Of a stretch of 64,000 nucleotides of DNA, positions 1-64,000 are shown piece after piece. Source of the stretch: Paraburkholderia caballeronis (GTDB lineage Bacteria; Pseudomonadota; Gammaproteobacteria; Burkholderiales; Burkholderiaceae). The position numbers and the translations under genes are program-made. The notes beneath the pieces are model-generated. The model did not search any database. It was given only the letters and a program-made list of their open reading frames with translations, and was not told the DNA's origin. The stretch covers positions 2,604,001 through 2,668,000 of the forward strand of contig NZ_FNSR01000001.1 in the NCBI RefSeq assembly GCF_900104845.1, read 5' to 3'. How positions within the stretch are numbered: position 1 is the stretch's first letter; each line of letters begins with the position of its first letter.

Positions 1-649
1 ACGCGATGCGCTCGCAGAACACGTCGACCGCGTCGATCAGCCCTTCGTCCGCGAGCGCCGGCAGCATCCGCGTGCAGACTTCGTCGATGTAATCGTCCGC
101 GCGGCCCGCGAACCCGGGCGGCAACGCGTGCGCGCCGAGGAACGTCGTGTAGACCGTCACCGGATGCGCCGCGCCGAGCCGCCGGGCGACGCGCAGCATC
201 TTGCGCTCGGTCGCGAGATCGAGGCCGTAGCCCGACTTGATCTCGATGGTCGTCAAACCTTCCGCGAGCAATGCTTCGAGCCGCGCGGACGCGCTCGCGA
301 ACAGTTCGTCGTCGCTGGCCGCGCGCGTCGCGCGCACGGTGGACACGATGCCGCCGCCGCGCCGCGCGATCGCCTCGTAGCTCGTACCGGCGAGCCGCTG
401 CGCGAACTCGTCCGCGCGCGTGCCGCCGTACACCAGATGCGTGTGGCAATCGACGAGGCCCGGCGTCACCCACGCGCGGGCCAGGTCTTCGCGCGGCCAC
501 GCCGCGTACAGCGCGGGCAGCGCCGCGCGCGCGCCGAGCCAGACGATCGTGCCGCGCTCGACCGCGATCGCGGCGTCGAGCACGGTTTCGTCCGGATCGC
601 CGGATAGGCACAGGTTCAGGTTCTGCCACACCGTTTGAGTCGAGGTCAT
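1..649 (-). CDS. hutI: Imidazolonepropionase, 3' part beyond the window edge
   Basis: Cytoplasmic amidohydrolase that opens 4-imidazolone-5-propionate to N-formimino-L-glutamate, the third step of histidine breakdown. About 216 N-terminal residues are visible. They contain the metal-binding H-x-H in CHTHLVYGG near residue 75 and the EIKSGYGL block near residue 137, both characteristic of HutI. The ATG at 649 lies 4 bases after the hutD stop, so it is the last visible gene of the hut operon. The C-terminal half, including further metal ligands, is off the left edge, so integrity cannot be judged. Family assignment is firm. Confidence 0.95.
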
Positions 650-653
650 CGCG

Positions 654-1331
654 TCACCGTCCGTTCGGTTCGTTCGGTTCTTCGGCCGACGCGTCGCGCC
701 GGTCGCGCAGCAGGCGCAGTTGCACGACGATCAGCGCGGCCGCGCCGGTGGCCGTGCAACGCAGCGCGCGCGGCGCGTCGATACGCAGCGCATCGTCCTG
801 CGCGAGCGCGTAATGCCGGTCGCAGTCGAGCATCACGCTCGCATGGCCCGACGCGCAATAAAGCAGCACGACGTCCGCGTCGAGCGTGCGCTGCGTCGGG
901 CCGCGCCAGATATCGAGCGTCGCGGAGACCGCCGCGCGCCGCACCATCAGGTTGAAGTCGCGCGTCGGGCCGTTGGTCAGCCGCGCGTCGATCGACGCTT
1001 CGCCGGCGAACCGCGCGACGTCGAGCGGCCTGGCAAGCACATGCTTCGCGCCGGCTGCTGCTTCGAGCACCATCCCGCCGCCGTCGAGCAGCACCAGCGT
1101 GCGGTCCACGCCGTCGAAGCGCGAGAACGGGCCGGCGGCGGCGACGTCCGCGACGCTCACGCGCCACAGGAACGCATCGTGAAGCGCCGACGCCGCAACA
1201 TCGCCCGCACGCCGCGCCGGCCGCTGCGCGGCGACCTCGCGCGTGACACCGCCGCCGTTCTTCCATGGCGACGCAACCCGCGCGGCCGCGCGCAGCACGC
1301 TCGCGCGCACCTCACCCTGCACTGCCGCCAT
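654..1331 (-). CDS. hutD: HutD family protein
   Basis: A 225-residue cupin-like protein of the HutD family (Ves/HutD), found in hut operons of Pseudomonas and Burkholderia. It is proposed in pseudomonads to limit hut expression, possibly by binding an intermediate; the exact role is not settled. The [12 protein letters not shown] block near residue 18 is the family signature. The ATG at 1331 lies 2 bases past the hutU stop at 1334, which fits translational coupling. A larger overlapping reading frame exists on the same strand but lacks family similarity and was discarded. Confidence 0.9.
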
Positions 1332-1333
1332 CG

Positions 1334-3034
1334 TCACCGTCCGAGCATCGGCAGATTCAGCCCGACTTCGCGCGCGGTGCGCTGCGCGAGTTCGTAACCG
1401 GCATCCGCGTGACGCATCACGCCGGTCGCCGGATCGTTGAACAGCACGCGCCCGATGCGCGTCGCGGCCGCATCGGTGCCGTCGCAGACAATCACGACGC
1501 CCGCATGCTGCGAAAAGCCCATCCCGACGCCGCCGCCGTGATGCAGCGACACCCACGTCGCGCCGCCCGCGGTGTTCAGCAGCGCGTTGAGCAGCGGCCA
1601 GTCGCTGACCGCATCGGAGCCGTCCTGCATCGACTCGGTCTCGCGGTTCGGGCTCGCGACCGAGCCGGTGTCCAGATGATCGCGGCCGATCACGACCGGC
1701 GCCTTCAGTTCGCCGTTCTTCACCATCTCGTTGAACGCGAGGCCGAGCCGGTAGCGATCCTTCACGCCGACCCAGCAGATCCGCGCGGGCAGCCCCTGGA
1801 ACGCGATCCGCTCGCGCGCCATGTCGAGCCAGTTGTGCAGATGCGCGTCGTCGGGGATCAACTCCTTCACCTTCGCGTCGGTCCGGTAGATGTCCTCCGG
1901 GTCGCCGGACAGCGCGACCCAGCGGAACGGCCCCTTCCCTTCGCAGAACAGCGGCCGGATGTACGCGGGCACGAAGCCCGGAAAATCGAACGCGTTCTCG
2001 ACGCCGGTTTCGAACGCCATCTGCCGGATGTTGTTGCCGTAGTCGAGCGTCGCCGCGCCGCGCTGCTGCAACGCGAGCATCGCGCGGACCTGCGCGGCCA
2101 TCGACTGCTTCGCGGGTCCGACGATGCGCTGCGGGTCCGCGTCGCGCGCGTGACGCCACTGTTCGAGCGTCCATCCCTGCGGCAGGTAGCCGTTGACCGG
2201 ATCGTGCGCGCTCGTCTGGTCGGTCACGCAGTCCGGCGTGATGCCGCGCGCGACGCATTCCGCGAACACGTCCGCCACGTTGCCGACGAGGCCGACCGAC
2301 ACCGGCCGGCCCGCGCGCTTCGCGTCGTCGAGCAGCGCCAGAGCCTCGTCGAGCGTGTGCGCCTTCTTGTCGACGTAACGCGTCTTCAGCCGGAAGTCGA
2401 TCCGCGTCTCGTCGCATTCGACCGCGATTATCGAGAAACCCGCCATCGTCGCCGCGAGCGGCTGCGCGCCACCCATCCCGCCGAGGCCGCCGGTCAGGAT
2501 CCAGCGGCCATCCGGAGCGCCGCCGAAGTGCTGGTTCGCCACCGAGAAAAACGTCTCGTAGGTGCCTTGCACGATCCCCTGCGAGCCGATGTAGATCCAG
2601 CTGCCGGCCGTCATCTGGCCGTACATCATCAGCCCCTTGCGGTCGAGTTCGTGAAAATGCTCCCACGTCGCCCAGTGCGGCACGAGGTTCGAATTCGCGA
2701 TCAGCACGCGCGGCGCGTCGGCGTGCGTGCGGAACACGCCGACCGGCTTGCCCGACTGCACGAGCAGCGTTTCGTCGTCGTTGAGGTCGCGCAGCGACGC
2801 GAGGATCTGGTCGAAGCACGCCCAGTTGCGCGCGGCGCGGCCGATGCCGCCGTACACGACGAGCGCATGCGGATGCTCGGCCACTTCGGGATCCAGATTA
2901 TTCTGGATCATCCGGTACGCGGCCTCGGTGAGCCAGCTTTTGCAGACGCGCTCGCTGCCGCGCGGCGCGCGAATCGTGCGCGTCGGATCGAGACGGGGAT
3001 TCGCGGCGGGCGCGAGGCTTTCGGGACGGTTCAT
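1334..3034 (-). CDS. hutU: Urocanate hydratase
   Basis: Converts urocanate to 4-imidazolone-5-propionate with tightly bound NAD+ in the cytoplasm, the second step of histidine catabolism. The 566 residues match the usual length of about 555-565. Visible family blocks include the early RAARNW segment, the glycine-rich [11 protein letters not shown] and the [15 protein letters not shown] region near the C-terminus. The ATG at 3034 follows a GGAGAGAGA purine run at a normal distance. It sits 48 bases after hutC and directly before hutD, in the middle of the operon. No damage is visible. Confidence 0.97.
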
Positions 3035-3082
3035 GATGAGTCTCTCTCCATCGGATACGGTTCGGTGAGCCGCGACATACCG

Positions 3083-3808
3083 CTAGAAATGGCCGGTGAA
3101 GCGATAACGGCTGCCCGGATGCCACAGGTTCGCGACCGACGCGACGACGCCGTGCGACCACGTGCGCCGGTGCAGCACGAGGCACGGCTCGGTCGCGTCC
3201 ATCGCGAGACGCTCGCGGGTCGCGACGTCCGGCGCGAGCGCCTCGATCCGGTACTCGACGCGCTGCAACGGCGCGACGCGCGTCAGGTACTGGTTCGGCG
3301 TGATGTGCGTGAAGTCCTGCTCGACGTAACCGGCCGCGACCGCCGGATTCACCCAGCGCTCTTCCAGTTGCACCGGTTCGTCGTTTTCGTAGTGCAGCAC
3401 GCGCGAATGAAACACCGGTTCGCCCGCGCCGACCTGCAATTCGCCCGCGAGCGGATCGTCCGCGACCAGCGTGCCGATCTCCAGCACCTGCGCGTGATAA
3501 CGATGCCCGCGCGCGAGGATCTCGTCGGAGATGCTGCGGATCGCCACCAGCGTCGATTCGTACTTCGGCCGCGCGACGAACGTGCCCGCGCCCTGCACGC
3601 GTGTCAGCACCTGCTCGGCCGTGAGTTCGCGCAGCGCGCGGTTCACGGTCATCCGCGCGACCTTGAACTCGCGCGCCAGCTCGTTCTCGGACGGCACCTG
3701 GTCGCCCTCGCGCCACTGCCCCGCGTGGATCCGCGACAGGATGAAGTCCTTGATCTCCTGGTACGCGGGTCCGCTCGCCGCGCGCACGCCGCTGTCGGCT
3801 TCGCTCAT
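3083..3808 (-). CDS. hutC: GntR-family histidine utilisation repressor
   Basis: A 241-residue HutC-subfamily repressor. An N-terminal GntR winged helix (about residues 15-80, with [10 protein letters not shown] and [11 protein letters not shown]) is followed by a UTRA ligand-binding domain ending in the typical [12 protein letters not shown]. In characterised systems urocanate is the inducer. The ATG at 3808 overlaps the hutH stop as ATGA, so repressor and first enzyme are translationally coupled. Two likely operator copies lie at 5342-5353 and 5378-5389, which would make the operon autoregulated. Function is firm; inducer and operator are inferred from family. Confidence 0.95.
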
Positions 3809-5331
3809 CGCGCGGCTTCGGACGCGAACGCGAGCGGGCTGTGCTTCGCGATCTCGCCGCGCTGCACGAGCCGCGTGATCGCCGCGATGTCCGGCGCGAA
3901 ATAGTGGTCGAGTTCGTAGTGCGCGACCTCGCCGCGCACGGCGTCCATCACGCGCTGCAACGCGGGGCTGGTGCGATGCGGCGCGCGCAGGTCGACGCCC
4001 TGCGCGGCCGCGAGCAGTTCGATCGACAGGATGTTCGCGGTGTTGTCCGCGATGTCCGCGAGCTTGCGCGCGGCGAAGGTCGCCATCGACACATGGTCCT
4101 CCTGGTTCGCGGACGTCGGCAGCGAATCGACCGACGCCGGATGCGCGAGCGTCTTGTTCTCCGACGCGAGCGCGGCGGCCGTCACGTGCGCGATCATGAA
4201 ACCCGAGTTCACGCCGCCATCCTTGACGAGGAACGGCGGCAGGCCCGACAGCGTCGCGTCGATCAGCAGCGCGATGCGGCGCTCCGCGAGCGCGCCGATC
4301 TCGGCGGCCGCGAGCGCGAGGTTGTCCGCCGCGAACGCGACCGGCTCCGCATGGAAGTTGCCGCCGGACAGCACTTCGCCGGTGTCCGGGAAGATCAGCG
4401 GGTTGTCGGACACCGCGTTCGCCTCGATCAGCAGCACGTGCGCCGCGTGGCGCATCTGGTCGAGACACGCGCCCATCACCTGCGGCTGGCAGCGCAGCGA
4501 ATACGGGTCCTGCACCTTGCCGCAGTCGCGATGCGACAGGTTGATGCCGGAGCCTTCGAGCAGCGCGCGATAGGCGGCGGCCGCCTCGATCTGCCCGCGA
4601 TGGCCGCGCAGTTCGTGAATGCGCGCATCGAACGGGCTCACCGAACCGGCGGCCGCATCGACGCACAGCGCGCCGGACACGAGCGCCGTGCGGTACAGGT
4701 CCTCGATCGCGAACAGGTTGAAGAGCGCGAGCGCGGTCGATGCCTGGGTGCCGTTCAGCAGCGCGAGCCCTTCTTTTGCCTGCAACGTGAGCGGCGCGAG
4801 GCCCGCGGCGCGCAGGCCCGCTTCGGCGCTCGCGCGCTCGCCGCGAATGAACACCTCGCCGATGCCGAGCAGCGCCGCCGACATGTGCGCGAGCGGCGCG
4901 AGGTCGCCCGACGCGCCGACCGAGCCCTTCACCGGAATCAGCGGCAGCACGTCCGCGTTGAACAGCGTGACGAGCGCGTTCATCACTTCGCGGCGGATGC
5001 CCGAGTGACCGCGGCCGAGGCTCGACAGCTTCAGCGCGATCATCAGGCGCACGACCGGCGCGGCCATCGGCTCGCCGACGCCGACCGCGTGCGACAGCAC
5101 CAGATTGCGTTGCAGCAGTTCCAGTTGATCGTGCGGAATGTGCGTGCTCGCGAGGCGGCCGAAGCCGGTGTTGATTCCGTACGCGGGCTCGCCCTTCGCG
5201 GCAATGTCCGCGACCGCGCGCGCGCCGGCGTCGATCGCGGCGAAGCTCGCCGGATCGAGTTCGAGCGTGACGGGTTCGCGGGCGATCTGACGAAGCTGGG
5301 GCAGCGTCAATTGGCCGGGGGTGAGTATCAT
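3805..5331 (-). CDS. hutH: Histidine ammonia-lyase
   Basis: Deaminates L-histidine to trans-urocanate and ammonia, the committing step of the pathway. The 508 residues match the family. The MIO cofactor forms from the internal Ala-Ser-Gly triad, seen at residues 140-142 in [14 protein letters not shown]. The conserved YGINTGFG loop is at 51-58. The ATG at 5331 (MILTPGQ) is preferred over an in-frame start 21 bases upstream because the latter would fall inside the operator at 5342-5353, and an AGGA lies about 9 bases before 5331. First gene of the operon. Confidence 0.96.
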
Positions 5332-5341
5332 CGTCGCATCC

Positions 5342-5390
5342 TGTCTATACAAGTTGGGCGAAGTCTAGCTTGCGCGGCTTGTATAGACAA
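5342..5390 (-). promoter_or_regulatory. hut promoter with two HutC-like operator sites
   Basis: Reading on the minus strand, a -35 like TTGTCT (5385-5390) and a -10 like TAGACT (5362-5367) are separated by exactly 17 bases. Two copies of CTTGTATAGACA lie in opposite orientation at 5378-5389 and, inverted, at 5342-5353. The first covers the -35 box and the second lies just upstream of the hutH start. The TTGTATA-GACAA type core resembles HutC operators described in other proteobacteria. Binding is inferred, not shown. Confidence 0.8.
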
Positions 5391-5585
5391 CTCGTTTTTT
5401 AATATCGAGACCTGGGGAAATCCATGAGCTTCGTTGACGGCGAATACCTGTCGATGCGGCGACTCTTGAATCGCAGTCAAGAATGATTTGAGACCCGCAC
5501 GGTTTTTGCGCGCGCGATTGCGGCGGATACTTCGTTTCACCTTTCAGCGGCCGGAGAGAAAGACTTTCGATCCGGCAGTCAGGGT

Positions 5586-5928
5586 GGATGGGATTGGGGT
5601 AGGGGCTGAAGTGCTAACTCTGAGCGGCTGCTCTGCATGGGATCAGGGTAAGCGCTAAAGCGCCAACTCTGATTGACCGCGTTGCATGGGATCAGAGTAG
5701 GCGCTAAAGCGCCAACTCTGATCGACAGCTCTGCATGGGATCGGAGTAAGCGCTGAAGCGCTAACTCCGATCGACCGCGTTGCATGGGATCGGAGTAAGC
5801 GCTGAAGCGCTAACTCCGATCGACCGCGTTGCATGGGATCGGAGTAAGCGCTGAAGCGCTAACTCCGATCGACCGCGTTGCATGGGATCGGAGTAAGCGC
5901 TGAAGCGCTAACTCCGATCGACAGGAGA
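5586..5928. repeat. Seven tandem 49-bp palindromic repeats
   Basis: Units begin at 5586, 5635, 5684, 5733, 5782, 5831 and 5880, each 49 bases later. Each holds a 32-base inverted repeat: an outer arm ATCGGAGT, an A-A mismatch and an inner AGCGCT arm around a 2-base loop. The units at 5733, 5782 and 5831 are identical, and the last is identical up to the ribosome binding site. Units at 5635 and 5684 differ but keep pairing through paired changes, and the first is strongly decayed. The array lies in the leader of the gene at 5936. The stretch 5391-5585 before it shows no gene. Confidence 0.95.
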
Positions 5929-5935
5929 ATCAACC

Positions 5936-6841
5936 GTGAAAATTTTCGTGACAGGCGCAAGCGGTTTCATCGGCGGATCAATCGCCGCGGGTCTCGCTCA
6001 AGCCGGACATCAGGTACGCGGCCTCGCCCGCCGGCGCGAGCGTTTCCCCGCGCTGCAAAAACTCGGCATCGAACCGGTCGAAGGCGACCTCGACGACCGC
6101 ACGCAACTCGTCGCCGAGGCGCGCGCAGCCGATGCAGTAATCAACGCAGCAGACAGCGATCATCGCAGCGCAGTCGAGGCGCTGCTCGACGGGCTCGAAG
6201 GCTCGGACAAGGTGCTGCTGCACACGAGCGGATCGAGCATCGTCGGCGACGCATCGGGCGGCGAGCCGACCGACAGGATCTATTACGAGGACGCGCTGCC
6301 CGAACCGACCGCCGACAAGGCCCCGCGCGTCGCGATCGACAACCTCGTGCTCGCGGCGGCCGCGCGCGGCGTGCGCGGCTCCGTGCTGTGCAACACGCTG
6401 ATCTACGGCGTCGGCGCGGTGCCGGACACCGCGAGCGTGCAGTTGCCGCGCCTCATCCGCCAGGCGCAAAAAAGCGGCGTGATGCGCCACGTCGGGCGCG
6501 GCGCCAACATCTGGTCGAACGTGCACATCGACGACGTCGTCGAGCTGTACCGGCTCGCGCTCGAACGCTCGCCCGCCGGCACCTTTTATTTCGTCGACAG
6601 CGGCGAGGCGTCGTTCCGCGAGATGACGACCGCGCTCGCGGACGTGATGAAACTCGGCGCGCCGCAGGACTGGCCGCTCGAAGACGCGATCCGCGAATGG
6701 GGCTATGAAATGGCGTCTTACGGCCTCGGTTCGAACAGCCGCGTGCGCGGTCAACGCGCGCGCGAACTGCTCGGCTGGCAACCCAGGCGCACGTCGGTCA
6801 CCGACTGGATCCGCAGCGGGATGCCGGTGCCGAAGCCATAA
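5936..6841 (+). CDS. NAD-dependent epimerase/dehydratase family protein (extended SDR)
   Basis: A 301-residue extended short-chain dehydrogenase. The N-terminus MKIFVTGASGFIGG carries the GxxGxxG NAD(P)-binding motif, with a Rossmann fold over the first 120 residues. The usual YxxxK is degenerate here: YYEDALPE occupies the expected position, so the catalytic residues are not clear-cut. It resembles NAD-dependent epimerase-like proteins that act on diverse substrates, and the substrate is unknown. The GTG at 5936 follows AGGAGAA with proper spacing, which is the 3' end of the last 49-bp repeat. It appears monocistronic. Confidence 0.8.
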   Translation: MKIFVTGASGFIGGSIAAGLAQAGHQVRGLARRRERFPALQKLGIEPVEGDLDDRTQLVAEARAADAVINAADSDHRSAVEALLDGLEGSDKVLLHTSGSSIVGDASGGEPTDRIYYEDALPEPTADKAPRVAIDNLVLAAAARGVRGSVLCNTLIYGVGAVPDTASVQLPRLIRQAQKSGVMRHVGRGANIWSNVHIDDVVELYRLALERSPAGTFYFVDSGEASFREMTTALADVMKLGAPQDWPLEDAIREWGYEMASYGLGSNSRVRGQRARELLGWQPRRTSVTDWIRSGMPVPKP

Positions 6842-6872
6842 CGCTGCATCCATCAAACGGGAAAACAACACG

Positions 6873-6893
6873 GCGGCCGCATGATGCGGCCGC
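6873..6893 (+). terminator. Hairpin after the epimerase gene
   Basis: GCGGCCGCAT and ATGCGGCCGC form a perfect 10-bp inverted repeat around one base, 31 bases after the stop at 6841. The T-run is weak (TGTTGCTGTT), so this may be a weak terminator or only an mRNA-stabilising hairpin. Confidence 0.45.
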
Positions 6894-6984
6894 TGTTGCT
6901 GTTCCGTAAGCTCGGGCCGCTAGAATCGCGTCGGTTTTCACTTCTCCAGCCGATGCGATCCCGTCGAGGATCGCTCGACCGACG

Positions 6985-7167
6985 ATGCTGCTCGCGCTGA
7001 ATTTCGACTGGCTGACCAACCTGCTCGCGATCCTGTTCGTGATCGCGTGTCTGCACGACGCGCGCTACGACGAATACGGGACGCTGACGCTCGCCGCCGC
7101 CGCGATGGGGCTCATCGTGATGGCGATCCAGGAGTTCCTGCAACCCGCGTTCGAGATGGCGCTGTAA
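6985..7167 (+). CDS. Small membrane protein, unknown function
   Basis: A 60-residue protein with two hydrophobic stretches: about residues 10-22 (LTNLLAILFVIAC) and 34-50 (LTLAAAAMGLIVMAIQEF). They are joined by a charged HDARYDEYG loop, which suggests a hairpin inner-membrane protein. GC at third positions is high, as in neighbouring genes. No strong ribosome binding site precedes the ATG; a GAGG lies 15 or more bases upstream. A TAGAAT at about 6921-6926 could serve as a -10 box. No family was recognised. It is bounded by its own terminator-like hairpin. Confidence 0.55.
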   Translation: MLLALNFDWLTNLLAILFVIACLHDARYDEYGTLTLAAAAMGLIVMAIQEFLQPAFEMAL

Positions 7168-7199
7168 CGCGCATCCGTCGCGCTGCGCCGCGCGTTTTA
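7166..7199. terminator. Terminator between convergent genes
   Basis: AACGCGC (7166-7172) pairs with GCGCGTT (7190-7196), followed on the plus strand by TTTTATT. It overlaps the stop codons of the small membrane protein and of the convergent DUF899 gene. Confidence 0.55.
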
Positions 7200-7937
7200 T
7201 TCGTGCCTGTCGTGCGCGCAGCACGCATGCTGCGCAGTCTCGTCGTAACGGTCGTGATGGCGCATCCACTCGCGCATGTCGCCCGCCTCGTTGCGCCCTT
7301 TCGCGGTCAGCTCCAGCAGCGCATACGTGCCGATCAGCATCTCGCCGCCGCGCGCGTAAGTCGAATACGTGTGGTACACCGCGCCGTCGTCGCCCCGATA
7401 AAACGCGCTGACGCCCGGCAGTTCGTCGATCATGTAGTCGCGCTCTTCGTAGTTGTAGTCGACCTTGCCGCGCGCCTTGTCCGCGTCGCTGAACGACACG
7501 TGGAAATCGAAATTGAAGTCGCTGCCGTTCGACGACACCCACGGAAAACGCCAGCCCATCCGCGTCCTGAACGCGTCGATCTTCGCGAGCGGCGCGCGCG
7601 ACACCGCGACGTACGACACGTCGTGATGCAGCAGATGCGGCAGCGCGCCGTCGATGTGATCGGAAACGAACGAGCAGCCGGTGCAGCCCTCGTCCCAGTC
7701 CGGCCCGAGCATGAAGTGATAGACGATCAACTGGCTGCGGCCGTCGAACAGGTCCGCGAGCGTGCGCCTGCCATCCGGCGTGTCGAACGTGTACGTCCGG
7801 TCGAGCTTCACCCACGGCAGCGCCTGCCGTTTCGCGACCAGCGCGTCACGCGCGTGCGTGAACGCCTTTTCGTCAGCGAGCAGCGCCTTGCGCGCCGCGA
7901 GCCATTCGTCCTTCGATACGATGCGATGCGATTCCAT
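7197..7937 (-). CDS. DUF899 (thioredoxin-like) family protein
   Basis: A 246-residue cytosolic protein of the DUF899 family. The fold is thioredoxin-like and function is largely unproven; members are often annotated as predicted dithiol-disulfide oxidoreductases. Typical blocks are the SKDEWLAARKALLADEK start, the YHFMLGPDWDEGCTGCSF core around residue 80 carrying a C-x-x-C, and FNFDFHVSF. The ATG at 7937 is chosen because GGAGGAA lies 7 bases upstream. A start 15 bases earlier would put that Shine-Dalgarno inside the gene. A His/Cys-rich tail (HACCAHDRH) is unusual. It may share a transcript with the SRPBCC gene upstream. Confidence 0.85.
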   Translation of the reverse strand: MESHRIVSKDEWLAARKALLADEKAFTHARDALVAKRQALPWVKLDRTYTFDTPDGRRTLADLFDGRSQLIVYHFMLGPDWDEGCTGCSFVSDHIDGALPHLLHHDVSYVAVSRAPLAKIDAFRTRMGWRFPWVSSNGSDFNFDFHVSFSDADKARGKVDYNYEERDYMIDELPGVSAFYRGDDGAVYHTYSTYARGGEMLIGTYALLELTAKGRNEAGDMREWMRHHDRYDETAQHACCAHDRHE

Positions 7938-8022
7938 CGTCGGTTCCTCCATCGATGACTTCCGTCTCCACCAGACACAGACACACGGGCCGCATGGACC
8001 CGCATGGACCCACATGGACCCG

Positions 8023-8508
8023 TCAACCAAAGTGCTCGACGAGCCGGTCGAGCGCGCTCGCCCATCCGCCGCGATGCGCGTCGCGCGCCGCCTCGTCGAA
8101 GAAGCGTTCGTGCGTGAGCGTCAGGTCGGTTGCCGCACCGTCCGCGCGCAGCACGATCGTCACGCGCGACTCGCGCTCCGGCGTGCTGCGCCACGCCCAC
8201 GTGAACACCAGCTTTTCGTCCGGCACGACCTCGCGATATTCGCCGCTCACGTCGTGTTCCTCGCCGTCCGCGGCGCGCATCACGATCCGGAACCGGCCGC
8301 CGACGCGCACGTCCGCTTCCGCGTGAATGCACGTCGTATCGTGCGGGTGCATCCACTGCATCAACTGCGCCGGCTGCGTCCACGCGGCGTAGACTTTCGC
8401 GGCGCTGGCGTTGATCCTTCGGCGGAGACTGAGGCTCGGCGCCTCGGCGGGTCGGCCTGACTGCGCGGCTTGCGCTGCGCGGGCGGCTTGAGTGGGTTGG
8501 GCTGCCAT
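8023..8508 (-). CDS. SRPBCC (AHSA1-like) domain protein
   Basis: A 161-residue START-like protein of the AHSA1/activator-of-Hsp90 type. These are often encoded beside an ArsR regulator, and the ligand is not known. The SRPBCC core runs from about residue 28 (RRRINASAAKVYAAWT) to the WASALDRLVEHFG end, including WMHPHD and the F-x-W-AWRS strand. The ATG at 8508 follows GGAGGACAC. The first 49 codons overlap the 3' end of the arsR-type gene in another frame (8361-8508). The N-terminal Ala/Gln-rich segment before the domain is low in complexity. Confidence 0.85.
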   Translation of the reverse strand: MAAQPTQAARAAQAAQSGRPAEAPSLSLRRRINASAAKVYAAWTQPAQLMQWMHPHDTTCIHAEADVRVGGRFRIVMRAADGEEHDVSGEYREVVPDEKLVFTWAWRSTPERESRVTIVLRADGAATDLTLTHERFFDEAARDAHRGGWASALDRLVEHFG

Positions 8509-8834
8509 GTGTCCTCCTCGACGAATGCGGCAAGGCGATCCAGTTGCTCGGTCCAGAAGCGCTGATAGCGGGCGAGCCACTGCATCGCTTCCTCCATCGG
8601 ACCCGGCGCGAGCCGGCACGCGACCGTGCGGCCGGTTTTCTCGCGGGTCACGAGGCCCGCGTCGGACAGCACGTCGAGGTGCTTCATCACGGCGGGCAGC
8701 GACATCGCGAACGGCTCGGCGAGCGCGCTCACCGATAGTTCGGAATGCTCGGCAAGCCGCGCGAGCAGCGCGCGCCGCGTCGGGTCGGACAGGGCCGCGA
8801 ACGTGCGGTCGAGAGCGTCGCCATACTTAACCAT
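8361..8834 (-). CDS. ArsR-family transcriptional regulator
   Basis: A 157-residue ArsR/SmtB-type winged-helix regulator, of the group that lacks metal-binding cysteines and partners SRPBCC proteins. The HTH spans about residues 8-80: ALDRTFAALSDPTRRALLARL, then LAEPFAMSLPAVMKHLDVL. The ATG at 8834 (MVKYGDALDR) gives the usual N-terminus; in-frame ATGs upstream are possible. Residues after about 110 form a basic, proline-rich tail encoded in the 148-bp overlap with the SRPBCC gene. That is much longer than usual and may reflect lost-stop read-through. A dyad spans its start codon. Confidence 0.85.
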   Translation of the reverse strand: MVKYGDALDRTFAALSDPTRRALLARLAEHSELSVSALAEPFAMSLPAVMKHLDVLSDAGLVTREKTGRTVACRLAPGPMEEAMQWLARYQRFWTEQLDRLAAFVEEDTWQPNPLKPPAQRKPRSQADPPRRRASVSAEGSTPAPRKSTPRGRSRRS

Positions 8835-8842
8835 ACGGTTAA
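8827..8842 (-). promoter_or_regulatory. Probable ArsR operator over the start codon
   Basis: TTAACC-GTAT-GGTTAA on the minus strand is a perfect 6-bp dyad enclosing the ATG at 8834. The position suggests autorepression by the encoded regulator. Inferred from symmetry and location only. Confidence 0.55.
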
Positions 8843-8885
8843 ACATAGACGACGCGGCGCGGATGTCAAGGCGCAAAAACCGGCG

Positions 8886-10328
8886 TCAGATCGCCCAGCC
8901 GCCGAGATAGAACGCGGCCAGCGCCAGCGCGATCGCGACGGTGCCGACGTTGAGCCGGCGCGCTTCGCCGCCGACCACGCGGCCGATCACGAGCGTGCAG
9001 AAGCCGAGCATGATCCCGGTGACGATGTTCGCGGTCAGCACGATGAACACCGCGCAGACGAGGCCCGCCATCGCGTCGATCCGGTCGTTCATGTCGAGCC
9101 GGCTCACGCTCGACAGCATCATCAGGCCGACGTACATCAGCGCGGGCGCGGTCGCATACGGCGGCACGAGGCCCGCGAGCGGCGCGCAGAACATCACCGC
9201 GAGAAACAGCGCGCCGACGACCGCCGCCGCGAGGCCGGTTTTCGCGCCGGCCGCGACGCCGACCGTCGATTCGATGTACGCGGCAGCGGGCGCGCCGCCG
9301 ACCAGGCCGGCGAAGATCGAACTCAGCGAGTCGGCGGTCAGCGCGCGTCCGCCGTTCGCGATGCGGCCGTGCGCATCCAGTTGCCCCGCCTGGCCCGCGA
9401 CCGCGCGGATCGTGCCGGTCGCGTCGAACACGGCGGTCATCACGAGCGCGAGGACGCTCGGCAGCACCGCGAGCGACAGCGCGCCCTTCACGTCCATCGC
9501 GCCGATCAGCGATGCGTGGCCGGGCGCGGCCAACGACGGCCACGCGAACACGCCATGAAACGCGACGTGCGGATCGAGCGCGAAGCCGAGCGCCGAGATC
9601 GCGACGATCACGATCAGGATCGCGCCCGGCACCCGCCGCCGCACCAGCCCGACGATCGCCGCGAGCCCGGCGACCGACAGCAGCGCCGGCAGCGAGCCGA
9701 GATGGCCGAGCGACACCGGCAGCCCCGCGCCGGGATTCTTCACGACGAGACCGACGTCGTTCGCGGCGATCAGCAGCAGGAACAGCCCGATGCCGATGCC
9801 GGTGCCGTGCGCGATGCCGTGCGGCAGATTGCGCAGGATCCACGCACGCACGCCGGTCACCGAGATCGCGGTGAACACGACGCCCATCAGGAACACCGCG
9901 CCGAGCGCGACGTCCGGATGCAGCCCCTTGCCGAGCACGAGGCCGAACGCGGTGAACGCGGTCAGCGAGATCGCGCAGCCGACCGCGATCGGCAGCCGCG
10001 CCCACAGGCCCATCAGCAGCGAGCCGAACGCGGTCGTCGCGCAGACCGCGACGAACACCGCGCTCGTGTCGAAGCCGGCGTTGCCGAGCATCCCCGGCAC
10101 GACGAACACCGAATAGACCATCGCGAGGAACGTCGTCACGCCCGCCACGGCCTCGGTCCGCACGCTGCTGCCGCGCGCGGCGATGTCGAAGTAGCGGTCG
10201 AGCGCGGCGGCGAAACCGGTCCCGCTCATCGCGCGCGGGCGGGCATCGGCATCCGTGTCGGTTGCGCCGGAAACGACGGAGCCGCCTGCTTCCGCGAGCG
10301 GCGCGGCCGTGGAATCGAGTTCGATCAT
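8886..10328 (-). CDS. NCS2 family purine permease (AzgA-like)
   Basis: A 480-residue inner-membrane proton symporter of the AzgA/AdeQ branch of the nucleobase-cation symporter-2 family. Expected substrates are adenine, guanine or hypoxanthine. Blocks supporting this are [26 protein letters not shown] near residue 45, the [11 protein letters not shown] segment, and the long run of hydrophobic helices (about 12-14) to the C-terminus. The ATG at 10328 follows AAGGAGA at good spacing. The first 40 residues are a variable polar extension. Transcribed alone, toward the arsR-type gene. Confidence 0.88.
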
Positions 10329-10829
10329 CGTGAGTGTCTCCTTTATCAGCGTGCTGAAACGGTCCCGCGCGGGCCGTCGTCAGGTTCGTCTCGTGGGGAA
10401 TGCGCCGCGCGCGGACGCGGCCGATGCGGCCGCGCCGGCGCCGCGGGTGCAGCGAAGGTTAGGTCAACGCCTGCGCGGCTCCCATCGCACGGAACGCATT
10501 CAGCCCATGCCGCGACGCGTATATCGCCGCGCGCACTGCATTGCGAAGCGGCGGCCCGCGCGTTAACACCTACTTAACACCTACGGTTCGCGGCGCTTGC
10601 GCAGGCAACGCCACGGACCCGCACGACACCCGCCGGACGCCGACCAGCCGGCGCACGAACGCGGCGCGCGTGCATACCGCACGCGGTCCGCGCGCGCTCG
10701 CGGGTTACACTCTCACGCTGTCATGAACCCGTTTCCCGGTACGATGCGCGCCGCTCAGGCCATTCAAGCCGCTTGAGCCACCCAGGCCAGGCCCGCGCAT
10801 CGCGCCCGCAGCCCAAGGAGTTCCCGTCG
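10329..10829. other. Intergenic region between divergent genes, with an 11-bp direct repeat
   Basis: No gene is supported. TTAACACCTAC occurs twice head to tail at 10563-10573 and 10574-10584, about 235 bases upstream of the permease start. A TTACACT at 10705-10711 could be the -10 region for the lipoprotein gene on the plus strand. Confidence 0.5.
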
Positions 10830-11801
10830 ATGAGAGGCGGTTTCGCACGCACTGCCATTGCCACCCCGTATGCGTTGATCGTCGCGCTGCTGTTGCTGCT
10901 GTCCGGGTGCAGCCTGTTCCGCCCCGCGCCGCCGCCGGAACAGGAAGCGCCGGTCGCCGCGAGCGAACCCGAGATGGCCAGCGAGCCCGACGTCGCGACG
11001 CCGCCCGAGGCCGCGAGCGAACCCGAAGAGGAAGAGAGCGAGGCGAAACACACGCCGAGGAAACCGCGTCCCGCGCCGGTGCGCCGCCGCCGTCCCGCGC
11101 CGCCGCCGCCTCCCCCGCCGCCTCCGCCGCCCATGCCCGCCCCCGCGCCGATCATCTCGACACGCGCGATCGAGCACGGCAGCTTTCGCACGCTGCTCGA
11201 CGCCGAAGTACAGCGGCCCGACGGCAAGGTGGTCGGCCGCGCGGTCGATCTGATCGCCGGGCCGGACGGCAAACCGGCCGACATCGTCGTGAACCTGCAG
11301 GGTTTCATGGGTGTCGGCGACCGTAAGGCGAATTTCCCGTGGAGCACGGTTCGCGTGAGCACGCGCGCGAAAACGCCGGCGATCACGCTGGTGCTCGGCC
11401 CCGGCCAGCAGCCCGCGCCCGACCGGCCGAAGGCGACCGGCGCGCCGCCGGCCGGCCCCGCCGACGCGACGCCGACGCGGCTGCCGATGCTCGACGCGTC
11501 GATCGAGCGCCCGAACGGCGCGAAGGTCGGCCGCGTGGTCGACGTGCTGCTCGACGGCGAAGCGGACCCGCTCGCGATCGTGCTCGACGTCAGCGGCACG
11601 CTGCAGAAACGCCGCACGATCGCGGCCGACTGGTCGGCGCTGCGCTTCGTCACGAAGGACAACACGCTGCATGGGCTGCTCGACATGACGGACCAGCAGA
11701 TCGACGCGTCGCCGCCGTATGAGAACGACCAGCCGATCCGCGCGGTGACGCCGCTCGCGGCCGCGCCGGCGTCGTCCGTTCCCGCGCGCGGTGTCAAATG
11801 A
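10830..11801 (+). CDS. Lipoprotein with two PRC-barrel-like domains
   Basis: A 323-residue predicted lipoprotein. The lipobox L-S-G-C lies near residue 28 after a hydrophobic signal. An acidic Glu/Ala-rich segment, a basic linker and a polyproline run follow (residues about 30-110). Two PRC-barrel-like domains follow, about 125-190 and 225-290; each has the pattern D-A-x-x-x-R-P-[DN]-G-[AK]-K-V-G-R. PRC barrels are adaptor domains and no enzymatic role is claimed. The ATG at 10830 is chosen for AAGGAG 8 bases upstream; an earlier in-frame ATG at 10773 lacks a signal sequence. The stop overlaps the MFS gene as ATGA. Confidence 0.8.
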   Translation: MRGGFARTAIATPYALIVALLLLLSGCSLFRPAPPPEQEAPVAASEPEMASEPDVATPPEAASEPEEEESEAKHTPRKPRPAPVRRRRPAPPPPPPPPPPPMPAPAPIISTRAIEHGSFRTLLDAEVQRPDGKVVGRAVDLIAGPDGKPADIVVNLQGFMGVGDRKANFPWSTVRVSTRAKTPAITLVLGPGQQPAPDRPKATGAPPAGPADATPTRLPMLDASIERPNGAKVGRVVDVLLDGEADPLAIVLDVSGTLQKRRTIAADWSALRFVTKDNTLHGLLDMTDQQIDASPPYENDQPIRAVTPLAAAPASSVPARGVK

Positions 11802-13039
11802 CGATGCGTTCGATGGCCACGGCGCGGAGCCTGCGCGCGCTCGACTGGCTGAATTTCTTCGTCGCGAACGTGCAGACCGGCTTCGGTCCGTTCATCGCGT
11901 CGTACCTCGCGTCGCACAAGTGGACCCAGGGCGAGATCGGCCTCGCGCTGTCGGTCGGCACGATCACCGCGATGTTGAGCCAGGTGCCGGGCGGCGCCGC
12001 GGTCGATGCGCTGCGCAACAAGAAGGCCGCTGCCGCGTGGGCGATCGGCGCGATCATCATCAGCGCGATGCTGCTCGCATTGAGCCCGACCGTCGCGCCG
12101 GTGATGGCCGCCGAGATCTTCCACGGCTTCGCGAGCTGCATGCTGGTGCCGGCGATGGCCGCGCTGTCGCTCGCGCTCGTCGGCCGCATGGACCTCGGCG
12201 ACCGGCTCGGGCGCAACGCGCGCTGGGCGTCGATCGGCAGCGCGGTCGCGGCGGGGCTGATGGGGCTGTTTGGCGAATACTTCTCGCCGCGCGCGGTGTT
12301 CTGGCTGACCGCCGGACTCGCGCTGCCGGCGCTGGTCGCGCTGAGCATGATCGAGCAGCCGGGCCTCGCGGCGACACCGCGCGGACCGAAACCCGCGCGT
12401 ACGCCGGAACAGCGCGAGACGCTGCGCGCGCTGCTGCGCGACCGCCGGATGCTGACGTTCGCCGCGTGCGTCGTGCTGTTCCACCTGTCGAACGCGGCGA
12501 TGCTGAACCTCGCGGCCGGCGAGGTGACGGCCGGCATGGGCGACAACGTGCAACTCGTGATCGCCGCGTGCATCATCGTTCCGCAGGCGATCGTCGCGCT
12601 GATGTCGCCGTGGGTCGGCCGCACCGCGCAGCGCTGGGGACGGCGGCCGGTGCTGATCCTCGGCTTCTGCGCGCTGCCGGTGCGCGCGCTGCTGTTCGCG
12701 GCGGTCGGCAATCCGTACTTCCTCGTGCCAGTGCAGATGCTCGACGGCCTCTCGGCCGCGGTGTTCGGCGTGATGCTGCCGCTGATCGCGGCCGACGTCG
12801 CCGGCGGCAAGGGGCGCTACAACCTGTGCATCGGCCTGTTCGGACTCGCGGCCGGGATCGGCGCGACGCTGTCGACCGCGATCGCCGGCTTCATCGCGGA
12901 CCGCCTCGGCAATACGGTCAGCTTCGTCGTGCTTGCGGCCGCGGGCGCGGCGGCGGTGCTGATGGTGTGGTTCGCGATGCCGGAAACGCGCGACGACGCG
13001 CTCGCGGAAGAGCAGGAAAGCCGCTCCGCGCCGACCTGA
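11798..13039 (+). CDS. MFS transporter
   Basis: A 413-residue inner-membrane transporter of the major facilitator superfamily with about 12 hydrophobic helices. The cytoplasmic loop 2-3 motif appears as GGAAVDALRNKK near residue 70, a variant of G-x-x-x-D-R-x-G-R-R. A second-half equivalent is VGRTAQRWGRRPVL near 275. Substrate is unknown. The gene is translationally coupled to the PRC-barrel lipoprotein, suggesting a two-gene unit, possibly envelope stress or efflux. A strong terminator follows. Confidence 0.85.
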   Translation: MTMRSMATARSLRALDWLNFFVANVQTGFGPFIASYLASHKWTQGEIGLALSVGTITAMLSQVPGGAAVDALRNKKAAAAWAIGAIIISAMLLALSPTVAPVMAAEIFHGFASCMLVPAMAALSLALVGRMDLGDRLGRNARWASIGSAVAAGLMGLFGEYFSPRAVFWLTAGLALPALVALSMIEQPGLAATPRGPKPARTPEQRETLRALLRDRRMLTFAACVVLFHLSNAAMLNLAAGEVTAGMGDNVQLVIAACIIVPQAIVALMSPWVGRTAQRWGRRPVLILGFCALPVRALLFAAVGNPYFLVPVQMLDGLSAAVFGVMLPLIAADVAGGKGRYNLCIGLFGLAAGIGATLSTAIAGFIADRLGNTVSFVVLAAAGAAAVLMVWFAMPETRDDALAEEQESRSAPT

Positions 13040-13071
13040 CACGCATCGTCGGAGCGGTTGGGGTCGTCATG

Positions 13072-13110
13072 AAAAACGCAGGCGCGTATCCACGTGCCTG
13101 CGTTTTTTTT
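13072..13110 (+). terminator. Rho-independent terminator after the MFS gene
   Basis: ACGCAGGC pairs with GCCTGCGT around a short loop and is followed by eight T residues. It lies 33 bases after the stop at 13039 and is a textbook intrinsic terminator. The A-run on the left arm makes it potentially bidirectional. The rest of 13111-13292 shows no gene. Confidence 0.9.
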
Positions 13111-13292
13111 CGCCCCGCATGCAGGAGATGACTGGAGAAGAAGCGGATCAATGCGACCCGCATGCGGCGTCCGCGCCAACGATTGCATCGTCGATGCATG
13201 CGCCCCGCCGCCGTCCGTGGCGGCCACGGCCACCCGCCTGCAACCACGCGGCGGCCGGCCGGTCACGCGGCGCCTGCGCGTCCCGCACACGG

Positions 13293-13321
13293 CATCGCGC
13301 CGGGATAAACCCGGCGCGATG
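13293..13321 (-). terminator. Strong hairpin 3' of the DUF3331 gene
   Basis: CATCGCGCCGGG and CCCGGCGCGATG form a perfect 12-bp stem with a 5-base loop, 20 bases past the stop of the minus-strand gene ending at 13341. No T-run follows on either strand, so termination is uncertain. Confidence 0.5.
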
Positions 13322-13340
13322 ATCGTGAAAGGGGAAAAGC

Positions 13341-13814
13341 TCAGGCGGCCAGCGCCTCTTCGCCGCGAATCGTGACGAGGCCGCCGCCCAGATGGTCCAG
13401 CTTGCTCGCGAGGATCATCGCGTCGGCATTCGCCGGGCGATGGCGGCGGTTCGGACTCGGCCGAAACACTGCGTCGCCGCGGCGGATCTTCTCGCCGGTC
13501 AACGCGCAGACCGCGCTGCGGCGCGCGGTGCAGACCCGCCACAACTGGTCCGAGTAGCGGCCGTAGGTCGGATCGCTCCAGCAGACGGTGATGCTTTCCG
13601 GATCGTGCCGGCGGATCAGCGTGATGCCCTGCGCATCCCACGACCGTGCGGCGGCGCGCCGCCGGTTCGCCGCGTCGGACGCGCCGCGGCTCAGAGGCAC
13701 CGGTTTGCAGCCACCGCTGCCCTCCAGGTCGCTCGCCGGACTCCACGGTTCGGAGGCGGCGGACAGGAGGTCGATGGTTTGTTGCCATGCGCTGCCGGTA
13801 TCTAGTTTCGTCAT
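13341..13814 (-). CDS. DUF3331 domain-containing protein
   Basis: A 157-residue protein of unknown function in a family seen mostly in Burkholderia and relatives. The recognisable core is about residues 65-145: ITVCWSDPTYGRYSDQLWR, then TARRSAVCALTGEKIRRGDAVFRP, then ANADAMILAS. The second block holds cysteines in a zinc-ribbon-like C-A-L-T-G-x-x-I setting, but the metal site is not complete in view. The ATG at 13814 follows AGGTGCAT. No function can be assigned. It stands alone beside a large AT-rich gap. Confidence 0.8.
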   Translation of the reverse strand: MTKLDTGSAWQQTIDLLSAASEPWSPASDLEGSGGCKPVPLSRGASDAANRRRAAARSWDAQGITLIRRHDPESITVCWSDPTYGRYSDQLWRVCTARRSAVCALTGEKIRRGDAVFRPSPNRRHRPANADAMILASKLDHLGGGLVTIRGEEALAA

Positions 13815-14506
13815 AATGCACCTCGTGCACGTGAAAACGATTCAAATATGCCGGTCGAATTACCGCTGTGCCACGTCCGGATTATAGCTCCTCATCTCGT
13901 AATCCCCAGGGAAAATATTAGGCTATCGAAACATTAATTGGCATTGGAAAATTCGGATACTGCAACGTGTGCGTTAGCCCGGCCGGAGAGAATGTCAAGT
14001 TTCTTTACCTTTATGAAATTTCTTCCATGCGACCATGATCGACGACAATGGTGGCGAGAAAAAATAACAATTGACCACGCAAAGCCTGACCAGGCAACCG
14101 TATTTAAAGATTCGCAGGAAAACCGCTTTCACGGCGGCGGGCCGGGCCTGGATGGCCGTCCGGCAAGGGTTCCGGCTCTACACACGTTGCCGGTGAATGG
14201 ACAATCGCTCTCGGCCGCAAACGATTCGCGATGAATAATCGGACGTAAGCCCGTGCATCCTGCATTACGCATACCGTACACAAGAGCGGCGGCGACAGGC
14301 GTCAGCCGACGACTGTCGCCGGCATGCCTTCATTTTTTGCGACAATTCGCCAATTTTGCTTCTATTAATTAAATTCTGGAATTGGCTTTAACACTTTCAT
14401 ATGCGCCATTTCGGTGAATCGTTACGCTTTTGCATGCCGATTCACGCGCGCCGCCGGCGTGCCGATTCATGAAATCGTAACCCGCATTGCTGACCGTGCA
14501 GCCCGG
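13815..14506. other. AT-rich intergenic gap with an orphan terminator-like hairpin
   Basis: Base composition drops well below that of the flanks at about 13870-14130 and 14330-14420. A 98-codon plus-strand frame (13938-14234) has no recognisable domain and atypical codons. CGGCGACAG (14290-14298) pairs with CTGTCGCCG (14313-14321); TTTTTT begins 11 bases later, giving a possible plus-strand terminator with no annotated gene before it. An unannotated small RNA or decayed foreign DNA is possible. Confidence 0.5.
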
Positions 14507-15412
14507 TCAGCCACCGCGCCCCTGATCGAGGAACTCGGCCGAGCGGCGCTTCAGCATCGCACCGAAATCGTCCAGCCAGCCGATCGAAAGCCGCCAGCTT
14601 TGCCAGTACAGTTCCACGTCCAGCCCGCGTCCCGGCGTCAGCTCGACCAGTTCGCCGCTCGCGAGATGCGGCGCGATCATCCGCTCCGGACACATCCCCC
14701 AGCCGAGCCCGTTCACGCAGCAACGCAGAAAACCCGCGACGTGCGGAATCCAGTGCAGCGGCGCATCGACCTGCGCGCGCGTGATGCGCCGGATGAAACG
14801 CTTCTGCAACTGGTCCTTCGGATTGAACTCGATGCACGGCGCGCGGCGCAGCGCGTCGCGTCCGACGCCGGCCGCGAAATACCGCGCGAAGAACGCTGGC
14901 GAGCACACCGCGAGATAACGCATGCGGCCGAGCCGCGTCGAACGGCAGCCCTGCACCGGCTCGGCCTGGGTCGTCACCGCGCCCTGCACGCTGCCGTCGC
15001 GGATTCGCTGCGCGGTGTGGTCCTGATCGTCGATCACGAGGTCGAGCAGCATCTCGCGCTCGACGCAGAAGTCGGCGACCGCATCGATGAACCACGTGCC
15101 GACGCTGTCGTCGTTGACCGCGACGCGCAACGTCGGCCGCGCCGCCTCGGATGCGGCCGACAGCGACGGCATGCCGCCCAGTTCCGCTTCGAGCATCTGC
15201 ACGCGTTCGGTGTGGCGGCACAGCAGCGCGCCGGACGCGGTCGCAACGCACGGCTGCCCGCGCTTCACGAGCACGGTGCCGACGCGCTCCTCCAGCAGCT
15301 TCACGCGCTGCGACACCGCGGACGGCGTCACGTTCAGCGCGGCCGCCGCGCGGTCGAACGAACCGTAGCGCACCACGGCGGCCAGCGCATCGAGCAGCGC
15401 ATAGTCGAGCAT
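14507..15412 (-). CDS. argP: LysR-type regulator ArgP/LysG
   Basis: A 301-residue LysR regulator of the ArgP (IciA/LysG) group. In the group it activates the lysine/arginine exporter gene in response to basic amino acids. The HTH is at about residues 1-60: LLDALAAVVRYGSFDRAAAALNVTPSAVSQRVKLLEE. The effector domain follows, with the VNDDSVGTWF segment near 98. Divergent placement 98 bases from a lysE-type gene is the standard arrangement for this pair and supports the call. The ATG at 15412 gives the full HTH. Confidence 0.93.
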   Translation of the reverse strand: MLDYALLDALAAVVRYGSFDRAAAALNVTPSAVSQRVKLLEERVGTVLVKRGQPCVATASGALLCRHTERVQMLEAELGGMPSLSAASEAARPTLRVAVNDDSVGTWFIDAVADFCVEREMLLDLVIDDQDHTAQRIRDGSVQGAVTTQAEPVQGCRSTRLGRMRYLAVCSPAFFARYFAAGVGRDALRRAPCIEFNPKDQLQKRFIRRITRAQVDAPLHWIPHVAGFLRCCVNGLGWGMCPERMIAPHLASGELVELTPGRGLDVELYWQSWRLSIGWLDDFGAMLKRRSAEFLDQGRGG

Positions 15413-15420
15413 TAGCGTTC

Positions 15421-15436
15421 CTTAATCGGGTTTAAG
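15421..15436. promoter_or_regulatory. Candidate ArgP (LysR T-N11-A type) site
   Basis: CTTAA-N6-TTAAG is an AT-rich dyad in the argP-lysE intergenic region, 8 bases from the argP start. It fits the LysR-box pattern and a role in autoregulation. Inferred from symmetry. Confidence 0.45.
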
Positions 15437-15510
15437 AAAATCAGCTTTGCTTAGGCAACGCCTCGCGGCAGACTAGCGCCGTTTTCCCGCTCTGTCCAAC
15501 CGGCCTCGCA

Positions 15511-16149
15511 ATGAACTGGATTTCGTTTTCTCATGGCGTCGCGCTGTGCGCGTCGCTGATCGTCACCATCGGCGCACAGAACGCGTTCGTGCTGCGCCAG
15601 GGCATCATGCGCTCGCACGTCGCGAAGATCGTCGTGCTGTGCATGCTGTCGGACTTCGTGCTGATCGGCGCGGGCGTCGGCGGCGCGTCCGCGCTCGTCG
15701 GCCGCTTTCCGGTGTTCGTGCACACGATGCTGTATGCGGGGCTCGCGTATCTCGCGTGGTTCGGCTTCAACGCGCTGCGGCGCGCGCTGCGGCCCGGCCA
15801 TGCGATGCTCGAAGCGGGCGACGCACCGGATGCGCGGGACCCTGCCGCGCCGATGTCCGCGCAACGCGCACTGCCGGTCGTGCTGATGACGCTCGCGTTC
15901 ACGTGGCTGAACCCGCACGTGTATCTGGACACGTTCCTGCTGATCGGCACCGCCGGCGCGCGCGAGCCGGAAGGCGGACGGCTCGCGTTCGCGCTCGGCG
16001 CGATGGCGGTCAGCGCGGTATGGTTCGTCGGGCTCGGTTATGGCGCGCGGGCGCTCGCGCCGCTGTTTCGGCGCGCGAGCGCATGGCGCGTGCTCGACGG
16101 CGCGATCGGCGGCATGGTGTTGATGCTTGCGGTCACGCAGTTGCGGTGA
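15511..16149 (+). CDS. lysE: LysE family basic amino acid exporter
   Basis: A 212-residue inner-membrane exporter of the LysE/ArgO family with about six helices. It is expected to expel excess L-lysine or L-arginine. The signature GAQNAFVLRQG lies near residue 23 and the conserved F-T-W-L-N-P-H-V-Y-L-D-T block near 130; both define the LysE/ArgO branch rather than RhtB. The start ATG at 15511 opens directly into the first helix. Divergent argP is its likely activator. Confidence 0.92.
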   Translation: MNWISFSHGVALCASLIVTIGAQNAFVLRQGIMRSHVAKIVVLCMLSDFVLIGAGVGGASALVGRFPVFVHTMLYAGLAYLAWFGFNALRRALRPGHAMLEAGDAPDARDPAAPMSAQRALPVVLMTLAFTWLNPHVYLDTFLLIGTAGAREPEGGRLAFALGAMAVSAVWFVGLGYGARALAPLFRRASAWRVLDGAIGGMVLMLAVTQLR

Positions 16150-16291
16150 CGCGTTTCGACTGAGCCCTGCGGCCGAACGCGCAATAAGCGCACGCCATCG
16201 AAGGCGCGCCGCGATAAAGCGGATGAAATTCGACGCGATCGGCGCATCCGTCGAACGCGATGCGCCGATGCGTCGAACCACAACCCCGCCG

Positions 16292-17551
16292 CTAGTCCGC
16301 GCAGGCCGCCGTCCGCACCGGCCTGCCGAGCCAAAGCCCCAGCGCCGCGAGCCCGCCGCAATAAACCAGCCCTTCGACGCTGAACAACGACATCATCCCG
16401 AGCACCGCAACGGCGGCGACATAACCGATCCAGCGCCGCGCGCCGCCGCGATGGATCGACACGTATCCGACGACCGCGAGCAGATACAGCACGAAGAAGT
16501 TCTGCCCCGCGAGTTGCAGCAGCGTATCGATGCGCACCGCGCCGAGACCGGCCGCGGCGATCACCGCGACGAACACCGCATAGGTCAGCAGCATCGCGCG
16601 GGTCGGCGCGCCGCGGCGGTCGAGCCGGCCGACGAAACGCGGCAGCAGTCCGTCGCGTCCCGCCGCGAAGATCGCCCGCGACACCGACACGAACGCCGCG
16701 ACCACGTTCGCGACGACCAGCAGCGCGCCGATCGCGCCGACCCATCCCCGCCCCGCTGCGCCGAGCCATTCGTTCGCCAGTTGCGCAACCGGCGCGACCT
16801 TCCAGCGGTCGTCGGGCAGCGCATACGTCGCGACGATCCACGCGATGAACAGATACAGCGCGGTAACGATGACGAAGCTCGCCCAGATCGACGTCGGCAG
16901 ATCGCGGCGCGGGTCCCGCATGTCCTCCGCGAGAAACGCGGTCAACTCCCAGCCGGTGAACGCGAACAGGATCACCGGCACGGCGCGCAGGACGCCGTGC
17001 CACGCGGCGGCGTCCTCCAACGCGACCGCGGCGGCAGGCGGCGGATGCGCGCTACACAGGAACCCGACGCCGACCGTCATGAGGCCACCGACGATCGACA
17101 CCGCGATCGCCGTCTGGATCGCGCCCGACACCCGCAGCCCGACGATGCCCGCGACGAACGCGACGGTCACGACGCCGAGCGCGCCTTCGGTGACGCTCAC
17201 CGCGCCGGCGACCTGCCGCAGATAACCCGCGCCGATCAGCGAGATCGCCGGGATGCCGAGCGTGAACGTGCCGAGCACGATGGTCTCCGCGACGGTCGCC
17301 GCGCGCGGCCCGAGGCTCGCGCGCACGTAGCCGACGACCCCGCCGGCGCTCGGATGGGTCCGGCCGAAGTACGAAAAGATTTCGAGCAGCGGCAGCATCG
17401 CCGCGGCGACGAGCAGCCACGGCAGATAGCCGAGCCGTCCCGCATACGCGTAACTGAGGCCCGCCAGCGCGAGCAGCCCCGCGCCGACGACGATCGTCAC
17501 CGACATCGCGGTCGCCACGACCGCGCCGATCTTCTTCCGATCGTCACGCAT
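16292..17551 (-). CDS. APC family amino acid permease/exporter (YjeH-like)
   Basis: An inner-membrane transporter of the amino acid-polyamine-organocation superfamily with about 12 helices. Length and pattern resemble YjeH, an exporter of methionine and branched-chain amino acids in E. coli: the GAGLLALAGL motif in helix 1, PSAGGVVGYVRAS near residue 65 and FTGWELTAFLAEDMRDPRRD near 195. Substrate is inferred only. The ATG at 17551 is used, and a GTG 18 bases earlier is an equal alternative; neither has a clear ribosome binding site. An Lrp-type regulator gene lies just upstream in the same direction. Confidence 0.8.
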   Translation of the reverse strand: MRDDRKKIGAVVATAMSVTIVVGAGLLALAGLSYAYAGRLGYLPWLLVAAAMLPLLEIFSYFGRTHPSAGGVVGYVRASLGPRAATVAETIVLGTFTLGIPAISLIGAGYLRQVAGAVSVTEGALGVVTVAFVAGIVGLRVSGAIQTAIAVSIVGGLMTVGVGFLCSAHPPPAAAVALEDAAAWHGVLRAVPVILFAFTGWELTAFLAEDMRDPRRDLPTSIWASFVIVTALYLFIAWIVATYALPDDRWKVAPVAQLANEWLGAAGRGWVGAIGALLVVANVVAAFVSVSRAIFAAGRDGLLPRFVGRLDRRGAPTRAMLLTYAVFVAVIAAAGLGAVRIDTLLQLAGQNFFVLYLLAVVGYVSIHRGGARRWIGYVAAVAVLGMMSLFSVEGLVYCGGLAALGLWLGRPVRTAACAD

Positions 17552-17776
17552 CGGCGCACCGCGTGCCACGCCCCGCGCCGGACCTGCGCGTCTTCATTCT
17601 GTCCGCTTGTGCTGTCGGCAACATGGCCCGCCCTCCCCGCTTCATCGCGTATCACGAAGGGGGAAATTCTAGGGCCGCGCATCACGCGCGCCGCCGACGC
17701 TTCGTCGGTCGTCGCGTGCGTTTCGACGGAAGTGGCGATGCGAAGCGACACCGGACAACAAACGCCCGCAAGCCGC

Positions 17777-18187
17777 CTATTCGTACGTGCGGATGATCGA
17801 GTGCGTGGACACGCGCGCGACTTCCGGCTGCGCCTGCAGATAATCGCGCATCGCATGCACGTCGGCGGCGGTCTCGGCCTCGGTCCAGATGAACAGATCG
17901 GAACTGCCGGTCACCGACCACGCCTTGTTGAACGGATGCGAAGCGCGGAACCTCGGCACCAGCACTTCGCAGGTGCCGGCCGAGCGCATCGCGATCTCGA
18001 ACAGCACCGGCCACGGCTTGCGCTTCAGCGTGACGCCGAACGACGCGATCTCACCGCTCGCGACGAGCGCGTCGATCCGGCTCATCACCGCGACCCGCGA
18101 CCGGTGTACCCGTTTGCCGATTTCCGTCGCGGACATTCTGGAGTCCGTGCCGAGCAAGGCGATGATCTGCCGGTCTATCGCGTCCAT
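17777..18187 (-). CDS. Lrp/AsnC family transcriptional regulator
   Basis: A 136-residue Lrp/AsnC protein. An N-terminal HTH (MDAIDRQIIALLGTDSRM, then EIGKRVHRSRVAVMSRIDAL) is followed by a RAM-type effector domain (about 60-136). The start at 18187 gives the canonical N-terminus; an in-frame extension to 18280 has no similarity. It lies 225 bases upstream of an amino acid permease gene on the same strand, which suggests amino-acid-responsive control of that transporter. The length is slightly shorter than the usual 150-160 residues. Confidence 0.85.
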   Translation of the reverse strand: MDAIDRQIIALLGTDSRMSATEIGKRVHRSRVAVMSRIDALVASGEIASFGVTLKRKPWPVLFEIAMRSAGTCEVLVPRFRASHPFNKAWSVTGSSDLFIWTEAETAADVHAMRDYLQAQPEVARVSTHSIIRTYE

Positions 18188-18374
18188 GCGTGGTCGAGCC
18201 GTGGGCTGAAAGAGGAATTGAACGGGAAACGCGGCGCACGCGGGCCGCGTCGCCGCCGGCTCCGCACGACGCGGCGGCACTGCGCGCCGCGCCCGCGAGA
18301 TCGAAGGCCGTACGATACCGCGTTCCGCGGCGAATCAGGGAGTCTCGACCGGTCCGTGACCGGTGTTGTCGCCG

Positions 18375-19313
18375 TTATCGCCGCGCGGCGGCGCGCCGTT
18401 GCAGCAGCGTGTCGACGAGCGCTGGCGACACGTAGTGCGGCCCGTCGAACAGATACACGCGATAACCGCGATACGCGTCGAGCTGCGGCCCGAGTTCGTC
18501 GGCGGTCGCCGCGCGGAAACCGCCGCCTTCCTTTGGCCTGAACGCTTCCGCGATGATCCGCACCCGGCGGCGGCCGAGCCGTGTCGCGAGCGCGTCCGCA
18601 TACTCGCGCGCGGCGGCCGGCCCGCGTGCATAGACCCCGCAGCCGTCCTGCAACAGCACGCCGACGTCGCGCGGCAGCCAGCCGGCGAGCCACGCGGCGA
18701 GCGCGTCGCCGCCGACGTTGCCGTTGTCGTACACGCTGATCCACAGCGGACGCGGCAGCCGCGCCAGCAGCGGCGCGAGCTTCGGCGCGTCGGTCCACGT
18801 CGGATCGACCTCGACCGGAAAATACCAGCCGGTGACGTGCACCGGCGGCCGCACGGCCGCGATCCTCAGCGACCGCTCGACCAGTTCGGCGACGTTCGCG
18901 CGCGCCTTCCGTTCGTCCGAATAACCGGCCAGCCCGACGATCACGCCGCGCGCCCACGGCTCGTTCGCGATCCTCACCCAGTCGGGCTGGCGCGGCGCGG
19001 GCAGCCCGGCGCCGGCGACGAACGCGACGTCGTCCACCGCCGTCCATTGCAGCAGCAGTTCGTTCACGCCGAGCCGGTCCCAGTCGCCGTGCACGTCGAG
19101 CCGGTCGTTCGACAGCTGCCACGCGACGCCCTGCGCCAATGCGTCCGCATGGGCGGGAACCTGCAACGTGCAGCCGGCCGCCGCGGCCATCGCAAGCGCG
19201 CTCGCGAGCATCCGCAACGCCGGCGCGAGGCACGATGTAAGCGATGTACGCGCGCCGCGCCACCGCCGCAAAAGCCCCGCTCCGCCGACCCGACCTGCAA
19301 CGCTCCCCGCCAT
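18375..19313 (-). CDS. YbcH-like predicted lipoprotein of the NfrA/NfrB locus
   Basis: A 312-residue exported protein. An arginine-rich N-region and a hydrophobic stretch end in AAAAGC near residue 48, a possible lipobox. The body looks like a TIM-barrel glycan-active fold of the DUF4434 kind: VTGWYFPVEVDPTW near 155, WISVYDNGNVGGDAL near 190, YLFDGPHYVSP near the end. E. coli carries ybcH next to nfrA, so the position supports a role in processing or binding the secreted glycan. The ATG at 19313 follows GAAGGAGAT. Activity is not shown. Confidence 0.65.
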   Translation of the reverse strand: MAGSVAGRVGGAGLLRRWRGARTSLTSCLAPALRMLASALAMAAAAGCTLQVPAHADALAQGVAWQLSNDRLDVHGDWDRLGVNELLLQWTAVDDVAFVAGAGLPAPRQPDWVRIANEPWARGVIVGLAGYSDERKARANVAELVERSLRIAAVRPPVHVTGWYFPVEVDPTWTDAPKLAPLLARLPRPLWISVYDNGNVGGDALAAWLAGWLPRDVGVLLQDGCGVYARGPAAAREYADALATRLGRRRVRIIAEAFRPKEGGGFRAATADELGPQLDAYRGYRVYLFDGPHYVSPALVDTLLQRRAAARR

Positions 19314-19352
19314 CGTCCCGATCTCCTTCGCACCAGGCAGCGCGATCGCCCG

Positions 19353-21848
19353 TCAATACGACAGCACCGTGCCGAAAAACACGCCGCCGCCGCGCCCGTC
19401 GCCAGTGATTCGCCAGCGATACTGCACCGACACGTCGATGTACGAGCGCGGCGAATCGTAGAAGCTGTCGCGGAACCAGTAGCGCGACGACACGCCGATG
19501 CCGATCCCGACCGGAATGCTGTGATCGATGCTCGAATCGTAGTCCGCGCCGATCACGCCATACGGAAACACGGTGAGCTTCGGGCTGATCCGGTCGAGCC
19601 GGTACGTGCGGCCCGCCTCGAAATAGGCGGTCCCGTAGTTCCAGCCGTTGCTCACGTAGTGGCCGACTTCCGCATAGTCCTGCACGGTCCACCACGACGG
19701 CACGTCGAGCCGCCGCTCCGTGCCGAAACCGCCCGAATACGCAAGCCGCGCGAGCCAGTCGGAGGGCGCGTGCGAGCCGATCGGAATCAGCCGCTCGAAC
19801 GCGACGATCGCGTTCACCGTCTCGAACGGCTTTGCGCGCGCGCCGATCGCGCCGAGCGCGGTCGAGATGCCGCTCGGCGCGGTGCCGCCCGCGCCGAAGT
19901 CCTGATAGGCCCGCGCATAGACCTCGAACATCCGCTCGCCCAGCGAGCCGAACGGCCGCCAGTAGGCTTCGAGGCCGGTCTGCCAGCTGTTGTAGGTGCC
20001 CGGCGCGGTGCCGGTCGCGACGCCCGGCTGCAACCCCGCGCCGCGATAGTTCAGCGACGCGATGAAACCCCAACTGCGCGTGACGTCCGCGTGCGCGTTG
20101 CGCAGGTCCTCCAGTTGCAGCAGGGTCGCGGGCGCCACGCCGTCCGGCGGCGACGCGCCGTGGTCGATCGCGCGCGCGAAGTAACCCGCGGCGGGCGCGT
20201 CGGCATGCGCGTGAAACGCGGCATAACCCGCATCGGCCGTCGCGGCCGGCGGCAGTTCGCCGGCCGCGTCCGCCTGCGCGAAATACGCGAGCGAGCGGCG
20301 GTCGTCGCCCGCGCGCTGCGCGACGTACGCGGCCTGCAACGGCGGCGCGCCGTCGAGCAGGCCCGCGTCGAGCGCCGCGCGCGCCTGCGCCTTTGCGCCG
20401 GCCATGTCGCCGGCGGCGACGAGCGCATCGACCAGTTCGATGCGCCGCTCGGGGCTGCGCGGACTCGCGGCGACCGCCTCGCGCGCATACGCGACCGCCG
20501 CCGCGTGGTCGCCGCGCTGCGCGGCGAGGATCGACTTGCGCCGCGCGGCGAAACCCGGATCGGCCGCATAGACGTCGCACGCGGCGCCGTACGCATCGAC
20601 GATGCAGTCGAACACCGGACGCGCGGCGATCGCGATGTCCACCGGCTGCGGCGCGTTTTCGCGCTGCCCGGCCACAGCGAGCCGCTCGCGCGCGTCGAAA
20701 CGGCGGCTCGCGATCAGCGCGTCGGTGTCGTCGCCGGCCGGCTTCAGCGGCGCGAGCGCGTCGAGCGCGCGCTGCGGCTCGCCGGCCGCGGTCCACACAT
20801 CCGCGACGATCGCGCGTGCAACGCGCTGGTCGCGCTGCGACGCGTCCGCCGCCTGCAACGCACGGGAGAAGTCGGCTTCGGCGTCGTCGAAGCGGCCCTG
20901 CGCGGCGCGCGCATAACCGCGCACGACATAAGGCATCAGCACGGGCTGCACGCCGGCTCCGATCACGTCGGTCGCCGCCTGCTCCAGCGCGCGCATGTCG
21001 CGCGACGCGGCGAGCGCATCGAACAGTTGCAGCCGGTAGCCAAGCCGGTCCGGCGCATAGGCGATCGCGTCGCGCGCGTGCGCGGCGGCCTGTGCGAAGT
21101 CGCCCGCATCGCGCGCCTTCTGCGCGGCGGCCGCGGACTTCGGCGCAAGCTCCTCGCCGACGAACGCGCGACGGCGGCGCAGTTCGTCGTGGTCGCCGAA
21201 ACGCTTCGTCGCGTCGAGCGCCGCTTGCCACGCATCGTCGGGACGGCCCGCCGCGCTGGCCGCGTCGATCGCGAGCAGTTGCAGGCGCAGCACGTCGGGA
21301 CGCAACGCGATCGCCGCGTTCGCGTCGCGCTCCGCGCCGGCGTAGTCGCGGCTCGCGTAGGCCGCATACGCGCGTTGCGCGAGCACGTAGGCCTCGCCAG
21401 TCAGATTGTCCGGTGATCCCGCGCCGGGTTTGGTCGATGGCGTCGCGCCGCCGCGCGATGGAGACGCGCGCGGTGCGGCCGTCGCCGCTGCGATCTGCGC
21501 ATCGATCTGCCGGCGACGCGCAACCAGCGACGCGTCCGGACCGACGTCGCGCTGCGCGTCGGCAAGCGTGCGGCTCGCATCGCCCCAGCGGCGCTGCGCG
21601 GCCTGCGCGTTCGCGAGCAGCAGGCGCAGCGACGCGAGGTCCGGGCGCTGGCGGATCGCCTCGCGCGCGTAGCGTTCGGCGGCCGCGTAGTCGTGGCGCG
21701 CGTATGCGTCGTAACCCTGCTGCGCGACGCGATAGGCGGCGCCGGTCAGCGGCAGCGGCAACGTGCCCGCGGCCGGCGCGGCTTCGGCAAACTGCGCATG
21801 CAGGCCGAGGCTCGCGCATAACGCGGCAAGCGCGAGCGAACGGCGCAT
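19353..21848 (-). CDS. nfrA: Outer-membrane protein NfrA-like (phage N4 receptor type)
   Basis: An 831-residue exported protein. A signal peptide (MRRSLALAALCASLGLHAQFAEA) is followed by many TPR-like repeats (about 30-560, with Y-x-x-A-x-x-D-Y-x-x-A-E patterns). A C-terminal beta-barrel-like domain (about 590-831) ends in the pattern of the NfrA C-terminal family. In E. coli NfrA is the outer-membrane component of a c-di-GMP-controlled exopolysaccharide pathway and the N4 adsorption receptor. Here it would export or anchor the glycan made by NfrB. The frame stays open upstream to 22106; the start is set at the signal peptide. Confidence 0.85.
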   Translation of the reverse strand: MRRSLALAALCASLGLHAQFAEAAPAAGTLPLPLTGAAYRVAQQGYDAYARHDYAAAERYAREAIRQRPDLASLRLLLANAQAAQRRWGDASRTLADAQRDVGPDASLVARRRQIDAQIAAATAAPRASPSRGGATPSTKPGAGSPDNLTGEAYVLAQRAYAAYASRDYAGAERDANAAIALRPDVLRLQLLAIDAASAAGRPDDAWQAALDATKRFGDHDELRRRRAFVGEELAPKSAAAAQKARDAGDFAQAAAHARDAIAYAPDRLGYRLQLFDALAASRDMRALEQAATDVIGAGVQPVLMPYVVRGYARAAQGRFDDAEADFSRALQAADASQRDQRVARAIVADVWTAAGEPQRALDALAPLKPAGDDTDALIASRRFDARERLAVAGQRENAPQPVDIAIAARPVFDCIVDAYGAACDVYAADPGFAARRKSILAAQRGDHAAAVAYAREAVAASPRSPERRIELVDALVAAGDMAGAKAQARAALDAGLLDGAPPLQAAYVAQRAGDDRRSLAYFAQADAAGELPPAATADAGYAAFHAHADAPAAGYFARAIDHGASPPDGVAPATLLQLEDLRNAHADVTRSWGFIASLNYRGAGLQPGVATGTAPGTYNSWQTGLEAYWRPFGSLGERMFEVYARAYQDFGAGGTAPSGISTALGAIGARAKPFETVNAIVAFERLIPIGSHAPSDWLARLAYSGGFGTERRLDVPSWWTVQDYAEVGHYVSNGWNYGTAYFEAGRTYRLDRISPKLTVFPYGVIGADYDSSIDHSIPVGIGIGVSSRYWFRDSFYDSPRSYIDVSVQYRWRITGDGRGGGVFFGTVLSY

Positions 21849-22102
21849 CGGCAAGCGGTTCGACGACGGGTCACGGACCACCACACGCACGCGACCGCCG
21901 TGCGTGTCGTGCGTGTCGTGCGGATAACCCACTCCCCGCGCATCAAGCTCATCGCCCGACTGGCCCGCACGGAACCCGGCGCCTGCGTCGATCGCCCTAT
22001 CCGCATCATCACCCTCGCACGCCCAAGCCGAATCGCGCCGATCCACGCCCGCGACCCCGCCAGCCCCATCGCCGCCCGCCAACGACCCAACCGGCGGCGC
22101 CG
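21849..22102 (-). other. Leader between nfrB and nfrA
   Basis: 254 bases remain open in the nfrA frame and begin at an ATGA overlap with the nfrB stop. The translation has no domain and weaker third-position GC bias, and would bury the signal peptide. A 9-base repeat (CGTGTCGTG, twice) lies near 21900-21920. Treated as untranslated. Confidence 0.5.
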
Positions 22103-24256
22103 TCATCGCGACATCACCGGTTCGCCCATCCGGCGCTTCTGTTCATCGATCGCGTCCTTCAGCGCGTCGGCAGTGATGACGCCGAGCGCGACCATGTAGT
22201 CGCCGATGCGCCCATGATCCGCCGGCCGGTAACGCAGCAGTGCATCCTCGAAGTCCTTGCGGCTCACCGCGCCGCGCTCGATCAGCAGGTCGCCTAGCAG
22301 CGGCACCGCGCGCGACGCGGCCGTCTCGTCGTCGGGCGTCCCCGCCACCGGCACGCCGCGCAAAATCCGCAAGCCGGCCGCGATCTCGCCCTCGCGCACG
22401 ATCCGCTGCACGGCCGGCCGCTTCAGCGCGGCCTGCAGCGTCGCGAACGCATCGTCGGGCAGCGGGCTCGCGGTCAGCAGCACCGCATGGCCGTTGCCGT
22501 CGTCGCCATACGGCAGCACGCGGTTGCGCACGACCAGTTCGGGCGGCAGTTGCGACGCGTTGGCCCGCAGCCGCGCTTCGTCCAGATGGTCGCGCGGCAG
22601 GTCCGACTGGAACGCGATCGCCTCCGCGAGCGTCTCCTCGTCGAGCCAGCCGTGCGCAAGCAGCACGCGGCCGAGCGGCGCCTGCCCCGCATGCTCGTCG
22701 CCGAGCGCGCGCGCGAGCTTCTCCTCGTCGATCGCCTGCCACGACACCAGCAGTTCGCCGAGCCGCTGCCGCCGGTCGGTGAAGCCGTCCGACGACGGGA
22801 AGTCGTGCATCGTCTTGTCCCACGCGAGCCGCTTGCCGGTCGCGAGATGCACGAGGAACATCCGCCATGCGCGCGCGACCGCCATGAAATTCACGAAGTT
22901 GCCGATCACCATCCGCGGCACCGCGAGCACGCCGTGCTCCCAGCCGTACAGCCGCGTGACGAAATACACGCGTTGCAGCACCCGCAACGACAACGCGATG
23001 CCGTTCGCCCACAACACGAAGTACAGGAACCGCGAGTCGATGAACGGCGACGCGATCAGTTGCGGCATCAGCCCGAGCGTGTCCGCGAACGCGAACAGGA
23101 TGAACTGCACGAGCACGACATACGCGACGATCCCGACGAACGACGTGACGATCCCCTTGCGGTCGCGCGCGAGCAGATAGCGGTTCGCGAGCGACCCGCG
23201 CCAGCCGGTCTGCTGCCACCCTTGCAGGCCGATGCCGAGGGTCCAGCGCGCGCGCTGCCGGTACGCGGTGCGAAACGTGTCGGGGAAAAATTCGCGCACG
23301 CACAGCGGCATCGTCAGCGTGACGTCGCGCTCGCGGCCGAAGCCGAACCACGACTTGCGGCGCGTCGAGAACTGCACCGGAAAACGCGCGAAGATCGAGT
23401 TCATCCCCATCCGGCCGAGCCGTTCACCGACGTCGTAGTCCTCGGTCAGCGTTTCGGTGTTGAACGGCTGGTTGTTCGTCTGTTCCGCGAGGCCGATCAG
23501 CGCGCGCCGCGAGAAGCAGGTGCCGACGCCGGCCGACGGCACCGCGCCCGCGATGCTCTCGCGCACGACGAGATCCTTCGCGTGCCATTCCGCGAACTCG
23601 TCCATGTAGGTGCCGGCGACGAGTTCGTACCAGTCGCGCTCCAGCGACGCGACCGGCAACTGGATCATGTCCTTGCGCGGCAGCAGGTAGTTGAAGAAGC
23701 GCAGTTCGAGCGGATGCAGCACGTCCTCGCTGTCGTGCAGGATCACGCCGGCGAACTCGACGCCGGTCTCCTGCTCCAGCCGGAAGATCGCCTGGATGAT
23801 CCAGTTCAGGCAGTCGGCCTTGCAGGTCGGGCCGTCGTGCGGCACTTCCACGCGATGCAGCTGCTTGTAGCGCCGGCGCATCCGCTCGACCTCGGCGATG
23901 GTCGGCGCGTCGTTCTGGTAGGTGCCGACGAACACCACGTAGTTCGTGTAGTCGAGCACGCGCACGAGGTCGGTGACCATCGACGCGATCACGTCGTCCT
24001 CCTTCCACGCGGGCACCATGATCGCGAGCGGCTGCTGCTCGCGCGCGTACAGTTCCTCCGGGCGCAGCGGCCGGTAGCGGCGCGCAACCGTGAAATAGCG
24101 GTACGTCGTGCGGACCCAGTACCACGCGTCGATGAACAGGTCGTCGGCGCTCGACAGCAGGATCAGCACCGCGACCCCCATCGCGACGTATTCCATCCCG
24201 TGGTAGTAGTGGCCGAGCAGATAACCGCTCCACCATTTGAGCGTGTCGAACGTCAC
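22103..24256 (-). CDS. nfrB: Glycosyltransferase NfrB-like with C-terminal MshEN c-di-GMP-binding repeats
   Basis: A 717-residue inner-membrane processive family-2 glycosyltransferase. N-terminal hydrophobic helices precede the GT domain with DSED (175-178), TED (271-273) and QRARW (334-338), the metal, base and product-binding motifs of GT2 synthases. Several membrane helices follow (about 365-470). The C-terminus has two MshEN-like segments: RLG...LG at 498-529 and LLGDLL...RIGDYM at 653-688. In E. coli NfrB the MshEN domain binds c-di-GMP and switches the enzyme on. The GTG start lies 2 bases after the bcsB-like stop. Confidence 0.9.
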   Translation of the reverse strand: MTFDTLKWWSGYLLGHYYHGMEYVAMGVAVLILLSSADDLFIDAWYWVRTTYRYFTVARRYRPLRPEELYAREQQPLAIMVPAWKEDDVIASMVTDLVRVLDYTNYVVFVGTYQNDAPTIAEVERMRRRYKQLHRVEVPHDGPTCKADCLNWIIQAIFRLEQETGVEFAGVILHDSEDVLHPLELRFFNYLLPRKDMIQLPVASLERDWYELVAGTYMDEFAEWHAKDLVVRESIAGAVPSAGVGTCFSRRALIGLAEQTNNQPFNTETLTEDYDVGERLGRMGMNSIFARFPVQFSTRRKSWFGFGRERDVTLTMPLCVREFFPDTFRTAYRQRARWTLGIGLQGWQQTGWRGSLANRYLLARDRKGIVTSFVGIVAYVVLVQFILFAFADTLGLMPQLIASPFIDSRFLYFVLWANGIALSLRVLQRVYFVTRLYGWEHGVLAVPRMVIGNFVNFMAVARAWRMFLVHLATGKRLAWDKTMHDFPSSDGFTDRRQRLGELLVSWQAIDEEKLARALGDEHAGQAPLGRVLLAHGWLDEETLAEAIAFQSDLPRDHLDEARLRANASQLPPELVVRNRVLPYGDDGNGHAVLLTASPLPDDAFATLQAALKRPAVQRIVREGEIAAGLRILRGVPVAGTPDDETAASRAVPLLGDLLIERGAVSRKDFEDALLRYRPADHGRIGDYMVALGVITADALKDAIDEQKRRMGEPVMSR

Positions 24257-24258
24257 GG

Positions 24259-26715
24259 TCAGCCCTGCCTGTCGTGCGGAGGGGTGTCGGGGGGGCCTTC
24301 GCCGGGTTTGCCGGGTTTGCCCGATGTGCCTGGCGCTCCGGGTTCAGCCGGCGATCCGGACGACTCCGCCGCTCCCCGCGTCGCGGCACCGCCATCCGGT
24401 CCCGGCGGCGGGGGCGGAGCCGATGAAGCCGATGAACCCGACGAACCCGACGCAGGCGGCGGCTCGCCCGGCCCGCCGTTCTTCTCGCGACGCCGCCTGC
24501 GCGCCGCGTTCGCCGCGAAGATCAGCAGCAGCAGCACGACGATCGCGAGCGCCGGCATGCCCCACGCGGACCAGTGCTGCGTGAGCCACGCGCGCTGCCG
24601 GTCCTCCGGCGGCACGCCGCCCGGCCGCTGCGTGTCGAACGACTTCAGCGCGCCGGTCGCATCGACGACGACGATGTCGCCGCTCAACAGTTGCAGCGTC
24701 GCCGGCAGCACTGGCGCGGCGGCGCCGACGGTCCGGTACAGCACGCCCGTCGTGCCGCCGGAATGCACGACTTCGAGCACGCCGAGCCGCGTGAGGCCCG
24801 CGAGGTCCGCGAGCGGCGCGCCGGAGCGGCCCTTGATCGTCAGCCGGCCGCCGTCGAACGTCGCCGGCCCGGACAGATCGGTGACGGCGACGTCGGCCGC
24901 GAGGAACGGCCCCGCCGGCTGCGCGGCCTGGCCGCCGGCGACGACCGCCAGCGTCGCGCGCGTCGGCGCGATGCCGACCGCGTTCGCGAGCCGCGCGACG
25001 CGCGGCAGCGAGTCGGCCGGGTTCGCGAGATACGCGTCCGGCACCAGCAGGCTCGCGCTCTGCGCGTAACGAACGATCATCCCGGTGAAGTTGTCTTCGA
25101 GGCGGCCTTCGCCGAGCACCAGATGGCTGCCGGGCAGCACCGCCGCCGGGTAGCCGGCCGCGCGCGGCTGGCAGCCGCCTTCCGGCTGGCGCTGGAACAG
25201 CACGCGCAACTGGTTCACCGAGCCGAGCGCATAACCGGGGATGGCCGCGCTCACGCGCTGCGGGCGGCCGTCGGTCGACAGCAGCCGCGAGCCGATCAGC
25301 ACGCCGTTGAAAAAGATCGACGCGGTCTGCGCGTTGCGCACCGACGCGGCGGCGGCCGCCAGATCGAGCACGACCGCGCGCGGCACCTTGCCGTTGCCGG
25401 ACACCGCCGCGAGATCGAACGTCGCGTCCCACGACGCGCTCGTCAGCACGTCGAGCGTGCGCGGCGCGCCGCCGACGAGCGACAGCGCGAGGCGGTCCGT
25501 GTCGCCGCCCGCACTCAGGTTCGGCGCGCGGTCGAGCGCATGCACGACGAGCCGGTTCGATACGTCGAGCGGCGTCCACGTGCGCGACAGCGCGGCGACG
25601 CCGGCCGTGTCGCCGACCACGACGACCGGCTGCCCGCCGAGCCGCGCGACGCCGACGTCGCCCGCGACTGGCGCGCCGCCGCCGAGCGGGCCGGCCGCGC
25701 CGCTGCGCCATGCGTCGAACGCGGCGGCCGCGTCCGGCGAGACGCCGGCCACTTCCGCGCGCAACGCGTCGAATGCCTCGCCAAGCCGCGCGCGCAGCGC
25801 GTCGTCCGCGATCACGACGTTCGGCGCGAACGCGCCGGCCGGCGCGAGCGCGACCAGCGCGCCGAGTTCGGCCGGGTTCGCGAGCCTGTGCTGGCCGCCG
25901 GACGCGAGCGCGGCGAACGCCGGCACGGCCTGCAACGCGGCCGGCACCGACGCGCCCGCGAGGCTCACCGTGTCGCCGACCGCCGGCACGACCTGCACGA
26001 CCGGCTCCGCGCCCGCGCGCATCAGCAGCGACTCGACGCGCCACGCGACGTCGTACGCGGGTGCGCCGAGCCGGCCGCCGCCGACCGCGACCACCGGCTT
26101 CGGCGGCAGCGCGCTCCATGCGCCGCGCACGTCGCCGATCGCGGACGTGTCGTACTGGTACGTGAGCCGCGACGTCGGCGCGATGCGCCACAGGTTGCCG
26201 ATCGCGGTCTGGTCCGCGCAGACGTTGTCGTCGATCACCGACGACCACTGCACGCCGACGCGCACGAACCCGGACGGCCGCGGCGAGCCGTCGACGCCGA
26301 TGTTCACCGCGCCGTCGCCCTGCGCGTCGGTCACGCTGCGCGCGAGCACCGGCGAGCCGTCGAGCGACAGCACGAAGGTCGTGCGGCCGCCGTCGCCGTG
26401 CAGGTAACCGCCGTCGAGTTGCAGCGTCGCGTTGCTGACCGGCAGGCCGAGCGGCACCGGGAAATAAAGCTCCTGGCTCGCGTCCGGCGCACGCAGCAGG
26501 ATCGGCTCGCGCACGCCGAGGTCCGCGAGCGACACCGTGCGCGATTCGACGCGGCCCGCGCCCAGTTGCGCGAACGCGGCCGCGAGATCGCCGGGCGCGG
26601 CGTGCGCCGCCGGCATCGTCAGGATGGCGGCGAGAACGGCAAACACGGTGGAAAACACGGCGCGAAACGTCGTGCGCCGCGCTCGCGGCCTCGCGCAGGC
26701 GGCGGCGATCCGCAT
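24259..26715 (-). CDS. BcsB-like periplasmic subunit of a polysaccharide synthase
   Basis: About 818 residues. A signal peptide ending AAHA, a large periplasmic body, one transmembrane helix (MPALAIVVLLLLIFAA) and a Pro/Gly/Ser-rich cytoplasmic tail. The body has the BcsB pattern of cellulose synthase regulatory subunits: jelly-roll carbohydrate-binding segments with Y-F-P-V-P and F-x-x-x-D-x-N-x-L-R-V-L-F-like strands. BcsB guides the nascent glycan across the periplasm. ATG at 26715 is used; ATG at 26793 adds 26 residues before the signal. It is coupled to nfrB (2-base gap). 26716-26951 upstream shows no gene. Confidence 0.75.
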   Translation of the reverse strand: MRIAAACARPRARRTTFRAVFSTVFAVLAAILTMPAAHAAPGDLAAAFAQLGAGRVESRTVSLADLGVREPILLRAPDASQELYFPVPLGLPVSNATLQLDGGYLHGDGGRTTFVLSLDGSPVLARSVTDAQGDGAVNIGVDGSPRPSGFVRVGVQWSSVIDDNVCADQTAIGNLWRIAPTSRLTYQYDTSAIGDVRGAWSALPPKPVVAVGGGRLGAPAYDVAWRVESLLMRAGAEPVVQVVPAVGDTVSLAGASVPAALQAVPAFAALASGGQHRLANPAELGALVALAPAGAFAPNVVIADDALRARLGEAFDALRAEVAGVSPDAAAAFDAWRSGAAGPLGGGAPVAGDVGVARLGGQPVVVVGDTAGVAALSRTWTPLDVSNRLVVHALDRAPNLSAGGDTDRLALSLVGGAPRTLDVLTSASWDATFDLAAVSGNGKVPRAVVLDLAAAAASVRNAQTASIFFNGVLIGSRLLSTDGRPQRVSAAIPGYALGSVNQLRVLFQRQPEGGCQPRAAGYPAAVLPGSHLVLGEGRLEDNFTGMIVRYAQSASLLVPDAYLANPADSLPRVARLANAVGIAPTRATLAVVAGGQAAQPAGPFLAADVAVTDLSGPATFDGGRLTIKGRSGAPLADLAGLTRLGVLEVVHSGGTTGVLYRTVGAAAPVLPATLQLLSGDIVVVDATGALKSFDTQRPGGVPPEDRQRAWLTQHWSAWGMPALAIVVLLLLIFAANAARRRRREKNGGPGEPPPASGSSGSSASSAPPPPPGPDGGAATRGAAESSGSPAEPGAPGTSGKPGKPGEGPPDTPPHDRQG

Positions 26716-26951
26716 GTCGCCCACAGCCGGAACAACCCGTTCGAACGCGCGGCGCGGCGCAGTGAGATTGGAGGTCACGTCTTTATGTCCCATGTTGTCG
26801 GCACGCGCGGCCGCGCGTGCTGCCCGCGAAGCACGGCACGCTTCCCGGTCGCCGGGAAAGCAGCCGTCACACCGATCGATCACTGCGGACTGCAAGACTG
26901 CCTTTACGAACGAACCCACACGACCAGCGGCGGCCGACGTCCACCGCCGCA

Positions 26952-28148
26952 TCAATCCTCGACCGGCGGCGCGGTGCGTCCGGGATGGCGATAGCCCGGC
27001 AACACGCGGCTCGCAAACGGCTCGAACGGCTTGCCGGTCAGCGCGGCGACGATCCGTTCGGACGCGTGGCCGTCGCCGTACGGATTCACGCGCCGCGCGA
27101 ACGCGCGCCGCTCCGCTTCGTCGTCCACGAGTTGCAGCACCGACTGCTGAATCGCGTTGCGATCGGTGCCGACGAGCCGCACGGTCCCCGCCGCGAGCGC
27201 CTCCGGCCGTTCGGTCACGTCGCGCATCACGAGCACCGGCTTGCCGAGCGCGGGCGCTTCCTCCTGCACGCCGCCCGAGTCGGTCAGCACGATCGACGCG
27301 CGCTGCATCAGGCGCACGAACTCCGGGTAGTCGAGCGGATCGGTCAGATAGACATCGTTCAGGTGTCCGAGCGTCCCGAGCACCGGGCCGCGCACGTTCG
27401 GATTCAGGTGGACCGGATAGACGATCTGCATCTTGCCGGTCTGCGCGAGCGCGGCGAGCGCCGCGCAGATGTTCGCAAAACCCTCGCCGAAACTCTCGCG
27501 GCGATGGCCGGTCACGAGCAGCAGCGGCCGGCCGCGATCGGGCGGCTCCAGATACGGGAACTGCGCGTCGATGCGTGCGCGCATCGGCGCGTCGCCGTCG
27601 AGCCGCGCGCACATCAGATGCAGCGCGTCGATCACCGTGTTGCCGGTGACGATCACGCGGCCGCCGAGCGCCTCCGCTTCGAGATTCGCCTGCGAACTCG
27701 CGGTCGGCGCGAACAGCAGGTCGCCGATCACGTCGACGACGCGCCGGTTCATCTCCTCGGGCCAGGGTTCGTACAGGTTGCCGGTGCGCAGTCCGGCTTC
27801 GACGTGACCGACCGGAATCCGCCGATGGAACGCGGCGAGCGCGGCCGCCATGCTGGTCAGCGTGTCGCCATGGACGAGCACGCGGTCGGGCCGCTCCGTT
27901 TCGAGCACGCCGTCGATGCCGGCGAAGAGCCGCGACGCGAGACCGTTCAGCGTCTGGTTCGCGGTCATCGCGGCGAGGTTGTGGTTGGGAACGACGCCGA
28001 ACAGGTCGAGCACCTGCTGCAACATCGTCTGATGCTGGCCCGTCACGCAGACGACCGACTGCACGTCGCCGTCGGCTTCGAGCCGCTTCACGAGCGGCAC
28101 CATCTTGATCGCTTCGGGCCGCGTTCCGAATATCGACAGGATACGCAC
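26952..28148 (-). CDS. wecB: UDP-N-acetylglucosamine 2-epimerase (non-hydrolysing)
   Basis: A 398-residue cytosolic enzyme that converts UDP-GlcNAc to UDP-ManNAc. GTRPEAIKM near residue 7, HVEAGLRTGN near 125 and LTDSGGVQEE near 290 are the family hallmarks. The GTG at 28148 is chosen because AAGG lies 8 bases upstream and the protein then starts VRILSIFGTRPE as in homologues; an ATG at 28211 is also in frame. First gene of the nfr-type locus, so it supplies the sugar nucleotide. E. coli NfrA/NfrB function also needs WecB. Confidence 0.93.
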   Translation of the reverse strand: MRILSIFGTRPEAIKMVPLVKRLEADGDVQSVVCVTGQHQTMLQQVLDLFGVVPNHNLAAMTANQTLNGLASRLFAGIDGVLETERPDRVLVHGDTLTSMAAALAAFHRRIPVGHVEAGLRTGNLYEPWPEEMNRRVVDVIGDLLFAPTASSQANLEAEALGGRVIVTGNTVIDALHLMCARLDGDAPMRARIDAQFPYLEPPDRGRPLLLVTGHRRESFGEGFANICAALAALAQTGKMQIVYPVHLNPNVRGPVLGTLGHLNDVYLTDPLDYPEFVRLMQRASIVLTDSGGVQEEAPALGKPVLVMRDVTERPEALAAGTVRLVGTDRNAIQQSVLQLVDDEAERRAFARRVNPYGDGHASERIVAALTGKPFEPFASRVLPGYRHPGRTAPPVED

Positions 28149-28502
28149 GGGGAAACCTTCAAGGTGACAGCGTAAGTTCCGGCGCCGTCCCACGCTACCC
28201 GCGGACGGCACCCCCTTCGACGTCTTACCCCGTTTGCTTCGGTTTGCTTCGGTCAGCTTTATGTTTGCAGACGCAACGCGGTCCCTACTCTACAGCGTTT
28301 GCGGATGCTTCGACGGCTGGATGGCGGCTCGATCGAGGCAGCGGCGAGGCGGCTGCGCGAATCGAGTTCGATGTCCCGGCTACTGTTTAACCGTTCCCGG
28401 TCGTTTTCGCAACCCTGTATGCATCCCGCGTCGCGCGATTCGCACGCACGGCCAGGTTCAAGGATGGCCGGGAACGGTGCGTGACGACGCGGCAGGCGCG
28501 GG
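28149..28502. other. Upstream region of the exopolysaccharide locus
   Basis: 354 bases without a supportable gene between the DUF523 stop and wecB. The wecB-bcsB-nfrB-nfrA promoter is expected here, on the minus strand. No clear operator or riboswitch was seen. Confidence 0.5.
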
Positions 28503-28997
28503 TCAGCCCTGCGAATCGTCGAGCGCGGCGGCCAGCTCGCCGATCCGGTCCGGCGTGTACACGGCGACCCCATGCGCACGCAGCAGCGCGGCCGTCACGC
28601 CTTCGCCGGGATGGTCCGCGCCGGAAAACGTGCCGTCGTAAATGAACGTGCTCCCGCACGACGGACTGCCGTCGGTCAGCAACGCATGCCGGCAGCCGCC
28701 GGCGATCGCAAGCGCCAGGGCGTGCCGCGCGCTGGCGACGAACACAGCCGTGACGTCGTTGCCGCGCGTGTCGCGGATCGCCGCCACGCCCGCGAGCACG
28801 TCCGCGCCGGAGCGCCGCGCGACGATCTCGGCCGGAAGCCGCGGTATGCCGAGCCCCGCCGCGACCTCGGGGCACACGATCACGAGCCGATCTTCAGCGA
28901 GCCAACGGCCGATCAGCGGATCGCGCACGCGCCTGGACGCGCCGTCGTAACGGACCGGCTGCCCGACGAGGCATGCGCTAACGAGGATTTTTTGCAT
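28503..28997 (-). CDS. DUF523 family protein (YbbK-like)
   Basis: A 164-residue protein of the DUF523 family, function unproven. Conserved features are KILVSACLVGQPVRYDG at the N-terminus, the VCPEVAAGLGIPR motif near 45, and DGSPSCGSTFIYDGTFSG near 108 with its invariant cysteines, which suggests a metal or redox site. The ATG at 28997 gives the family N-terminus. No functional partner is evident; the SDR gene upstream on the same strand is 64 bases away. Confidence 0.85.
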   Translation of the reverse strand: MQKILVSACLVGQPVRYDGASRRVRDPLIGRWLAEDRLVIVCPEVAAGLGIPRLPAEIVARRSGADVLAGVAAIRDTRGNDVTAVFVASARHALALAIAGGCRHALLTDGSPSCGSTFIYDGTFSGADHPGEGVTAALLRAHGVAVYTPDRIGELAAALDDSQG

Positions 28998-29061
28998 ACG
29001 GCGGCGCTCCGGTTGTCCGTCTGTCACGGGATAGCCGCGATTGCAGGGCGCCGCCGCGCGC

Positions 29062-29772
29062 TCACCACGGCAGGATCTCGTTGCGGTAGTTCACGAACAC
29101 GAGCCCGCGCGTGCCGCGACGCGCGTCGATCGCGCGGACGACGCCCGCAATGCTCGTATCGATGTCGAGCGGCGCGGCGTCGGTGCCCATCGCGGTGCGG
29201 ACCCAGCCCGGCGCGATCACGTACCACGTGCGCGTATCGCCGGCGCGGCGCGCGACGACCGAGCGCATCAGCGAATTCAGCGCGGCCTTGCTCGCGCGAT
29301 ACACCTCCCAGCCGCCGTCGACGTTGTCCGCGACGCTGCCGAGTTCCGACGACATCACCGCGATGCGGCCGTCGTCGACGACCCGGTCCGCGAAACGCTC
29401 GACCACGCGCAGCGGGCTCAACGCGTTCGTCAGCATCACCTGCTGGAACGTCTGCGTGGACACGTCGCCGACCTTCTCGTCCGGATCGTTCGCGATGCCC
29501 GCGTTCACGTACAGCAGATCGAGCCGCACGTCCGCGAGCCGCGCGGCGAGTGCATCGACTTCCGCCGGTGCGTTGATGTCCACGGCCTCGATGCGCAGCC
29601 GGCCGCCGGCTTCGTTTTGCAGCGCGTGCAGCGGCGTTTGCGCGTGCGGGTCGCGCACCGTCGCGATCACCTGCCAGCCGCCGCGCAGATATTCGCGCGC
29701 GAGGCCCCAGCCCAGGCCGCGCGACGCGCCGACGATCAACGCGACCGGTTGCCGTCCAGTCAGTCCAGTCAT
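29062..29772 (-). CDS. SDR family oxidoreductase
   Basis: A 236-residue classical short-chain dehydrogenase. The NAD(P)-binding GASRGLG is near residue 16 and NAG near 87. The catalytic Y-x-x-x-K is YRASK near 155, with a preceding Ser (SSELGS). Substrate is unknown. The ATG at 29772 is chosen for AAGGAG six bases upstream; the ATG 18 bases earlier lacks one. It probably forms a unit with the DUF523 gene. Confidence 0.85.
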   Translation of the reverse strand: MTGLTGRQPVALIVGASRGLGWGLAREYLRGGWQVIATVRDPHAQTPLHALQNEAGGRLRIEAVDINAPAEVDALAARLADVRLDLLYVNAGIANDPDEKVGDVSTQTFQQVMLTNALSPLRVVERFADRVVDDGRIAVMSSELGSVADNVDGGWEVYRASKAALNSLMRSVVARRAGDTRTWYVIAPGWVRTAMGTDAAPLDIDTSIAGVVRAIDARRGTRGLVFVNYRNEILPW

Positions 29773-30097
29773 CACAAGCTCCTTCGTCACATTCGGGTTT
29801 CAGGCGGGCCGCGCGGATCGCGCGGCACCGTGTCGACGTCGATTGTCCGTGGACGGGGTCGATATAGCGAGCGCATCGGTGTCAATGGAATCATGACCTG
29901 GTGGCATGAGCCGGTTTTGCTTGGCCGTGTCGATGCGCGAAGCGGCATAAGCGTTTTAGGTGTGGAAACGCAGCGGCCGCTCGCGCGCAACGCACGCCGA
30001 ACCGGCAACGGCTTCACGACGAACGGCATGCACAGTATCGGCGCGGCGGCGAATTTCGTCTCCGTCCGCCTGTTTCGTTCCGTTCGATGAAGCGCCG
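29773..30097. other. Gap without recognised features
   Basis: 325 bases between two minus-strand genes. I see no convincing gene, terminator or repeat. The promoter of the SDR gene should lie near its left end. Confidence 0.4.
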
Positions 30098-30991
30098 TTA
30101 CGCGAGCGTCGCGCTCGCCTGCATCGTCAGCCAGCCTTCGTGGTCCTTCGCCCACAGCTCGACCGTGCGGCCGTCGTCCGACGGCTTGCCGCAGACCGTC
30201 AACGCATGGCCCGCGAAGGTCGGGCGCACCGCGCGGAACGCGAACGTTTCGAGCGTCGCGCCGGGCAACTCGCGGCGCACCAGATCGACCAGCAGCGTCG
30301 CGATCAGCGGACCGTGCACGATCAGCCCCGGATAACCTTCTTCGTTCGTCACGTACGGGAAGTCGTAGTGAATCCGGTGGCCGTTGAACGTCAGCGCCGA
30401 ATAGCGGAACAGCAGCACCGGGTCGGCGTTCAGCGTACGCTCCCATGCCTGATCCGCGCGCGCGGCGATCGGCTTCGGTCCGCCCGCGCCCGGCCGCGGC
30501 TCGTCGCGATAGACGATGTCGTGTTCCTCGTCGACGCACAGTTGACCGTCCGTCTCGACGCGATGCTGGACCGTCACGAACACGAGCCGGCCGCTGCGGC
30601 CGGTCTTGTCCTCGATCGACGCGATCGTCGACGTGCGCGTCGCCCGCGTGCCGGCGCGCAGCGGCGCATGAAACGAGAAGCGGCCGCCCGCCCACATCCG
30701 GCGCGGCAGCGGCACCGGCGGCAGGAATCCGCCGCGCTTCGGATGACCGTCCGGCCCGACCTGCGCCAGCGGCGCGACCGGCAGGAAATACAGCCAGTGC
30801 CACAGCGGCGGCACCACCTCGCCGGGCGGCTCGCGGTCGAGCGTCGCCGCGAGCGCGCGCAGCGGGAACGACGTGATGTCGTCGGTCAGCGTTTCGGTCC
30901 TGTCGAGCCACGCGTCGAGCGGCGCTGCGGTTGCGTTGGCGTCTGCGTCGGCGTCTGCGTTGGCGTGGAAAGGCGTTTCGGATGCCGGCAC
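30098..30991 (-). CDS. MaoC-like hydratase (FAS1-like dehydratase / mesaconyl-C4-CoA hydratase type)
   Basis: About 297 residues with an N-terminal FAS1-like dehydratase region and a C-terminal hot-dog MaoC-like half. Members hydrate enoyl-CoA substrates such as itaconyl-, mesaconyl- or beta-hydroxyacyl-thioesters. Landmarks are WHWLYFLP near 65, GGFLPPVPLPRRMWAG near 88 and FNGHRIHYDFPYVTNEEGYPGLIVHGPL near 205, where the Asp/His pair belongs to the hydratase motif. The GTG at 30991 has GGGAG upstream; another GTG at 31024 does not. Function beyond hydratase is not fixed by context. Confidence 0.75.
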   Translation of the reverse strand: MPASETPFHANADADADANATAAPLDAWLDRTETLTDDITSFPLRALAATLDREPPGEVVPPLWHWLYFLPVAPLAQVGPDGHPKRGGFLPPVPLPRRMWAGGRFSFHAPLRAGTRATRTSTIASIEDKTGRSGRLVFVTVQHRVETDGQLCVDEEHDIVYRDEPRPGAGGPKPIAARADQAWERTLNADPVLLFRYSALTFNGHRIHYDFPYVTNEEGYPGLIVHGPLIATLLVDLVRRELPGATLETFAFRAVRPTFAGHALTVCGKPSDDGRTVELWAKDHEGWLTMQASATLA

Positions 30992-31142
30992 GGCTCTGTC
31001 TCCCAGGGCGATGAAATGCCTCACTATGAACCGTTCGCGCGCGTTCGCGAAGTTCGCATTTCCGAACCGGGTCTCCGGATTGGCTTAATGCACGCCCGGC
31101 ATGATCGCGGTGCGGGTCCCGCATCGGCTCCGCGCGCCCATG

Positions 31143-31175
31143 AAAAAGGGCGCACGGCCCGCAGGCGGTGCGCCC
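31143..31175 (-). terminator. Rho-independent terminator after the short-chain fatty acid transporter gene
   Basis: On the minus strand GGGCGCAC pairs with GTGCGCCC around a 12-base loop and is followed by TTTTT. It begins about 50 bases after the stop at 31227. Confidence 0.85.
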
Positions 31176-31226
31176 TGTTCACGCGCCGGCACAACTGGCC
31201 GGCGCGCGGCATCGCGTTACGTCACG

Positions 31227-32621
31227 TCAAGGGATCAGCCACAGCGCGGCCGCGTAGATCACGAGCGACACGACAAAGGTGATCGCCGTATACCCCATCA
31301 CGCGCTGGATCCGGATGCCCGCGATCGCGACCACCGGCACCGCCCAGAACGGTTGCAGCATGTTCGACACGTTCTCGGCCATCGCGACGCCCATCGCGGT
31401 GCGCGCCACCGATGCGTGCAGGTCGAGCGCGGCCGGCAGCACGAACGGCCCCTGCACGGCCCAGTGGCCGCCCGCGCTCGGAATCAGCAGCGTGATGATC
31501 GCGGAACTCAGGAAGCTCCATACCGGCAGCGTCGCCGGCGTCGCGATCGCGACGAACGTCTTCGCGATCGTCGACGCGAGGCCGGTGCCGGTCATGATCC
31601 CCATGATGCCGCCGTACACCGGGTATTGCAGCAGCATCGAGCCGGTCTGCCGCGCGGCGCGGCGGATCGCGTCCGCATACGCGATCGGGCGGCCCTGCAG
31701 CACGAGGCCGATCAGCAGGAAGATCAGGATCGTCGTGTTGATGTCGAGTTCGAAACCCTTGTCGCGCCACGTCATCGCGAGGTAGCCGACGCCGAGCGCG
31801 ACGAGCAGCAGCGTGCCGAGCACCGAGCGTTCCGCGCGCGCGGCAAACGACGTCGGCGCGGCGCCGCGCGCGTGCGGGTCGGCGTTGGCCGCGCCGCCTT
31901 CGGCCGCGGCGGGCTCGCTGAACGGCACGACGTCGTCCGGCTTCGGATGCATGCGGATGAAGATCGCGGTCATCACGACGACGACCAGCACGCTCGGCAC
32001 GAACACGAACGGCGCGAACACGGTGTCGGTCAGCGGCACCACGTGGCCGGTCGCTTTCTCGACGAGATTCAGCGCGTTGCCGTGCGACGCCTGGGACAGC
32101 GCGATCGAACTCGACAGCCCGCTGTTGCAGATCGACCATGCGGAATAACTGCCGGCGACGAGCCACGCGAAATCGACCTTCACGCGCTTCGCGATCTCGC
32201 GCGACAGCAGCGCGCCGACGATCAGCCCGAGCCCCCAGTTCAGCCATGCGGCAACCGCGACGATCGGGAACACCATCAGCGCGGCGCGCGTCGGCGTGCT
32301 CGCGTGCGCGGCCATCGCGCGCAATCCGCGCTGCACGAGCGGCGCATCCGCGATCGCGAAGCCGGTCGCGAGAATCAGGATCATCTGCAGCGCGAAGCCG
32401 AGGATGTTGAACGTGCCGTTGTACCAGGCGGTGAGGATCGTCGGCAGCGTCGCGTGCGGGCCGAACACCGCCGCGAGCACGCAGACGACGAACGTGAGCC
32501 CGATCGACAGCACGAACGGGTCCGGCATCACCTGCTCGAATACGTACACGAGCCCGGCGACCACGCCGCGCCCGCCGTCGCGACCGCGGGCGGCGGACGC
32601 GAGGGGTTGTCTCTGTTCCAT
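31227..32621 (-). CDS. Short-chain fatty acid transporter (AtoE family)
   Basis: A 464-residue inner-membrane protein of the AtoE family, which imports short-chain fatty acids such as acetoacetate or butyrate. Signature regions include the N-W-G-L-G-L-I-V-G-A segment near 125, GSYSAWSICNSGLSSSIAL near 160, and IPSAGGHWAVQGPF near 360. About 10-12 helices. The ATG at 32621 follows AAGGAAG; longer in-frame starts add a polar segment without similarity. It has its own terminator. Confidence 0.9.
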   Translation of the reverse strand: MEQRQPLASAARGRDGGRGVVAGLVYVFEQVMPDPFVLSIGLTFVVCVLAAVFGPHATLPTILTAWYNGTFNILGFALQMILILATGFAIADAPLVQRGLRAMAAHASTPTRAALMVFPIVAVAAWLNWGLGLIVGALLSREIAKRVKVDFAWLVAGSYSAWSICNSGLSSSIALSQASHGNALNLVEKATGHVVPLTDTVFAPFVFVPSVLVVVVMTAIFIRMHPKPDDVVPFSEPAAAEGGAANADPHARGAAPTSFAARAERSVLGTLLLVALGVGYLAMTWRDKGFELDINTTILIFLLIGLVLQGRPIAYADAIRRAARQTGSMLLQYPVYGGIMGIMTGTGLASTIAKTFVAIATPATLPVWSFLSSAIITLLIPSAGGHWAVQGPFVLPAALDLHASVARTAMGVAMAENVSNMLQPFWAVPVVAIAGIRIQRVMGYTAITFVVSLVIYAAALWLIP

Positions 32622-32852
32622 GTTCAGTCTTCCTTCTGTTTCTGGCATCGCGACGCCGCGCGCGGCGTCGCCGGTTCTCCGGCTTCGTATGTTGCGCATG
32701 CAGCGGGAGGCTGTGGATGCGCGCCGGATGTCATAGGACGGCGAAACATAACCGATTCCGGCGTTTCGTGCAGCGTCCGTTGCAGCGCGGGCCTTTGCGG
32801 CCGTCCGTATGCCCGCGAATGCTTTCAGAAAGACTTCAGCATGGATTCAGAT

Positions 32853-33011
32853 TCATTTCGGCGCGGCCGCGCGCAGCACGCACGGCCGCTCGTGCGGATG
32901 CCACGGCAGCAGGTCCGCGCGCTCGCGGCGATGGCCGTGGTGGCGTCGTTCGGGCGCGAGCGCCGCTTCGACGAGCCTCACGCGCGCGTCACTCCATCGG
33001 CGTCGGCGCAC
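32853..33011 (-). CDS. Candidate 52-residue basic protein
   Basis: A GTG-started frame preceded by GAGGAGGAG at good spacing encodes a short Arg/His-rich protein ending with a WHPHERP-containing block. It lacks a domain I recognise. High third-position GC favours coding, but in this genome that is weak evidence. The rest of 32622-33101 contains no other supportable gene. Confidence 0.25.
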   Translation of the reverse strand: MRRRRWSDARVRLVEAALAPERRHHGHRRERADLLPWHPHERPCVLRAAAPK

Positions 33012-33101
33012 GGCGCTCCTCCTCGCGATGCCGGCGCGCGCCGGTTCGAATGGCGTTCATCTGTCTCCCCCGTTTTTTATCGGTTCGCGGCGGTGCGGCC
33101 G

Positions 33102-35438
33102 TTATAGTTCGAGCACCAGCCGCTTCCCCTTCGCGCGCGAACAGCAGGTCATCATCCGCGTGTTCGCGTCGCGTTCCGCGCGGGTCAGCACGACGTCGCG
33201 ATGATCGACGTCGCCGCCGAGCACGCGCACCTCGCACGATCCGCACAGCCCTTCCTCGCAGTCGCTCTGCACGTCGATGTTCGCGCGGCGCAGCGCGTCG
33301 AGCACCGTCTGGTCCGCCGCGACGTTCAGCACGAGCCCCGAGTCCTTCAGTTCGACTTCGAATGCGTGCTCGTGCGCCGGATCGAGCGTGCCGGCGCTCG
33401 CCGCGAAGTGCTCGACGCGCAGCGCGTCGTCGGGCCACGCGCCGCTTTGGGCCTGCAATGCGTCGAGCATCCGCGCCGGGCCGCACGCATACACGCGGGT
33501 CCGTTCGTCGACCCGCAGCGCCGCGAAGTCGTTGCGCGCGCCTTCGTCCGACACGTACAGATGCAGCCGTTCGCCATGCAGCGCGCGCAACGCGTCGACC
33601 AGCGCCATCGACGCGCGCGAGCGGCCGCTGTAGTGCAGTTCGTAGTCGATGCCGAGTTCGCGCGCGCGGCGCGCCATCGCGCTGACCGGCGTGATGCCGA
33701 TGCCGCCCGCAATGAATAGCGCGCGCCGGCAGGTCTCGTCGAGCCGGAAGTGGTTGCGCGGCCCGCGCAGCTTCAGGCGCGCGCCGGGCCGCAACGCATC
33801 GTGTATCCACGCGGACCCGCCGCGGCTGTGCGGCTCGCGCAGCACCGCGATCTCGAACGCGCGCGTATCGGCCGGATCGCCGCACAGCGAGTATTGGCGC
33901 GACAGGCCGCCATCGCCGCATTCGATATCGACGTGCGCGCCCGGCGCCCAGCGCGGCAGTGCCGCGCCGTCGGGCGCGACGAGCCGCAGCCGCACGATCC
34001 CTTCGGCTTCCGCGTCGATCCGCTCGACGAGCACCGGGCGGCTCAACGCATGCGCGGACGGCTCGCCGATCCGCACCGGCGCGCGCGCGTCGAGCAGCGC
34101 GCGGTTCGTGCGCTCCGGATTGCGCGCCGGGTCCCACTCGACCCACAGATGCTCCGGTCCGCGAAACGACGTGTTCGGGACGTACGTGAAGTCCTGGGCC
34201 GCGAGCCGCAGGTGCGGCAGCCGGCGCGTCAGTTCTTCGAGAAAGATCTGCATCTCCATGCGCGCGAGGTTCTTGCCCATGCACTGATGCGCGCCGTAGC
34301 CGAACGTCAGCTGATCGCTCGCGTTGTCGCGGCGGATGTCGAACAGGTCCGCGTCCGCGAAGTGGCGCTCGTCGTGATTCGCGGACGACGTGACGATCAG
34401 CAGCTTCGAGCCGGCCGGAATGTCGATGCCGCCGATCTGCACGTCCTTCGTCGCCAGCCGCCGCCACGCGGCGATCGAGCCGTTGTGGCGCAGGCATTCC
34501 TCGACCGCGTTCGGGATCAGCCCCGGGTCGTCGCACAACTCGCGCCATGCGCGCGGGTGCTGGAGCAGCAGCTTGATCGCGTTCGCCGACGCGTTCGCGG
34601 TCGTCTCGTGCGCGGCGACGATGCCGGCCATCATCATCGAATGCAGATACGAGTCGGTGACGACGTCCGGATGCAACTTCTGCTGCCGGATGCCGTACTG
34701 CATCCAGCCTGGGCCGTCCGGGTGCTCGCGCATCCGGTCGAGCACCTTGCCCGCGAACTGCCAGAAGTGGCCGACCGCGTGCGCGACCTCGACCTGCTCT
34801 TCCGGCTTCGGCCGCCCCCACGTGTTGACCGTGTGCGCGATCGAGTAGCGGCGCAGCATCGCCATGTCCTCTTCCGGCACGCCGAGAAAATGCAGCGCGA
34901 CCGTGAGCGGCACTTCCCACAGCAACTGGTCGACGAGATCCGCGCGGCCGTCGTCGATGAAACGGTCCACGTATTCGCGCGCGAGCCGCCGCACCATCGG
35001 CTCGTGATGCTTCAGATGCTCCGGCGTGAACGGCTCCATCAGCACGCGGCGGCGCGGCATGTGCGCGGGTTCGTCCTCGTTCACCAGCGTGCGGTTCATC
35101 GCGTAGCCGTACGACGCGAGCACCGCGTTCGCCTCGGGGCCGGTCGGCGTGATCTTTTCCAGCGCGATCGACGGCGAGAACGTCAGGTTGTCGCGAAAGA
35201 TCGCCTTGATGTCGTCGTAGCGCGTGACGACCCAGTAGCCCAGTTGCGGGCTGTAGAACACCGGCTCCTGCTCGCGCGCCCAGCGCACGTAGTCGGGCGG
35301 GTCCTGCTGGTAGCCGTCGCTGAACGGGTCGAACGCGGCCGCGCCCGCGCTGACCGGGCACGCGGACGCGGCAGCCGCCGCCGCGCCGTGCGGGAACGGG
35401 CAGCGCGCGGCGGCGGGTGAAGAAGCGGCTTCGCTCAT
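33102..35438 (-). CDS. Self-sufficient cytochrome P450 / reductase fusion (CYP116B type)
   Basis: A 778-residue P450RhF-like monooxygenase. The N-terminal P450 domain (about 30-440) has the I-helix A-x-E-T-T element (AAHETT), EECLR as E-x-x-R, and heme loop FGYGAHQCMG with the axial Cys386. The FMN/NADH phthalate-dioxygenase-reductase-like domain (about 460-680) has RQYSLCG and GGIGITP. A C-terminal plant-type [2Fe-2S] ferredoxin has C-E-E-G-L-C-G-S-C and a distal Cys. It needs no separate redox partner. ATG at 35438 follows GGAG. Divergent from an IclR regulator; substrate unknown. Confidence 0.95.
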   Translation of the reverse strand: MSEAASSPAAARCPFPHGAAAAAASACPVSAGAAAFDPFSDGYQQDPPDYVRWAREQEPVFYSPQLGYWVVTRYDDIKAIFRDNLTFSPSIALEKITPTGPEANAVLASYGYAMNRTLVNEDEPAHMPRRRVLMEPFTPEHLKHHEPMVRRLAREYVDRFIDDGRADLVDQLLWEVPLTVALHFLGVPEEDMAMLRRYSIAHTVNTWGRPKPEEQVEVAHAVGHFWQFAGKVLDRMREHPDGPGWMQYGIRQQKLHPDVVTDSYLHSMMMAGIVAAHETTANASANAIKLLLQHPRAWRELCDDPGLIPNAVEECLRHNGSIAAWRRLATKDVQIGGIDIPAGSKLLIVTSSANHDERHFADADLFDIRRDNASDQLTFGYGAHQCMGKNLARMEMQIFLEELTRRLPHLRLAAQDFTYVPNTSFRGPEHLWVEWDPARNPERTNRALLDARAPVRIGEPSAHALSRPVLVERIDAEAEGIVRLRLVAPDGAALPRWAPGAHVDIECGDGGLSRQYSLCGDPADTRAFEIAVLREPHSRGGSAWIHDALRPGARLKLRGPRNHFRLDETCRRALFIAGGIGITPVSAMARRARELGIDYELHYSGRSRASMALVDALRALHGERLHLYVSDEGARNDFAALRVDERTRVYACGPARMLDALQAQSGAWPDDALRVEHFAASAGTLDPAHEHAFEVELKDSGLVLNVAADQTVLDALRRANIDVQSDCEEGLCGSCEVRVLGGDVDHRDVVLTRAERDANTRMMTCCSRAKGKRLVLEL

Positions 35439-35463
35439 CGGGTCATCTCCGGCATCGTTCATT

Positions 35464-35493
35464 TTGCGTAAATGTAGTACGCGTTGCGTAAAT
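35464..35493. promoter_or_regulatory. Candidate IclR-type operator between P450 and regulator
   Basis: TTGCGTAAAT occurs at 35464-35473 and again at 35484-35493, 20 bases apart (about two turns). GCGTA and TACGC also form an inverted pair between them. The site lies 26 bases from the P450 start and about 100 from the regulator start. Likely bound by the adjacent IclR protein; inferred. Confidence 0.6.
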
Positions 35494-35591
35494 CGCGGAT
35501 TGGGGTTAACCTCGAACGCACCCCGCCGTTCCCCAAAAAGTTCCCCCACAAGCCCCACTGCGCGGCCCTATGCGCCGCCCGGAGCCGCCCG

Positions 35592-36500
35592 ATGAAGACG
35601 CCCGCCGACCCTGCCGCGACGCCCGCCGAACCCGCGCGCGCGAGCCGCCGTTCCGCCGCCGAAACGCGCGCGGACGCCGGCGGCCCCGCCGCCGGCGCGA
35701 AAGCCCCGGGCGGCGCGCGCGAGCGCCGCCAGCGCGTGCAGTCCGCGCAGACCGGCATGGCGGTGCTGAAGGGTCTCGCGCGGCTCGGCGGGCGCGCGAG
35801 CCTGACCGGCCTCGCCGCGCACGTCGGCGAAAGCCCCGCGAAGGTCCATCGGTATCTGGTCAGCCTGATCGAGGAAGGTCTCGTCGCGCAGGACGCCGGC
35901 ACGCAGCAATACGCGCTCGGCGCCCAGGCGCTCCTGATCGGCGTCGCCGCGATGCGCCAGGCCGATCCGGTGCGGCTCGCGGAACCCGCGCTCGTGCGGC
36001 TGCGCGAGAAGCTCGAAGTGACGACCTTCGTCGCGGTGATGGGCAACAAGGGGCCGACGATCATCCGCTTCGAGGAGCCGGGGCTGCCGGTCACGATGAA
36101 CGTGCGGGTCGGGTCGGTGATGTCGCTGCTGTGGTCCGCGACGGGCCGCGCATTTCTCGCGTGGCTCGACGATGCGCGCGTGCTCGCGCAGGCGGCGGAG
36201 GAACTCGCGGACGCGGCCCCGGCGCTGCGCGCGCAGCTCGACGCGGACGACCCGGTCGGGCGGCTGCGGGCCGACGTGCGGACCGCGCACTGCGCGACGG
36301 TGAAGGACACGAACCTGAAGGGAATCAGCGCGGTGTCCGCGCCGGTGTTCGATCACACCGGGCGGCTGTGCGCGGTGCTGACCGCGCTCGGCGCGACCGG
36401 CGGTTTCGATGCGTCGCCGGACGGGCCGATCGCGGTCGCGCTGCGCAGCGAGGCGGCCGCGGCGAGCGCGCAGCTTGGGTACGTCGGCAACGGCGGCTGA
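35592..36500 (+). CDS. IclR family transcriptional regulator
   Basis: A 302-residue IclR regulator. A disordered Ala/Pro-rich N-terminus of about 45 residues is unusual in length. A winged helix (about 55-115: GMAVLKGLARLGGRASLTGLAAHVGESPAKVHRYLVSL) and an effector domain (about 130-295, with VGSVMSLLWSATGRAFLAW) follow. The ATG at 35592 has GGAG upstream. Divergence from the P450 gene makes it the likely local regulator. The inducer is unknown. Confidence 0.88.
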   Translation: MKTPADPAATPAEPARASRRSAAETRADAGGPAAGAKAPGGARERRQRVQSAQTGMAVLKGLARLGGRASLTGLAAHVGESPAKVHRYLVSLIEEGLVAQDAGTQQYALGAQALLIGVAAMRQADPVRLAEPALVRLREKLEVTTFVAVMGNKGPTIIRFEEPGLPVTMNVRVGSVMSLLWSATGRAFLAWLDDARVLAQAAEELADAAPALRAQLDADDPVGRLRADVRTAHCATVKDTNLKGISAVSAPVFDHTGRLCAVLTALGATGGFDASPDGPIAVALRSEAAAASAQLGYVGNGG

Positions 36501-36523
36501 TCCAACGAAATCCGACGACGTCA

Positions 36524-36573
36524 GGCGACGTCCGGCAACATCCGGCGACGTCCGGCGACGTCCGGCGACGCTG
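36524..36573. repeat. Short 10-bp tandem repeat
   Basis: Five imperfect copies of GGCGACGTCC lie head to tail between the IclR stop and the convergent peroxidase gene. The 10-base period is about one helical turn. No function is evident. Confidence 0.7.
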
Positions 36574-36600
36574 CCCGATGCCGCCCGCCCCGCTCAACGT

Positions 36601-37947
36601 TCAACGCCCCCCGGCAACCTTCTGCGCGTGTGGACCGTTATCGAGCGGATAGTCGTCGTTCAGCGTCTTCAAAAACGCGATCACGTCGTCGATGTCGCGC
36701 TCGTTCCACGCAGGCCGGCCGCCCGCTTTGCGCGTCAGCGGCTCGTCGGTCGTATCGACGTTCACCCGCAGCGCGACCGGCAGGTCGTCGAACTTCTGCA
36801 CGCGGCCGTGCGCGTCCTTCGGATACCACTTCGCCGGATCGGTGTCGCGCTCGACATAGAAGCGCAGCGCGTCGCGCAGCGTATGAAAGCGCCCGTTGTG
36901 GAAAAACACCGCGCGCGTCGCGACGTTGCGCAGCGTCGGCGTCTTGAAGAGGCCGCAGTAAGCCTTGTTCGACGCGACGTCGGTGCGCAGCGGCCCGCAC
37001 AGCCCCTCGTCGTAATACGCGGGGTCGCGGTTCGCGCGCAGTTCCGGATTGCGCGGCACGCCGAGCGCCTCGAACGTGTAGTCGGTGAACAGCGGATGCG
37101 CGCCGTTCACGCCCGACTGGTCGAGGTGGCACGACGCGCAGTTGCCGCTCGTCGGGTCGTCGAACAGCCGCTTGCCGCGTAGTTCGGCCGCGCTCAGTTG
37201 CACCTTGCCGTCGAGGTAATAGTCGAACTTGCTCGTGTACGGATGGAAGCTCGGGTCCTCAAGCTGGAACCGCTCGATCGCGTACATCGCCTGGCGCAGC
37301 GCGGCGGCCGGGGTCGCGAAAATCGTGTCGCCGAACACCTGCCGGAAGCGCGCCCCATACGGCGCATGCTCGATCTGCGCGACGACCTTGACCGGATCGC
37401 GGTTCGCCATCTCGTTCGGATTGAACAGCGGGAACGTCGCCTGATCCTGCAGGCGGTTGAAGCGGCCGTCCCACGTGAAGCCGCCGGTCGGCGCGGCGTC
37501 GGCGTCGGTCACGCGCTCCGCGAAACTCGACGCCTGCACGTGGACCCAGCGCGGCGTGCGGTTCAGCACGTAGCGCAAGGTCGGCACCGCGCGGGTGCCC
37601 TGCGAGCGCAGATCGGGGCCGCCGAACTGCGCGGCGAGCCCGTTCGGCGGCCCGTACGCGTGCGACGGGCTATGGCAGGTCGCACACGACATGCGGCCCG
37701 ACGCGGACAGCGCGGGATCGTTGAACAGCAGCTTGCCGAGCGCGGCGGCGTCGCTGTAGACGGGGGGCGCGGCCTGGGCGGCGTTCTGGACGACCGGCGG
37801 CTGCGCGGCCGAAGGGACGGCCGGCTGCGCGGCCCCCGCCGCGACAGCCGAACCCGGAACGACCAGCGCCGCCACCGCGGCGGCGGCGGCGGCGAAGGCC
37901 GCGACTGCGGGGCGACGCCCCGCGGCACGTACGAAAAGGACAGCCAT
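36601..37947 (-). CDS. Di-heme cytochrome c peroxidase family protein (MauG/CcpA-like)
   Basis: A 448-residue exported protein. A hydrophobic, alanine-rich signal segment (about 11-37) and a linker precede two heme c sites, C88-A-T-C-H92 and C270-A-S-C-H274. The family reduces peroxide or oxidises partner proteins in the periplasm. Supporting blocks are LGKLLFNDPALSASG, WDGRFNRL and FKTPTLRNVATRAVFFHNG. It starts 4 bases after the stop of the upstream phosphoesterase gene, so the two are co-transcribed. Whether it is a true peroxidase or a MauG-like oxidase cannot be told. Confidence 0.88.
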   Translation of the reverse strand: MAVLFVRAAGRRPAVAAFAAAAAAVAALVVPGSAVAAGAAQPAVPSAAQPPVVQNAAQAAPPVYSDAAALGKLLFNDPALSASGRMSCATCHSPSHAYGPPNGLAAQFGGPDLRSQGTRAVPTLRYVLNRTPRWVHVQASSFAERVTDADAAPTGGFTWDGRFNRLQDQATFPLFNPNEMANRDPVKVVAQIEHAPYGARFRQVFGDTIFATPAAALRQAMYAIERFQLEDPSFHPYTSKFDYYLDGKVQLSAAELRGKRLFDDPTSGNCASCHLDQSGVNGAHPLFTDYTFEALGVPRNPELRANRDPAYYDEGLCGPLRTDVASNKAYCGLFKTPTLRNVATRAVFFHNGRFHTLRDALRFYVERDTDPAKWYPKDAHGRVQKFDDLPVALRVNVDTTDEPLTRKAGGRPAWNERDIDDVIAFLKTLNDDYPLDNGPHAQKVAGGR

Positions 37948-37951
37948 CGAC

Positions 37952-39241
37952 TTACAGGTTCGTGAAGATGTCCGAGCCGAAGCCGACGAGGCCGGCCTGG
38001 CCCGCGTAGCCGAGATGCGACAGGCCGAAGATGTCCTCGATGCTCTTCAGCATCGAATAGTGGTTGTACGGCACCGTGGACACCGTGCCCGGCTTGATGA
38101 ACGGCGAGATCAGCACCGCGCCGGTCTGGTCGCCGCCGAAGCTCTGCTTCGTCAGGTTGACCGTCACCTGCGGCACCGACGGCATGCCCAGCGCGGAACC
38201 CGGCACCGTCGAGATCGCGTCCGACGTCTGCGGGAACGCGCCGAGGTTCGGACCCGGCTGCTGGCTGCAGCAGGTCGTGCCGGTGAACGCGAGCGTCAGC
38301 GTCGGCGGGTTGGTGGTGGTGTCGAGCCCGTTCGTCGGCGCATACGAGCTTTCGTCGAAGTTGATGATCAGCAGGCCGTCCTTCTTGAACGCCGGCGACG
38401 ACGTGATTTTCGGCACCCACTCCTGCAGGAACGCGTCGGCGCTCGTCAGGCCACCCGGACGGCCGTCCGCGCACGGCGCATCGTGGCCGTCGTCGCACAG
38501 GCTCGGCGTGATGAAGTTGAAGTTCGCGGTCGTGTCGACCGATTGCAGGTCTTTTTCGAGGTTCGCGTTCAGGTTCACCACGTTCGTCCCGCAATCCGAC
38601 GAATCGATGATCGAGTGGAAATACATGAACGGGTTGTGGCGCGTCGCGTACATGTCGCCCTGCGGGACGGCCGCGCTCGGCGCCTCGGCGACCTGCGTCA
38701 TGTCCTGGGTGCCGATCACCGGGTGGCCGCAGGTGGCCGCCTCGCGCGCCGGGTCGTTGCCCATGTCGCCTTCATATCCCTTCCACGTGAAGCCGGCCGC
38801 CTTCAGCTGGTCCGGCAGCGTCTTCACGGCCGCCGGGTACACGCAGCCGGTGCCGATCGTCTGGCCGTCCGGCGTCGTGCCGGTCGACTTGAGGTCCGAG
38901 TACGTCATGCAGTCGTTGTCGGTGTCGGTGGTCGGCGACTGGCCGCTCAACATCGCGATGTAGTTGTCGAGGCTCACGTGGCCCGTGCCGTAGTACTGCT
39001 GCACCAGCGCGCCCTGCGCCGCGAGCGTCGTCGCGAGATACGGCGCCTTCGGCGTCGAGCCGAACGTCGTCGAGTAGTTCTCGTTTTCGAGCGTGATCAC
39101 GAACACGTGACGGATCTGCTGCTGGCCGGTCAACGCCGGCTTCGAGTCCGACGACGACGAGCCGCAGGCGGCGACGAACAGCGCGGCGAACAACGCCGCG
39201 AACAGCGTCCACCAGATTTTGCCGGGAAAGCGCACTGCCAT
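37952..39241 (-). CDS. Secreted phosphoesterase/acid phosphatase family lipoprotein
   Basis: A 429-residue alkaline-phosphatase-superfamily phosphoesterase of the phospholipase C/AcpA group. The signal ends in AALFVAACGS with a lipobox Cys near residue 26. Catalytic-region landmarks are VFVITLENENYSTTFG near 47, VSLDNYIAMLSGQSPT near 82, LLIINFDES near 285 and PYNHYSMLKSIEDIFGL near 395. Expected to cleave phosphomonoesters or diesters in the envelope. The ATG at 39241 follows AGAGG; longer in-frame starts were rejected because the signal would be internal. Paired with the di-heme peroxidase. Confidence 0.85.
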   Translation of the reverse strand: MAVRFPGKIWWTLFAALFAALFVAACGSSSSDSKPALTGQQQIRHVFVITLENENYSTTFGSTPKAPYLATTLAAQGALVQQYYGTGHVSLDNYIAMLSGQSPTTDTDNDCMTYSDLKSTGTTPDGQTIGTGCVYPAAVKTLPDQLKAAGFTWKGYEGDMGNDPAREAATCGHPVIGTQDMTQVAEAPSAAVPQGDMYATRHNPFMYFHSIIDSSDCGTNVVNLNANLEKDLQSVDTTANFNFITPSLCDDGHDAPCADGRPGGLTSADAFLQEWVPKITSSPAFKKDGLLIINFDESSYAPTNGLDTTTNPPTLTLAFTGTTCCSQQPGPNLGAFPQTSDAISTVPGSALGMPSVPQVTVNLTKQSFGGDQTGAVLISPFIKPGTVSTVPYNHYSMLKSIEDIFGLSHLGYAGQAGLVGFGSDIFTNL

Positions 39242-39576
39242 GAGAGAACCTCTTGTTGGGTATCGTTGGTGATGTCGTTGGTATCGGCCGCGCGGACGGC
39301 GACTGCCTCGCGGTGCCGGCCCGGCCCCACTTTTGACCAGGCCGCGCAAGCGTATCCAGTGCAGATGACGCACGCATGAAAACGCAACCATTGTTTGCAC
39401 GCGCAACGAGCGGATGCACCCCACCGCTTCATACAAGGGCTTTTCCAAACACTTTCGTTTTCATTACGAGGACGCGTGAGCGAGCGGCCGGTGCGTTTTC
39501 CGAACGATGCCGCGCAACCGGCTATCATGTGCAATCAACGACCTGTGCGCGGCGCGCACCCCAGATGGAAAAACTC
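39242..39576. other. Divergent promoter region
   Basis: 335 bases between the phosphoesterase and the NYN gene. A TATCAT at about 39522 could be a -10 box for the plus-strand gene. No further structure was recognised. Confidence 0.4.
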
Positions 39577-41019
39577 ATGGCTTCACCCCAGGAAAACGTC
39601 AGCATGGCCGTGTTCTGCGACTTCGAGAACGTTGCGCTCGGCGTGCGCGACGCGAAGATCGACCGCTTCGACATCAAGCCGGTGCTCGAACGGCTGCTGC
39701 TGAAAGGCAGCATCGTCGTGAAGAAGGCGTATTGCGACTGGGATCGCTACAAGGCGTTCAAGTCGTCGATGCACGAAGCGAGCTTCGAGCTGATCGAGAT
39801 TCCGCACGTGCGGCAGTCGGGCAAGAACTCGGCGGACATCCGGCTCGTGGTCGATGCGCTCGACCTTTGTTATACGAAGTCGCACGTCGATACCTTCGTG
39901 ATCGTCAGCGGCGACTCGGACTTCTCGCCGCTCGTGTCGAAGCTGCGCGAGAACGCGAAGAAGGTGATCGGCGTCGGCGTGAAGAACTCGACGTCCGACC
40001 TGCTGGTCGCGAACTGCGACGAGTTCATCTTCTACGACGACCTCGTGCGCGAGATGACGCGCGTGGCGGGCAAGCGCGACGGCGGCGCGGCCGCGAAGCG
40101 CGACAACAACGACGGCGGCAACAGCGGATCGGGCAACGACGAGCGGCAGCCGAAGCCGGAAACGGAAGACCGCAAGTCGCGGGCGATCGCGTTCGCGGTC
40201 GAGACGCTCGACGCGCTGGTGCAGGAGCGCGGCGACAGCGGCAAGATCTGGGCGTCGGTGCTCAAAAGCGCGATCAAGCGGCGGCGGCCGGACTTCAACG
40301 AGGCGCGCTACGGGTTCCGCGCGTTCGGCAACCTGCTCGACGAGGCACAGGCGCGCGGGCTGCTCGAAGTGGGCCGCGACGAGAAGTCGGGCGCGTATGT
40401 TTCGCGGCTCGCGCAGCCGGCCGGTAAAAGTGCGGGTGGCGCGGGCGCGGAAACCGCGCCCGCCGCGACGGCGGAAGACGTCGCCGTGCAGCGCGGCGAC
40501 CGCGGCGACGAGGTTCGCGGACGGCGCGGAAAGGGGCGGCGCGATGCGCGCGGCGGCGGCGGTGCGTCTGCCGCGAAGAAGGGAATTGCGGCGGTGGAAC
40601 CGGTGGAAGCCGAGGTTGCGCCGGTGCAGAACGATGCGGGCGAGCCTGCGGTGCAGGCGGTGCGCGAAAGCGAAGAGATGTGGGCAACGGCTGCCTCCGC
40701 GCCCGCCTATGAACCGGTAGCCGAAGAACCGTCGGTGGAACCGGCTGCGCAACCCGACGAAGCGCCAACGCAGAAGCGCGGCTCGCCGCGCCGCGCACGC
40801 AAGACGCCCGCGCGCAAGACCGCCGCGCGCGAAGCATCGGCGGCACCGCCGGCAGCCGAGGCCGAAGCGGCTCCCGCACCCGCGCCGCAAGAGCCGCAAG
40901 AGCCGCAAGAGCCGCAAGAGCCGGCAACGGCAACGGACGCCCCCGCGAAGAAAAAGAGCAAGAAGAAGAGCCCGTCGCGTGCGCGCGCGAAACCCGCCGC
41001 TACCGCCGACGAAGGTTGA
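39577..41019 (+). CDS. NYN (PIN-like) domain protein with OST-HTH/LOTUS-like segment and long disordered tail
   Basis: About 480 residues. The N-terminal NYN domain (about 8-155) has the PIN-type acidic positions in VFCDFENV, NSADIRLVVDALDL and VIVSGDSDFSPLV. This suggests a metal-dependent RNase acting on structured or modified RNA. An OST-HTH/LOTUS-like segment follows (about 190-270). The remaining about 200 residues are Ala/Glu/Lys/Arg-rich with lysine clusters and a QEP repeat, typical of nucleic-acid-binding disorder. ATG at 39577 (MASPQEN) or 39565 (MEKLMASP) may start it. Substrate unknown. Confidence 0.85.
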   Translation: MASPQENVSMAVFCDFENVALGVRDAKIDRFDIKPVLERLLLKGSIVVKKAYCDWDRYKAFKSSMHEASFELIEIPHVRQSGKNSADIRLVVDALDLCYTKSHVDTFVIVSGDSDFSPLVSKLRENAKKVIGVGVKNSTSDLLVANCDEFIFYDDLVREMTRVAGKRDGGAAAKRDNNDGGNSGSGNDERQPKPETEDRKSRAIAFAVETLDALVQERGDSGKIWASVLKSAIKRRRPDFNEARYGFRAFGNLLDEAQARGLLEVGRDEKSGAYVSRLAQPAGKSAGGAGAETAPAATAEDVAVQRGDRGDEVRGRRGKGRRDARGGGGASAAKKGIAAVEPVEAEVAPVQNDAGEPAVQAVRESEEMWATAASAPAYEPVAEEPSVEPAAQPDEAPTQKRGSPRRARKTPARKTAAREASAAPPAAEAEAAPAPAPQEPQEPQEPQEPATATDAPAKKKSKKKSPSRARAKPAATADEG

Positions 41020-41111
41020 TCGTTCCAGCCGGTGTCGATGTGTCGATGCCGAAAGCGGGAAACCGTATCCGGAATGGTTACGGTTGCCCGCGTCGTGTAA
41101 CGGCCAGTCGT

Positions 41112-41585
41112 TCAGTCGCTCGCAAACGGATCGCGCGGACGCGTCTTTGGCGCGTCCGCCGCATCGCCGCCTGCGGCCGCTGAACCGAACGGGTCCGAAG
41201 CCTTGCGCGGCCCGGCATCGCCGAATGGATTGACGCGCCCCACCGCCTTTGACTCCCCGAACGGATTCACCGCCCCGCTCGCGCGCGCCGAACCGCCAAA
41301 CGGATCGGCAGTCGGATCGGCCTCGGCGGACGCCGTCTCCCCCTCGTCCACCGTCAGGTTGTACTCGGCCCGCACCCGCGCGAGCACGTCCGCGATCACC
41401 GCCTCGAATCCGGCCGCGTTGCCGAAGTGCTTCATCGTCCAGTTGCAGCCGTCCGCGTCCGGCGTCTGAAGCTGCGGGCGCGGCACGCCGATCCGCACGC
41501 CGTCCTCGACCACTTCCGGCTGCCGCGCGATGCGCCGGCTCACCGCTTCCTGAAGCCGCGACGCGTTCAAGGTTCTTCTCGCCAT
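41112..41585 (-). CDS. Hypothetical protein with repeated DPFG/NPFG motifs
   Basis: A 157-residue soluble protein. The N-terminal about 80 residues (TLNASRLQEAVSRRI, then CNWTMKHFGN) look folded and contain no known domain. The C-terminal half is low complexity with DPFG, NPFG, NPFG, DPFG and DPFA spaced every 12-20 residues. The ATG at 41585 is the only reasonable start. Function not recognised. It precedes nothing on its strand within 90 bases of the NYN gene end, which it faces. Confidence 0.7.
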   Translation of the reverse strand: MARRTLNASRLQEAVSRRIARQPEVVEDGVRIGVPRPQLQTPDADGCNWTMKHFGNAAGFEAVIADVLARVRAEYNLTVDEGETASAEADPTADPFGGSARASGAVNPFGESKAVGRVNPFGDAGPRKASDPFGSAAAGGDAADAPKTRPRDPFASD

Positions 41586-41617
41586 CCGTTACCCCTCAGG
41601 TTCAATGCCGCCCGCGC

Positions 41618-42433
41618 TCACGGCGCGAGCGCCGTCTGCGGACGGCTCATGTGCGCGAGCGCGTCGCGCATCGAGTCGCTCGCGATCACGATCGGCCCGT
41701 CGAACGGCGTATCGAGATCGACGATCACGTACACCGCCGACGCGATCGACACCGCGCCGAGCATGATCGTCACGAGCGCGAGCGCGTTGCGCGGCGCGAT
41801 CAGCCCGAAGCTCAGGAAGATCACGATCAGCCACAACGTCAGCATCGTGAAAAACGGCTTCGAAATCGAACTGTGCGCCTCCTCGATCAGCCGCCAGCGC
41901 GTGTCGCTGACGCGCTCGAACTGCGTCGCGAGTTCGCCGACAAGCGCCGACTCGTAACGGTCGCGCGGCGCGAGCGCGCGAATCTCGCGGCCCACCGAAT
42001 CGAGCAGCACACCGAGCTGTGTGCTCTCCAGATCGTCGCCGCCCTGCGCCCGCACGCGCGGATAATAATCGCCGGGCGGCGCGTCGGCGGGCCACGTCGA
42101 CGCGATCGCGCCGGCCGTGTAGCTGCGCAGCCGCGCGCGCACGTCGTTCGCGCCGTCGCCGTAATCGCGCAGCCGCGTGTCCAGCTGGATCAGTTCCGCC
42201 GCGTAGGTGCGCAGCGTCGTCGTCGCGTCGTCGAAGCTGCTTTTCGCGGACGCGGTCAACAGCCCGAGCACCAGCGCCGCGAACGTGACCAGCATGCCGA
42301 CCACCAGTTGCACGAGCTGCACCGTCTCGTGCGCCTTGTGCTCCTCCGGCACCAGCGGCCGCAGCAGCACGCCCAGCCCGGTGCCGCCGAGCAGCAGCAC
42401 GAACACCAGCAACGCGGAAGCGATCTCGTGCAT
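41618..42433 (-). CDS. DUF4239 (bestrophin-like) membrane protein
   Basis: A 271-residue inner-membrane protein with two helices near the N-terminus (about 5-25, 45-65) and two near the C-terminus (about 195-215, 220-240). A helical, mostly soluble middle lies between them. This arrangement and the F-D-x-A-x-x-x-L-x-x-Y-A-x-E-L-I-x-L-D segment match DUF4239, described as bestrophin-like. Channel activity is not shown for this group. It may be transcribed with the protein below it (gap 32 bases). Confidence 0.75.
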   Translation of the reverse strand: MHEIASALLVFVLLLGGTGLGVLLRPLVPEEHKAHETVQLVQLVVGMLVTFAALVLGLLTASAKSSFDDATTTLRTYAAELIQLDTRLRDYGDGANDVRARLRSYTAGAIASTWPADAPPGDYYPRVRAQGGDDLESTQLGVLLDSVGREIRALAPRDRYESALVGELATQFERVSDTRWRLIEEAHSSISKPFFTMLTLWLIVIFLSFGLIAPRNALALVTIMLGAVSIASAVYVIVDLDTPFDGPIVIASDSMRDALAHMSRPQTALAP

Positions 42434-42509
42434 CGTCGTCGGCTCCTGTCGCGAACAGGCGGAGAGAGTCGCACGAACGCCCGGGCGGCGTCCATGCGCG
42501 CGTCAGTCA

Positions 42510-43094
42510 CTACGCCGGCAGCCACACCACGGTCAGCGAGCGCACGCCCTGCGCGCCCTGGATCAGCACGCCCTCGATGTCGGCGGTCGCGGACGGCCCG
42601 GTCACGAGCACCGCATAACGCGCGTCGCGAAAGTCGTCGCGGCGGTACGCGTGCTGCAAGCCGGCGACGATCTGCGCCGGATCGAGCAGCACGACCAGAT
42701 GCTGGACCAGGTAGCCGAGCGAGTTCACCCGATACTCGCGCTCGCTGAGCCACACGGAGCCGGTTTCCGCGACGCCGAAGCGCGCGCGCACCACGCCGAC
42801 GTGCACGTTTTCGAGCGACGCGGGCGGCGTGTCCGCATCGAGCGCGCGCGTGCCCGGCACCTCGGGCGCGGCCGACGCAATCGACGCATCCGCGCCGAAC
42901 CGTTCGCGGATCATCGCGAGCACCGCGTCGGCGGAGTCCGCGTCGCGGCACGCGCCGCCCATCAGCGCGAGCGCGGCCGCGAAGCGTTCGCGCAGGTCGC
43001 CCCCGGGCGTGTCGAACAGCGGCACGTCGGGCAGGTCGAGCGCGGCCGGCTGCGCGGCGCGCACTTTCGCGAGGAACGCTTCACGATTCGCCAT
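42510..43094 (-). CDS. lutC: LUD domain protein LutC
   Basis: A 194-residue LUD-domain protein, the third component of the LutABC L-lactate oxidation complex. The LUD pattern shows in GVVRARFGVAETGSVWL near 105 and HLVVLLDPAQIV near 140. The ATG at 43094 lies inside the last codons of lutB (14-base overlap). Together with lutA and lutB it makes an iron-sulfur L-lactate dehydrogenase that feeds electrons to the respiratory chain. Confidence 0.92.
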   Translation of the reverse strand: MANREAFLAKVRAAQPAALDLPDVPLFDTPGGDLRERFAAALALMGGACRDADSADAVLAMIRERFGADASIASAAPEVPGTRALDADTPPASLENVHVGVVRARFGVAETGSVWLSEREYRVNSLGYLVQHLVVLLDPAQIVAGLQHAYRRDDFRDARYAVLVTGPSATADIEGVLIQGAQGVRSLTVVWLPA

Positions 43095-44481
43095 TGCCGC
43101 CCCCTGCATTGCCGCGATTCTTCCGGTACCACGCATGGAACGTCGTCGCCGGCGCATGCGGCAGGTCGCGCTGCCGGCCCCAGATGTTCATCGGGTTGTA
43201 CAGCACGAAGTTCGGGAGCCGCCGCAGCGCGCCGTCGAGCGACGCGACCGCGCCGCGATACAGCGACGGGCTCGCCAGCAGCTTGCCCGCCATCTTCAGC
43301 ACTTCCTGCTTCACGAACGGCACTTCGTGGCGCGCGGCGATCACCTCGCGCCACTTGTAGATCTGTTCGTGGATGTTGATCTTCACCGGGCACACGTTCG
43401 TGCAGCTGCCGTTCAGCGTCGATGCGAACGGCAACGCGCTGAACCGCTTCAGGTCGAACGTCGGGTTGATGATCGCGCCGATCGGCCCCGCATAGGTGCT
43501 GCCGTACGACAGCCCGCCGCTGCGCCGGTACACCGGACACGTATTCATGCACGCGCCGCAGCGGATGCACTTCAGCGAGTACCAGAAGTCCGGCATCGCG
43601 AGCCGGTCCGAGCGGCCGTTGTCGACGAGGATGAAGTGCATCTCCGCGCCCGCGCGCGGCGCGCGGAAATGCGACGTGTATTGCGTGATCGGCGAGCCGA
43701 GCGCGCTGCGCGACAGCATCCGGATGAACACGCCGAGATCGGACACGCGCGGAATCAGCTTCTCGATGCCGATCGACACGATATGCACCGGCGGCACGTT
43801 CGCGGACAGGTCCGCGTTGCCTTCGTTGGTGCAGACCACGACAGTGCCGGTCTCCGCGACCGCGAAGTTGCAGCCGGTCATGCCGGCGGTTTTCTCGCGC
43901 ACGAACCACGGCCGCGTGTTCATGCGCTGGCTTTCGGCCAGATAGTGGATGTCGTTGTTCTGCGGATCGGTGCCGATCGTGCGGCCGAACACGACCGCGA
44001 CGTCGTCGCGCAGCTTGTGCACCGCCGGCACGACGATGTGGCTCGGCGGCTGCTGGTCCAGTTGCTGGATGCGCTCGCCGAGGTCCGTCTCCATCACTTC
44101 GATGCCGCGCGGCTGAAGATAGTCGCGCAGCTCGCATTCGTCGGTCAGCATCGACTTGCTCTTCACGAGCGAGGTCATGCCGCGCTCGCTCAGGATCCGG
44201 TACACGGCCTCGTTGTGCTCCTCCGCGTTCGCGGCCCAGTGCACCTGCACGCCGTTCGCCTCGGCCGCGCGCGAGAACTGGTCGAGATAGTCCGCGAGCC
44301 GCGACAGCGTATGCGCCTTGATGCCCGACGCGAGCGAGCGCAGCGTCTCCCACTCGGGGATCGCGTGCGCCTGCGCGTCGCGTTTCGTGCGCAGGTCCCA
44401 CAACCGCTTGTCGTGGAACGCCAGATGATCCGGCCGCGCGATGAACGCGCCGGCCGCCTTCGCATGATCGACGCGCTTCAT
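43081..44481 (-). CDS. lutB: LutB-type iron-sulfur protein of lactate oxidation
   Basis: A 466-residue cytosolic protein. An N-terminal LUD domain (about 60-290, with GCNFAVAETGTVVVCTNEGN) precedes two ferredoxin-like [4Fe-4S] motifs: CIRCGACMNTCPVY near 310 and C-x-x-x-C-P-V-K near 370. It oxidises lactate together with LutA and LutC. It overlaps lutA by ATGA, so the order lutA-lutB-lutC is coupled. The C-terminal stretch ends with a variable Gly/Asn-rich tail. The adjacent segment has no GntR-type regulator, unlike some lut operons. Confidence 0.95.
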   Translation of the reverse strand: MKRVDHAKAAGAFIARPDHLAFHDKRLWDLRTKRDAQAHAIPEWETLRSLASGIKAHTLSRLADYLDQFSRAAEANGVQVHWAANAEEHNEAVYRILSERGMTSLVKSKSMLTDECELRDYLQPRGIEVMETDLGERIQQLDQQPPSHIVVPAVHKLRDDVAVVFGRTIGTDPQNNDIHYLAESQRMNTRPWFVREKTAGMTGCNFAVAETGTVVVCTNEGNADLSANVPPVHIVSIGIEKLIPRVSDLGVFIRMLSRSALGSPITQYTSHFRAPRAGAEMHFILVDNGRSDRLAMPDFWYSLKCIRCGACMNTCPVYRRSGGLSYGSTYAGPIGAIINPTFDLKRFSALPFASTLNGSCTNVCPVKINIHEQIYKWREVIAARHEVPFVKQEVLKMAGKLLASPSLYRGAVASLDGALRRLPNFVLYNPMNIWGRQRDLPHAPATTFHAWYRKNRGNAGGGNGES

Positions 44482-45221
44482 TCGCGGGCTCCGTTCAGCA
44501 CCTGCGCGATGTGGATGAACCGCACGTCCGCGTTCATCCGCTCCGCGCAGCCCTGCTGATGCATCAGGCACGACATGTCGCCGGACACGATGTACTGCGC
44601 GCCCGCGCCGACGTGGTCGAGCACCTTGTCCTGTCCCATCCGCACCGACACCGCCGCCTCGGTCACCGCGAACGTGCCGCCGAAGCCGCAGCATTCGTCG
44701 GGGCGCTTCGGGGCGACGAACTCGATGCCCTTCACGCGCTTCAGCAGTTCGAGCGGCTTCGAGAACGGCGTGGACGCGATCTCCGACACCGATGCTTCGT
44801 TCAGATGCCGCAATGCGCTGCAACTGTTGTGCAGCCCGACGCGATACGGAAACTCGGCCCACGGAAACTCGCGCACGCCCAGCACGTCGTGCAGGAACTC
44901 GACGAGTTCGTAGGCGTTGCGGCGGACCTGCCGCACTTCGTCGGTCTGTTCGATCGCGGTCAGATGATCTCTTACGTGATTGATGCAGCTCGCGGACGGC
45001 CCGACGATGTAGTCGTAACCCGCGAACGCGCGCGCGAACACGCGCTCCGCGCCGGCCGCCTCGGCCTGCGCGCCGCTGTTCGCCATCGGCTGGCCGCAGC
45101 AGGTCTGCTCCTGCGGGTAATCGACGTCGCAGCCGAGACGCTCCAGCAGTTCGAGCGTCGCGATGCCGACCTCGGGATAAAACGCGTCGATGAAGCAGGG
45201 GATGAACAGGGCGACCTTCAT
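44478..45221 (-). CDS. lutA: LutA-type (CCG domain) Fe-S oxidoreductase
   Basis: A 247-residue protein with two cysteine-rich CCG domains: QTCCGQPMANSG near 40 and ECCGFGGTFAVTE near 175. These ligate an unusual iron-sulfur cluster as in LutA and heterodisulfide reductase subunits. The ATG at 45221 gives the canonical start MKVALFIPCFIDAF. First gene of lutABC; 147 bases separate it from the porin stop. No terminator was seen there. Confidence 0.95.
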   Translation of the reverse strand: MKVALFIPCFIDAFYPEVGIATLELLERLGCDVDYPQEQTCCGQPMANSGAQAEAAGAERVFARAFAGYDYIVGPSASCINHVRDHLTAIEQTDEVRQVRRNAYELVEFLHDVLGVREFPWAEFPYRVGLHNSCSALRHLNEASVSEIASTPFSKPLELLKRVKGIEFVAPKRPDECCGFGGTFAVTEAAVSVRMGQDKVLDHVGAGAQYIVSGDMSCLMHQQGCAERMNADVRFIHIAQVLNGARE

Positions 45222-45368
45222 GGCGTGTCGTTCCCATCGAATGGTGAGTCCGGCCATTCTACTGCCGAACCCGGCCGCCCTTCCATCCGGAACGCCCCGC
45301 CCGCCGCCGCGCCCGTTGCGCCGTGCCGCGCCGCATCGTTCGTGCGGCGCAGCATCGACGCGCCGGCG

Positions 45369-46589
45369 TCAGAAGTTGTGGCGGATGCCGACCATTACCG
45401 CAAGCTGCCGGTCCGTATCCGAGTTCACCAGGTTCGGAATCTGCGCGAGGTTGCGCGTCGCGCCGGACGGATCGGCCGGGTCGATGCCGAGTCCCGCGCC
45501 CGACGACTTCTGGCCGATCGCGACCGCATACAGCGCGGTGCGCTTCGACAGGCTGTACGTGGTGCCGAGGTTCACCTGATGCAGCCGCGTCGACGATCCG
45601 CCGTCCGGCCGCGCGTCGTTGAAGATGTACGCGAAGCCGACCTGCCATTCGGGCGACAGCGTCCACGACGTATTCAGTTCCGCGATGTCGAACGAGATGT
45701 CCGAGCCCTGCGGCGCGGCCGGGCTCGCGAAATACCGGCTCTGCGACAGACGCGTATGCGTGTAACTGAGCGCGACCGTCACCCGGTCGAACGCATACGA
45801 GCCGCCCGCGCCGTAGATGCTGACGCGCGACGCATTCTGCAGTTCGCAGAACGCCGCGCCCGGGTTCGCGCACGAGAAGTCGCCGATATAGCCGCTCTCG
45901 CCGCCGAGCGCCGCCTGCAACGGGTCGCGCAGCGTCAGGTAGCCGGCCGACAGCGACAGCGGCCCGTGCGCGTAGTTCGCCGCGACCGACCAGCCGCGGT
46001 TGCGCGAGAAGTCGCCGGCCACGCCGCCGAGGCTGAACAGCCCGCCGATCGTGAAGCCGCCGAAGCTCGGGCTGAGGTACTTGAGCGAGTTGTTGAAGTT
46101 GAACGCCTCGTTGAGGTTGTCGACGTCGCCGAAGTGCGAGCCGTACAGCGTCGCCCAGCTATTGCTCGACACGTACGCGCCGAGGTCGTCCGAGAACGGG
46201 TCGTACTGGCGGCCGAGCGTCAGCGTGCCGTAACGGCCGTTCGACAGACCGACCCACGCGTTGCGGTTGAACAGCGTGCCGCCTTGCAGCAGCGCGCCGT
46301 TCTGCGTGAAGAAGCTGTTTTCGAGCGTGAAGTTCACGGTCGTGCCGCCGCCGATGTCCTCGCTGCCGGTCAGCCCCCAGCGCGACGGCACCAGGTTGCC
46401 GCCGCCCAGTTGATAGTTCGCGTGGCCGCTCGTGCTGCCGTCGGGCTGCGTGACCTGCTGGTTCGTCGAATAGATGAGGCCGGCGTCCACCGTGCCGTAC
46501 AGCGTGACCGAGGACTGTGCGTGCGCGCCGATCGCGAGGCCGCACGAAACCAGCGCAAGCGCCGCGCGCTTGACGAGAAGATCTGCCAT
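45369..46589 (-). CDS. Gram-negative porin (Burkholderia type)
   Basis: A 406-residue outer-membrane trimeric porin of the OmpC/Bordetella-type general porin family. A signal peptide (about 1-24, ending AHAQSSVTLYG) is followed by beta-strands with the typical N-terminal SSVTLYGTVDAGL block, the LGRQYDPF turn near 127, and a C-terminal phenylalanine (GIRHNF). It diffuses small hydrophilic solutes, and its place next to an amine permease suggests entry of the same substrates. No clear ribosome binding site precedes ATG 46589. Confidence 0.9.
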   Translation of the reverse strand: MADLLVKRAALALVSCGLAIGAHAQSSVTLYGTVDAGLIYSTNQQVTQPDGSTSGHANYQLGGGNLVPSRWGLTGSEDIGGGTTVNFTLENSFFTQNGALLQGGTLFNRNAWVGLSNGRYGTLTLGRQYDPFSDDLGAYVSSNSWATLYGSHFGDVDNLNEAFNFNNSLKYLSPSFGGFTIGGLFSLGGVAGDFSRNRGWSVAANYAHGPLSLSAGYLTLRDPLQAALGGESGYIGDFSCANPGAAFCELQNASRVSIYGAGGSYAFDRVTVALSYTHTRLSQSRYFASPAAPQGSDISFDIAELNTSWTLSPEWQVGFAYIFNDARPDGGSSTRLHQVNLGTTYSLSKRTALYAVAIGQKSSGAGLGIDPADPSGATRNLAQIPNLVNSDTDRQLAVMVGIRHNF

Positions 46590-46702
46590 GTCGTTGTTGT
46601 CTGTCGAGAAGAGGAAGGAGCGCGGCGCGCGTCCGATGCGTGCGCCGTGGCGAGTCGATACGCGGCGCGCGGCGCGCCGCGGGGGCGATGAAACGGAGCC
46701 GG

Positions 46703-48154
46703 TTACTGCCCGAACCGCGCGTAGATGTCCGGGCGCGTGCGCCGCAGCACGAAGCCGATGGCGACGCCGGCGAGCGCGACCGCGAGCACGATCCACGGGA
46801 ACGCACGCACGACCGGGCTGTCCGAGCCGCTCAACGCGTCGAGGTTGCGCACCAGCAGGACGCCGATCCACAGCAGCCCGATGCCGCCGAGCACCGGCGC
46901 GACGAGCGAGTGCCACAGCCGCGTGTCCTTTTTCGTCGCGCGGAAGAACGCGACGACCGAGAAGCTCGTGACCGCCTGCAGCATCACGATGCCGATCGTG
47001 CCGAGCGCCGAGTCCCAGCTGAACACGACGTTGAACGGATCGCTGCCCGCCGCGATGAAGAGCCCGAGCGGCACGCAGACGGACAGCGTCTGCAGGTAGC
47101 TCGCGAGATACGGCGAGCCGTACTTCGGATGCAGCCGGTCGAGCGCGGCCGGCAGGATGCCCTCGCCGCTCAGCGCGTGGATGTAGCGGACGATCGTGTT
47201 GTGGAACGACAGCAGGCTCGCGAAGATGCTGGTCAGCAGCAGGAAGCTCATCGCGGTCGTCAGCGCGCCGCCGAGGTACTGGCCGGACTGGATGAACCAG
47301 AAGTCGCCGGGCTGTTTCGTCGCGACGTCCGCGACGTTCTTCATCCCGTACGCGCAGACGATCGCCCACGTGACGAACGCGAAGAACACGAGGATCAGCG
47401 TGACCGACACGTAGGTCGCGCGCGGCACCGTGACCTTCGGGTCGCGGCACTCCTTGCCGTAGATCGCGGTCGCCTCGAAGCCGATGAACGACGCGAACGC
47501 GAACATCACCGCGATCCCGACGTGGCCGCTGAACACGTTGCGCGGCGCGAGCGGCGCGAGCGTGAGGCCGTCCGGGCCGCCGCCGTGAATCACGATCGCA
47601 ACGGCGAGCACGAGCAGGATGCCGAGTTCGAGGCTCATCAGCACGCCGAGCAGGCGGCTGTTCAGGTCGATCCCGCGAATGCCGGTCACCTGCACGACCG
47701 CGACGCACGCGAGCGAATACACGTACCACGGCATACCCGTGTGCAGCAGCGGCCCGAGCACGACGGTGCCGAAGAAGCCGAACAGCCCGTACAGCGCGAT
47801 CTGGATCGCGGTGTACGACACCAGCGCGACGAACGCGCCGCCCATGCCGGCCGGCCGCCCGAGCCCCGCCGAGATGTACGCGTAAAACGCGCCGGCGCGG
47901 ACCACGTGCCGGCTCATCGACGCGAAACCGACGCTGAACACCAGCAGCACGACGCCGGCGATCACGAACGCGCCCGGAATGCCCGCGCCGTTGCCGAGGC
48001 TGATCGCGGGCGGCACCGCGCCGAGCATGCCGGTCAGCGGCGCGGCCGCCGAGATCACCAGAAACACGATCTGCCACAGCCCGAGCAGGCCGCCCTTCGC
48101 CGCTACGTCCGCGCCCGCCCCAGCCGGATGGGTTGAAGAATACGGTTCATTCAT
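46703..48154 (-). CDS. APC family permease of the amine catabolic regulon
   Basis: A 483-residue inner-membrane APC-superfamily transporter with about 12-13 helices. The N-terminal GLWQIVFLVISAAAPLTGMLG and the FASFIGFEATAIYGKECRDP block near 240 place it among amino acid/amine importers. Adjacency to a copper amine oxidase and a shared operator argue for import of an aromatic or aliphatic amine. The ATG at 48154 follows GAGG. Its promoter carries the same tandem 9-base motif as the oxidase gene. The porin below is separated by 113 bases and may be co-transcribed. Confidence 0.85.
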   Translation of the reverse strand: MNEPYSSTHPAGAGADVAAKGGLLGLWQIVFLVISAAAPLTGMLGAVPPAISLGNGAGIPGAFVIAGVVLLVFSVGFASMSRHVVRAGAFYAYISAGLGRPAGMGGAFVALVSYTAIQIALYGLFGFFGTVVLGPLLHTGMPWYVYSLACVAVVQVTGIRGIDLNSRLLGVLMSLELGILLVLAVAIVIHGGGPDGLTLAPLAPRNVFSGHVGIAVMFAFASFIGFEATAIYGKECRDPKVTVPRATYVSVTLILVFFAFVTWAIVCAYGMKNVADVATKQPGDFWFIQSGQYLGGALTTAMSFLLLTSIFASLLSFHNTIVRYIHALSGEGILPAALDRLHPKYGSPYLASYLQTLSVCVPLGLFIAAGSDPFNVVFSWDSALGTIGIVMLQAVTSFSVVAFFRATKKDTRLWHSLVAPVLGGIGLLWIGVLLVRNLDALSGSDSPVVRAFPWIVLAVALAGVAIGFVLRRTRPDIYARFGQ

Positions 48155-48470
48155 CGCTGCCTCTGTTTGCCTGTATTTTTTAGGGTTCGCCCGGCGATCC
48201 ACGAGTCGCCGGGCACTCTCCGCATCGATCTTCGGCGATGCGATACGAGCGCATGGTAGGCAGCTAAAAAATCCGGCGACCTGGCGCATTGCGCCAGATT
48301 TTCGATAAAGTGCGCCAATCGTATGGCGGGTTTTCACTGAGCGAGGGCATGCGGCACGCCGGCATTGCTCCGGATGACGAACGATTCACGCGAATGCATG
48401 GACTGATGCTTTCAGCGGCGAAAGGATGGCGCGACGGTTATTTGCCGCTCATGCGCCGCTCATACGCCGC
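48155..48470. other. Upstream region of the permease and 3' end of the regulator gene
   Basis: A 316-base gap with the permease promoter (minus strand). TACCAT at 48253-48258 is a possible -10 box, exactly 30 bases from the end of the tandem operator at 48288-48317. No gene is seen. Confidence 0.6.
48288..48317 (-). promoter_or_regulatory. Tandem AraC-type operator upstream of the permease
   Basis: On the minus strand TGGCGCACT (48309-48317) and TGGCGCAAT (48288-48296) are direct repeats starting 21 bases apart, two helical turns. Together with the copy at 49517-49546 they define a shared regulatory site. The proximal repeat would abut the -35 region, as for AraC-type activators. Confidence 0.75.
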
Positions 48471-49475
48471 TTATGCGTCGTCGCGGTCCCAGTTGCGCGA
48501 CGCGCGCCACAGCACCGTCGCGTCCGCGTAGCCGACCGCGCGCGCAACCGCCGCGTTCGTCAGCCCCTCCTGCTGGCGCAGTTCGGCGACGCTGCGCTGC
48601 CGTTCCTCGCGGATGATCTGCCGCACCGACGTGCCGGCGTCCGTTAGATGCCGCTGCAACGATCGGTGCGACATCCCGAGGTCCTTCGCGATGTCCGCGA
48701 CGACCAGCTTTTCGCGCGCGAGCCGCCGCGTGACGAGGTCGCGAACCTGCTCGACGAGATTGTGCGGAACGGTGTCGCGCAGGATCAGGTCGGTCGCGTG
48801 GCGCTCCATCATCCGCGCCATCTGCAGGTCCGCGCTTTTCAGCGACGCGTCGAGATCGTGCGGGCGCAGGATCACGCCGTTCGCCGGCTGCTGGAAGCGC
48901 ACCGGCACGCGGAAGATCCGCATGTACGGTTTCAGGTCTGCGGGCGCCGCGTGCTCGAAGTGCACCTCGACCGGCGTCCACGACGGGCCGCGCACGAGGC
49001 GGATCATGTTGCACATCGCGGACACGCTGTATTCGGCGTCCTGGCGGCGCGGCCCGGTCTGCGGATGGGTGATCCGGTACGACCACACCGGCCACTCGTC
49101 GTCGCGCACGACTTCGACGGCCGCCGCGCTCTGCCACGACCCGAGCGCCGCGCTGAACTTGCGCATCGCGACGCCGAGCGTCGGCGACGACATGAACACG
49201 AGGCCCGCCGGCCCCAGCTCGGTCAGTTGCAGCTCGCTGCCGAGCCGCAGCCCGAGCGACGGTTCGTCGAGCACCTGCGCCGCGCGCTCGAATGCCGCGA
49301 CGTAACGCACGAGCGGAAGGATCTCGTAAGGATTCGACAGCAGCCGCCGGCTCATGCCGAACTCCGCGAGCAGCGCGTCGCAATCCGCGCCCGCGGCATC
49401 GAGCGCCCGCACGACCGGACCCATCACCGCACCGCGAATCATCGGAAAACCGCTGTTTACAGGCACTTTTTGCAC
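48471..49475 (-). CDS. AraC family transcriptional regulator
   Basis: A 334-residue regulator. The N-terminal arabinose-binding-like domain of the OruR/ArgR type (about 20-200) is followed by an AraC HTH at about 235-330, with VADIAKDLGMSHRSLQRHL and NAAVARAVGYADATVLWRA. The GTG at 49475 is used because GGAGAGAGAC precedes it; a GTG 33 bases earlier lacks a binding site. It lies between the permease and oxidase genes, divergent from the latter, and likely activates both through the tandem TGGCGCACT sites. Confidence 0.88.
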   Translation of the reverse strand: MQKVPVNSGFPMIRGAVMGPVVRALDAAGADCDALLAEFGMSRRLLSNPYEILPLVRYVAAFERAAQVLDEPSLGLRLGSELQLTELGPAGLVFMSSPTLGVAMRKFSAALGSWQSAAAVEVVRDDEWPVWSYRITHPQTGPRRQDAEYSVSAMCNMIRLVRGPSWTPVEVHFEHAAPADLKPYMRIFRVPVRFQQPANGVILRPHDLDASLKSADLQMARMMERHATDLILRDTVPHNLVEQVRDLVTRRLAREKLVVADIAKDLGMSHRSLQRHLTDAGTSVRQIIREERQRSVAELRQQEGLTNAAVARAVGYADATVLWRASRNWDRDDA

Positions 49476-49516
49476 GTCTCTCTCCGTTTCGCCTGCGTGG
49501 ATCTGCACGATCCTTC

Positions 49517-49546
49517 TGGCGCACTCTATCGCCCCTTTGGCGCACT
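49517..49546 (+). promoter_or_regulatory. Tandem AraC-type operator upstream of the amine oxidase
   Basis: TGGCGCACT occurs at 49517-49525 and 49538-49546, 21 bases apart, in the gene direction. TACGAT at 49576-49581 starts 30 bases after the second copy, exactly as at the permease promoter. A third copy sits at 49614-49622 inside the leader. Confidence 0.8.
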
Positions 49547-49647
49547 GTGCAAGCGCGAAAATAAATCGGCGTTTCTACGATTGCCCCATCGACATCGCAG
49601 CCTTCACACGCGATGGCGCACTCCCCGACTCCTCTGACGAAACGCCT

Positions 49648-51621
49648 ATGAACACGAACCCGACCAGCACGAGCGCGCATCCGCTCGACCCGTTGAGCCT
49701 CGACGAAATGCAACTCGCGTGCGACGTCGTGAAGGCTTCGCAGCCACTCGACGCACATGGACGCTTTCCGGTCGTCGAACTGCGCGAGCCGCCGAAGGCG
49801 GAAGTGCTCGCGTTCACGCCTGGCGCGTATTTCTCGCGCCGCGCGTTCGTCGTCGCGATCGACCGCACGCGCGGCACGACGACCGAATACGTGGTGGACC
49901 TGCGCGAGAAGCAGGTCGAAGCGGTGAAGCCGCTCGCGCTCGGCGAAGCGCCGTACGGGCAGCCGCCGGTGATGATCGAGGACTTCATGAACGCCGAGCG
50001 GATCGTGAAGGAGGACGCCGGCTGGCGCGCGGCCGTGAAAAAACGCGGCCTCACGGACGACGATCTGGAACGCGTGCAGGTGGACCCGTTCTCGGCCGGC
50101 GCGTTCGACCGGCCGAACGAGAACGGCCGGCGGCTGGTCCGTTGCGTCAGCTACTATCGCGACGCGCTGACCGACAACGGCTACGCGCATCCGATCGAAG
50201 GCGTCGTCGCCGTCGTGGACCTGCTCGAACAGAAGGTGATCGAACTGATCGACGACGGCCGCATCATCCCGATTCCGCGCGACAAGCATAACTACGACAC
50301 GCCGAGCCTCGGCAAGCCGCGCGACACGGTGAAGCCGCTGTCGATCGACCAGCCGGAAGGCCCGAGCTTCACGGTGGACGGCTGGCAGGTGAGCTGGCAG
50401 AACTGGAAGTTCCGCGTCGGCTTCACGCCGCGCGAAGGGCTCGTGCTGCACCAACTGTCGTGGGACGACGGCAAGACCGCGCGGCCGGTGATCTATCGCG
50501 CGAGCGTCACCGAGATGTGCGTGCCGTACTCGGACCCGACCACGAACCACTACTGGAAAAGCGCGTTCGACGCCGGCGAATACGGGCTCGGCAAACTCGC
50601 GAATCAACTGGAACTCGGCTGCGACTGCCTCGGCACGATCCGCTACTTCGACATCCCGGCCGCCGACGACTTCGGCAACAGCTTCGCGATGAAAAACGCG
50701 GTCTGCATGCACGAGGAGGACTACGGCACGCTGTGGAAGCACTACGAGTTCCGCACCGGCGTATTCGAGGTGCGCCGCTCGCGCCGGCTCGTGATCTCGT
50801 TCTTCGCGACGGTCGGCAACTACGACTACGGGTTCTACTGGTACCTGTACCAGGACGGCACGATCCAGCTCGAATGCAAGCTGACCGGCATCATCCAGAC
50901 CTCGGCGGTCGCAAGCGGCGACACCTACCCGTGGGGCGGCATGGTCACCGAGCACCTCGGCGGCCCGACGCATCAGCACTTCTTCAACGCGCGTCTGCAC
51001 ATGATGGTCGACGGCGAGAAGAACGCGGTGACCGAGCACGAATTCGTGCCGCGTCCGATGGGCGACACGAACCCGTACGGCAACGTGTTCGACACGACGA
51101 AACGCGTGCTGAAGACCGAGGGCGAGGCGGCGCGCAACGCGAACGGCAGCACCGGCCGCTACTGGAAGATCGTGAACCCGAACGTGACGAACCCGGTCGG
51201 CGCGAATCCCGGCTACAAGCTGATCGTGAACGACTCGCCGCTGATGCTCGCGGACCCGGCTTCGAAGGTGCGCCAGCGCGGCGGTTTCGCGACGCGCCAC
51301 CTGTGGGTCACGCCGTACGACCCGGCGCAGCGTTACGCGAGCGGCGACTATCCGAACCAGCACGCGGGCGGCGACGGGCTGCCGCGCTACATCGAGGCGA
51401 ACCGCAACGTCGAGAACGAGGACATCGTCGTGTGGCACAGCTTCGGGCATACGCACGTGTGCAAGCCGGAGGACTTCCCGGTGATGCCGGTCGAGTACGC
51501 CGGTTTCATGCTGAAGCCGAACAACTTCTTCTACGGCAACCCGGCGATGGACCTGCCGGGCGGACGCGACCCGCACAGCGTGCAGGACGGCGCGGTCTCC
51601 GGCCACTGCTGCAAGAAGTAA
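49648..51621 (+). CDS. Primary-amine oxidase (copper/topaquinone amine oxidase)
   Basis: A 657-residue enzyme oxidising primary amines to aldehydes with release of ammonia and hydrogen peroxide. Tyr392 in the VGNYDYG motif is the precursor of topaquinone. Copper ligands are H442-Q-H444 and a His of the WHSFGHTH segment (about 597-603). The D3/N2/N3 domains precede the catalytic beta-sandwich. No signal peptide is present, unlike periplasmic TynA of E. coli, so it is probably cytosolic. ATG at 49648 has no strong binding site. Operon with the next two genes; substrate likely tyramine or phenethylamine, inferred. Confidence 0.93.
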   Translation: MNTNPTSTSAHPLDPLSLDEMQLACDVVKASQPLDAHGRFPVVELREPPKAEVLAFTPGAYFSRRAFVVAIDRTRGTTTEYVVDLREKQVEAVKPLALGEAPYGQPPVMIEDFMNAERIVKEDAGWRAAVKKRGLTDDDLERVQVDPFSAGAFDRPNENGRRLVRCVSYYRDALTDNGYAHPIEGVVAVVDLLEQKVIELIDDGRIIPIPRDKHNYDTPSLGKPRDTVKPLSIDQPEGPSFTVDGWQVSWQNWKFRVGFTPREGLVLHQLSWDDGKTARPVIYRASVTEMCVPYSDPTTNHYWKSAFDAGEYGLGKLANQLELGCDCLGTIRYFDIPAADDFGNSFAMKNAVCMHEEDYGTLWKHYEFRTGVFEVRRSRRLVISFFATVGNYDYGFYWYLYQDGTIQLECKLTGIIQTSAVASGDTYPWGGMVTEHLGGPTHQHFFNARLHMMVDGEKNAVTEHEFVPRPMGDTNPYGNVFDTTKRVLKTEGEAARNANGSTGRYWKIVNPNVTNPVGANPGYKLIVNDSPLMLADPASKVRQRGGFATRHLWVTPYDPAQRYASGDYPNQHAGGDGLPRYIEANRNVENEDIVVWHSFGHTHVCKPEDFPVMPVEYAGFMLKPNNFFYGNPAMDLPGGRDPHSVQDGAVSGHCCKK

Positions 51622-51626
51622 CGGCG

Positions 51627-52895
51627 ATGAAGCCGGCCAGCCGCCGCGTCGCGATGCCACCCGGACTGCATGCGGCGGGCGCATGGTGCGGACTCGCGGG
51701 CGGCGCGGCGCTGCTCGCGGCGGGTCTCGTGCTCGCCGCGGCAGGCGTCGCGCGCGGACAGGTCGCGGCGGCGAGCGCGGGTATCGTGCTGCTGACGATG
51801 ATCGCGCTGCCCGCCGCGATGGCGCGGCGGTTCGGCTCGCGTGCGGGTGCGCCGGTTGCCGCCGCGCTGATGCTGTCGATGATCGCAACCGGCGTCGCAG
51901 CGGCCGCCGCGACGCGCGGTGCGGGCTCGTCGTCGGGCTGGCTGCTCGCGCCCGCCGCCCTGCTGCTGCTCGCGTCGACGCGGCCGTTATGGCGCGCGCG
52001 GCGCGCCGATGCGGGGATCGGCGCAGCTCGCGAAGCGGCGCTGCCCTCGCCTCGCGACGTCCATCGACACGCCGGATGGCTGCGCGCCGCCGCGCCGGTC
52101 GCCTTGCCCGCGCTGCTCGCCGGATTGTCGAGCGGCGTGCTCGCCCGTTTCCAGTTGTTCGCGATCTGCGGCGCGGGCGCATTCGCTCCTTCGCATGCGC
52201 TGGCCGCATTCGTCGTCGCAACGGCCGGTGCGTTATTGGCCGACCGCTTCGAACGCCGCCGCGTGCTGCTCGCGCTGTTCGCATGGCGCGGCGCGCTGCT
52301 CGCCGCGCTCACGCTCGATGCGCTTTTGCCTTTCTTCACGCTCGCCGCGCCGCTGTTCGCGGTGCTCGACTGCGTGACGATCGCGACGCTGCTGCGCACG
52401 CCGGGCGCGGCGTCCGCGACATGGCTGGCAGGCTGCTCCGGCGCCGCGCCGCTGGCCGGTAGCCTCGACATCCCATGCACCGTCTCGCCAGCCGGCCGCG
52501 TCGATGCCACACGCACCGCCTCGCCAGCCGGCCGCATCGGCGCTCCATGCGCCGCATCACCCACCGGCCGGGTCGAAGCCGCGCGGACGGCACAACCGGC
52601 CAGCCGCATCGGTACTGCATATACCGCCTCGCCAGCCGGCCGCACCGCCTCTGCGCTCGCCGCCTCGCACGCAAGCTGCCCCGGCGCGATCCATCACGCC
52701 GGCATGCTCGCCGGCGCGGCGCTCGCGCTCACGCCGTGGTGCTTCGGCGACGGCTTCCATCCGCTGTTCCTGTTCGGCGGCGCGCTGAACCTCGTCTGCG
52801 CGGCGGCGTTCGCCGTTCGCCGCGACGCCCGTCACGAACCGCGCCGCCGCGCGCCGCCCGCGTTCGCGCCAGGCAGCGAATTCACGCTGCGCTGA
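51627..52895 (+). CDS. Predicted multi-pass membrane protein with a 12-residue repeat region
   Basis: A 422-residue protein with about nine to ten hydrophobic helices and an MFS-like feel, but no MFS signature motif is intact. It starts 6 bases after the amine oxidase stop and ends 31 bases before the aldehyde dehydrogenase, so it belongs to that operon. Residues 285-344 are five 12-residue repeats of the TASPAGR type in a loop between helices. An accessory transport role is possible. Function not recognised. Confidence 0.65.
   Translation: MKPASRRVAMPPGLHAAGAWCGLAGGAALLAAGLVLAAAGVARGQVAAASAGIVLLTMIALPAAMARRFGSRAGAPVAAALMLSMIATGVAAAAATRGAGSSSGWLLAPAALLLLASTRPLWRARRADAGIGAAREAALPSPRDVHRHAGWLRAAAPVALPALLAGLSSGVLARFQLFAICGAGAFAPSHALAAFVVATAGALLADRFERRRVLLALFAWRGALLAALTLDALLPFFTLAAPLFAVLDCVTIATLLRTPGAASATWLAGCSGAAPLAGSLDIPCTVSPAGRVDATRTASPAGRIGAPCAASPTGRVEAARTAQPASRIGTAYTASPAGRTASALAASHASCPGAIHHAGMLAGAALALTPWCFGDGFHPLFLFGGALNLVCAAAFAVRRDARHEPRRRAPPAFAPGSEFTLR
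52479..52658 (+). repeat. Five 36-bp in-frame tandem repeats
   Basis: Units start at 52479, 52515, 52551, 52587 and 52623. Each encodes 12 residues with an S-P-A-G-R core, varying at about a third of positions. The length is a multiple of three, so copy-number changes would not shift the frame. Confidence 0.9.
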
Positions 52896-52926
52896 CCCAT
52901 CGACCCTACCCACAAGGAGACACCTG

Positions 52927-54405
52927 ATGAACCGCCAGACCCTCACGCATCCGATCCGCACGCAGATGTTCATCGACGGCCGTTGCGCCGGCAGCGGCGA
53001 CGGCCGCACGTTCGCCGTGTTCGACCCGGCGACCGGCGACGAGATCGCGCAGGTGCCCGACGCGACGGACGCCGACGTCGACGCGGCGGTGTTCGCCGCG
53101 CGCCGCGCGTTCGAAGCCGATACGTGGCGCAGGCTGCCGCCCGCCGCGCGCGAGCGCCTGCTGCTGAAGCTCGCGGATCTGGTCGAACAACACGGCGACG
53201 AACTCGCCGCGCTCGAAACGCTGAACCAGGGCAAGCTGCTCGGCTTCTCGAAGATGCTCGAAGTCGGCGGCAGCGCGCAGTGGCTGCGCTACATGGCCGG
53301 CTGGGCGACGAAGATCGAAGGCAGCACCGTCGACCTGTCGCTCGCGTTCCCGCCCAGCGTGCGCTACAACGCGTCGACGCGGCGCGTGCCGGTCGGCGTC
53401 GTCGCCGCGATCGTGCCGTGGAATTTCCCGCTGCTGATGGCGGTGTGGAAGATCGCGCCCGCGCTCGCGTGCGGCTGCACCGTCGTGCTGAAGCCCGCCG
53501 AGGAAACCCCGCTGACCGCGCTCCGCCTCGCCGAACTCGCGCACGAAGCCGGCTTTCCGCCGGGCGTGTTCAACGTCGTGACCGGCCGCGGCGAAACGGC
53601 GGGCGCGGCGCTGGTGCGCCATCCGCAGATCGACAAGGTCACGTTCACCGGCTCGACCGAAGTCGGCCGCATCATCGGCCGCCAGTGCGCGAGCGACCTG
53701 AAACGCGCGTCGCTCGAACTCGGCGGCAAGAGTCCGGTGATCGTGCTGGACGACTGCGACCCGCGCCGCGCGATCGAAGGCGCGGCCGGCGCGATCTTCT
53801 TCAACCACGGCCAGGTCTGCACCGCCGGCTCGCGGCTCTACGTGCCGCGCTCGCGCTACGACGAGATCGTCGGCGGCATCGCGCAGATCGCGCGCTCGAC
53901 GGTGCTCGGCTCCGGCTTCGATGCGGCCACGCAGATGGGGCCGCTCGTGTCCGCGCGCCACCGCGACAAGGTCGCCGGCATGATCGCGCAGGGCCGCGAC
54001 GAAGGCGGCGAGATCGTCGCGGGCGGCCGCGCGAGCGACCGCCCCGGCTTCTTCGTCGAGCCGACCGTCATCGGCAACTTCGACAACCGGCCGCTGACCG
54101 TCGTCGCGGAGGAAGTGTTCGGGCCGGTGCTCGTCGCGATGCCGTACGACGACGTGGACGAGGCGATCGCCGCCGCGAACGCGTCCGCGTACGGCCTCGG
54201 CGCGAGCGTGTGGACCAGTCAGCTCGACCGCGCGCTGCGCGTGATCGACGGCGTCGAGGCCGGCACCGTATGGGTCAACACGCACAACATGGTCGACCCG
54301 GCGCTGCCGTTCGGCGGCTTCAAGGCATCAGGCATCGGCCGCGAGCACGGTCGCGCGATCATCGACGCCTATACGGAGACGAAGTCCGTCTGCATCGCGT
54401 ATTGA
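52927..54405 (+). CDS. Aldehyde dehydrogenase (phenylacetaldehyde dehydrogenase-like)
   Basis: A 492-residue NAD(P)-dependent aldehyde dehydrogenase. Catalytic Cys298 lies in GQVCTAGSR, general-base Glu264 in LELGGKSP, and the cofactor loop is FTGSTEVGR. The length and PWNFPLLMAVWKIAPAL block match the betaine/phenylacetaldehyde dehydrogenase group. It would oxidise the aldehyde made by the amine oxidase to an acid, as FeaB does after TynA in E. coli. ATG 52927 follows AAGGAGA. Confidence 0.9.
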   Translation: MNRQTLTHPIRTQMFIDGRCAGSGDGRTFAVFDPATGDEIAQVPDATDADVDAAVFAARRAFEADTWRRLPPAARERLLLKLADLVEQHGDELAALETLNQGKLLGFSKMLEVGGSAQWLRYMAGWATKIEGSTVDLSLAFPPSVRYNASTRRVPVGVVAAIVPWNFPLLMAVWKIAPALACGCTVVLKPAEETPLTALRLAELAHEAGFPPGVFNVVTGRGETAGAALVRHPQIDKVTFTGSTEVGRIIGRQCASDLKRASLELGGKSPVIVLDDCDPRRAIEGAAGAIFFNHGQVCTAGSRLYVPRSRYDEIVGGIAQIARSTVLGSGFDAATQMGPLVSARHRDKVAGMIAQGRDEGGEIVAGGRASDRPGFFVEPTVIGNFDNRPLTVVAEEVFGPVLVAMPYDDVDEAIAAANASAYGLGASVWTSQLDRALRVIDGVEAGTVWVNTHNMVDPALPFGGFKASGIGREHGRAIIDAYTETKSVCIAY

Positions 54406-54548
54406 GCGTTGCGACCGGGCGTTGCAACCCGTGCATCGCGCGCGATTATTAATGGCAGTGGAACGATGATGCCCGCTGCCGGCTAATGATCGCGCGCGCG
54501 AACTCGTTCATGATGGCGGCGTACTTCGAACCCTGGACGGACACCCTC

Positions 54549-55292
54549 ATGAACACACCGAACTCCCGCCCCGTCGCGATCGTCACCGGCGCGTCGCGCG
54601 GCATCGGCGCGGCCATCGCCGAACGTCTCGCGAAAGACGGCTTCGCCGTCGCGATCAACTATGCGTCGAGCGCCGGCGCGGCCGACGCGCTCGTCGCGAA
54701 GATCGAGGCCGACGGCGGCCGCGCGATCGCGGTGCGCGCGAACGTCGCGCAGCCGGCCGACGTGCGCCGCCTGTTCGACGAAACGGCCGCGAGACTCGGC
54801 CAGCCGCAGGTGCTCGTGAACAACGCGGGCATCATGAAGACCGCGACCATTGCGGACTTCGCGGACGCGCTGTACGAGGAGACCTTCGACATCAACGTGC
54901 GCGGCACGCTGAACACGATGCGCGAAGCCGCGTCGAAGCTCGCCAACGGCGGCCGCGTCATCAACTTCTCGACCACCGCGCTCGCGCTGAACCTGCCCGC
55001 GTACGGCCTCTACAACGCGAGCAAGGCCGCGGTCGAGGCGCTGACCCGCGTGTTCGCGAAGGAACTGCGCGGCCGCAGCATCACCGTGAACGCGGTCGCG
55101 CCGGGGCCGGTCGCGACCGAACTGTTCCTGAACGGCAAGACCGACGAGCAGGTGCGCCACTTCGCGAGCCTGCCGCCGCTGCAACGGCTCGGCGAACCCG
55201 CCGACATCGCGGGGGTCGTGTCGTTCCTCGCCGGCCCGGACGGCGGCTGGGTCAACGGCCAGACGCTGAGGGCGAACGGCGGCCTCGCCTGA
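54549..55292 (+). CDS. SDR family oxidoreductase
   Basis: A 247-residue classical SDR with TGASRGIG near residue 14, NNAG near 91, catalytic YNASK near 157 and the C-terminal GxVxGQTLRANGG pattern. The product class is probably a 3-oxoacyl reductase or glucose/alcohol dehydrogenase-like enzyme; substrate unknown. ATG 54549 is used; an ATG 63 bases earlier is in frame with a segment lacking similarity. It is separate from the amine operon (144-base gap). Confidence 0.88.
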   Translation: MNTPNSRPVAIVTGASRGIGAAIAERLAKDGFAVAINYASSAGAADALVAKIEADGGRAIAVRANVAQPADVRRLFDETAARLGQPQVLVNNAGIMKTATIADFADALYEETFDINVRGTLNTMREAASKLANGGRVINFSTTALALNLPAYGLYNASKAAVEALTRVFAKELRGRSITVNAVAPGPVATELFLNGKTDEQVRHFASLPPLQRLGEPADIAGVVSFLAGPDGGWVNGQTLRANGGLA

Positions 55293-55437
55293 CCCGCGCA
55301 TCTCCGGCGGCCCGCGCGCGTGGCGCGCGGCAGGGGATGGCGTCTGAAGGCTCGCGGCACGATGCTAAACTGCGGGGCTTGTCGCATCGGCCGTTACCGG
55401 TCCCGCGCGGAAGCGGGCCTTCATTCCGCTCACAACC

Positions 55438-55818
55438 ATGTACCTTTCCATCCTCGCCGTCGGCATCGGCGGCGCGCTCGGGTCGTTGCTGCGCTGGGTG
55501 CTCGGGCTGCGCATGAACGGCCTGTTTCCGGACCTGCCGCTCGGCACGCTCGCATCGAACGTGATCGCCGGCTACGTGATCGGCGTCGCGATCGCGTTTT
55601 TCGGGCGCATGCCGTCGCTGTCGCCCGAATGGCGGCTGTTCGTGATTACCGGCCTGATGGGCGGCCTGTCCACCTTCTCGACGTTCTCCGCCGAAGTCGT
55701 GTCGCACCTGCAGAACGGACGGCTCGGCTGGGCCGCCGGCGAGATCGCGATTCACGTATGCGCATCGGTCGTGATGACCGTGCTCGGCATCGCGACGGTC
55801 GCCGTCGTGATGCGCTGA
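55438..55818 (+). CDS. crcB: Fluoride efflux protein CrcB
   Basis: A 126-residue four-helix inner-membrane protein of the CrcB/Fluc family that exports fluoride as a dual-topology dimer. The [13 protein letters not shown] start, G-T-L-x-S-N-V-I-A-G-Y near 40 and [12 protein letters not shown] near 75 are diagnostic. I looked for a fluoride riboswitch in the leader and did not find its core. TAAACT at 55367-55372 may be the -10 box. Confidence 0.95.
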
Positions 55819-55824
55819 AAAGAA

Positions 55825-55853
55825 CGAAGGGCGCCGATAACCGGCGCCCTTCG
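55825..55853. terminator. Terminator between convergent crcB and cfa
   Basis: CGAAGGGCGCCG and CGGCGCCCTTCG form a perfect 12-bp stem with a 5-base loop. The minus strand continues with TTCTTTT, a U-rich tail for cfa; the plus-strand tail is weaker. Confidence 0.85.
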
Positions 55854-55898
55854 CTTCATTCCATCCGGCCGAACGAGCGGCCGAACGACCGGCCGATG

Positions 55899-57080
55899 TC
55901 AGCCGGGCGCCGGCCGCACGTAACCGCCCTGCACGCCGTTCTTCGACAACACCCATTGCCACAACTGGATGTCGCGCGCACGGAACGCGCCCGCGCACGA
56001 CAGCAGGTAATAACGCCACATCCGGTAGAACCGCTCGCCCATCGACGACGCGAAGCGCGGCCACGCGGCCTCGAAGTTCTCGTGCCACGCCATCAGCGTG
56101 CGGTCGTAGTCCGCGCCGAAGTTATGCAGGTCCTCGGTGACGAACAGGCCGCCCGACGCGTCCGCGATCTGGCCGATCGTCGGCAGTTCGCCGTTCGGGA
56201 AAATGTATTTGTCGATCCACGGGTCGGGCGACGTGTTGCGGCGGTTCTTGCCGATCGTGTGCAGCAGGAACAGCCCGTCGTCGCCGAGGCAGCGATGCGC
56301 GACTTCCATGTACGCGCGATAGTTCTTCGGGCCGACGTGCTCGAACATGCCGACGCTCGCGATGCGATCGAAACGCTCGTTCAGCATCCGGTAGTCCTGC
56401 AGCCGGAATTCGACCGGCAGTCCCTCGCAACGCGCCGCGCCGAATTCCGCCTGCTCCTTCGAGATCGTCACGCCGACGCAGTTGACGCCATAGTGCTCGG
56501 CCGCGAAGCGCATCAGGCTGCCCCAGCCGCAGCCGATGTCGAGCAGACGCATGCCGGGCTGCAAACCGAGCTTCCGGCAGATCATGTCGAGCTTCTGCTC
56601 CTGCGCCTCGGCGAGCGTCTTCGCGCCGCCGGCCCAATAGCCGCACGTGTAGGTCATGCGGCCGTCGAGCATCGCTTCGTAAAACTCGTTGCCGATGTCG
56701 TAGTGCTGCTCGCCGACCTGCCACGCGCGGCGCATCGTCTGCCGGTTCAGCAGGCGCGCGCGCAGCGCATGGAATACGAGCCGCGCCGGGTCGATCTGCT
56801 CATCCAGATGCGCGCGCAACACACGCGCGAAAAATTCATCGAGCCGGTCGCACTCCCAGTGACCGTCCATGTACGCTTCGCCGAGGCCCAGATTGCCGAG
56901 CGCGAGCACGCGCTCGGAGACATGCGGGTCCAGCATGCGAATGTCCCACGGACGGTTGCCGCCCACCTTGATGTCGGCTTTCTCCAGCAGCGCCGCAATG
57001 AACTTCGCGGCCGAGGCCCCCGTCGCTTTGCGGACGGGCTTACGTGTTTCCAGATCTGTCGTTGCGTCTGTCGTTGCCAT
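55899..57080 (-). CDS. cfa: Cyclopropane-fatty-acyl-phospholipid synthase
   Basis: A 393-residue SAM-dependent methyltransferase that adds a methylene bridge to unsaturated acyl chains of membrane lipids. LLDIGCGWGSL near 183 is the SAM-binding motif; EHYGVNCVGVTISKEQ and FEHVGPKNY belong to the Cfa family, as does the N-terminal lipid-binding segment. ATG 57080 follows GGAGCACCT; a longer frame lacks similarity. Usually induced in stationary phase or acid stress, which the sequence does not show. Confidence 0.95.
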   Translation of the reverse strand: MATTDATTDLETRKPVRKATGASAAKFIAALLEKADIKVGGNRPWDIRMLDPHVSERVLALGNLGLGEAYMDGHWECDRLDEFFARVLRAHLDEQIDPARLVFHALRARLLNRQTMRRAWQVGEQHYDIGNEFYEAMLDGRMTYTCGYWAGGAKTLAEAQEQKLDMICRKLGLQPGMRLLDIGCGWGSLMRFAAEHYGVNCVGVTISKEQAEFGAARCEGLPVEFRLQDYRMLNERFDRIASVGMFEHVGPKNYRAYMEVAHRCLGDDGLFLLHTIGKNRRNTSPDPWIDKYIFPNGELPTIGQIADASGGLFVTEDLHNFGADYDRTLMAWHENFEAAWPRFASSMGERFYRMWRYYLLSCAGAFRARDIQLWQWVLSKNGVQGGYVRPAPG

Positions 57081-57249
57081 AGGTGCTCCGTATCTTTTCC
57101 CTCGTCGTCGTGCATCCCGTGAAACCCCTATGATGCACTGAGCCGAAAAAGCCTGCATCGACCCTCCCAGGGAGGTTACGTATTGCGTGATAATTGAAAG
57201 GTTAACGACAGCCGCGACGCTCGCGCGCGCGGCAAAACAAGGAGACGCG

Positions 57250-57666
57250 ATGGCTTACGACGTGAACAACATCTTCGCGCGCATCCTGCGCGGCGAGGCT
57301 CCGTGCGTCAGGATCTGCGAGTCGGACACGACGCTCGCGATCATGGACCTAATGCCCCAGGCGGACGGCCACGTGCTCGTGCTGCCGAAGGAAGCGGCGA
57401 TCGAGATTTACGAGCTGTCGCCCGAGGCCGGCGCTGCGTGCATACGCACGGTTCAGCAGGTCGCGGCGGCGATCCGGCGCGCGCTTGCGCCGGATGGGTT
57501 GCTGGTCGCGCAGTTCAACGGCGCGGCCGCCGGGCAGACGGTGCCGCATGTGCATTTTCATTTGATCCCGCGCTGGGCCGGGCATGAACTGCGGCCGCAT
57601 GCGCGGGAGATGGCGGCGACGGAGAAGCTGGAGGAGCTGGCGGGGAGGATTCGGGGGGCGTTGTGA
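57250..57666 (+). CDS. HIT family protein
   Basis: A 138-residue histidine triad protein, usually a nucleoside phosphoramidase or nucleotide hydrolase of the Hint type. The catalytic triad is HVHFHLIPRW near residue 100. The ATG at 57250 follows AAGGAGACGCG; upstream in-frame codons are not supported. It lies just left of the tRNA gene. A weak GC-rich fold with TTTTTT at about 57690-57697 may terminate it. Confidence 0.92.
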   Translation: MAYDVNNIFARILRGEAPCVRICESDTTLAIMDLMPQADGHVLVLPKEAAIEIYELSPEAGAACIRTVQQVAAAIRRALAPDGLLVAQFNGAAAGQTVPHVHFHLIPRWAGHELRPHAREMAATEKLEELAGRIRGAL

Positions 57667-57751
57667 GACGGCCGGGGCGAGTCGGGCGCGGCTTTTTTCG
57701 ACCGGCCTTGGGGTCTTTGCCCGCTGGATGAACCATGGCGATACGCAGCGT

Positions 57752-57780
57752 TTGGCCCTCCGCGACGAGTCTGCTATAAT
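57752..57780 (+). promoter_or_regulatory. Promoter of tRNA-Ser
   Basis: TTGGCC at 57752-57757 and TATAAT at 57775-57780 are 17 bases apart, 12 bases before the tRNA. A clean sigma-70 type promoter. Confidence 0.75.
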
Positions 57781-57792
57781 GCGCCTCCCGCC

Positions 57793-57882
57793 GGAGAGAT
57801 GGATGAGCGGTTTAAGTCGCACGCCTGGAAAGCGTGTATAGGTTAATACCTATCCGGGGTTCGAATCCCCGTCTCTCCGCCA
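57793..57882 (+). tRNA. tRNA-Ser (anticodon GGA)
   Basis: The acceptor stem GGAGAGA (57793-57799) pairs with TCTCTCC (57872-57878). A long variable arm typical of serine tRNAs, the T-loop GGTTCGAATCC, discriminator G and an encoded CCA end are present. The anticodon GGA lies in CCTGGAAAG. The 3' end is the probable integration site of the adjacent integrase element. Confidence 0.97.
57855..57882 (+). other. Putative attL at the 3' end of tRNA-Ser
   Basis: The T-arm and acceptor end of the tRNA directly precede the integrase gene 149 bases away, the usual layout for tRNA-targeted integration. No second copy of this stretch was found in the window, so attR should lie to the right. Confidence 0.6.
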
Positions 57883-58031
57883 GGACGCATTCCTAGCAGT
57901 TCCGATATTCTCCACGAGATACCGCCAGACCCAAGCACCAGCGTGGTTTTGGGGGTATTTTCGTTCTTGCCCGTCCCGTCGCGTTCCGACACAATCCGCC
58001 CATCGAACAGGGGTTGATTTGGGGGTGAGAA

Positions 58032-59270
58032 ATGGCCGCGAGGCAGTTGCACAGACTGACCGCACTGAAGATCGGCAAGCTCGACGCGCCGGGTCAATAT
58101 CCGGACGGCGGCAATCTCTATTTCCAGATATCACCCAGTGGGTCGCGCTCGTGGATCTTCAAGTTCACGCTGCAGGGCCGCTCGCGCGAGATGGGTCTCG
58201 GGCCGCTCTCTAACGTGTCACTGGCTGCCGCCCGGGTCGAAGCCCAGAAGTGCCGGGCTCTCCTGAAAGCAGGCGCCGATCCGATCGAGGCGCGCAATGC
58301 CGAACGTCGCCAGCGCGCGATGGAATCGCCGGCGACCAGGCTGTTCAGGGATGCGGCGGCCGACCACATCAAAAAGCACCGCGGCGAATGGAAGAACGCG
58401 AAGCACGCGAGCCAGTGGGAGAACACCCTCGAAACGTACGCCTACCCGGTGATCGGTGACGTGGATGTGCGTGATGTCGACACACCGATGGTCGTGCGCA
58501 TCCTTCAGCCCATCTGGACTGAGAAGCGCGAGACCGCAGCGCGCGTGCGCGGCCGCATCGAATCGATTCTCGACTCCGAAAAGGCTCAGGGGCGACGCAG
58601 CGGCGAGAATCCGGCCCGGTGGCGTGGGCACCTTGAATTGATCCTTCCGAAGCGCAAGCGCGCGCGGCGCGTAAGGCATCATCCGGCGCTTCCCTACGCG
58701 CAGATCCCCGAGTTCATGCGCCAGCTCGCGCAACGCCCAGCGATGGCCGCACGTGCGCTGCACACGTTGATCCTGACCGCCTCGCGCACCTCTGAGGTGC
58801 TCTTCGCGCGGCCGGAAGAGTTCGATCTGAAGCGCCGCGTCTGGACCATTCCGGCCGAGCGCATGAAGATGGAGATTGAGCACCGCGTCCCGTTGACGGA
58901 CGACGTGATCGCCGTCGTCAAGCCGCTGCTCGAGCGCGCGCCGCCGGGCAGCTACGTCTTCGCCGGCAAGTCTCCGTACAAGGCAATGTCGAACATGGCG
59001 ATGCTGAACCTGCTCGAACGCATGGGCTTCAGCGACATCACGGTCCATGGCTTCCGTTCGACGTTCCGCGATTGGACGGCCGAATGCACCGAGCACCCCA
59101 GCGACGTCGCGGAGATGGCGCTCGCGCACGCGGTCGAGAACGAGGTCGAGGCCGCATACCGGCGCGGTGACATGCTTGAGCGCCGCCGGCGCCTGATGAA
59201 CGACTGGGCTCGCTTCTGCACCGATGGCAGCGCGGCCATCCTCTCCCTTCCGGACCAAAACGCGGCGTGA
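58032..59270 (+). CDS. int: Tyrosine-type site-specific integrase
   Basis: A 412-residue phage/island integrase. An N-terminal DUF4102-type arm-binding domain (about 1-90) and a SAM-like core-binding domain (about 100-200) precede the catalytic domain. The R-H-R-H-Y set is visible: R252 in SRTSEVL, H339 and R342 in HGFRSTFRDW, H366 and the nucleophile Y376. The ATG at 58032 follows GGGGTGAGAA. It excises or inserts the element at tRNA-Ser. Intact by sequence. Confidence 0.96.
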   Translation: MAARQLHRLTALKIGKLDAPGQYPDGGNLYFQISPSGSRSWIFKFTLQGRSREMGLGPLSNVSLAAARVEAQKCRALLKAGADPIEARNAERRQRAMESPATRLFRDAAADHIKKHRGEWKNAKHASQWENTLETYAYPVIGDVDVRDVDTPMVVRILQPIWTEKRETAARVRGRIESILDSEKAQGRRSGENPARWRGHLELILPKRKRARRVRHHPALPYAQIPEFMRQLAQRPAMAARALHTLILTASRTSEVLFARPEEFDLKRRVWTIPAERMKMEIEHRVPLTDDVIAVVKPLLERAPPGSYVFAGKSPYKAMSNMAMLNLLERMGFSDITVHGFRSTFRDWTAECTEHPSDVAEMALAHAVENEVEAAYRRGDMLERRRRLMNDWARFCTDGSAAILSLPDQNAA

Positions 59271-59725
59271 TGTAAATCGCCGGATTCCAGCACCGGCGCG
59301 GCTTTGCGCCAGATCGCCGTAAAGCTGTAAAGGGATTTTTTTACATAGCGGGTGACGAATAACGCGGCGCGAATTACCCGTGTCGCACGCTTTGCCCCGG
59401 AAGGACCCGCCGGGTCACCCCGACCTAGGGGATACCCTACCCTGCCCCCCTCCGACCGGTCACCCTCCCCGGTAGCGCCGACGACCCGCTGGTGGCCCGC
59501 GACATGTGGTGCGCGTTCAGGTGGCGGGTGGCATCAGGAACGGCCCTGCGGGGCTTCTGACGCGGTGCAGATGGGTCTTGGCACGGCGGGGCATGGTGCG
59601 TCGGTCAGGGTGTCGATAGACAACTGGAATGATGATTTGAATGTCCCGGACGGGACGACGGATGCGCCGCATGATGCGGGCTGATTGAGGGGTGCGGTAG
59701 CCGTGAGGGCTACCGTTATGTGAGG
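59271..59725. other. Gap between integrase and patatin
   Basis: No supportable gene. TGTAAA...TTTACA around a T-run at 59326-59345 may end the integrase transcript. GGTAGCC/GGCTACC at 59696-59714 forms a short hairpin after the patatin stop. Small frames here show no domain. Confidence 0.45.
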
Positions 59726-60559
59726 TCAGTTGCAGACGGGCACAGGCGTTGCCGATGGCAGGCTTGCGAGCGTGGCGCGCGTGGCCGCATAACCGTCGTC
59801 GAACAGGCGCTGCCGGATCTCGCGCGGCATGTTCCGGTCGAGCGTGGATGCGTAGCCGGTTTCCACGAACGCCATGTGCGCGCCGACTGCCTGCGCCGCA
59901 GACACGTGCGTCGACTCGCACGCGGACAGCATCAGATCGATGAGCCGCATCGAGTACTCGACGAGCGACAGGCGCGCGTTCGGCTGAAGCGGGAGGTCCT
60001 GGCTCACGAGCTGCACACCAAGGCGCGGCACGTTGTCGACGGCGAGGCGGTCGACGGGGATGTTGTTCACCATCCCGCCATCCGCGAGCATCGCCGGCCC
60101 GAACGAGACAGGCTCGAACGCAAACGGGATCGACGTCGACGCGCGCACGGCGAAAGCGACCGGCACATCGGGCGTGAGCGATCGCGAGAACACGTACGGC
60201 GCTTCCGTCGACACGTTCGACGCGATCGCGGACAGCCGCACGTCGAGCTGCTTGAACGTGCGGCCGCCCGTGTGCTCGGTGAGCCACGCGAGCAGCCGTT
60301 TCCCATCACAGAAGCCGCGCAGGCGCAGCGCCGCGAGCGGACTGAAGCTGAGCATCCCGGACCAGTCGAACGTCAGCGCGAGCGTTTTCATGTCCGACAA
60401 CGACATGCCGCACGCAGCGAGCGCCGCGACGATCGAGCCGCCGGACGTACCGGCGAGCTCCACCGTCGTGTAGCCGGCGTCCGCGATCGCGTGCAGCGCG
60501 CCGACGTGCGCCGGCACCTTGAAGCCCGAGCCGCTCAGCGCGAGGCGCAGCGGCTTCAT
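59726..60559 (-). CDS. Patatin-like phospholipase
   Basis: A 277-residue patatin-fold acyl hydrolase. The nucleophile is Ser39 in GTSGG; the catalytic Asp160 lies in DGG. The oxyanion-hole region reads SGSGFK rather than the common GGGxxG, so it is divergent. No signal peptide or membrane helix is seen. The ATG at 60559 overlaps the upstream lipoprotein stop by one base (TGATG). Within a lysis cassette, a role in attacking host membrane lipids is plausible but unproven. Confidence 0.88.
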   Translation of the reverse strand: MKPLRLALSGSGFKVPAHVGALHAIADAGYTTVELAGTSGGSIVAALAACGMSLSDMKTLALTFDWSGMLSFSPLAALRLRGFCDGKRLLAWLTEHTGGRTFKQLDVRLSAIASNVSTEAPYVFSRSLTPDVPVAFAVRASTSIPFAFEPVSFGPAMLADGGMVNNIPVDRLAVDNVPRLGVQLVSQDLPLQPNARLSLVEYSMRLIDLMLSACESTHVSAAQAVGAHMAFVETGYASTLDRNMPREIRQRLFDDGYAATRATLASLPSATPVPVCN

Positions 60560-61029
60560 CACGAGCTCGCGGCGACCGGTGCGGATGCGGCCGCGGGCGC
60601 GCTCGCCGGCGCAGTGCTCGTGCTCGGCGTGCCATAGACCGCGAGCCAGTTCGACAGCGCGATCGACGCAGCGCCGAGCGCGAGCCGGATCGTGGTCTGC
60701 GTGCCCGCGTCGATCGGGAGCAGTGAGACGAGGCCGATCGCCTGCGGGATCACGGTGTTCACGAGGCTCTGGACGTTCGTCGGATCGAGCGTTGCCACTG
60801 CGGCGCACAACTTGCCGTTGTCGGTAGCGAGCAGCGCCAGATTGGGATCCGCCGGAATCGACGCGCTCAGGTCGAGCAGCACCGGCTGAACAACGGCGCA
60901 CGCCTTGATGACGTTGGTCTGCGCCTGCGCGGCGAGCGTCGCGAGGTCCTGTTGCTGCGCGGTCGTGCAACCGGCAACGGAGAGAGCGAACAGGACGACG
61001 CCTGCCGCGAGCAGCATGAGCTTCTTCAT
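60559..61029 (-). CDS. Prophage lipoprotein, unknown function
   Basis: A 156-residue lipoprotein. The signal MKKLMLLAAGVVLFALSVAGC ends in a lipobox Cys at about 21. The body has a helical, Ala/Gln-rich segment (QQQDLATLAAQAQTN) and ends with an Ala/Pro/Ser-rich tail. AAGG lies 9 bases before the ATG. It is coupled to the patatin gene. Homologous prophage lipoproteins have no proven function. Confidence 0.75.
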   Translation of the reverse strand: MKKLMLLAAGVVLFALSVAGCTTAQQQDLATLAAQAQTNVIKACAVVQPVLLDLSASIPADPNLALLATDNGKLCAAVATLDPTNVQSLVNTVIPQAIGLVSLLPIDAGTQTTIRLALGAASIALSNWLAVYGTPSTSTAPASAPAAASAPVAASS

Positions 61030-61089
61030 GGTGAGAACCTTCGGGAGAGATGCCGCAATCGCGGCGGGATGGTTACTGCGGGGAGAACT

Positions 61090-61308
61090 TCAGAAACGCC
61101 AGCGCGCGCCGAGCTTCACCTTCGTGCCTGCGGCGTCGGAGTGCGTGATGGACAGGTTCAGCTGTGTGCTCGGCGGTATTTCCGCGTACGCCACGCAACA
61201 GGACACGTCGTACGTGTTCGGGTTGATGATCGGCAGAACCTGCACGTGCTCGATGACCGTGCAGCCTGCCAGCGCTACCGCAAATGCGGCGGCGAGCGCG
61301 TGACTCAC
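61090..61308 (-). CDS. Small prophage lipoprotein
   Basis: 72 residues from a GTG at 61308 that overlaps the previous gene's TGA. An N-terminal hydrophobic stretch ends in VALAGC near residue 16, a lipobox, followed by a short body ending LGARWRF. Possibly an outer-membrane spanin-like lipoprotein; that role is only a guess from position in the lysis cassette. Too short for automatic calling in many pipelines. Confidence 0.6.
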   Translation of the reverse strand: MSHALAAAFAVALAGCTVIEHVQVLPIINPNTYDVSCCVAYAEIPPSTQLNLSITHSDAAGTKVKLGARWRF

Positions 61309-61595
61309 TGCAGCGTCGGCGCGTCGCCGCCTACGCTCTTCGCCGCGGCCGCCGGCGCAATCGCAGTAGGTGCTGCAACAGCGGCCGCAGCTGATGGGTC
61401 GGCCGACGATTGAGCAGGCCCACCATCGCCGCCGGCGGCCGGGCCGCGGCTCGTCGAAACGTGCTTGCCGAGGAAAGTGAGGCCCGCCACGAGCACGGCG
61501 ACATAGCCATCGGGTGCGGTCTTGCCGAGCAGCACCAGCGCGCCGTAGGCGCCGTACAGCAGCACCGCGCCAAGGAAGAAGAGAACGGCATTCAT
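61305..61595 (-). CDS. Small membrane protein, possible holin-like
   Basis: 96 residues with one or two N-terminal helices (VLFFLGAVLLYGAYGALVLLG; YVAVLVAGLTFLG) and a disordered Ala/Pro tail. The ATG at 61595 has GAGAGG upstream. Membrane topology and position suggest a lysis-related role such as a holin or antiholin, but no family was recognised. Confidence 0.6.
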   Translation of the reverse strand: MNAVLFFLGAVLLYGAYGALVLLGKTAPDGYVAVLVAGLTFLGKHVSTSRGPAAGGDGGPAQSSADPSAAAAVAAPTAIAPAAAAKSVGGDAPTLQ

Positions 61596-61609
61596 CGTTA
61601 CCTCTCAAC

Positions 61610-61632
61610 GAAAATGGCCGCGCGCGGCGGCC
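61610..61632 (-). terminator. Terminator-like hairpin in the lysis cassette, copy 1
   Basis: On the minus strand GGCCGCC...GCGGCC-type arms are followed by ATTTTC. A close relative lies at 61922-61944. Both stand just upstream of lysis-cassette genes. Confidence 0.5.
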
Positions 61633-61655
61633 AAAGTAAAGCGTCAGATCGGCGT

Positions 61656-61907
61656 TCAGGCCGCGCTATCCGGCGCGAGCGTGATGTCGAAGTAATACGA
61701 CTTGCCGAGTTCGAACTGCGCGAGCGCCACCGGATTCGTGCAGAGCATTTCGAAATTGCCCTGCGGCGTAGCCTCTTGAAAGCGCTGATCCTCGGGAATC
61801 GACGGATCGTAGTCGGCAGTGAACTTGAGGGTCTTCGCCGGAGTTTTGCTCCACGGCCAGTGGTGCTCGGTAATGTCGCTGAGGCGAAATTTTGCGCGGA
61901 CGGTCAT
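61656..61907 (-). CDS. Small phage protein, unknown function
   Basis: 83 residues, no signal or membrane helix. Pattern: MTVRAKFRLSDITEH, then aromatic-rich strands and FELGKSYYFDITLAP at the end, resembling small beta-rich proteins found near phage lysis or tail genes in Burkholderia phages. GGAG lies 9 bases before the ATG at 61907. Function not known. Confidence 0.7.
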   Translation of the reverse strand: MTVRAKFRLSDITEHHWPWSKTPAKTLKFTADYDPSIPEDQRFQEATPQGNFEMLCTNPVALAQFELGKSYYFDITLAPDSAA

Positions 61908-61921
61908 GCTGAGGCTCCAAT

Positions 61922-61944
61922 GAAAATGGCCACACGCGGCGGCC
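61922..61944 (-). terminator. Terminator-like hairpin in the lysis cassette, copy 2
   Basis: Similar to the copy at 61610-61632 with one stem base exchanged. It sits between the endolysin and the small phage protein. Confidence 0.5.
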
Positions 61945-61967
61945 GGTGAAAATGCTGGTGCGCAGCG

Positions 61968-62423
61968 CTAGATGTCGAGCGCGCTCAGGTTGTGCGTCTT
62001 GATGATCGAGATGAGCTTTGCCGCGTAATTCGGGTCCGTGGCATAGCCGGCGGCGGCGACGGCGCGCGCGAACGTCGCGCCGCTCGTGTACGCGAATGCC
62101 GGCGCGTAGCGCGGGTTGTCGAGCAGGAACTGGGCACGGTCGCGAATACTGGCGAGCCAGCTGTCATAGACGCGCCACGTCGCGTTCACTGTGACCGGCT
62201 TGCCGTTCTCGTATTCGGTGGTCGGCAGGACGACGGTCGGGCCGGTCCAGCTTCGATCCGCCTTCACGCCGAACAGGTTGAAATACCGCTGCGCCAGTTG
62301 CGACTTCGCCCAGCCGGATTCGAGCGCCGCCTGCGCGATAGTGAAGCTGGCCGGAATCTTCGTGGTCGTCGCGAGTTCGCGCGCGGCCGGCGCGATCGCG
62401 TCGATGAAATCGTCGGGCTGCAT
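61968..62423 (-). CDS. Glucosaminidase-type endolysin
   Basis: 151 residues matching the FlgJ-like mannosyl-glycoprotein endo-beta-N-acetylglucosaminidase fold, here as a phage lysin. The catalytic block is AQAALESGWAKSQLAQRYFNLFGVKA, with Glu in ALESGW. YDSWLASIRDRAQFLL and AAAGYATDPNYAAKL also belong to the family. No signal peptide, so it needs the holin upstream. ATG 62423 lies 2 bases past the XhlA-like stop. Confidence 0.88.
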   Translation of the reverse strand: MQPDDFIDAIAPAARELATTTKIPASFTIAQAALESGWAKSQLAQRYFNLFGVKADRSWTGPTVVLPTTEYENGKPVTVNATWRVYDSWLASIRDRAQFLLDNPRYAPAFAYTSGATFARAVAAAGYATDPNYAAKLISIIKTHNLSALDI

Positions 62424-62425
62424 GA

Positions 62426-62662
62426 TTACCGCCCTCCGAAGAAGATGTAGCGCGATGCCTCGATGAGCACCCCGCCGACCAGAGAGCCGATCCCCATCAG
62501 CACGAACAGCGATCCCCTGCCCTGATTCGCCATCTCGAGCAGGCGCTTGATGTCCGTGCGCATCTCCTGGTTCTCCGCGCGCAGCTCGGCGAGCTGCTGG
62601 CCCTGCGCTTCGACGCGCGCAAGCATTCGCCCGAATTCGATCGGGTCGATTTCATCCGTCAT
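62426..62662 (-). CDS. XhlA-like holin/holin-associated protein
   Basis: 78 residues: an N-terminal coiled coil (about 12-45, with heptad LARVEAQGQQLAELRAENQEM) and a single C-terminal helix (GSLFVLMGIGSLVGGVLI). This is the layout of haemolysin XhlA-type holin-associated proteins. Adjacent endolysin supports a lysis role. A strong terminator lies only 12 bases upstream. Confidence 0.75.
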   Translation of the reverse strand: MTDEIDPIEFGRMLARVEAQGQQLAELRAENQEMRTDIKRLLEMANQGRGSLFVLMGIGSLVGGVLIEASRYIFFGGR

Positions 62663-62674
62663 GGGATACCCCGG

Positions 62675-62701
62675 AAAAAGAAAAGCCGCCCGAAGGCGGC
62701 T
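62675..62701 (-). terminator. Intrinsic terminator immediately upstream of the lysis genes
   Basis: AGCCGCC and GGCGGCT form a 7-bp stem with a TTCG loop on the minus strand, followed by TTTTCTTTTT. It ends 13 bases before the holin ATG, so it may hold back lysis until antitermination. Confidence 0.85.
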
Positions 62702-62714
62702 GGTGCTCCTGCAC

Positions 62715-62744
62715 TTGACAAGAGTTCCTTTAAGGAACTATCTT
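62715..62744 (+). promoter_or_regulatory. Promoter with internal palindromic operator for the HTH-OMP unit
   Basis: Consensus TTGACA (62715-62720) with a TATCTT-like -10 18 bases on. AGTTCCTT-T-AAGGAACT (62723-62739) is a perfect 8-bp dyad in the spacer. The next gene encodes an HTH protein, a possible autorepressor. Confidence 0.75.
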
Positions 62745-62842
62745 GACTGCGTTGGGCGCGCTTTCCGCGACTGCCCGCTACTCCGAAAGGATGATCACAA
62801 TGAAGCTCTCTTTTCGCGTGCGCCCACGCCACGCCAGTCACC

Positions 62843-63145
62843 ATGCGCATTCGCTACACGGCGCCGACACCCAAGGATCTCCGCGATCTGAAGGAACGGC
62901 TGGATTTTTCCGGGAAGCAGATGGCCGACCTGTTCGGGCTCGCCAGCGCTCAGCAATGGCACAAGTACTGCGGCGGCAGCGAGCCGCGGGAAATGAGTCT
63001 GCCGATGCTGTTTCTCGCGGGAGCGCTGCTCAATCGCTCGTTCAGCGTCGAGGAAGTTTTCGACTGGTGCCGCGCAGTGGGCGCGCAGATCGAGACAAGC
63101 GAGCCGCCGGCCACGCCGGTACCCGATGGAGAGCAGCAGCCGTAG
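62843..63145 (+). CDS. Phage HTH (XRE-like) protein
   Basis: 100 residues with a helix-turn-helix-like segment: TPKDLRDLKERLDFSGKQMADLFGLASAQQWHKYCGG, then a C-terminal helix and a Pro/Glu-rich tail. The ATG at 62843 has no obvious binding site. It overlaps another open frame shared with the next gene and is 2 bases from that gene. Likely binds the dyad in its promoter; inferred. Confidence 0.65.
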   Translation: MRIRYTAPTPKDLRDLKERLDFSGKQMADLFGLASAQQWHKYCGGSEPREMSLPMLFLAGALLNRSFSVEEVFDWCRAVGAQIETSEPPATPVPDGEQQP

Positions 63146-63147
63146 CG

Positions 63148-63798
63148 ATGTCGCTCGGCTGCGCAGCTGCCACGCAGGCGCGCGCGGAATCGTGGTTTCA
63201 GTTCGAGGCCGGTCTCGGCGGAGCCTTCGTGAAGGACATGGGCGACGGCACCTGGATTCAGCAGGGCGCGCCCAATAACCGCGAGCGGCAGAAGTCCGTC
63301 GCGGTCATGGCCGGCATCACCGGTCAGCTTTACCAGCACGGGCCATGGGACGTTCGCTACCACGCGGACTACATCTATATCGGCAACTTCAGCGCCAGCG
63401 TCGACGGAGTGCCGGACGCGAACTACGACCCGGTGAAACACCGCATGGTCAACCTGCCCACGCAGATGCGCTACTCGCCGTTCAGCGGCCAGGGACATGT
63501 GCAGGGTGTGCCGCTCACGCTCGATGCCGGCTACACCTACCGCGGCTGGCGGCTCGGCGCCGAGGCCGGCGCCTGGGTCTACTGGCAGACGTGGCACGAG
63601 ACGCTCTACAACCTCGCGGACCAGTGGCAGGACCTCTCGCACAGGACCTCGCCGCAGGTCGGCTTCGTCGTCGGCGCAAGCGTCGAGCGCGGTCGCCTGT
63701 CGGTCTCCTACCGCTACTACCAGATCTCGGCGAGGTGGAATCCCTATCCGGGGCTCGCCACGGGGGCGCACGTGCTCATGGTGCGCTACCGCTTTTAA
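63148..63798 (+). CDS. Prophage-encoded outer-membrane beta-barrel protein
   Basis: A 216-residue protein. A short signal (about 1-14, ending TQARA-ES) precedes alternating aromatic strands (FQFEAGLGGAFV, YHADYIYIGNF, AGYTYRGWRLGAEAGAWVYW) and a C-terminal F (VRYRF), typical of outer-membrane barrels. No family recognised. The ATG at 63148 begins 2 bases after the HTH gene stop; the signal N-region is unusually short. It may alter the surface of the lysogen. Confidence 0.7.
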   Translation: MSLGCAAATQARAESWFQFEAGLGGAFVKDMGDGTWIQQGAPNNRERQKSVAVMAGITGQLYQHGPWDVRYHADYIYIGNFSASVDGVPDANYDPVKHRMVNLPTQMRYSPFSGQGHVQGVPLTLDAGYTYRGWRLGAEAGAWVYWQTWHETLYNLADQWQDLSHRTSPQVGFVVGASVERGRLSVSYRYYQISARWNPYPGLATGAHVLMVRYRF

Positions 63799-63902
63799 TG
63801 TGCCGCCGCTGCGGAACGATGCTGATGTCATTGAAGCGACAGTGAGATTCTGAAGCTGGCAGTCTGCTAATATCGCCAGTCTGCCGTGCTGGAGACCACC
63901 TT

Positions 63903-64000
63903 GTGACAATCAGGAGCCTTGAAGGCCTTCGCGGTGCCGCGGCGCTGCTCGTTGTGTTCTATCACCTCAATCTCGCCTTCCACTACCTGCTTGGAGTCGA
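63903..64000 (+). CDS. Acyltransferase-3 family protein (OafA-like), 5' part
   Basis: The first 32 codons from the GTG at 63903 read TIRSLEGLRGAAALLVVFYHLN..., the signature of acyltransferase family 3 with the R-x-x-A and catalytic His. GGAGA precedes it. These membrane enzymes O-acetylate lipopolysaccharide or other glycans and are common phage conversion genes. The gene runs off the right edge. Confidence 0.85.
   Translation, partial: MTIRSLEGLRGAAALLVVFYHLNLAFHYLLGV

Follow-up and report, generated by a model that had tools for sequence, protein, structure and literature searches.

The window analysed here, a stretch of 64,000 nucleotides, lies within contig C1 of a 7.1 Mb genome in three contigs, and the BcsB-like and YbcH-like proteins encoded there share 98% identity with proteins of Paraburkholderia caballeronis. 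On the basis of open reading frames and family profiles, five genes could be identified on the minus strand between positions 28148 and 18375, in the order wecB, bcsB-like, nfrB, nfrA and ybcH-like. The first of them, wecB (28148-26952; 398 amino acids, GTG start), scored 437 bits against TIGR00236 (cut-off 210) and 369 bits against PF02350. It is followed, after a gap of 236 bases if the bcsB-like gene is assumed to start at the ATG at 26715, by bcsB-like (26715-24259; 818 amino acids), whose match to PF03170 (31.9 bits, gathering cut-off 21) covers residues 58-192 only. The spacing between bcsB-like and nfrB is 2 bases. The nfrB gene (24256-22103) encodes 717 amino acids with GT2 and MshEN domains (NF012033, 1076 bits, cut-off 537), and its stop codon overlaps an in-frame ATG of nfrA, which extends from 22106 (or from a signal-peptide ATG at 21848) to 19353. 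The last gene, ybcH-like (19313-18375; 312 amino acids), scored below the cut-offs of both NF007404 (43 bits, cut-off 344) and DUF4434 (17.9 bits, gathering cut-off 30). Family-score support was weakest for the bcsB-like and ybcH-like genes. The original prediction had placed these five genes on one strand in this order, with almost no gap between bcsB-like and nfrB, and both points were borne out; the observation of a five-gene Nfr operon is confirmed, and the interpretation attached to it is partly supported. Downstream of the operon lies a gene for an Lrp/AsnC-type regulator (17777-18280). When a linked cyclase was sought, no GGDEF gene could be found within the window; 32 GGDEF matches were found elsewhere in the genome. 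A cytochrome P450 fused to reductase and ferredoxin domains is also encoded in the window (33102-35558, minus strand) and is unrelated to the operon.

NfrB is a processive GT2 glycosyltransferase with a C-terminal MshEN c-di-GMP domain and shows 39% identity to E. coli NfrB. Its glycosyltransferase residues D175, D273 and W338 correspond to E. coli D169, D267 and W330, and the active-site residues (D169, TED and QxxRW) were identical in all 17 aligned NfrB sequences. In E. coli NfrB, changes of D169, D267, W330 or MshEN residues have been reported to abolish or lower activity (PMC8669469, PMC8669472). The expected c-di-GMP control motif was supported by MshEN scores (PF05157, 26.9 bits, cut-off 23.1; NF053729, 87 bits, cut-off 38) and by the identity of six of the seven tested c-di-GMP residues: L499, G500, L514, L518, L528 and G529 correspond to E. 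coli L490, G491, L505, L509, L518 and G519, with I547 in place of E. coli L537. In addition, the solved MshEN domain of MshE (5htl) and other c-di-GMP or PilB/PilF N-terminal domains matched NfrB from about residue 495. The protein reached the cut-off of NF012033 and stayed below that of the E. coli NfrB equivalog NF008411 (676 vs 1170 bits), and on sequence grounds it is a sister subtype of the E. coli-type NfrB. The nfrA product contains a periplasmic TPR domain (TPR_19 in four stretches) and an NfrA_C outer-membrane barrel domain (PF13283, 168 bits, cut-off 25).

The BcsB-like protein has an N-terminal signal, is periplasmic and carries one C-terminal membrane helix (hydrophobic stretch 714-741; model helix 715-746), followed by a low-complexity tail rich in Pro, Gly and Ser (window 24259-24470, minus strand), which is disordered in the model; the majority of 30 aligned relatives are shorter proteins. 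Comparison of predicted models revealed the BcsB fold across most of the protein. Absence of this fold, or of NfrA C-terminal similarity, had been named beforehand as grounds for abandoning the interpretation, and both features are present. The protein scored far below the BcsB subfamily cut-off (NF008330, 13.5 vs 945 bits), and it matched no solved BcsB when solved structures were searched with the single sequence and with a profile; a PDB sequence search with the YbcH-like protein likewise yielded no relevant solved relative, so the fold assignments of both proteins rest on predicted models. The locus resembles the Bcs cellulose synthase in that a membrane-anchored protein of BcsB fold is encoded beside a GT2 under c-di-GMP control. 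On the other hand, the synthase beside it is NfrB and not BcsA, with MshEN instead of PilZ (no PilZ was present among the Pfam matches of NfrB), the BcsB sequence match is limited to PF03170 and the exporter is NfrA.

The BcsB-like protein had been regarded as an unusual subunit added to an Nfr operon, a view that did not hold: it is the rule in this lineage. Among the best 80 of 363 confirmed nfrB relatives, all 80 loci had a bcsB-like gene upstream of nfrB on the same strand. In one of these 80 loci, from a Herminiimonas relative (L070), the bcsB-like gene appeared to be split over two frames. In a survey of 200 Burkholderiaceae genomes, in which scoring was limited to five candidates per genome and gaps refer to the ends of profile matches and not of genes, we found 78 NfrB in 65 genomes and 42 BcsB-like proteins in 41 genomes. 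All 42 BcsB-like genes adjoin an NfrB, so that 42 of the 78 NfrB are paired; 11 genomes contain both kinds. Paired NfrB scored 957-1296 bits and the 36 unpaired ones 644-840 bits, two ranges that do not overlap, the split being partly an effect of a profile built from the paired type and E. coli. For 14 of the 36 BcsB-less loci the sequence was fetched, and no match to the BcsB profile could be found in them at an E-value of 1e-5; the other 22 calls come from the genome search alone. With E. coli and 36 of the 78 family NfrB having no BcsB-like subunit, this subunit is dispensable for some Nfr systems.

We also examined the two kinds in a quick tree of 54 NfrB rows (SH-aLRT support only, midpoint-drawn, long branches flagged), made up of every row lacking BcsB (19) and a manual choice of 35 with BcsB from 109 collected. 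In this tree, 34 of the 35 paired NfrB formed one group (SH-aLRT 99) apart from E. coli NfrB, which grouped with the unpaired NfrB of locus L127. The remaining paired row, L157, is a distant NfrB whose BcsB, at 140 bits, comes closer to the Pfam model, and whose locus also encodes a TPR protein and WecB. Two changes of the BcsB label are needed on the tree; as drawn, it suggests that the BcsB pairing either predates the lineage split or arose at least twice. A gene of the DUF2334 family, presumably polysaccharide-deacetylase-like, was observed near the distant nfrB loci L157 and L153. A thin survey of the class identified NfrB in 7 of 274 genomes, host included, and the BcsB profile in 6 of the same genomes, again including the host; the other five pair BcsB with a different GT2, so a hit to the BcsB profile does not by itself indicate an Nfr locus. 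At loci L148-L152, a BcsB-like gene adjoins a different GT2, which in L148, the locus examined, contains a weak MshEN-like stretch and has a CotH kinase-like gene downstream; loci of this type possibly represent a further c-di-GMP-linked BcsB/GT2 glycan system.

Several described systems are similar to the operon. The E. coli K-12 NGR system (nfrBA-ybcH, with nfrC being wecB) is alike in its GT2-MshEN NfrB, in NfrA with TPR and NfrA_C domains, in YbcH and in its need for WecB, whereas its nfr operon contains no BcsB-like gene, wecB is part of the ECA operon and NfrB is placed elsewhere in the tree. In Achromobacter xylosoxidans, nfrA, nfrB, wecB and a BcsB homolog have been described as clustered (2021; PMC8669472); judged by that description, the Achromobacter cluster differs in encoding periplasmic O-acetyltransferases, of which none is encoded between nfrA and ybcH in the window. 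O-acetylation genes at nfr loci of both Achromobacter and Simplicispira are in print (PMC8669469, PMC8669472). The Acinetobacter PGR locus (2025), again as described, contains an NfrB-like PgrC, a BcsB-like PgrD, a WecB-like PgrF, a porin PgrG and also PgrE, whose fold resembles the PgaB C terminus and is counted here as a likeness; it differs in a degenerate cyclase, PgrA, and in gene order (PMC12507263). In that locus, deletion of the BcsB homolog pgrD abolished adsorption of phage StAb3 (PMC12507263). The distant locus L157, with its BcsB, WecB, TPR protein and NfrB, resembles PGR. To find BcsB together with nfr and wecB genes is thus neither unusual nor a novelty, as clusters of this kind have already been published (PMC8669472, PMC12507263). 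What the present analysis adds is the two-lineage split, the two-system genomes that carry a wecB with each nfr locus, and the prediction of a hydrolase in YbcH; no description of the split was recognised in the literature searched, as far as the accessible text of these papers extends.

By family match, the wecB product is a non-hydrolysing UDP-GlcNAc 2-epimerase and a predicted supplier of UDP-ManNAc. A genome search showed that the operon copy is the only wecB of the host genome, which supports the earlier suggestion that WecB is the probable UDP-ManNAc source. Among the best 80 of 363 nfrB relatives, wecB was found in 70 loci (two of them, L030 and L065, with fragments); in 6 it could not be found in the sequence upstream of bcsB, and in four more the sequence ends at a contig edge. 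The 8 genomes examined in which the nfr locus has no full wecB alongside all contain at least one full-length wecB, and wecB was found in all 26 further genomes examined. In the 11 two-system genomes, each of the 22 nfr loci is accompanied by a wecB of its own no more than 5 kb away, and the scores of the WecB proteins fall into distinct ranges for the two nfr types (434-453 vs 505-520 bits). This pattern, which extends a rule stated by Junkermeier and Hengge (PMC8669469), supports UDP-ManNAc as the donor, short of proof.

With 25% identity to E. coli YbcH and 30 columns invariant over 26 sequences, the YbcH-like protein can be counted as a YbcH, although its NF007404 score lies below the cut-off. 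Its predicted model is a TIM-barrel fold like those of the PgaB hydrolase domain (GH153) and BT_0435 (DUF4434), which share the fold with it and no sequence similarity detectable in the PDB search. The protein is a predicted DUF4434-type TIM barrel that would bind or cleave glycan in the periplasm. With regard to its position, ybcH immediately follows nfrA in 46 of the best 80 of 363 loci, follows it at a distance in 16 and precedes it in 7, and one of the two genes was not found in 11. The 16 loci contain a large stretch between nfrA and ybcH, in which AlgX-like and MBOAT O-acetylation genes were present in all 3 cases checked; no O-acetylation genes lie between nfrA and ybcH in the window.

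Other explanations of the locus should be considered. The BcsB-like gene does belong to PF03170, and Nfr of the E. coli type is described as functioning without BcsB, so the gene might be a stray or second copy from a cellulose system, with adjoining nfr genes that work without it. However, a strong and distinct BcsB (721 bits) is already present on contig C2 of the host genome, and the BcsB/NfrB pairing is kept in the best 80 of 363 loci, in every family case and in one NfrB clade of the sampled tree, and recurs with the distant NfrB of L157; we consider a stray copy very improbable. With respect to the sugar, UDP-ManNAc could be merely an intermediate, or another sugar such as GlcNAc could be polymerised while WecB serves a different surface polymer. 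NfrB is weakly similar to PgaC (TIGR03937, 27 bits, far below the cut-off), and, as far as the accessible text of the published accounts goes, a glycan structure is known neither for the host species nor for NGR of E. coli or PGR of Acinetobacter. This explanation seems to us unlikely, given that the single wecB of the genome heads the nfr operon, that both Nfr loci of each two-system genome are equipped with a wecB and that the E. coli pathway is reported to need wecB and neither wecC nor wecA (PMC8669469, PMC8669472). A ManNAc-based glycan is inferred here, as it also is in E. coli.

The role of YbcH is more evenly contested. E. coli YbcH has been described as a putative scaffold, and the YbcH-like protein may similarly be without catalytic activity, acting as a scaffold or binding the chain and not hydrolysing it, an explanation that we regard as quite possible, although somewhat short of probable. 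The invariant residues speak against it: E168, D170, D223 and E256, located where strands 4, 6 and 7 end, are identical in 26 of 26 sequences, E. coli included, as are the GWY...E.D and QDG stretches, a degree of conservation that exceeds the need of a scaffold; a trimming role is also compatible with the dispensability of ybcH for infection. A literature search found no paper that joins YbcH to the term "glycoside hydrolase". A glycoside-hydrolase-like TIM barrel with invariant acidic residues is a new prediction for YbcH, in which the activity is suggested by the model and the conserved residues.

Taken together, we consider it likely that the operon is of the Nfr type, directing c-di-GMP-regulated, synthase-dependent production of an exopolysaccharide, and belongs to the BcsB-containing lineage. 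In such an operon, WecB would convert UDP-GlcNAc to UDP-ManNAc, as its family does, and NfrB, upon binding of c-di-GMP to MshEN, would build, by polymerisation at the inner membrane, a glycan that contains ManNAc, as suggested by E. coli. The BcsB-like subunit, anchored by its single C-terminal membrane helix, would sit beside NfrB and may receive or guide the emerging chain in the periplasm, in the manner of BcsB for BcsA. NfrA, on the evidence of its observed domains, would carry the chain through a TPR-lined periplasm and an outer-membrane barrel, and the TIM barrel of the YbcH-like protein may bind or trim it in the periplasm. What the pathway makes is probably a glycan displayed at the cell surface and, by analogy with E. 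coli and Acinetobacter, a possible receptor for N4-like or other phages. A broader hypothesis, to which we give rather less than even credence, is that the two Nfr lineages, with and without a BcsB-like partner and each with its own WecB, enable one cell to make two non-interchangeable ManNAc-type glycans, and that in both lineages YbcH serves specifically as a glycoside hydrolase, trimming the glycan or setting it free.

If this were true, the N4 receptor pathway of E. coli would have a built-in and so far unrecognised hydrolase. The results locate a little-studied pathway for a phage-receptor glycan in Burkholderiaceae and their neighbours, and the BcsB partner marks a lineage of NfrB and is no one-off. 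For E. coli YbcH, which is still unexplained, the prediction of a glycoside hydrolase is offered, and genomes with both lineages are suited to asking whether BcsB alters the glycan that is made or its export.
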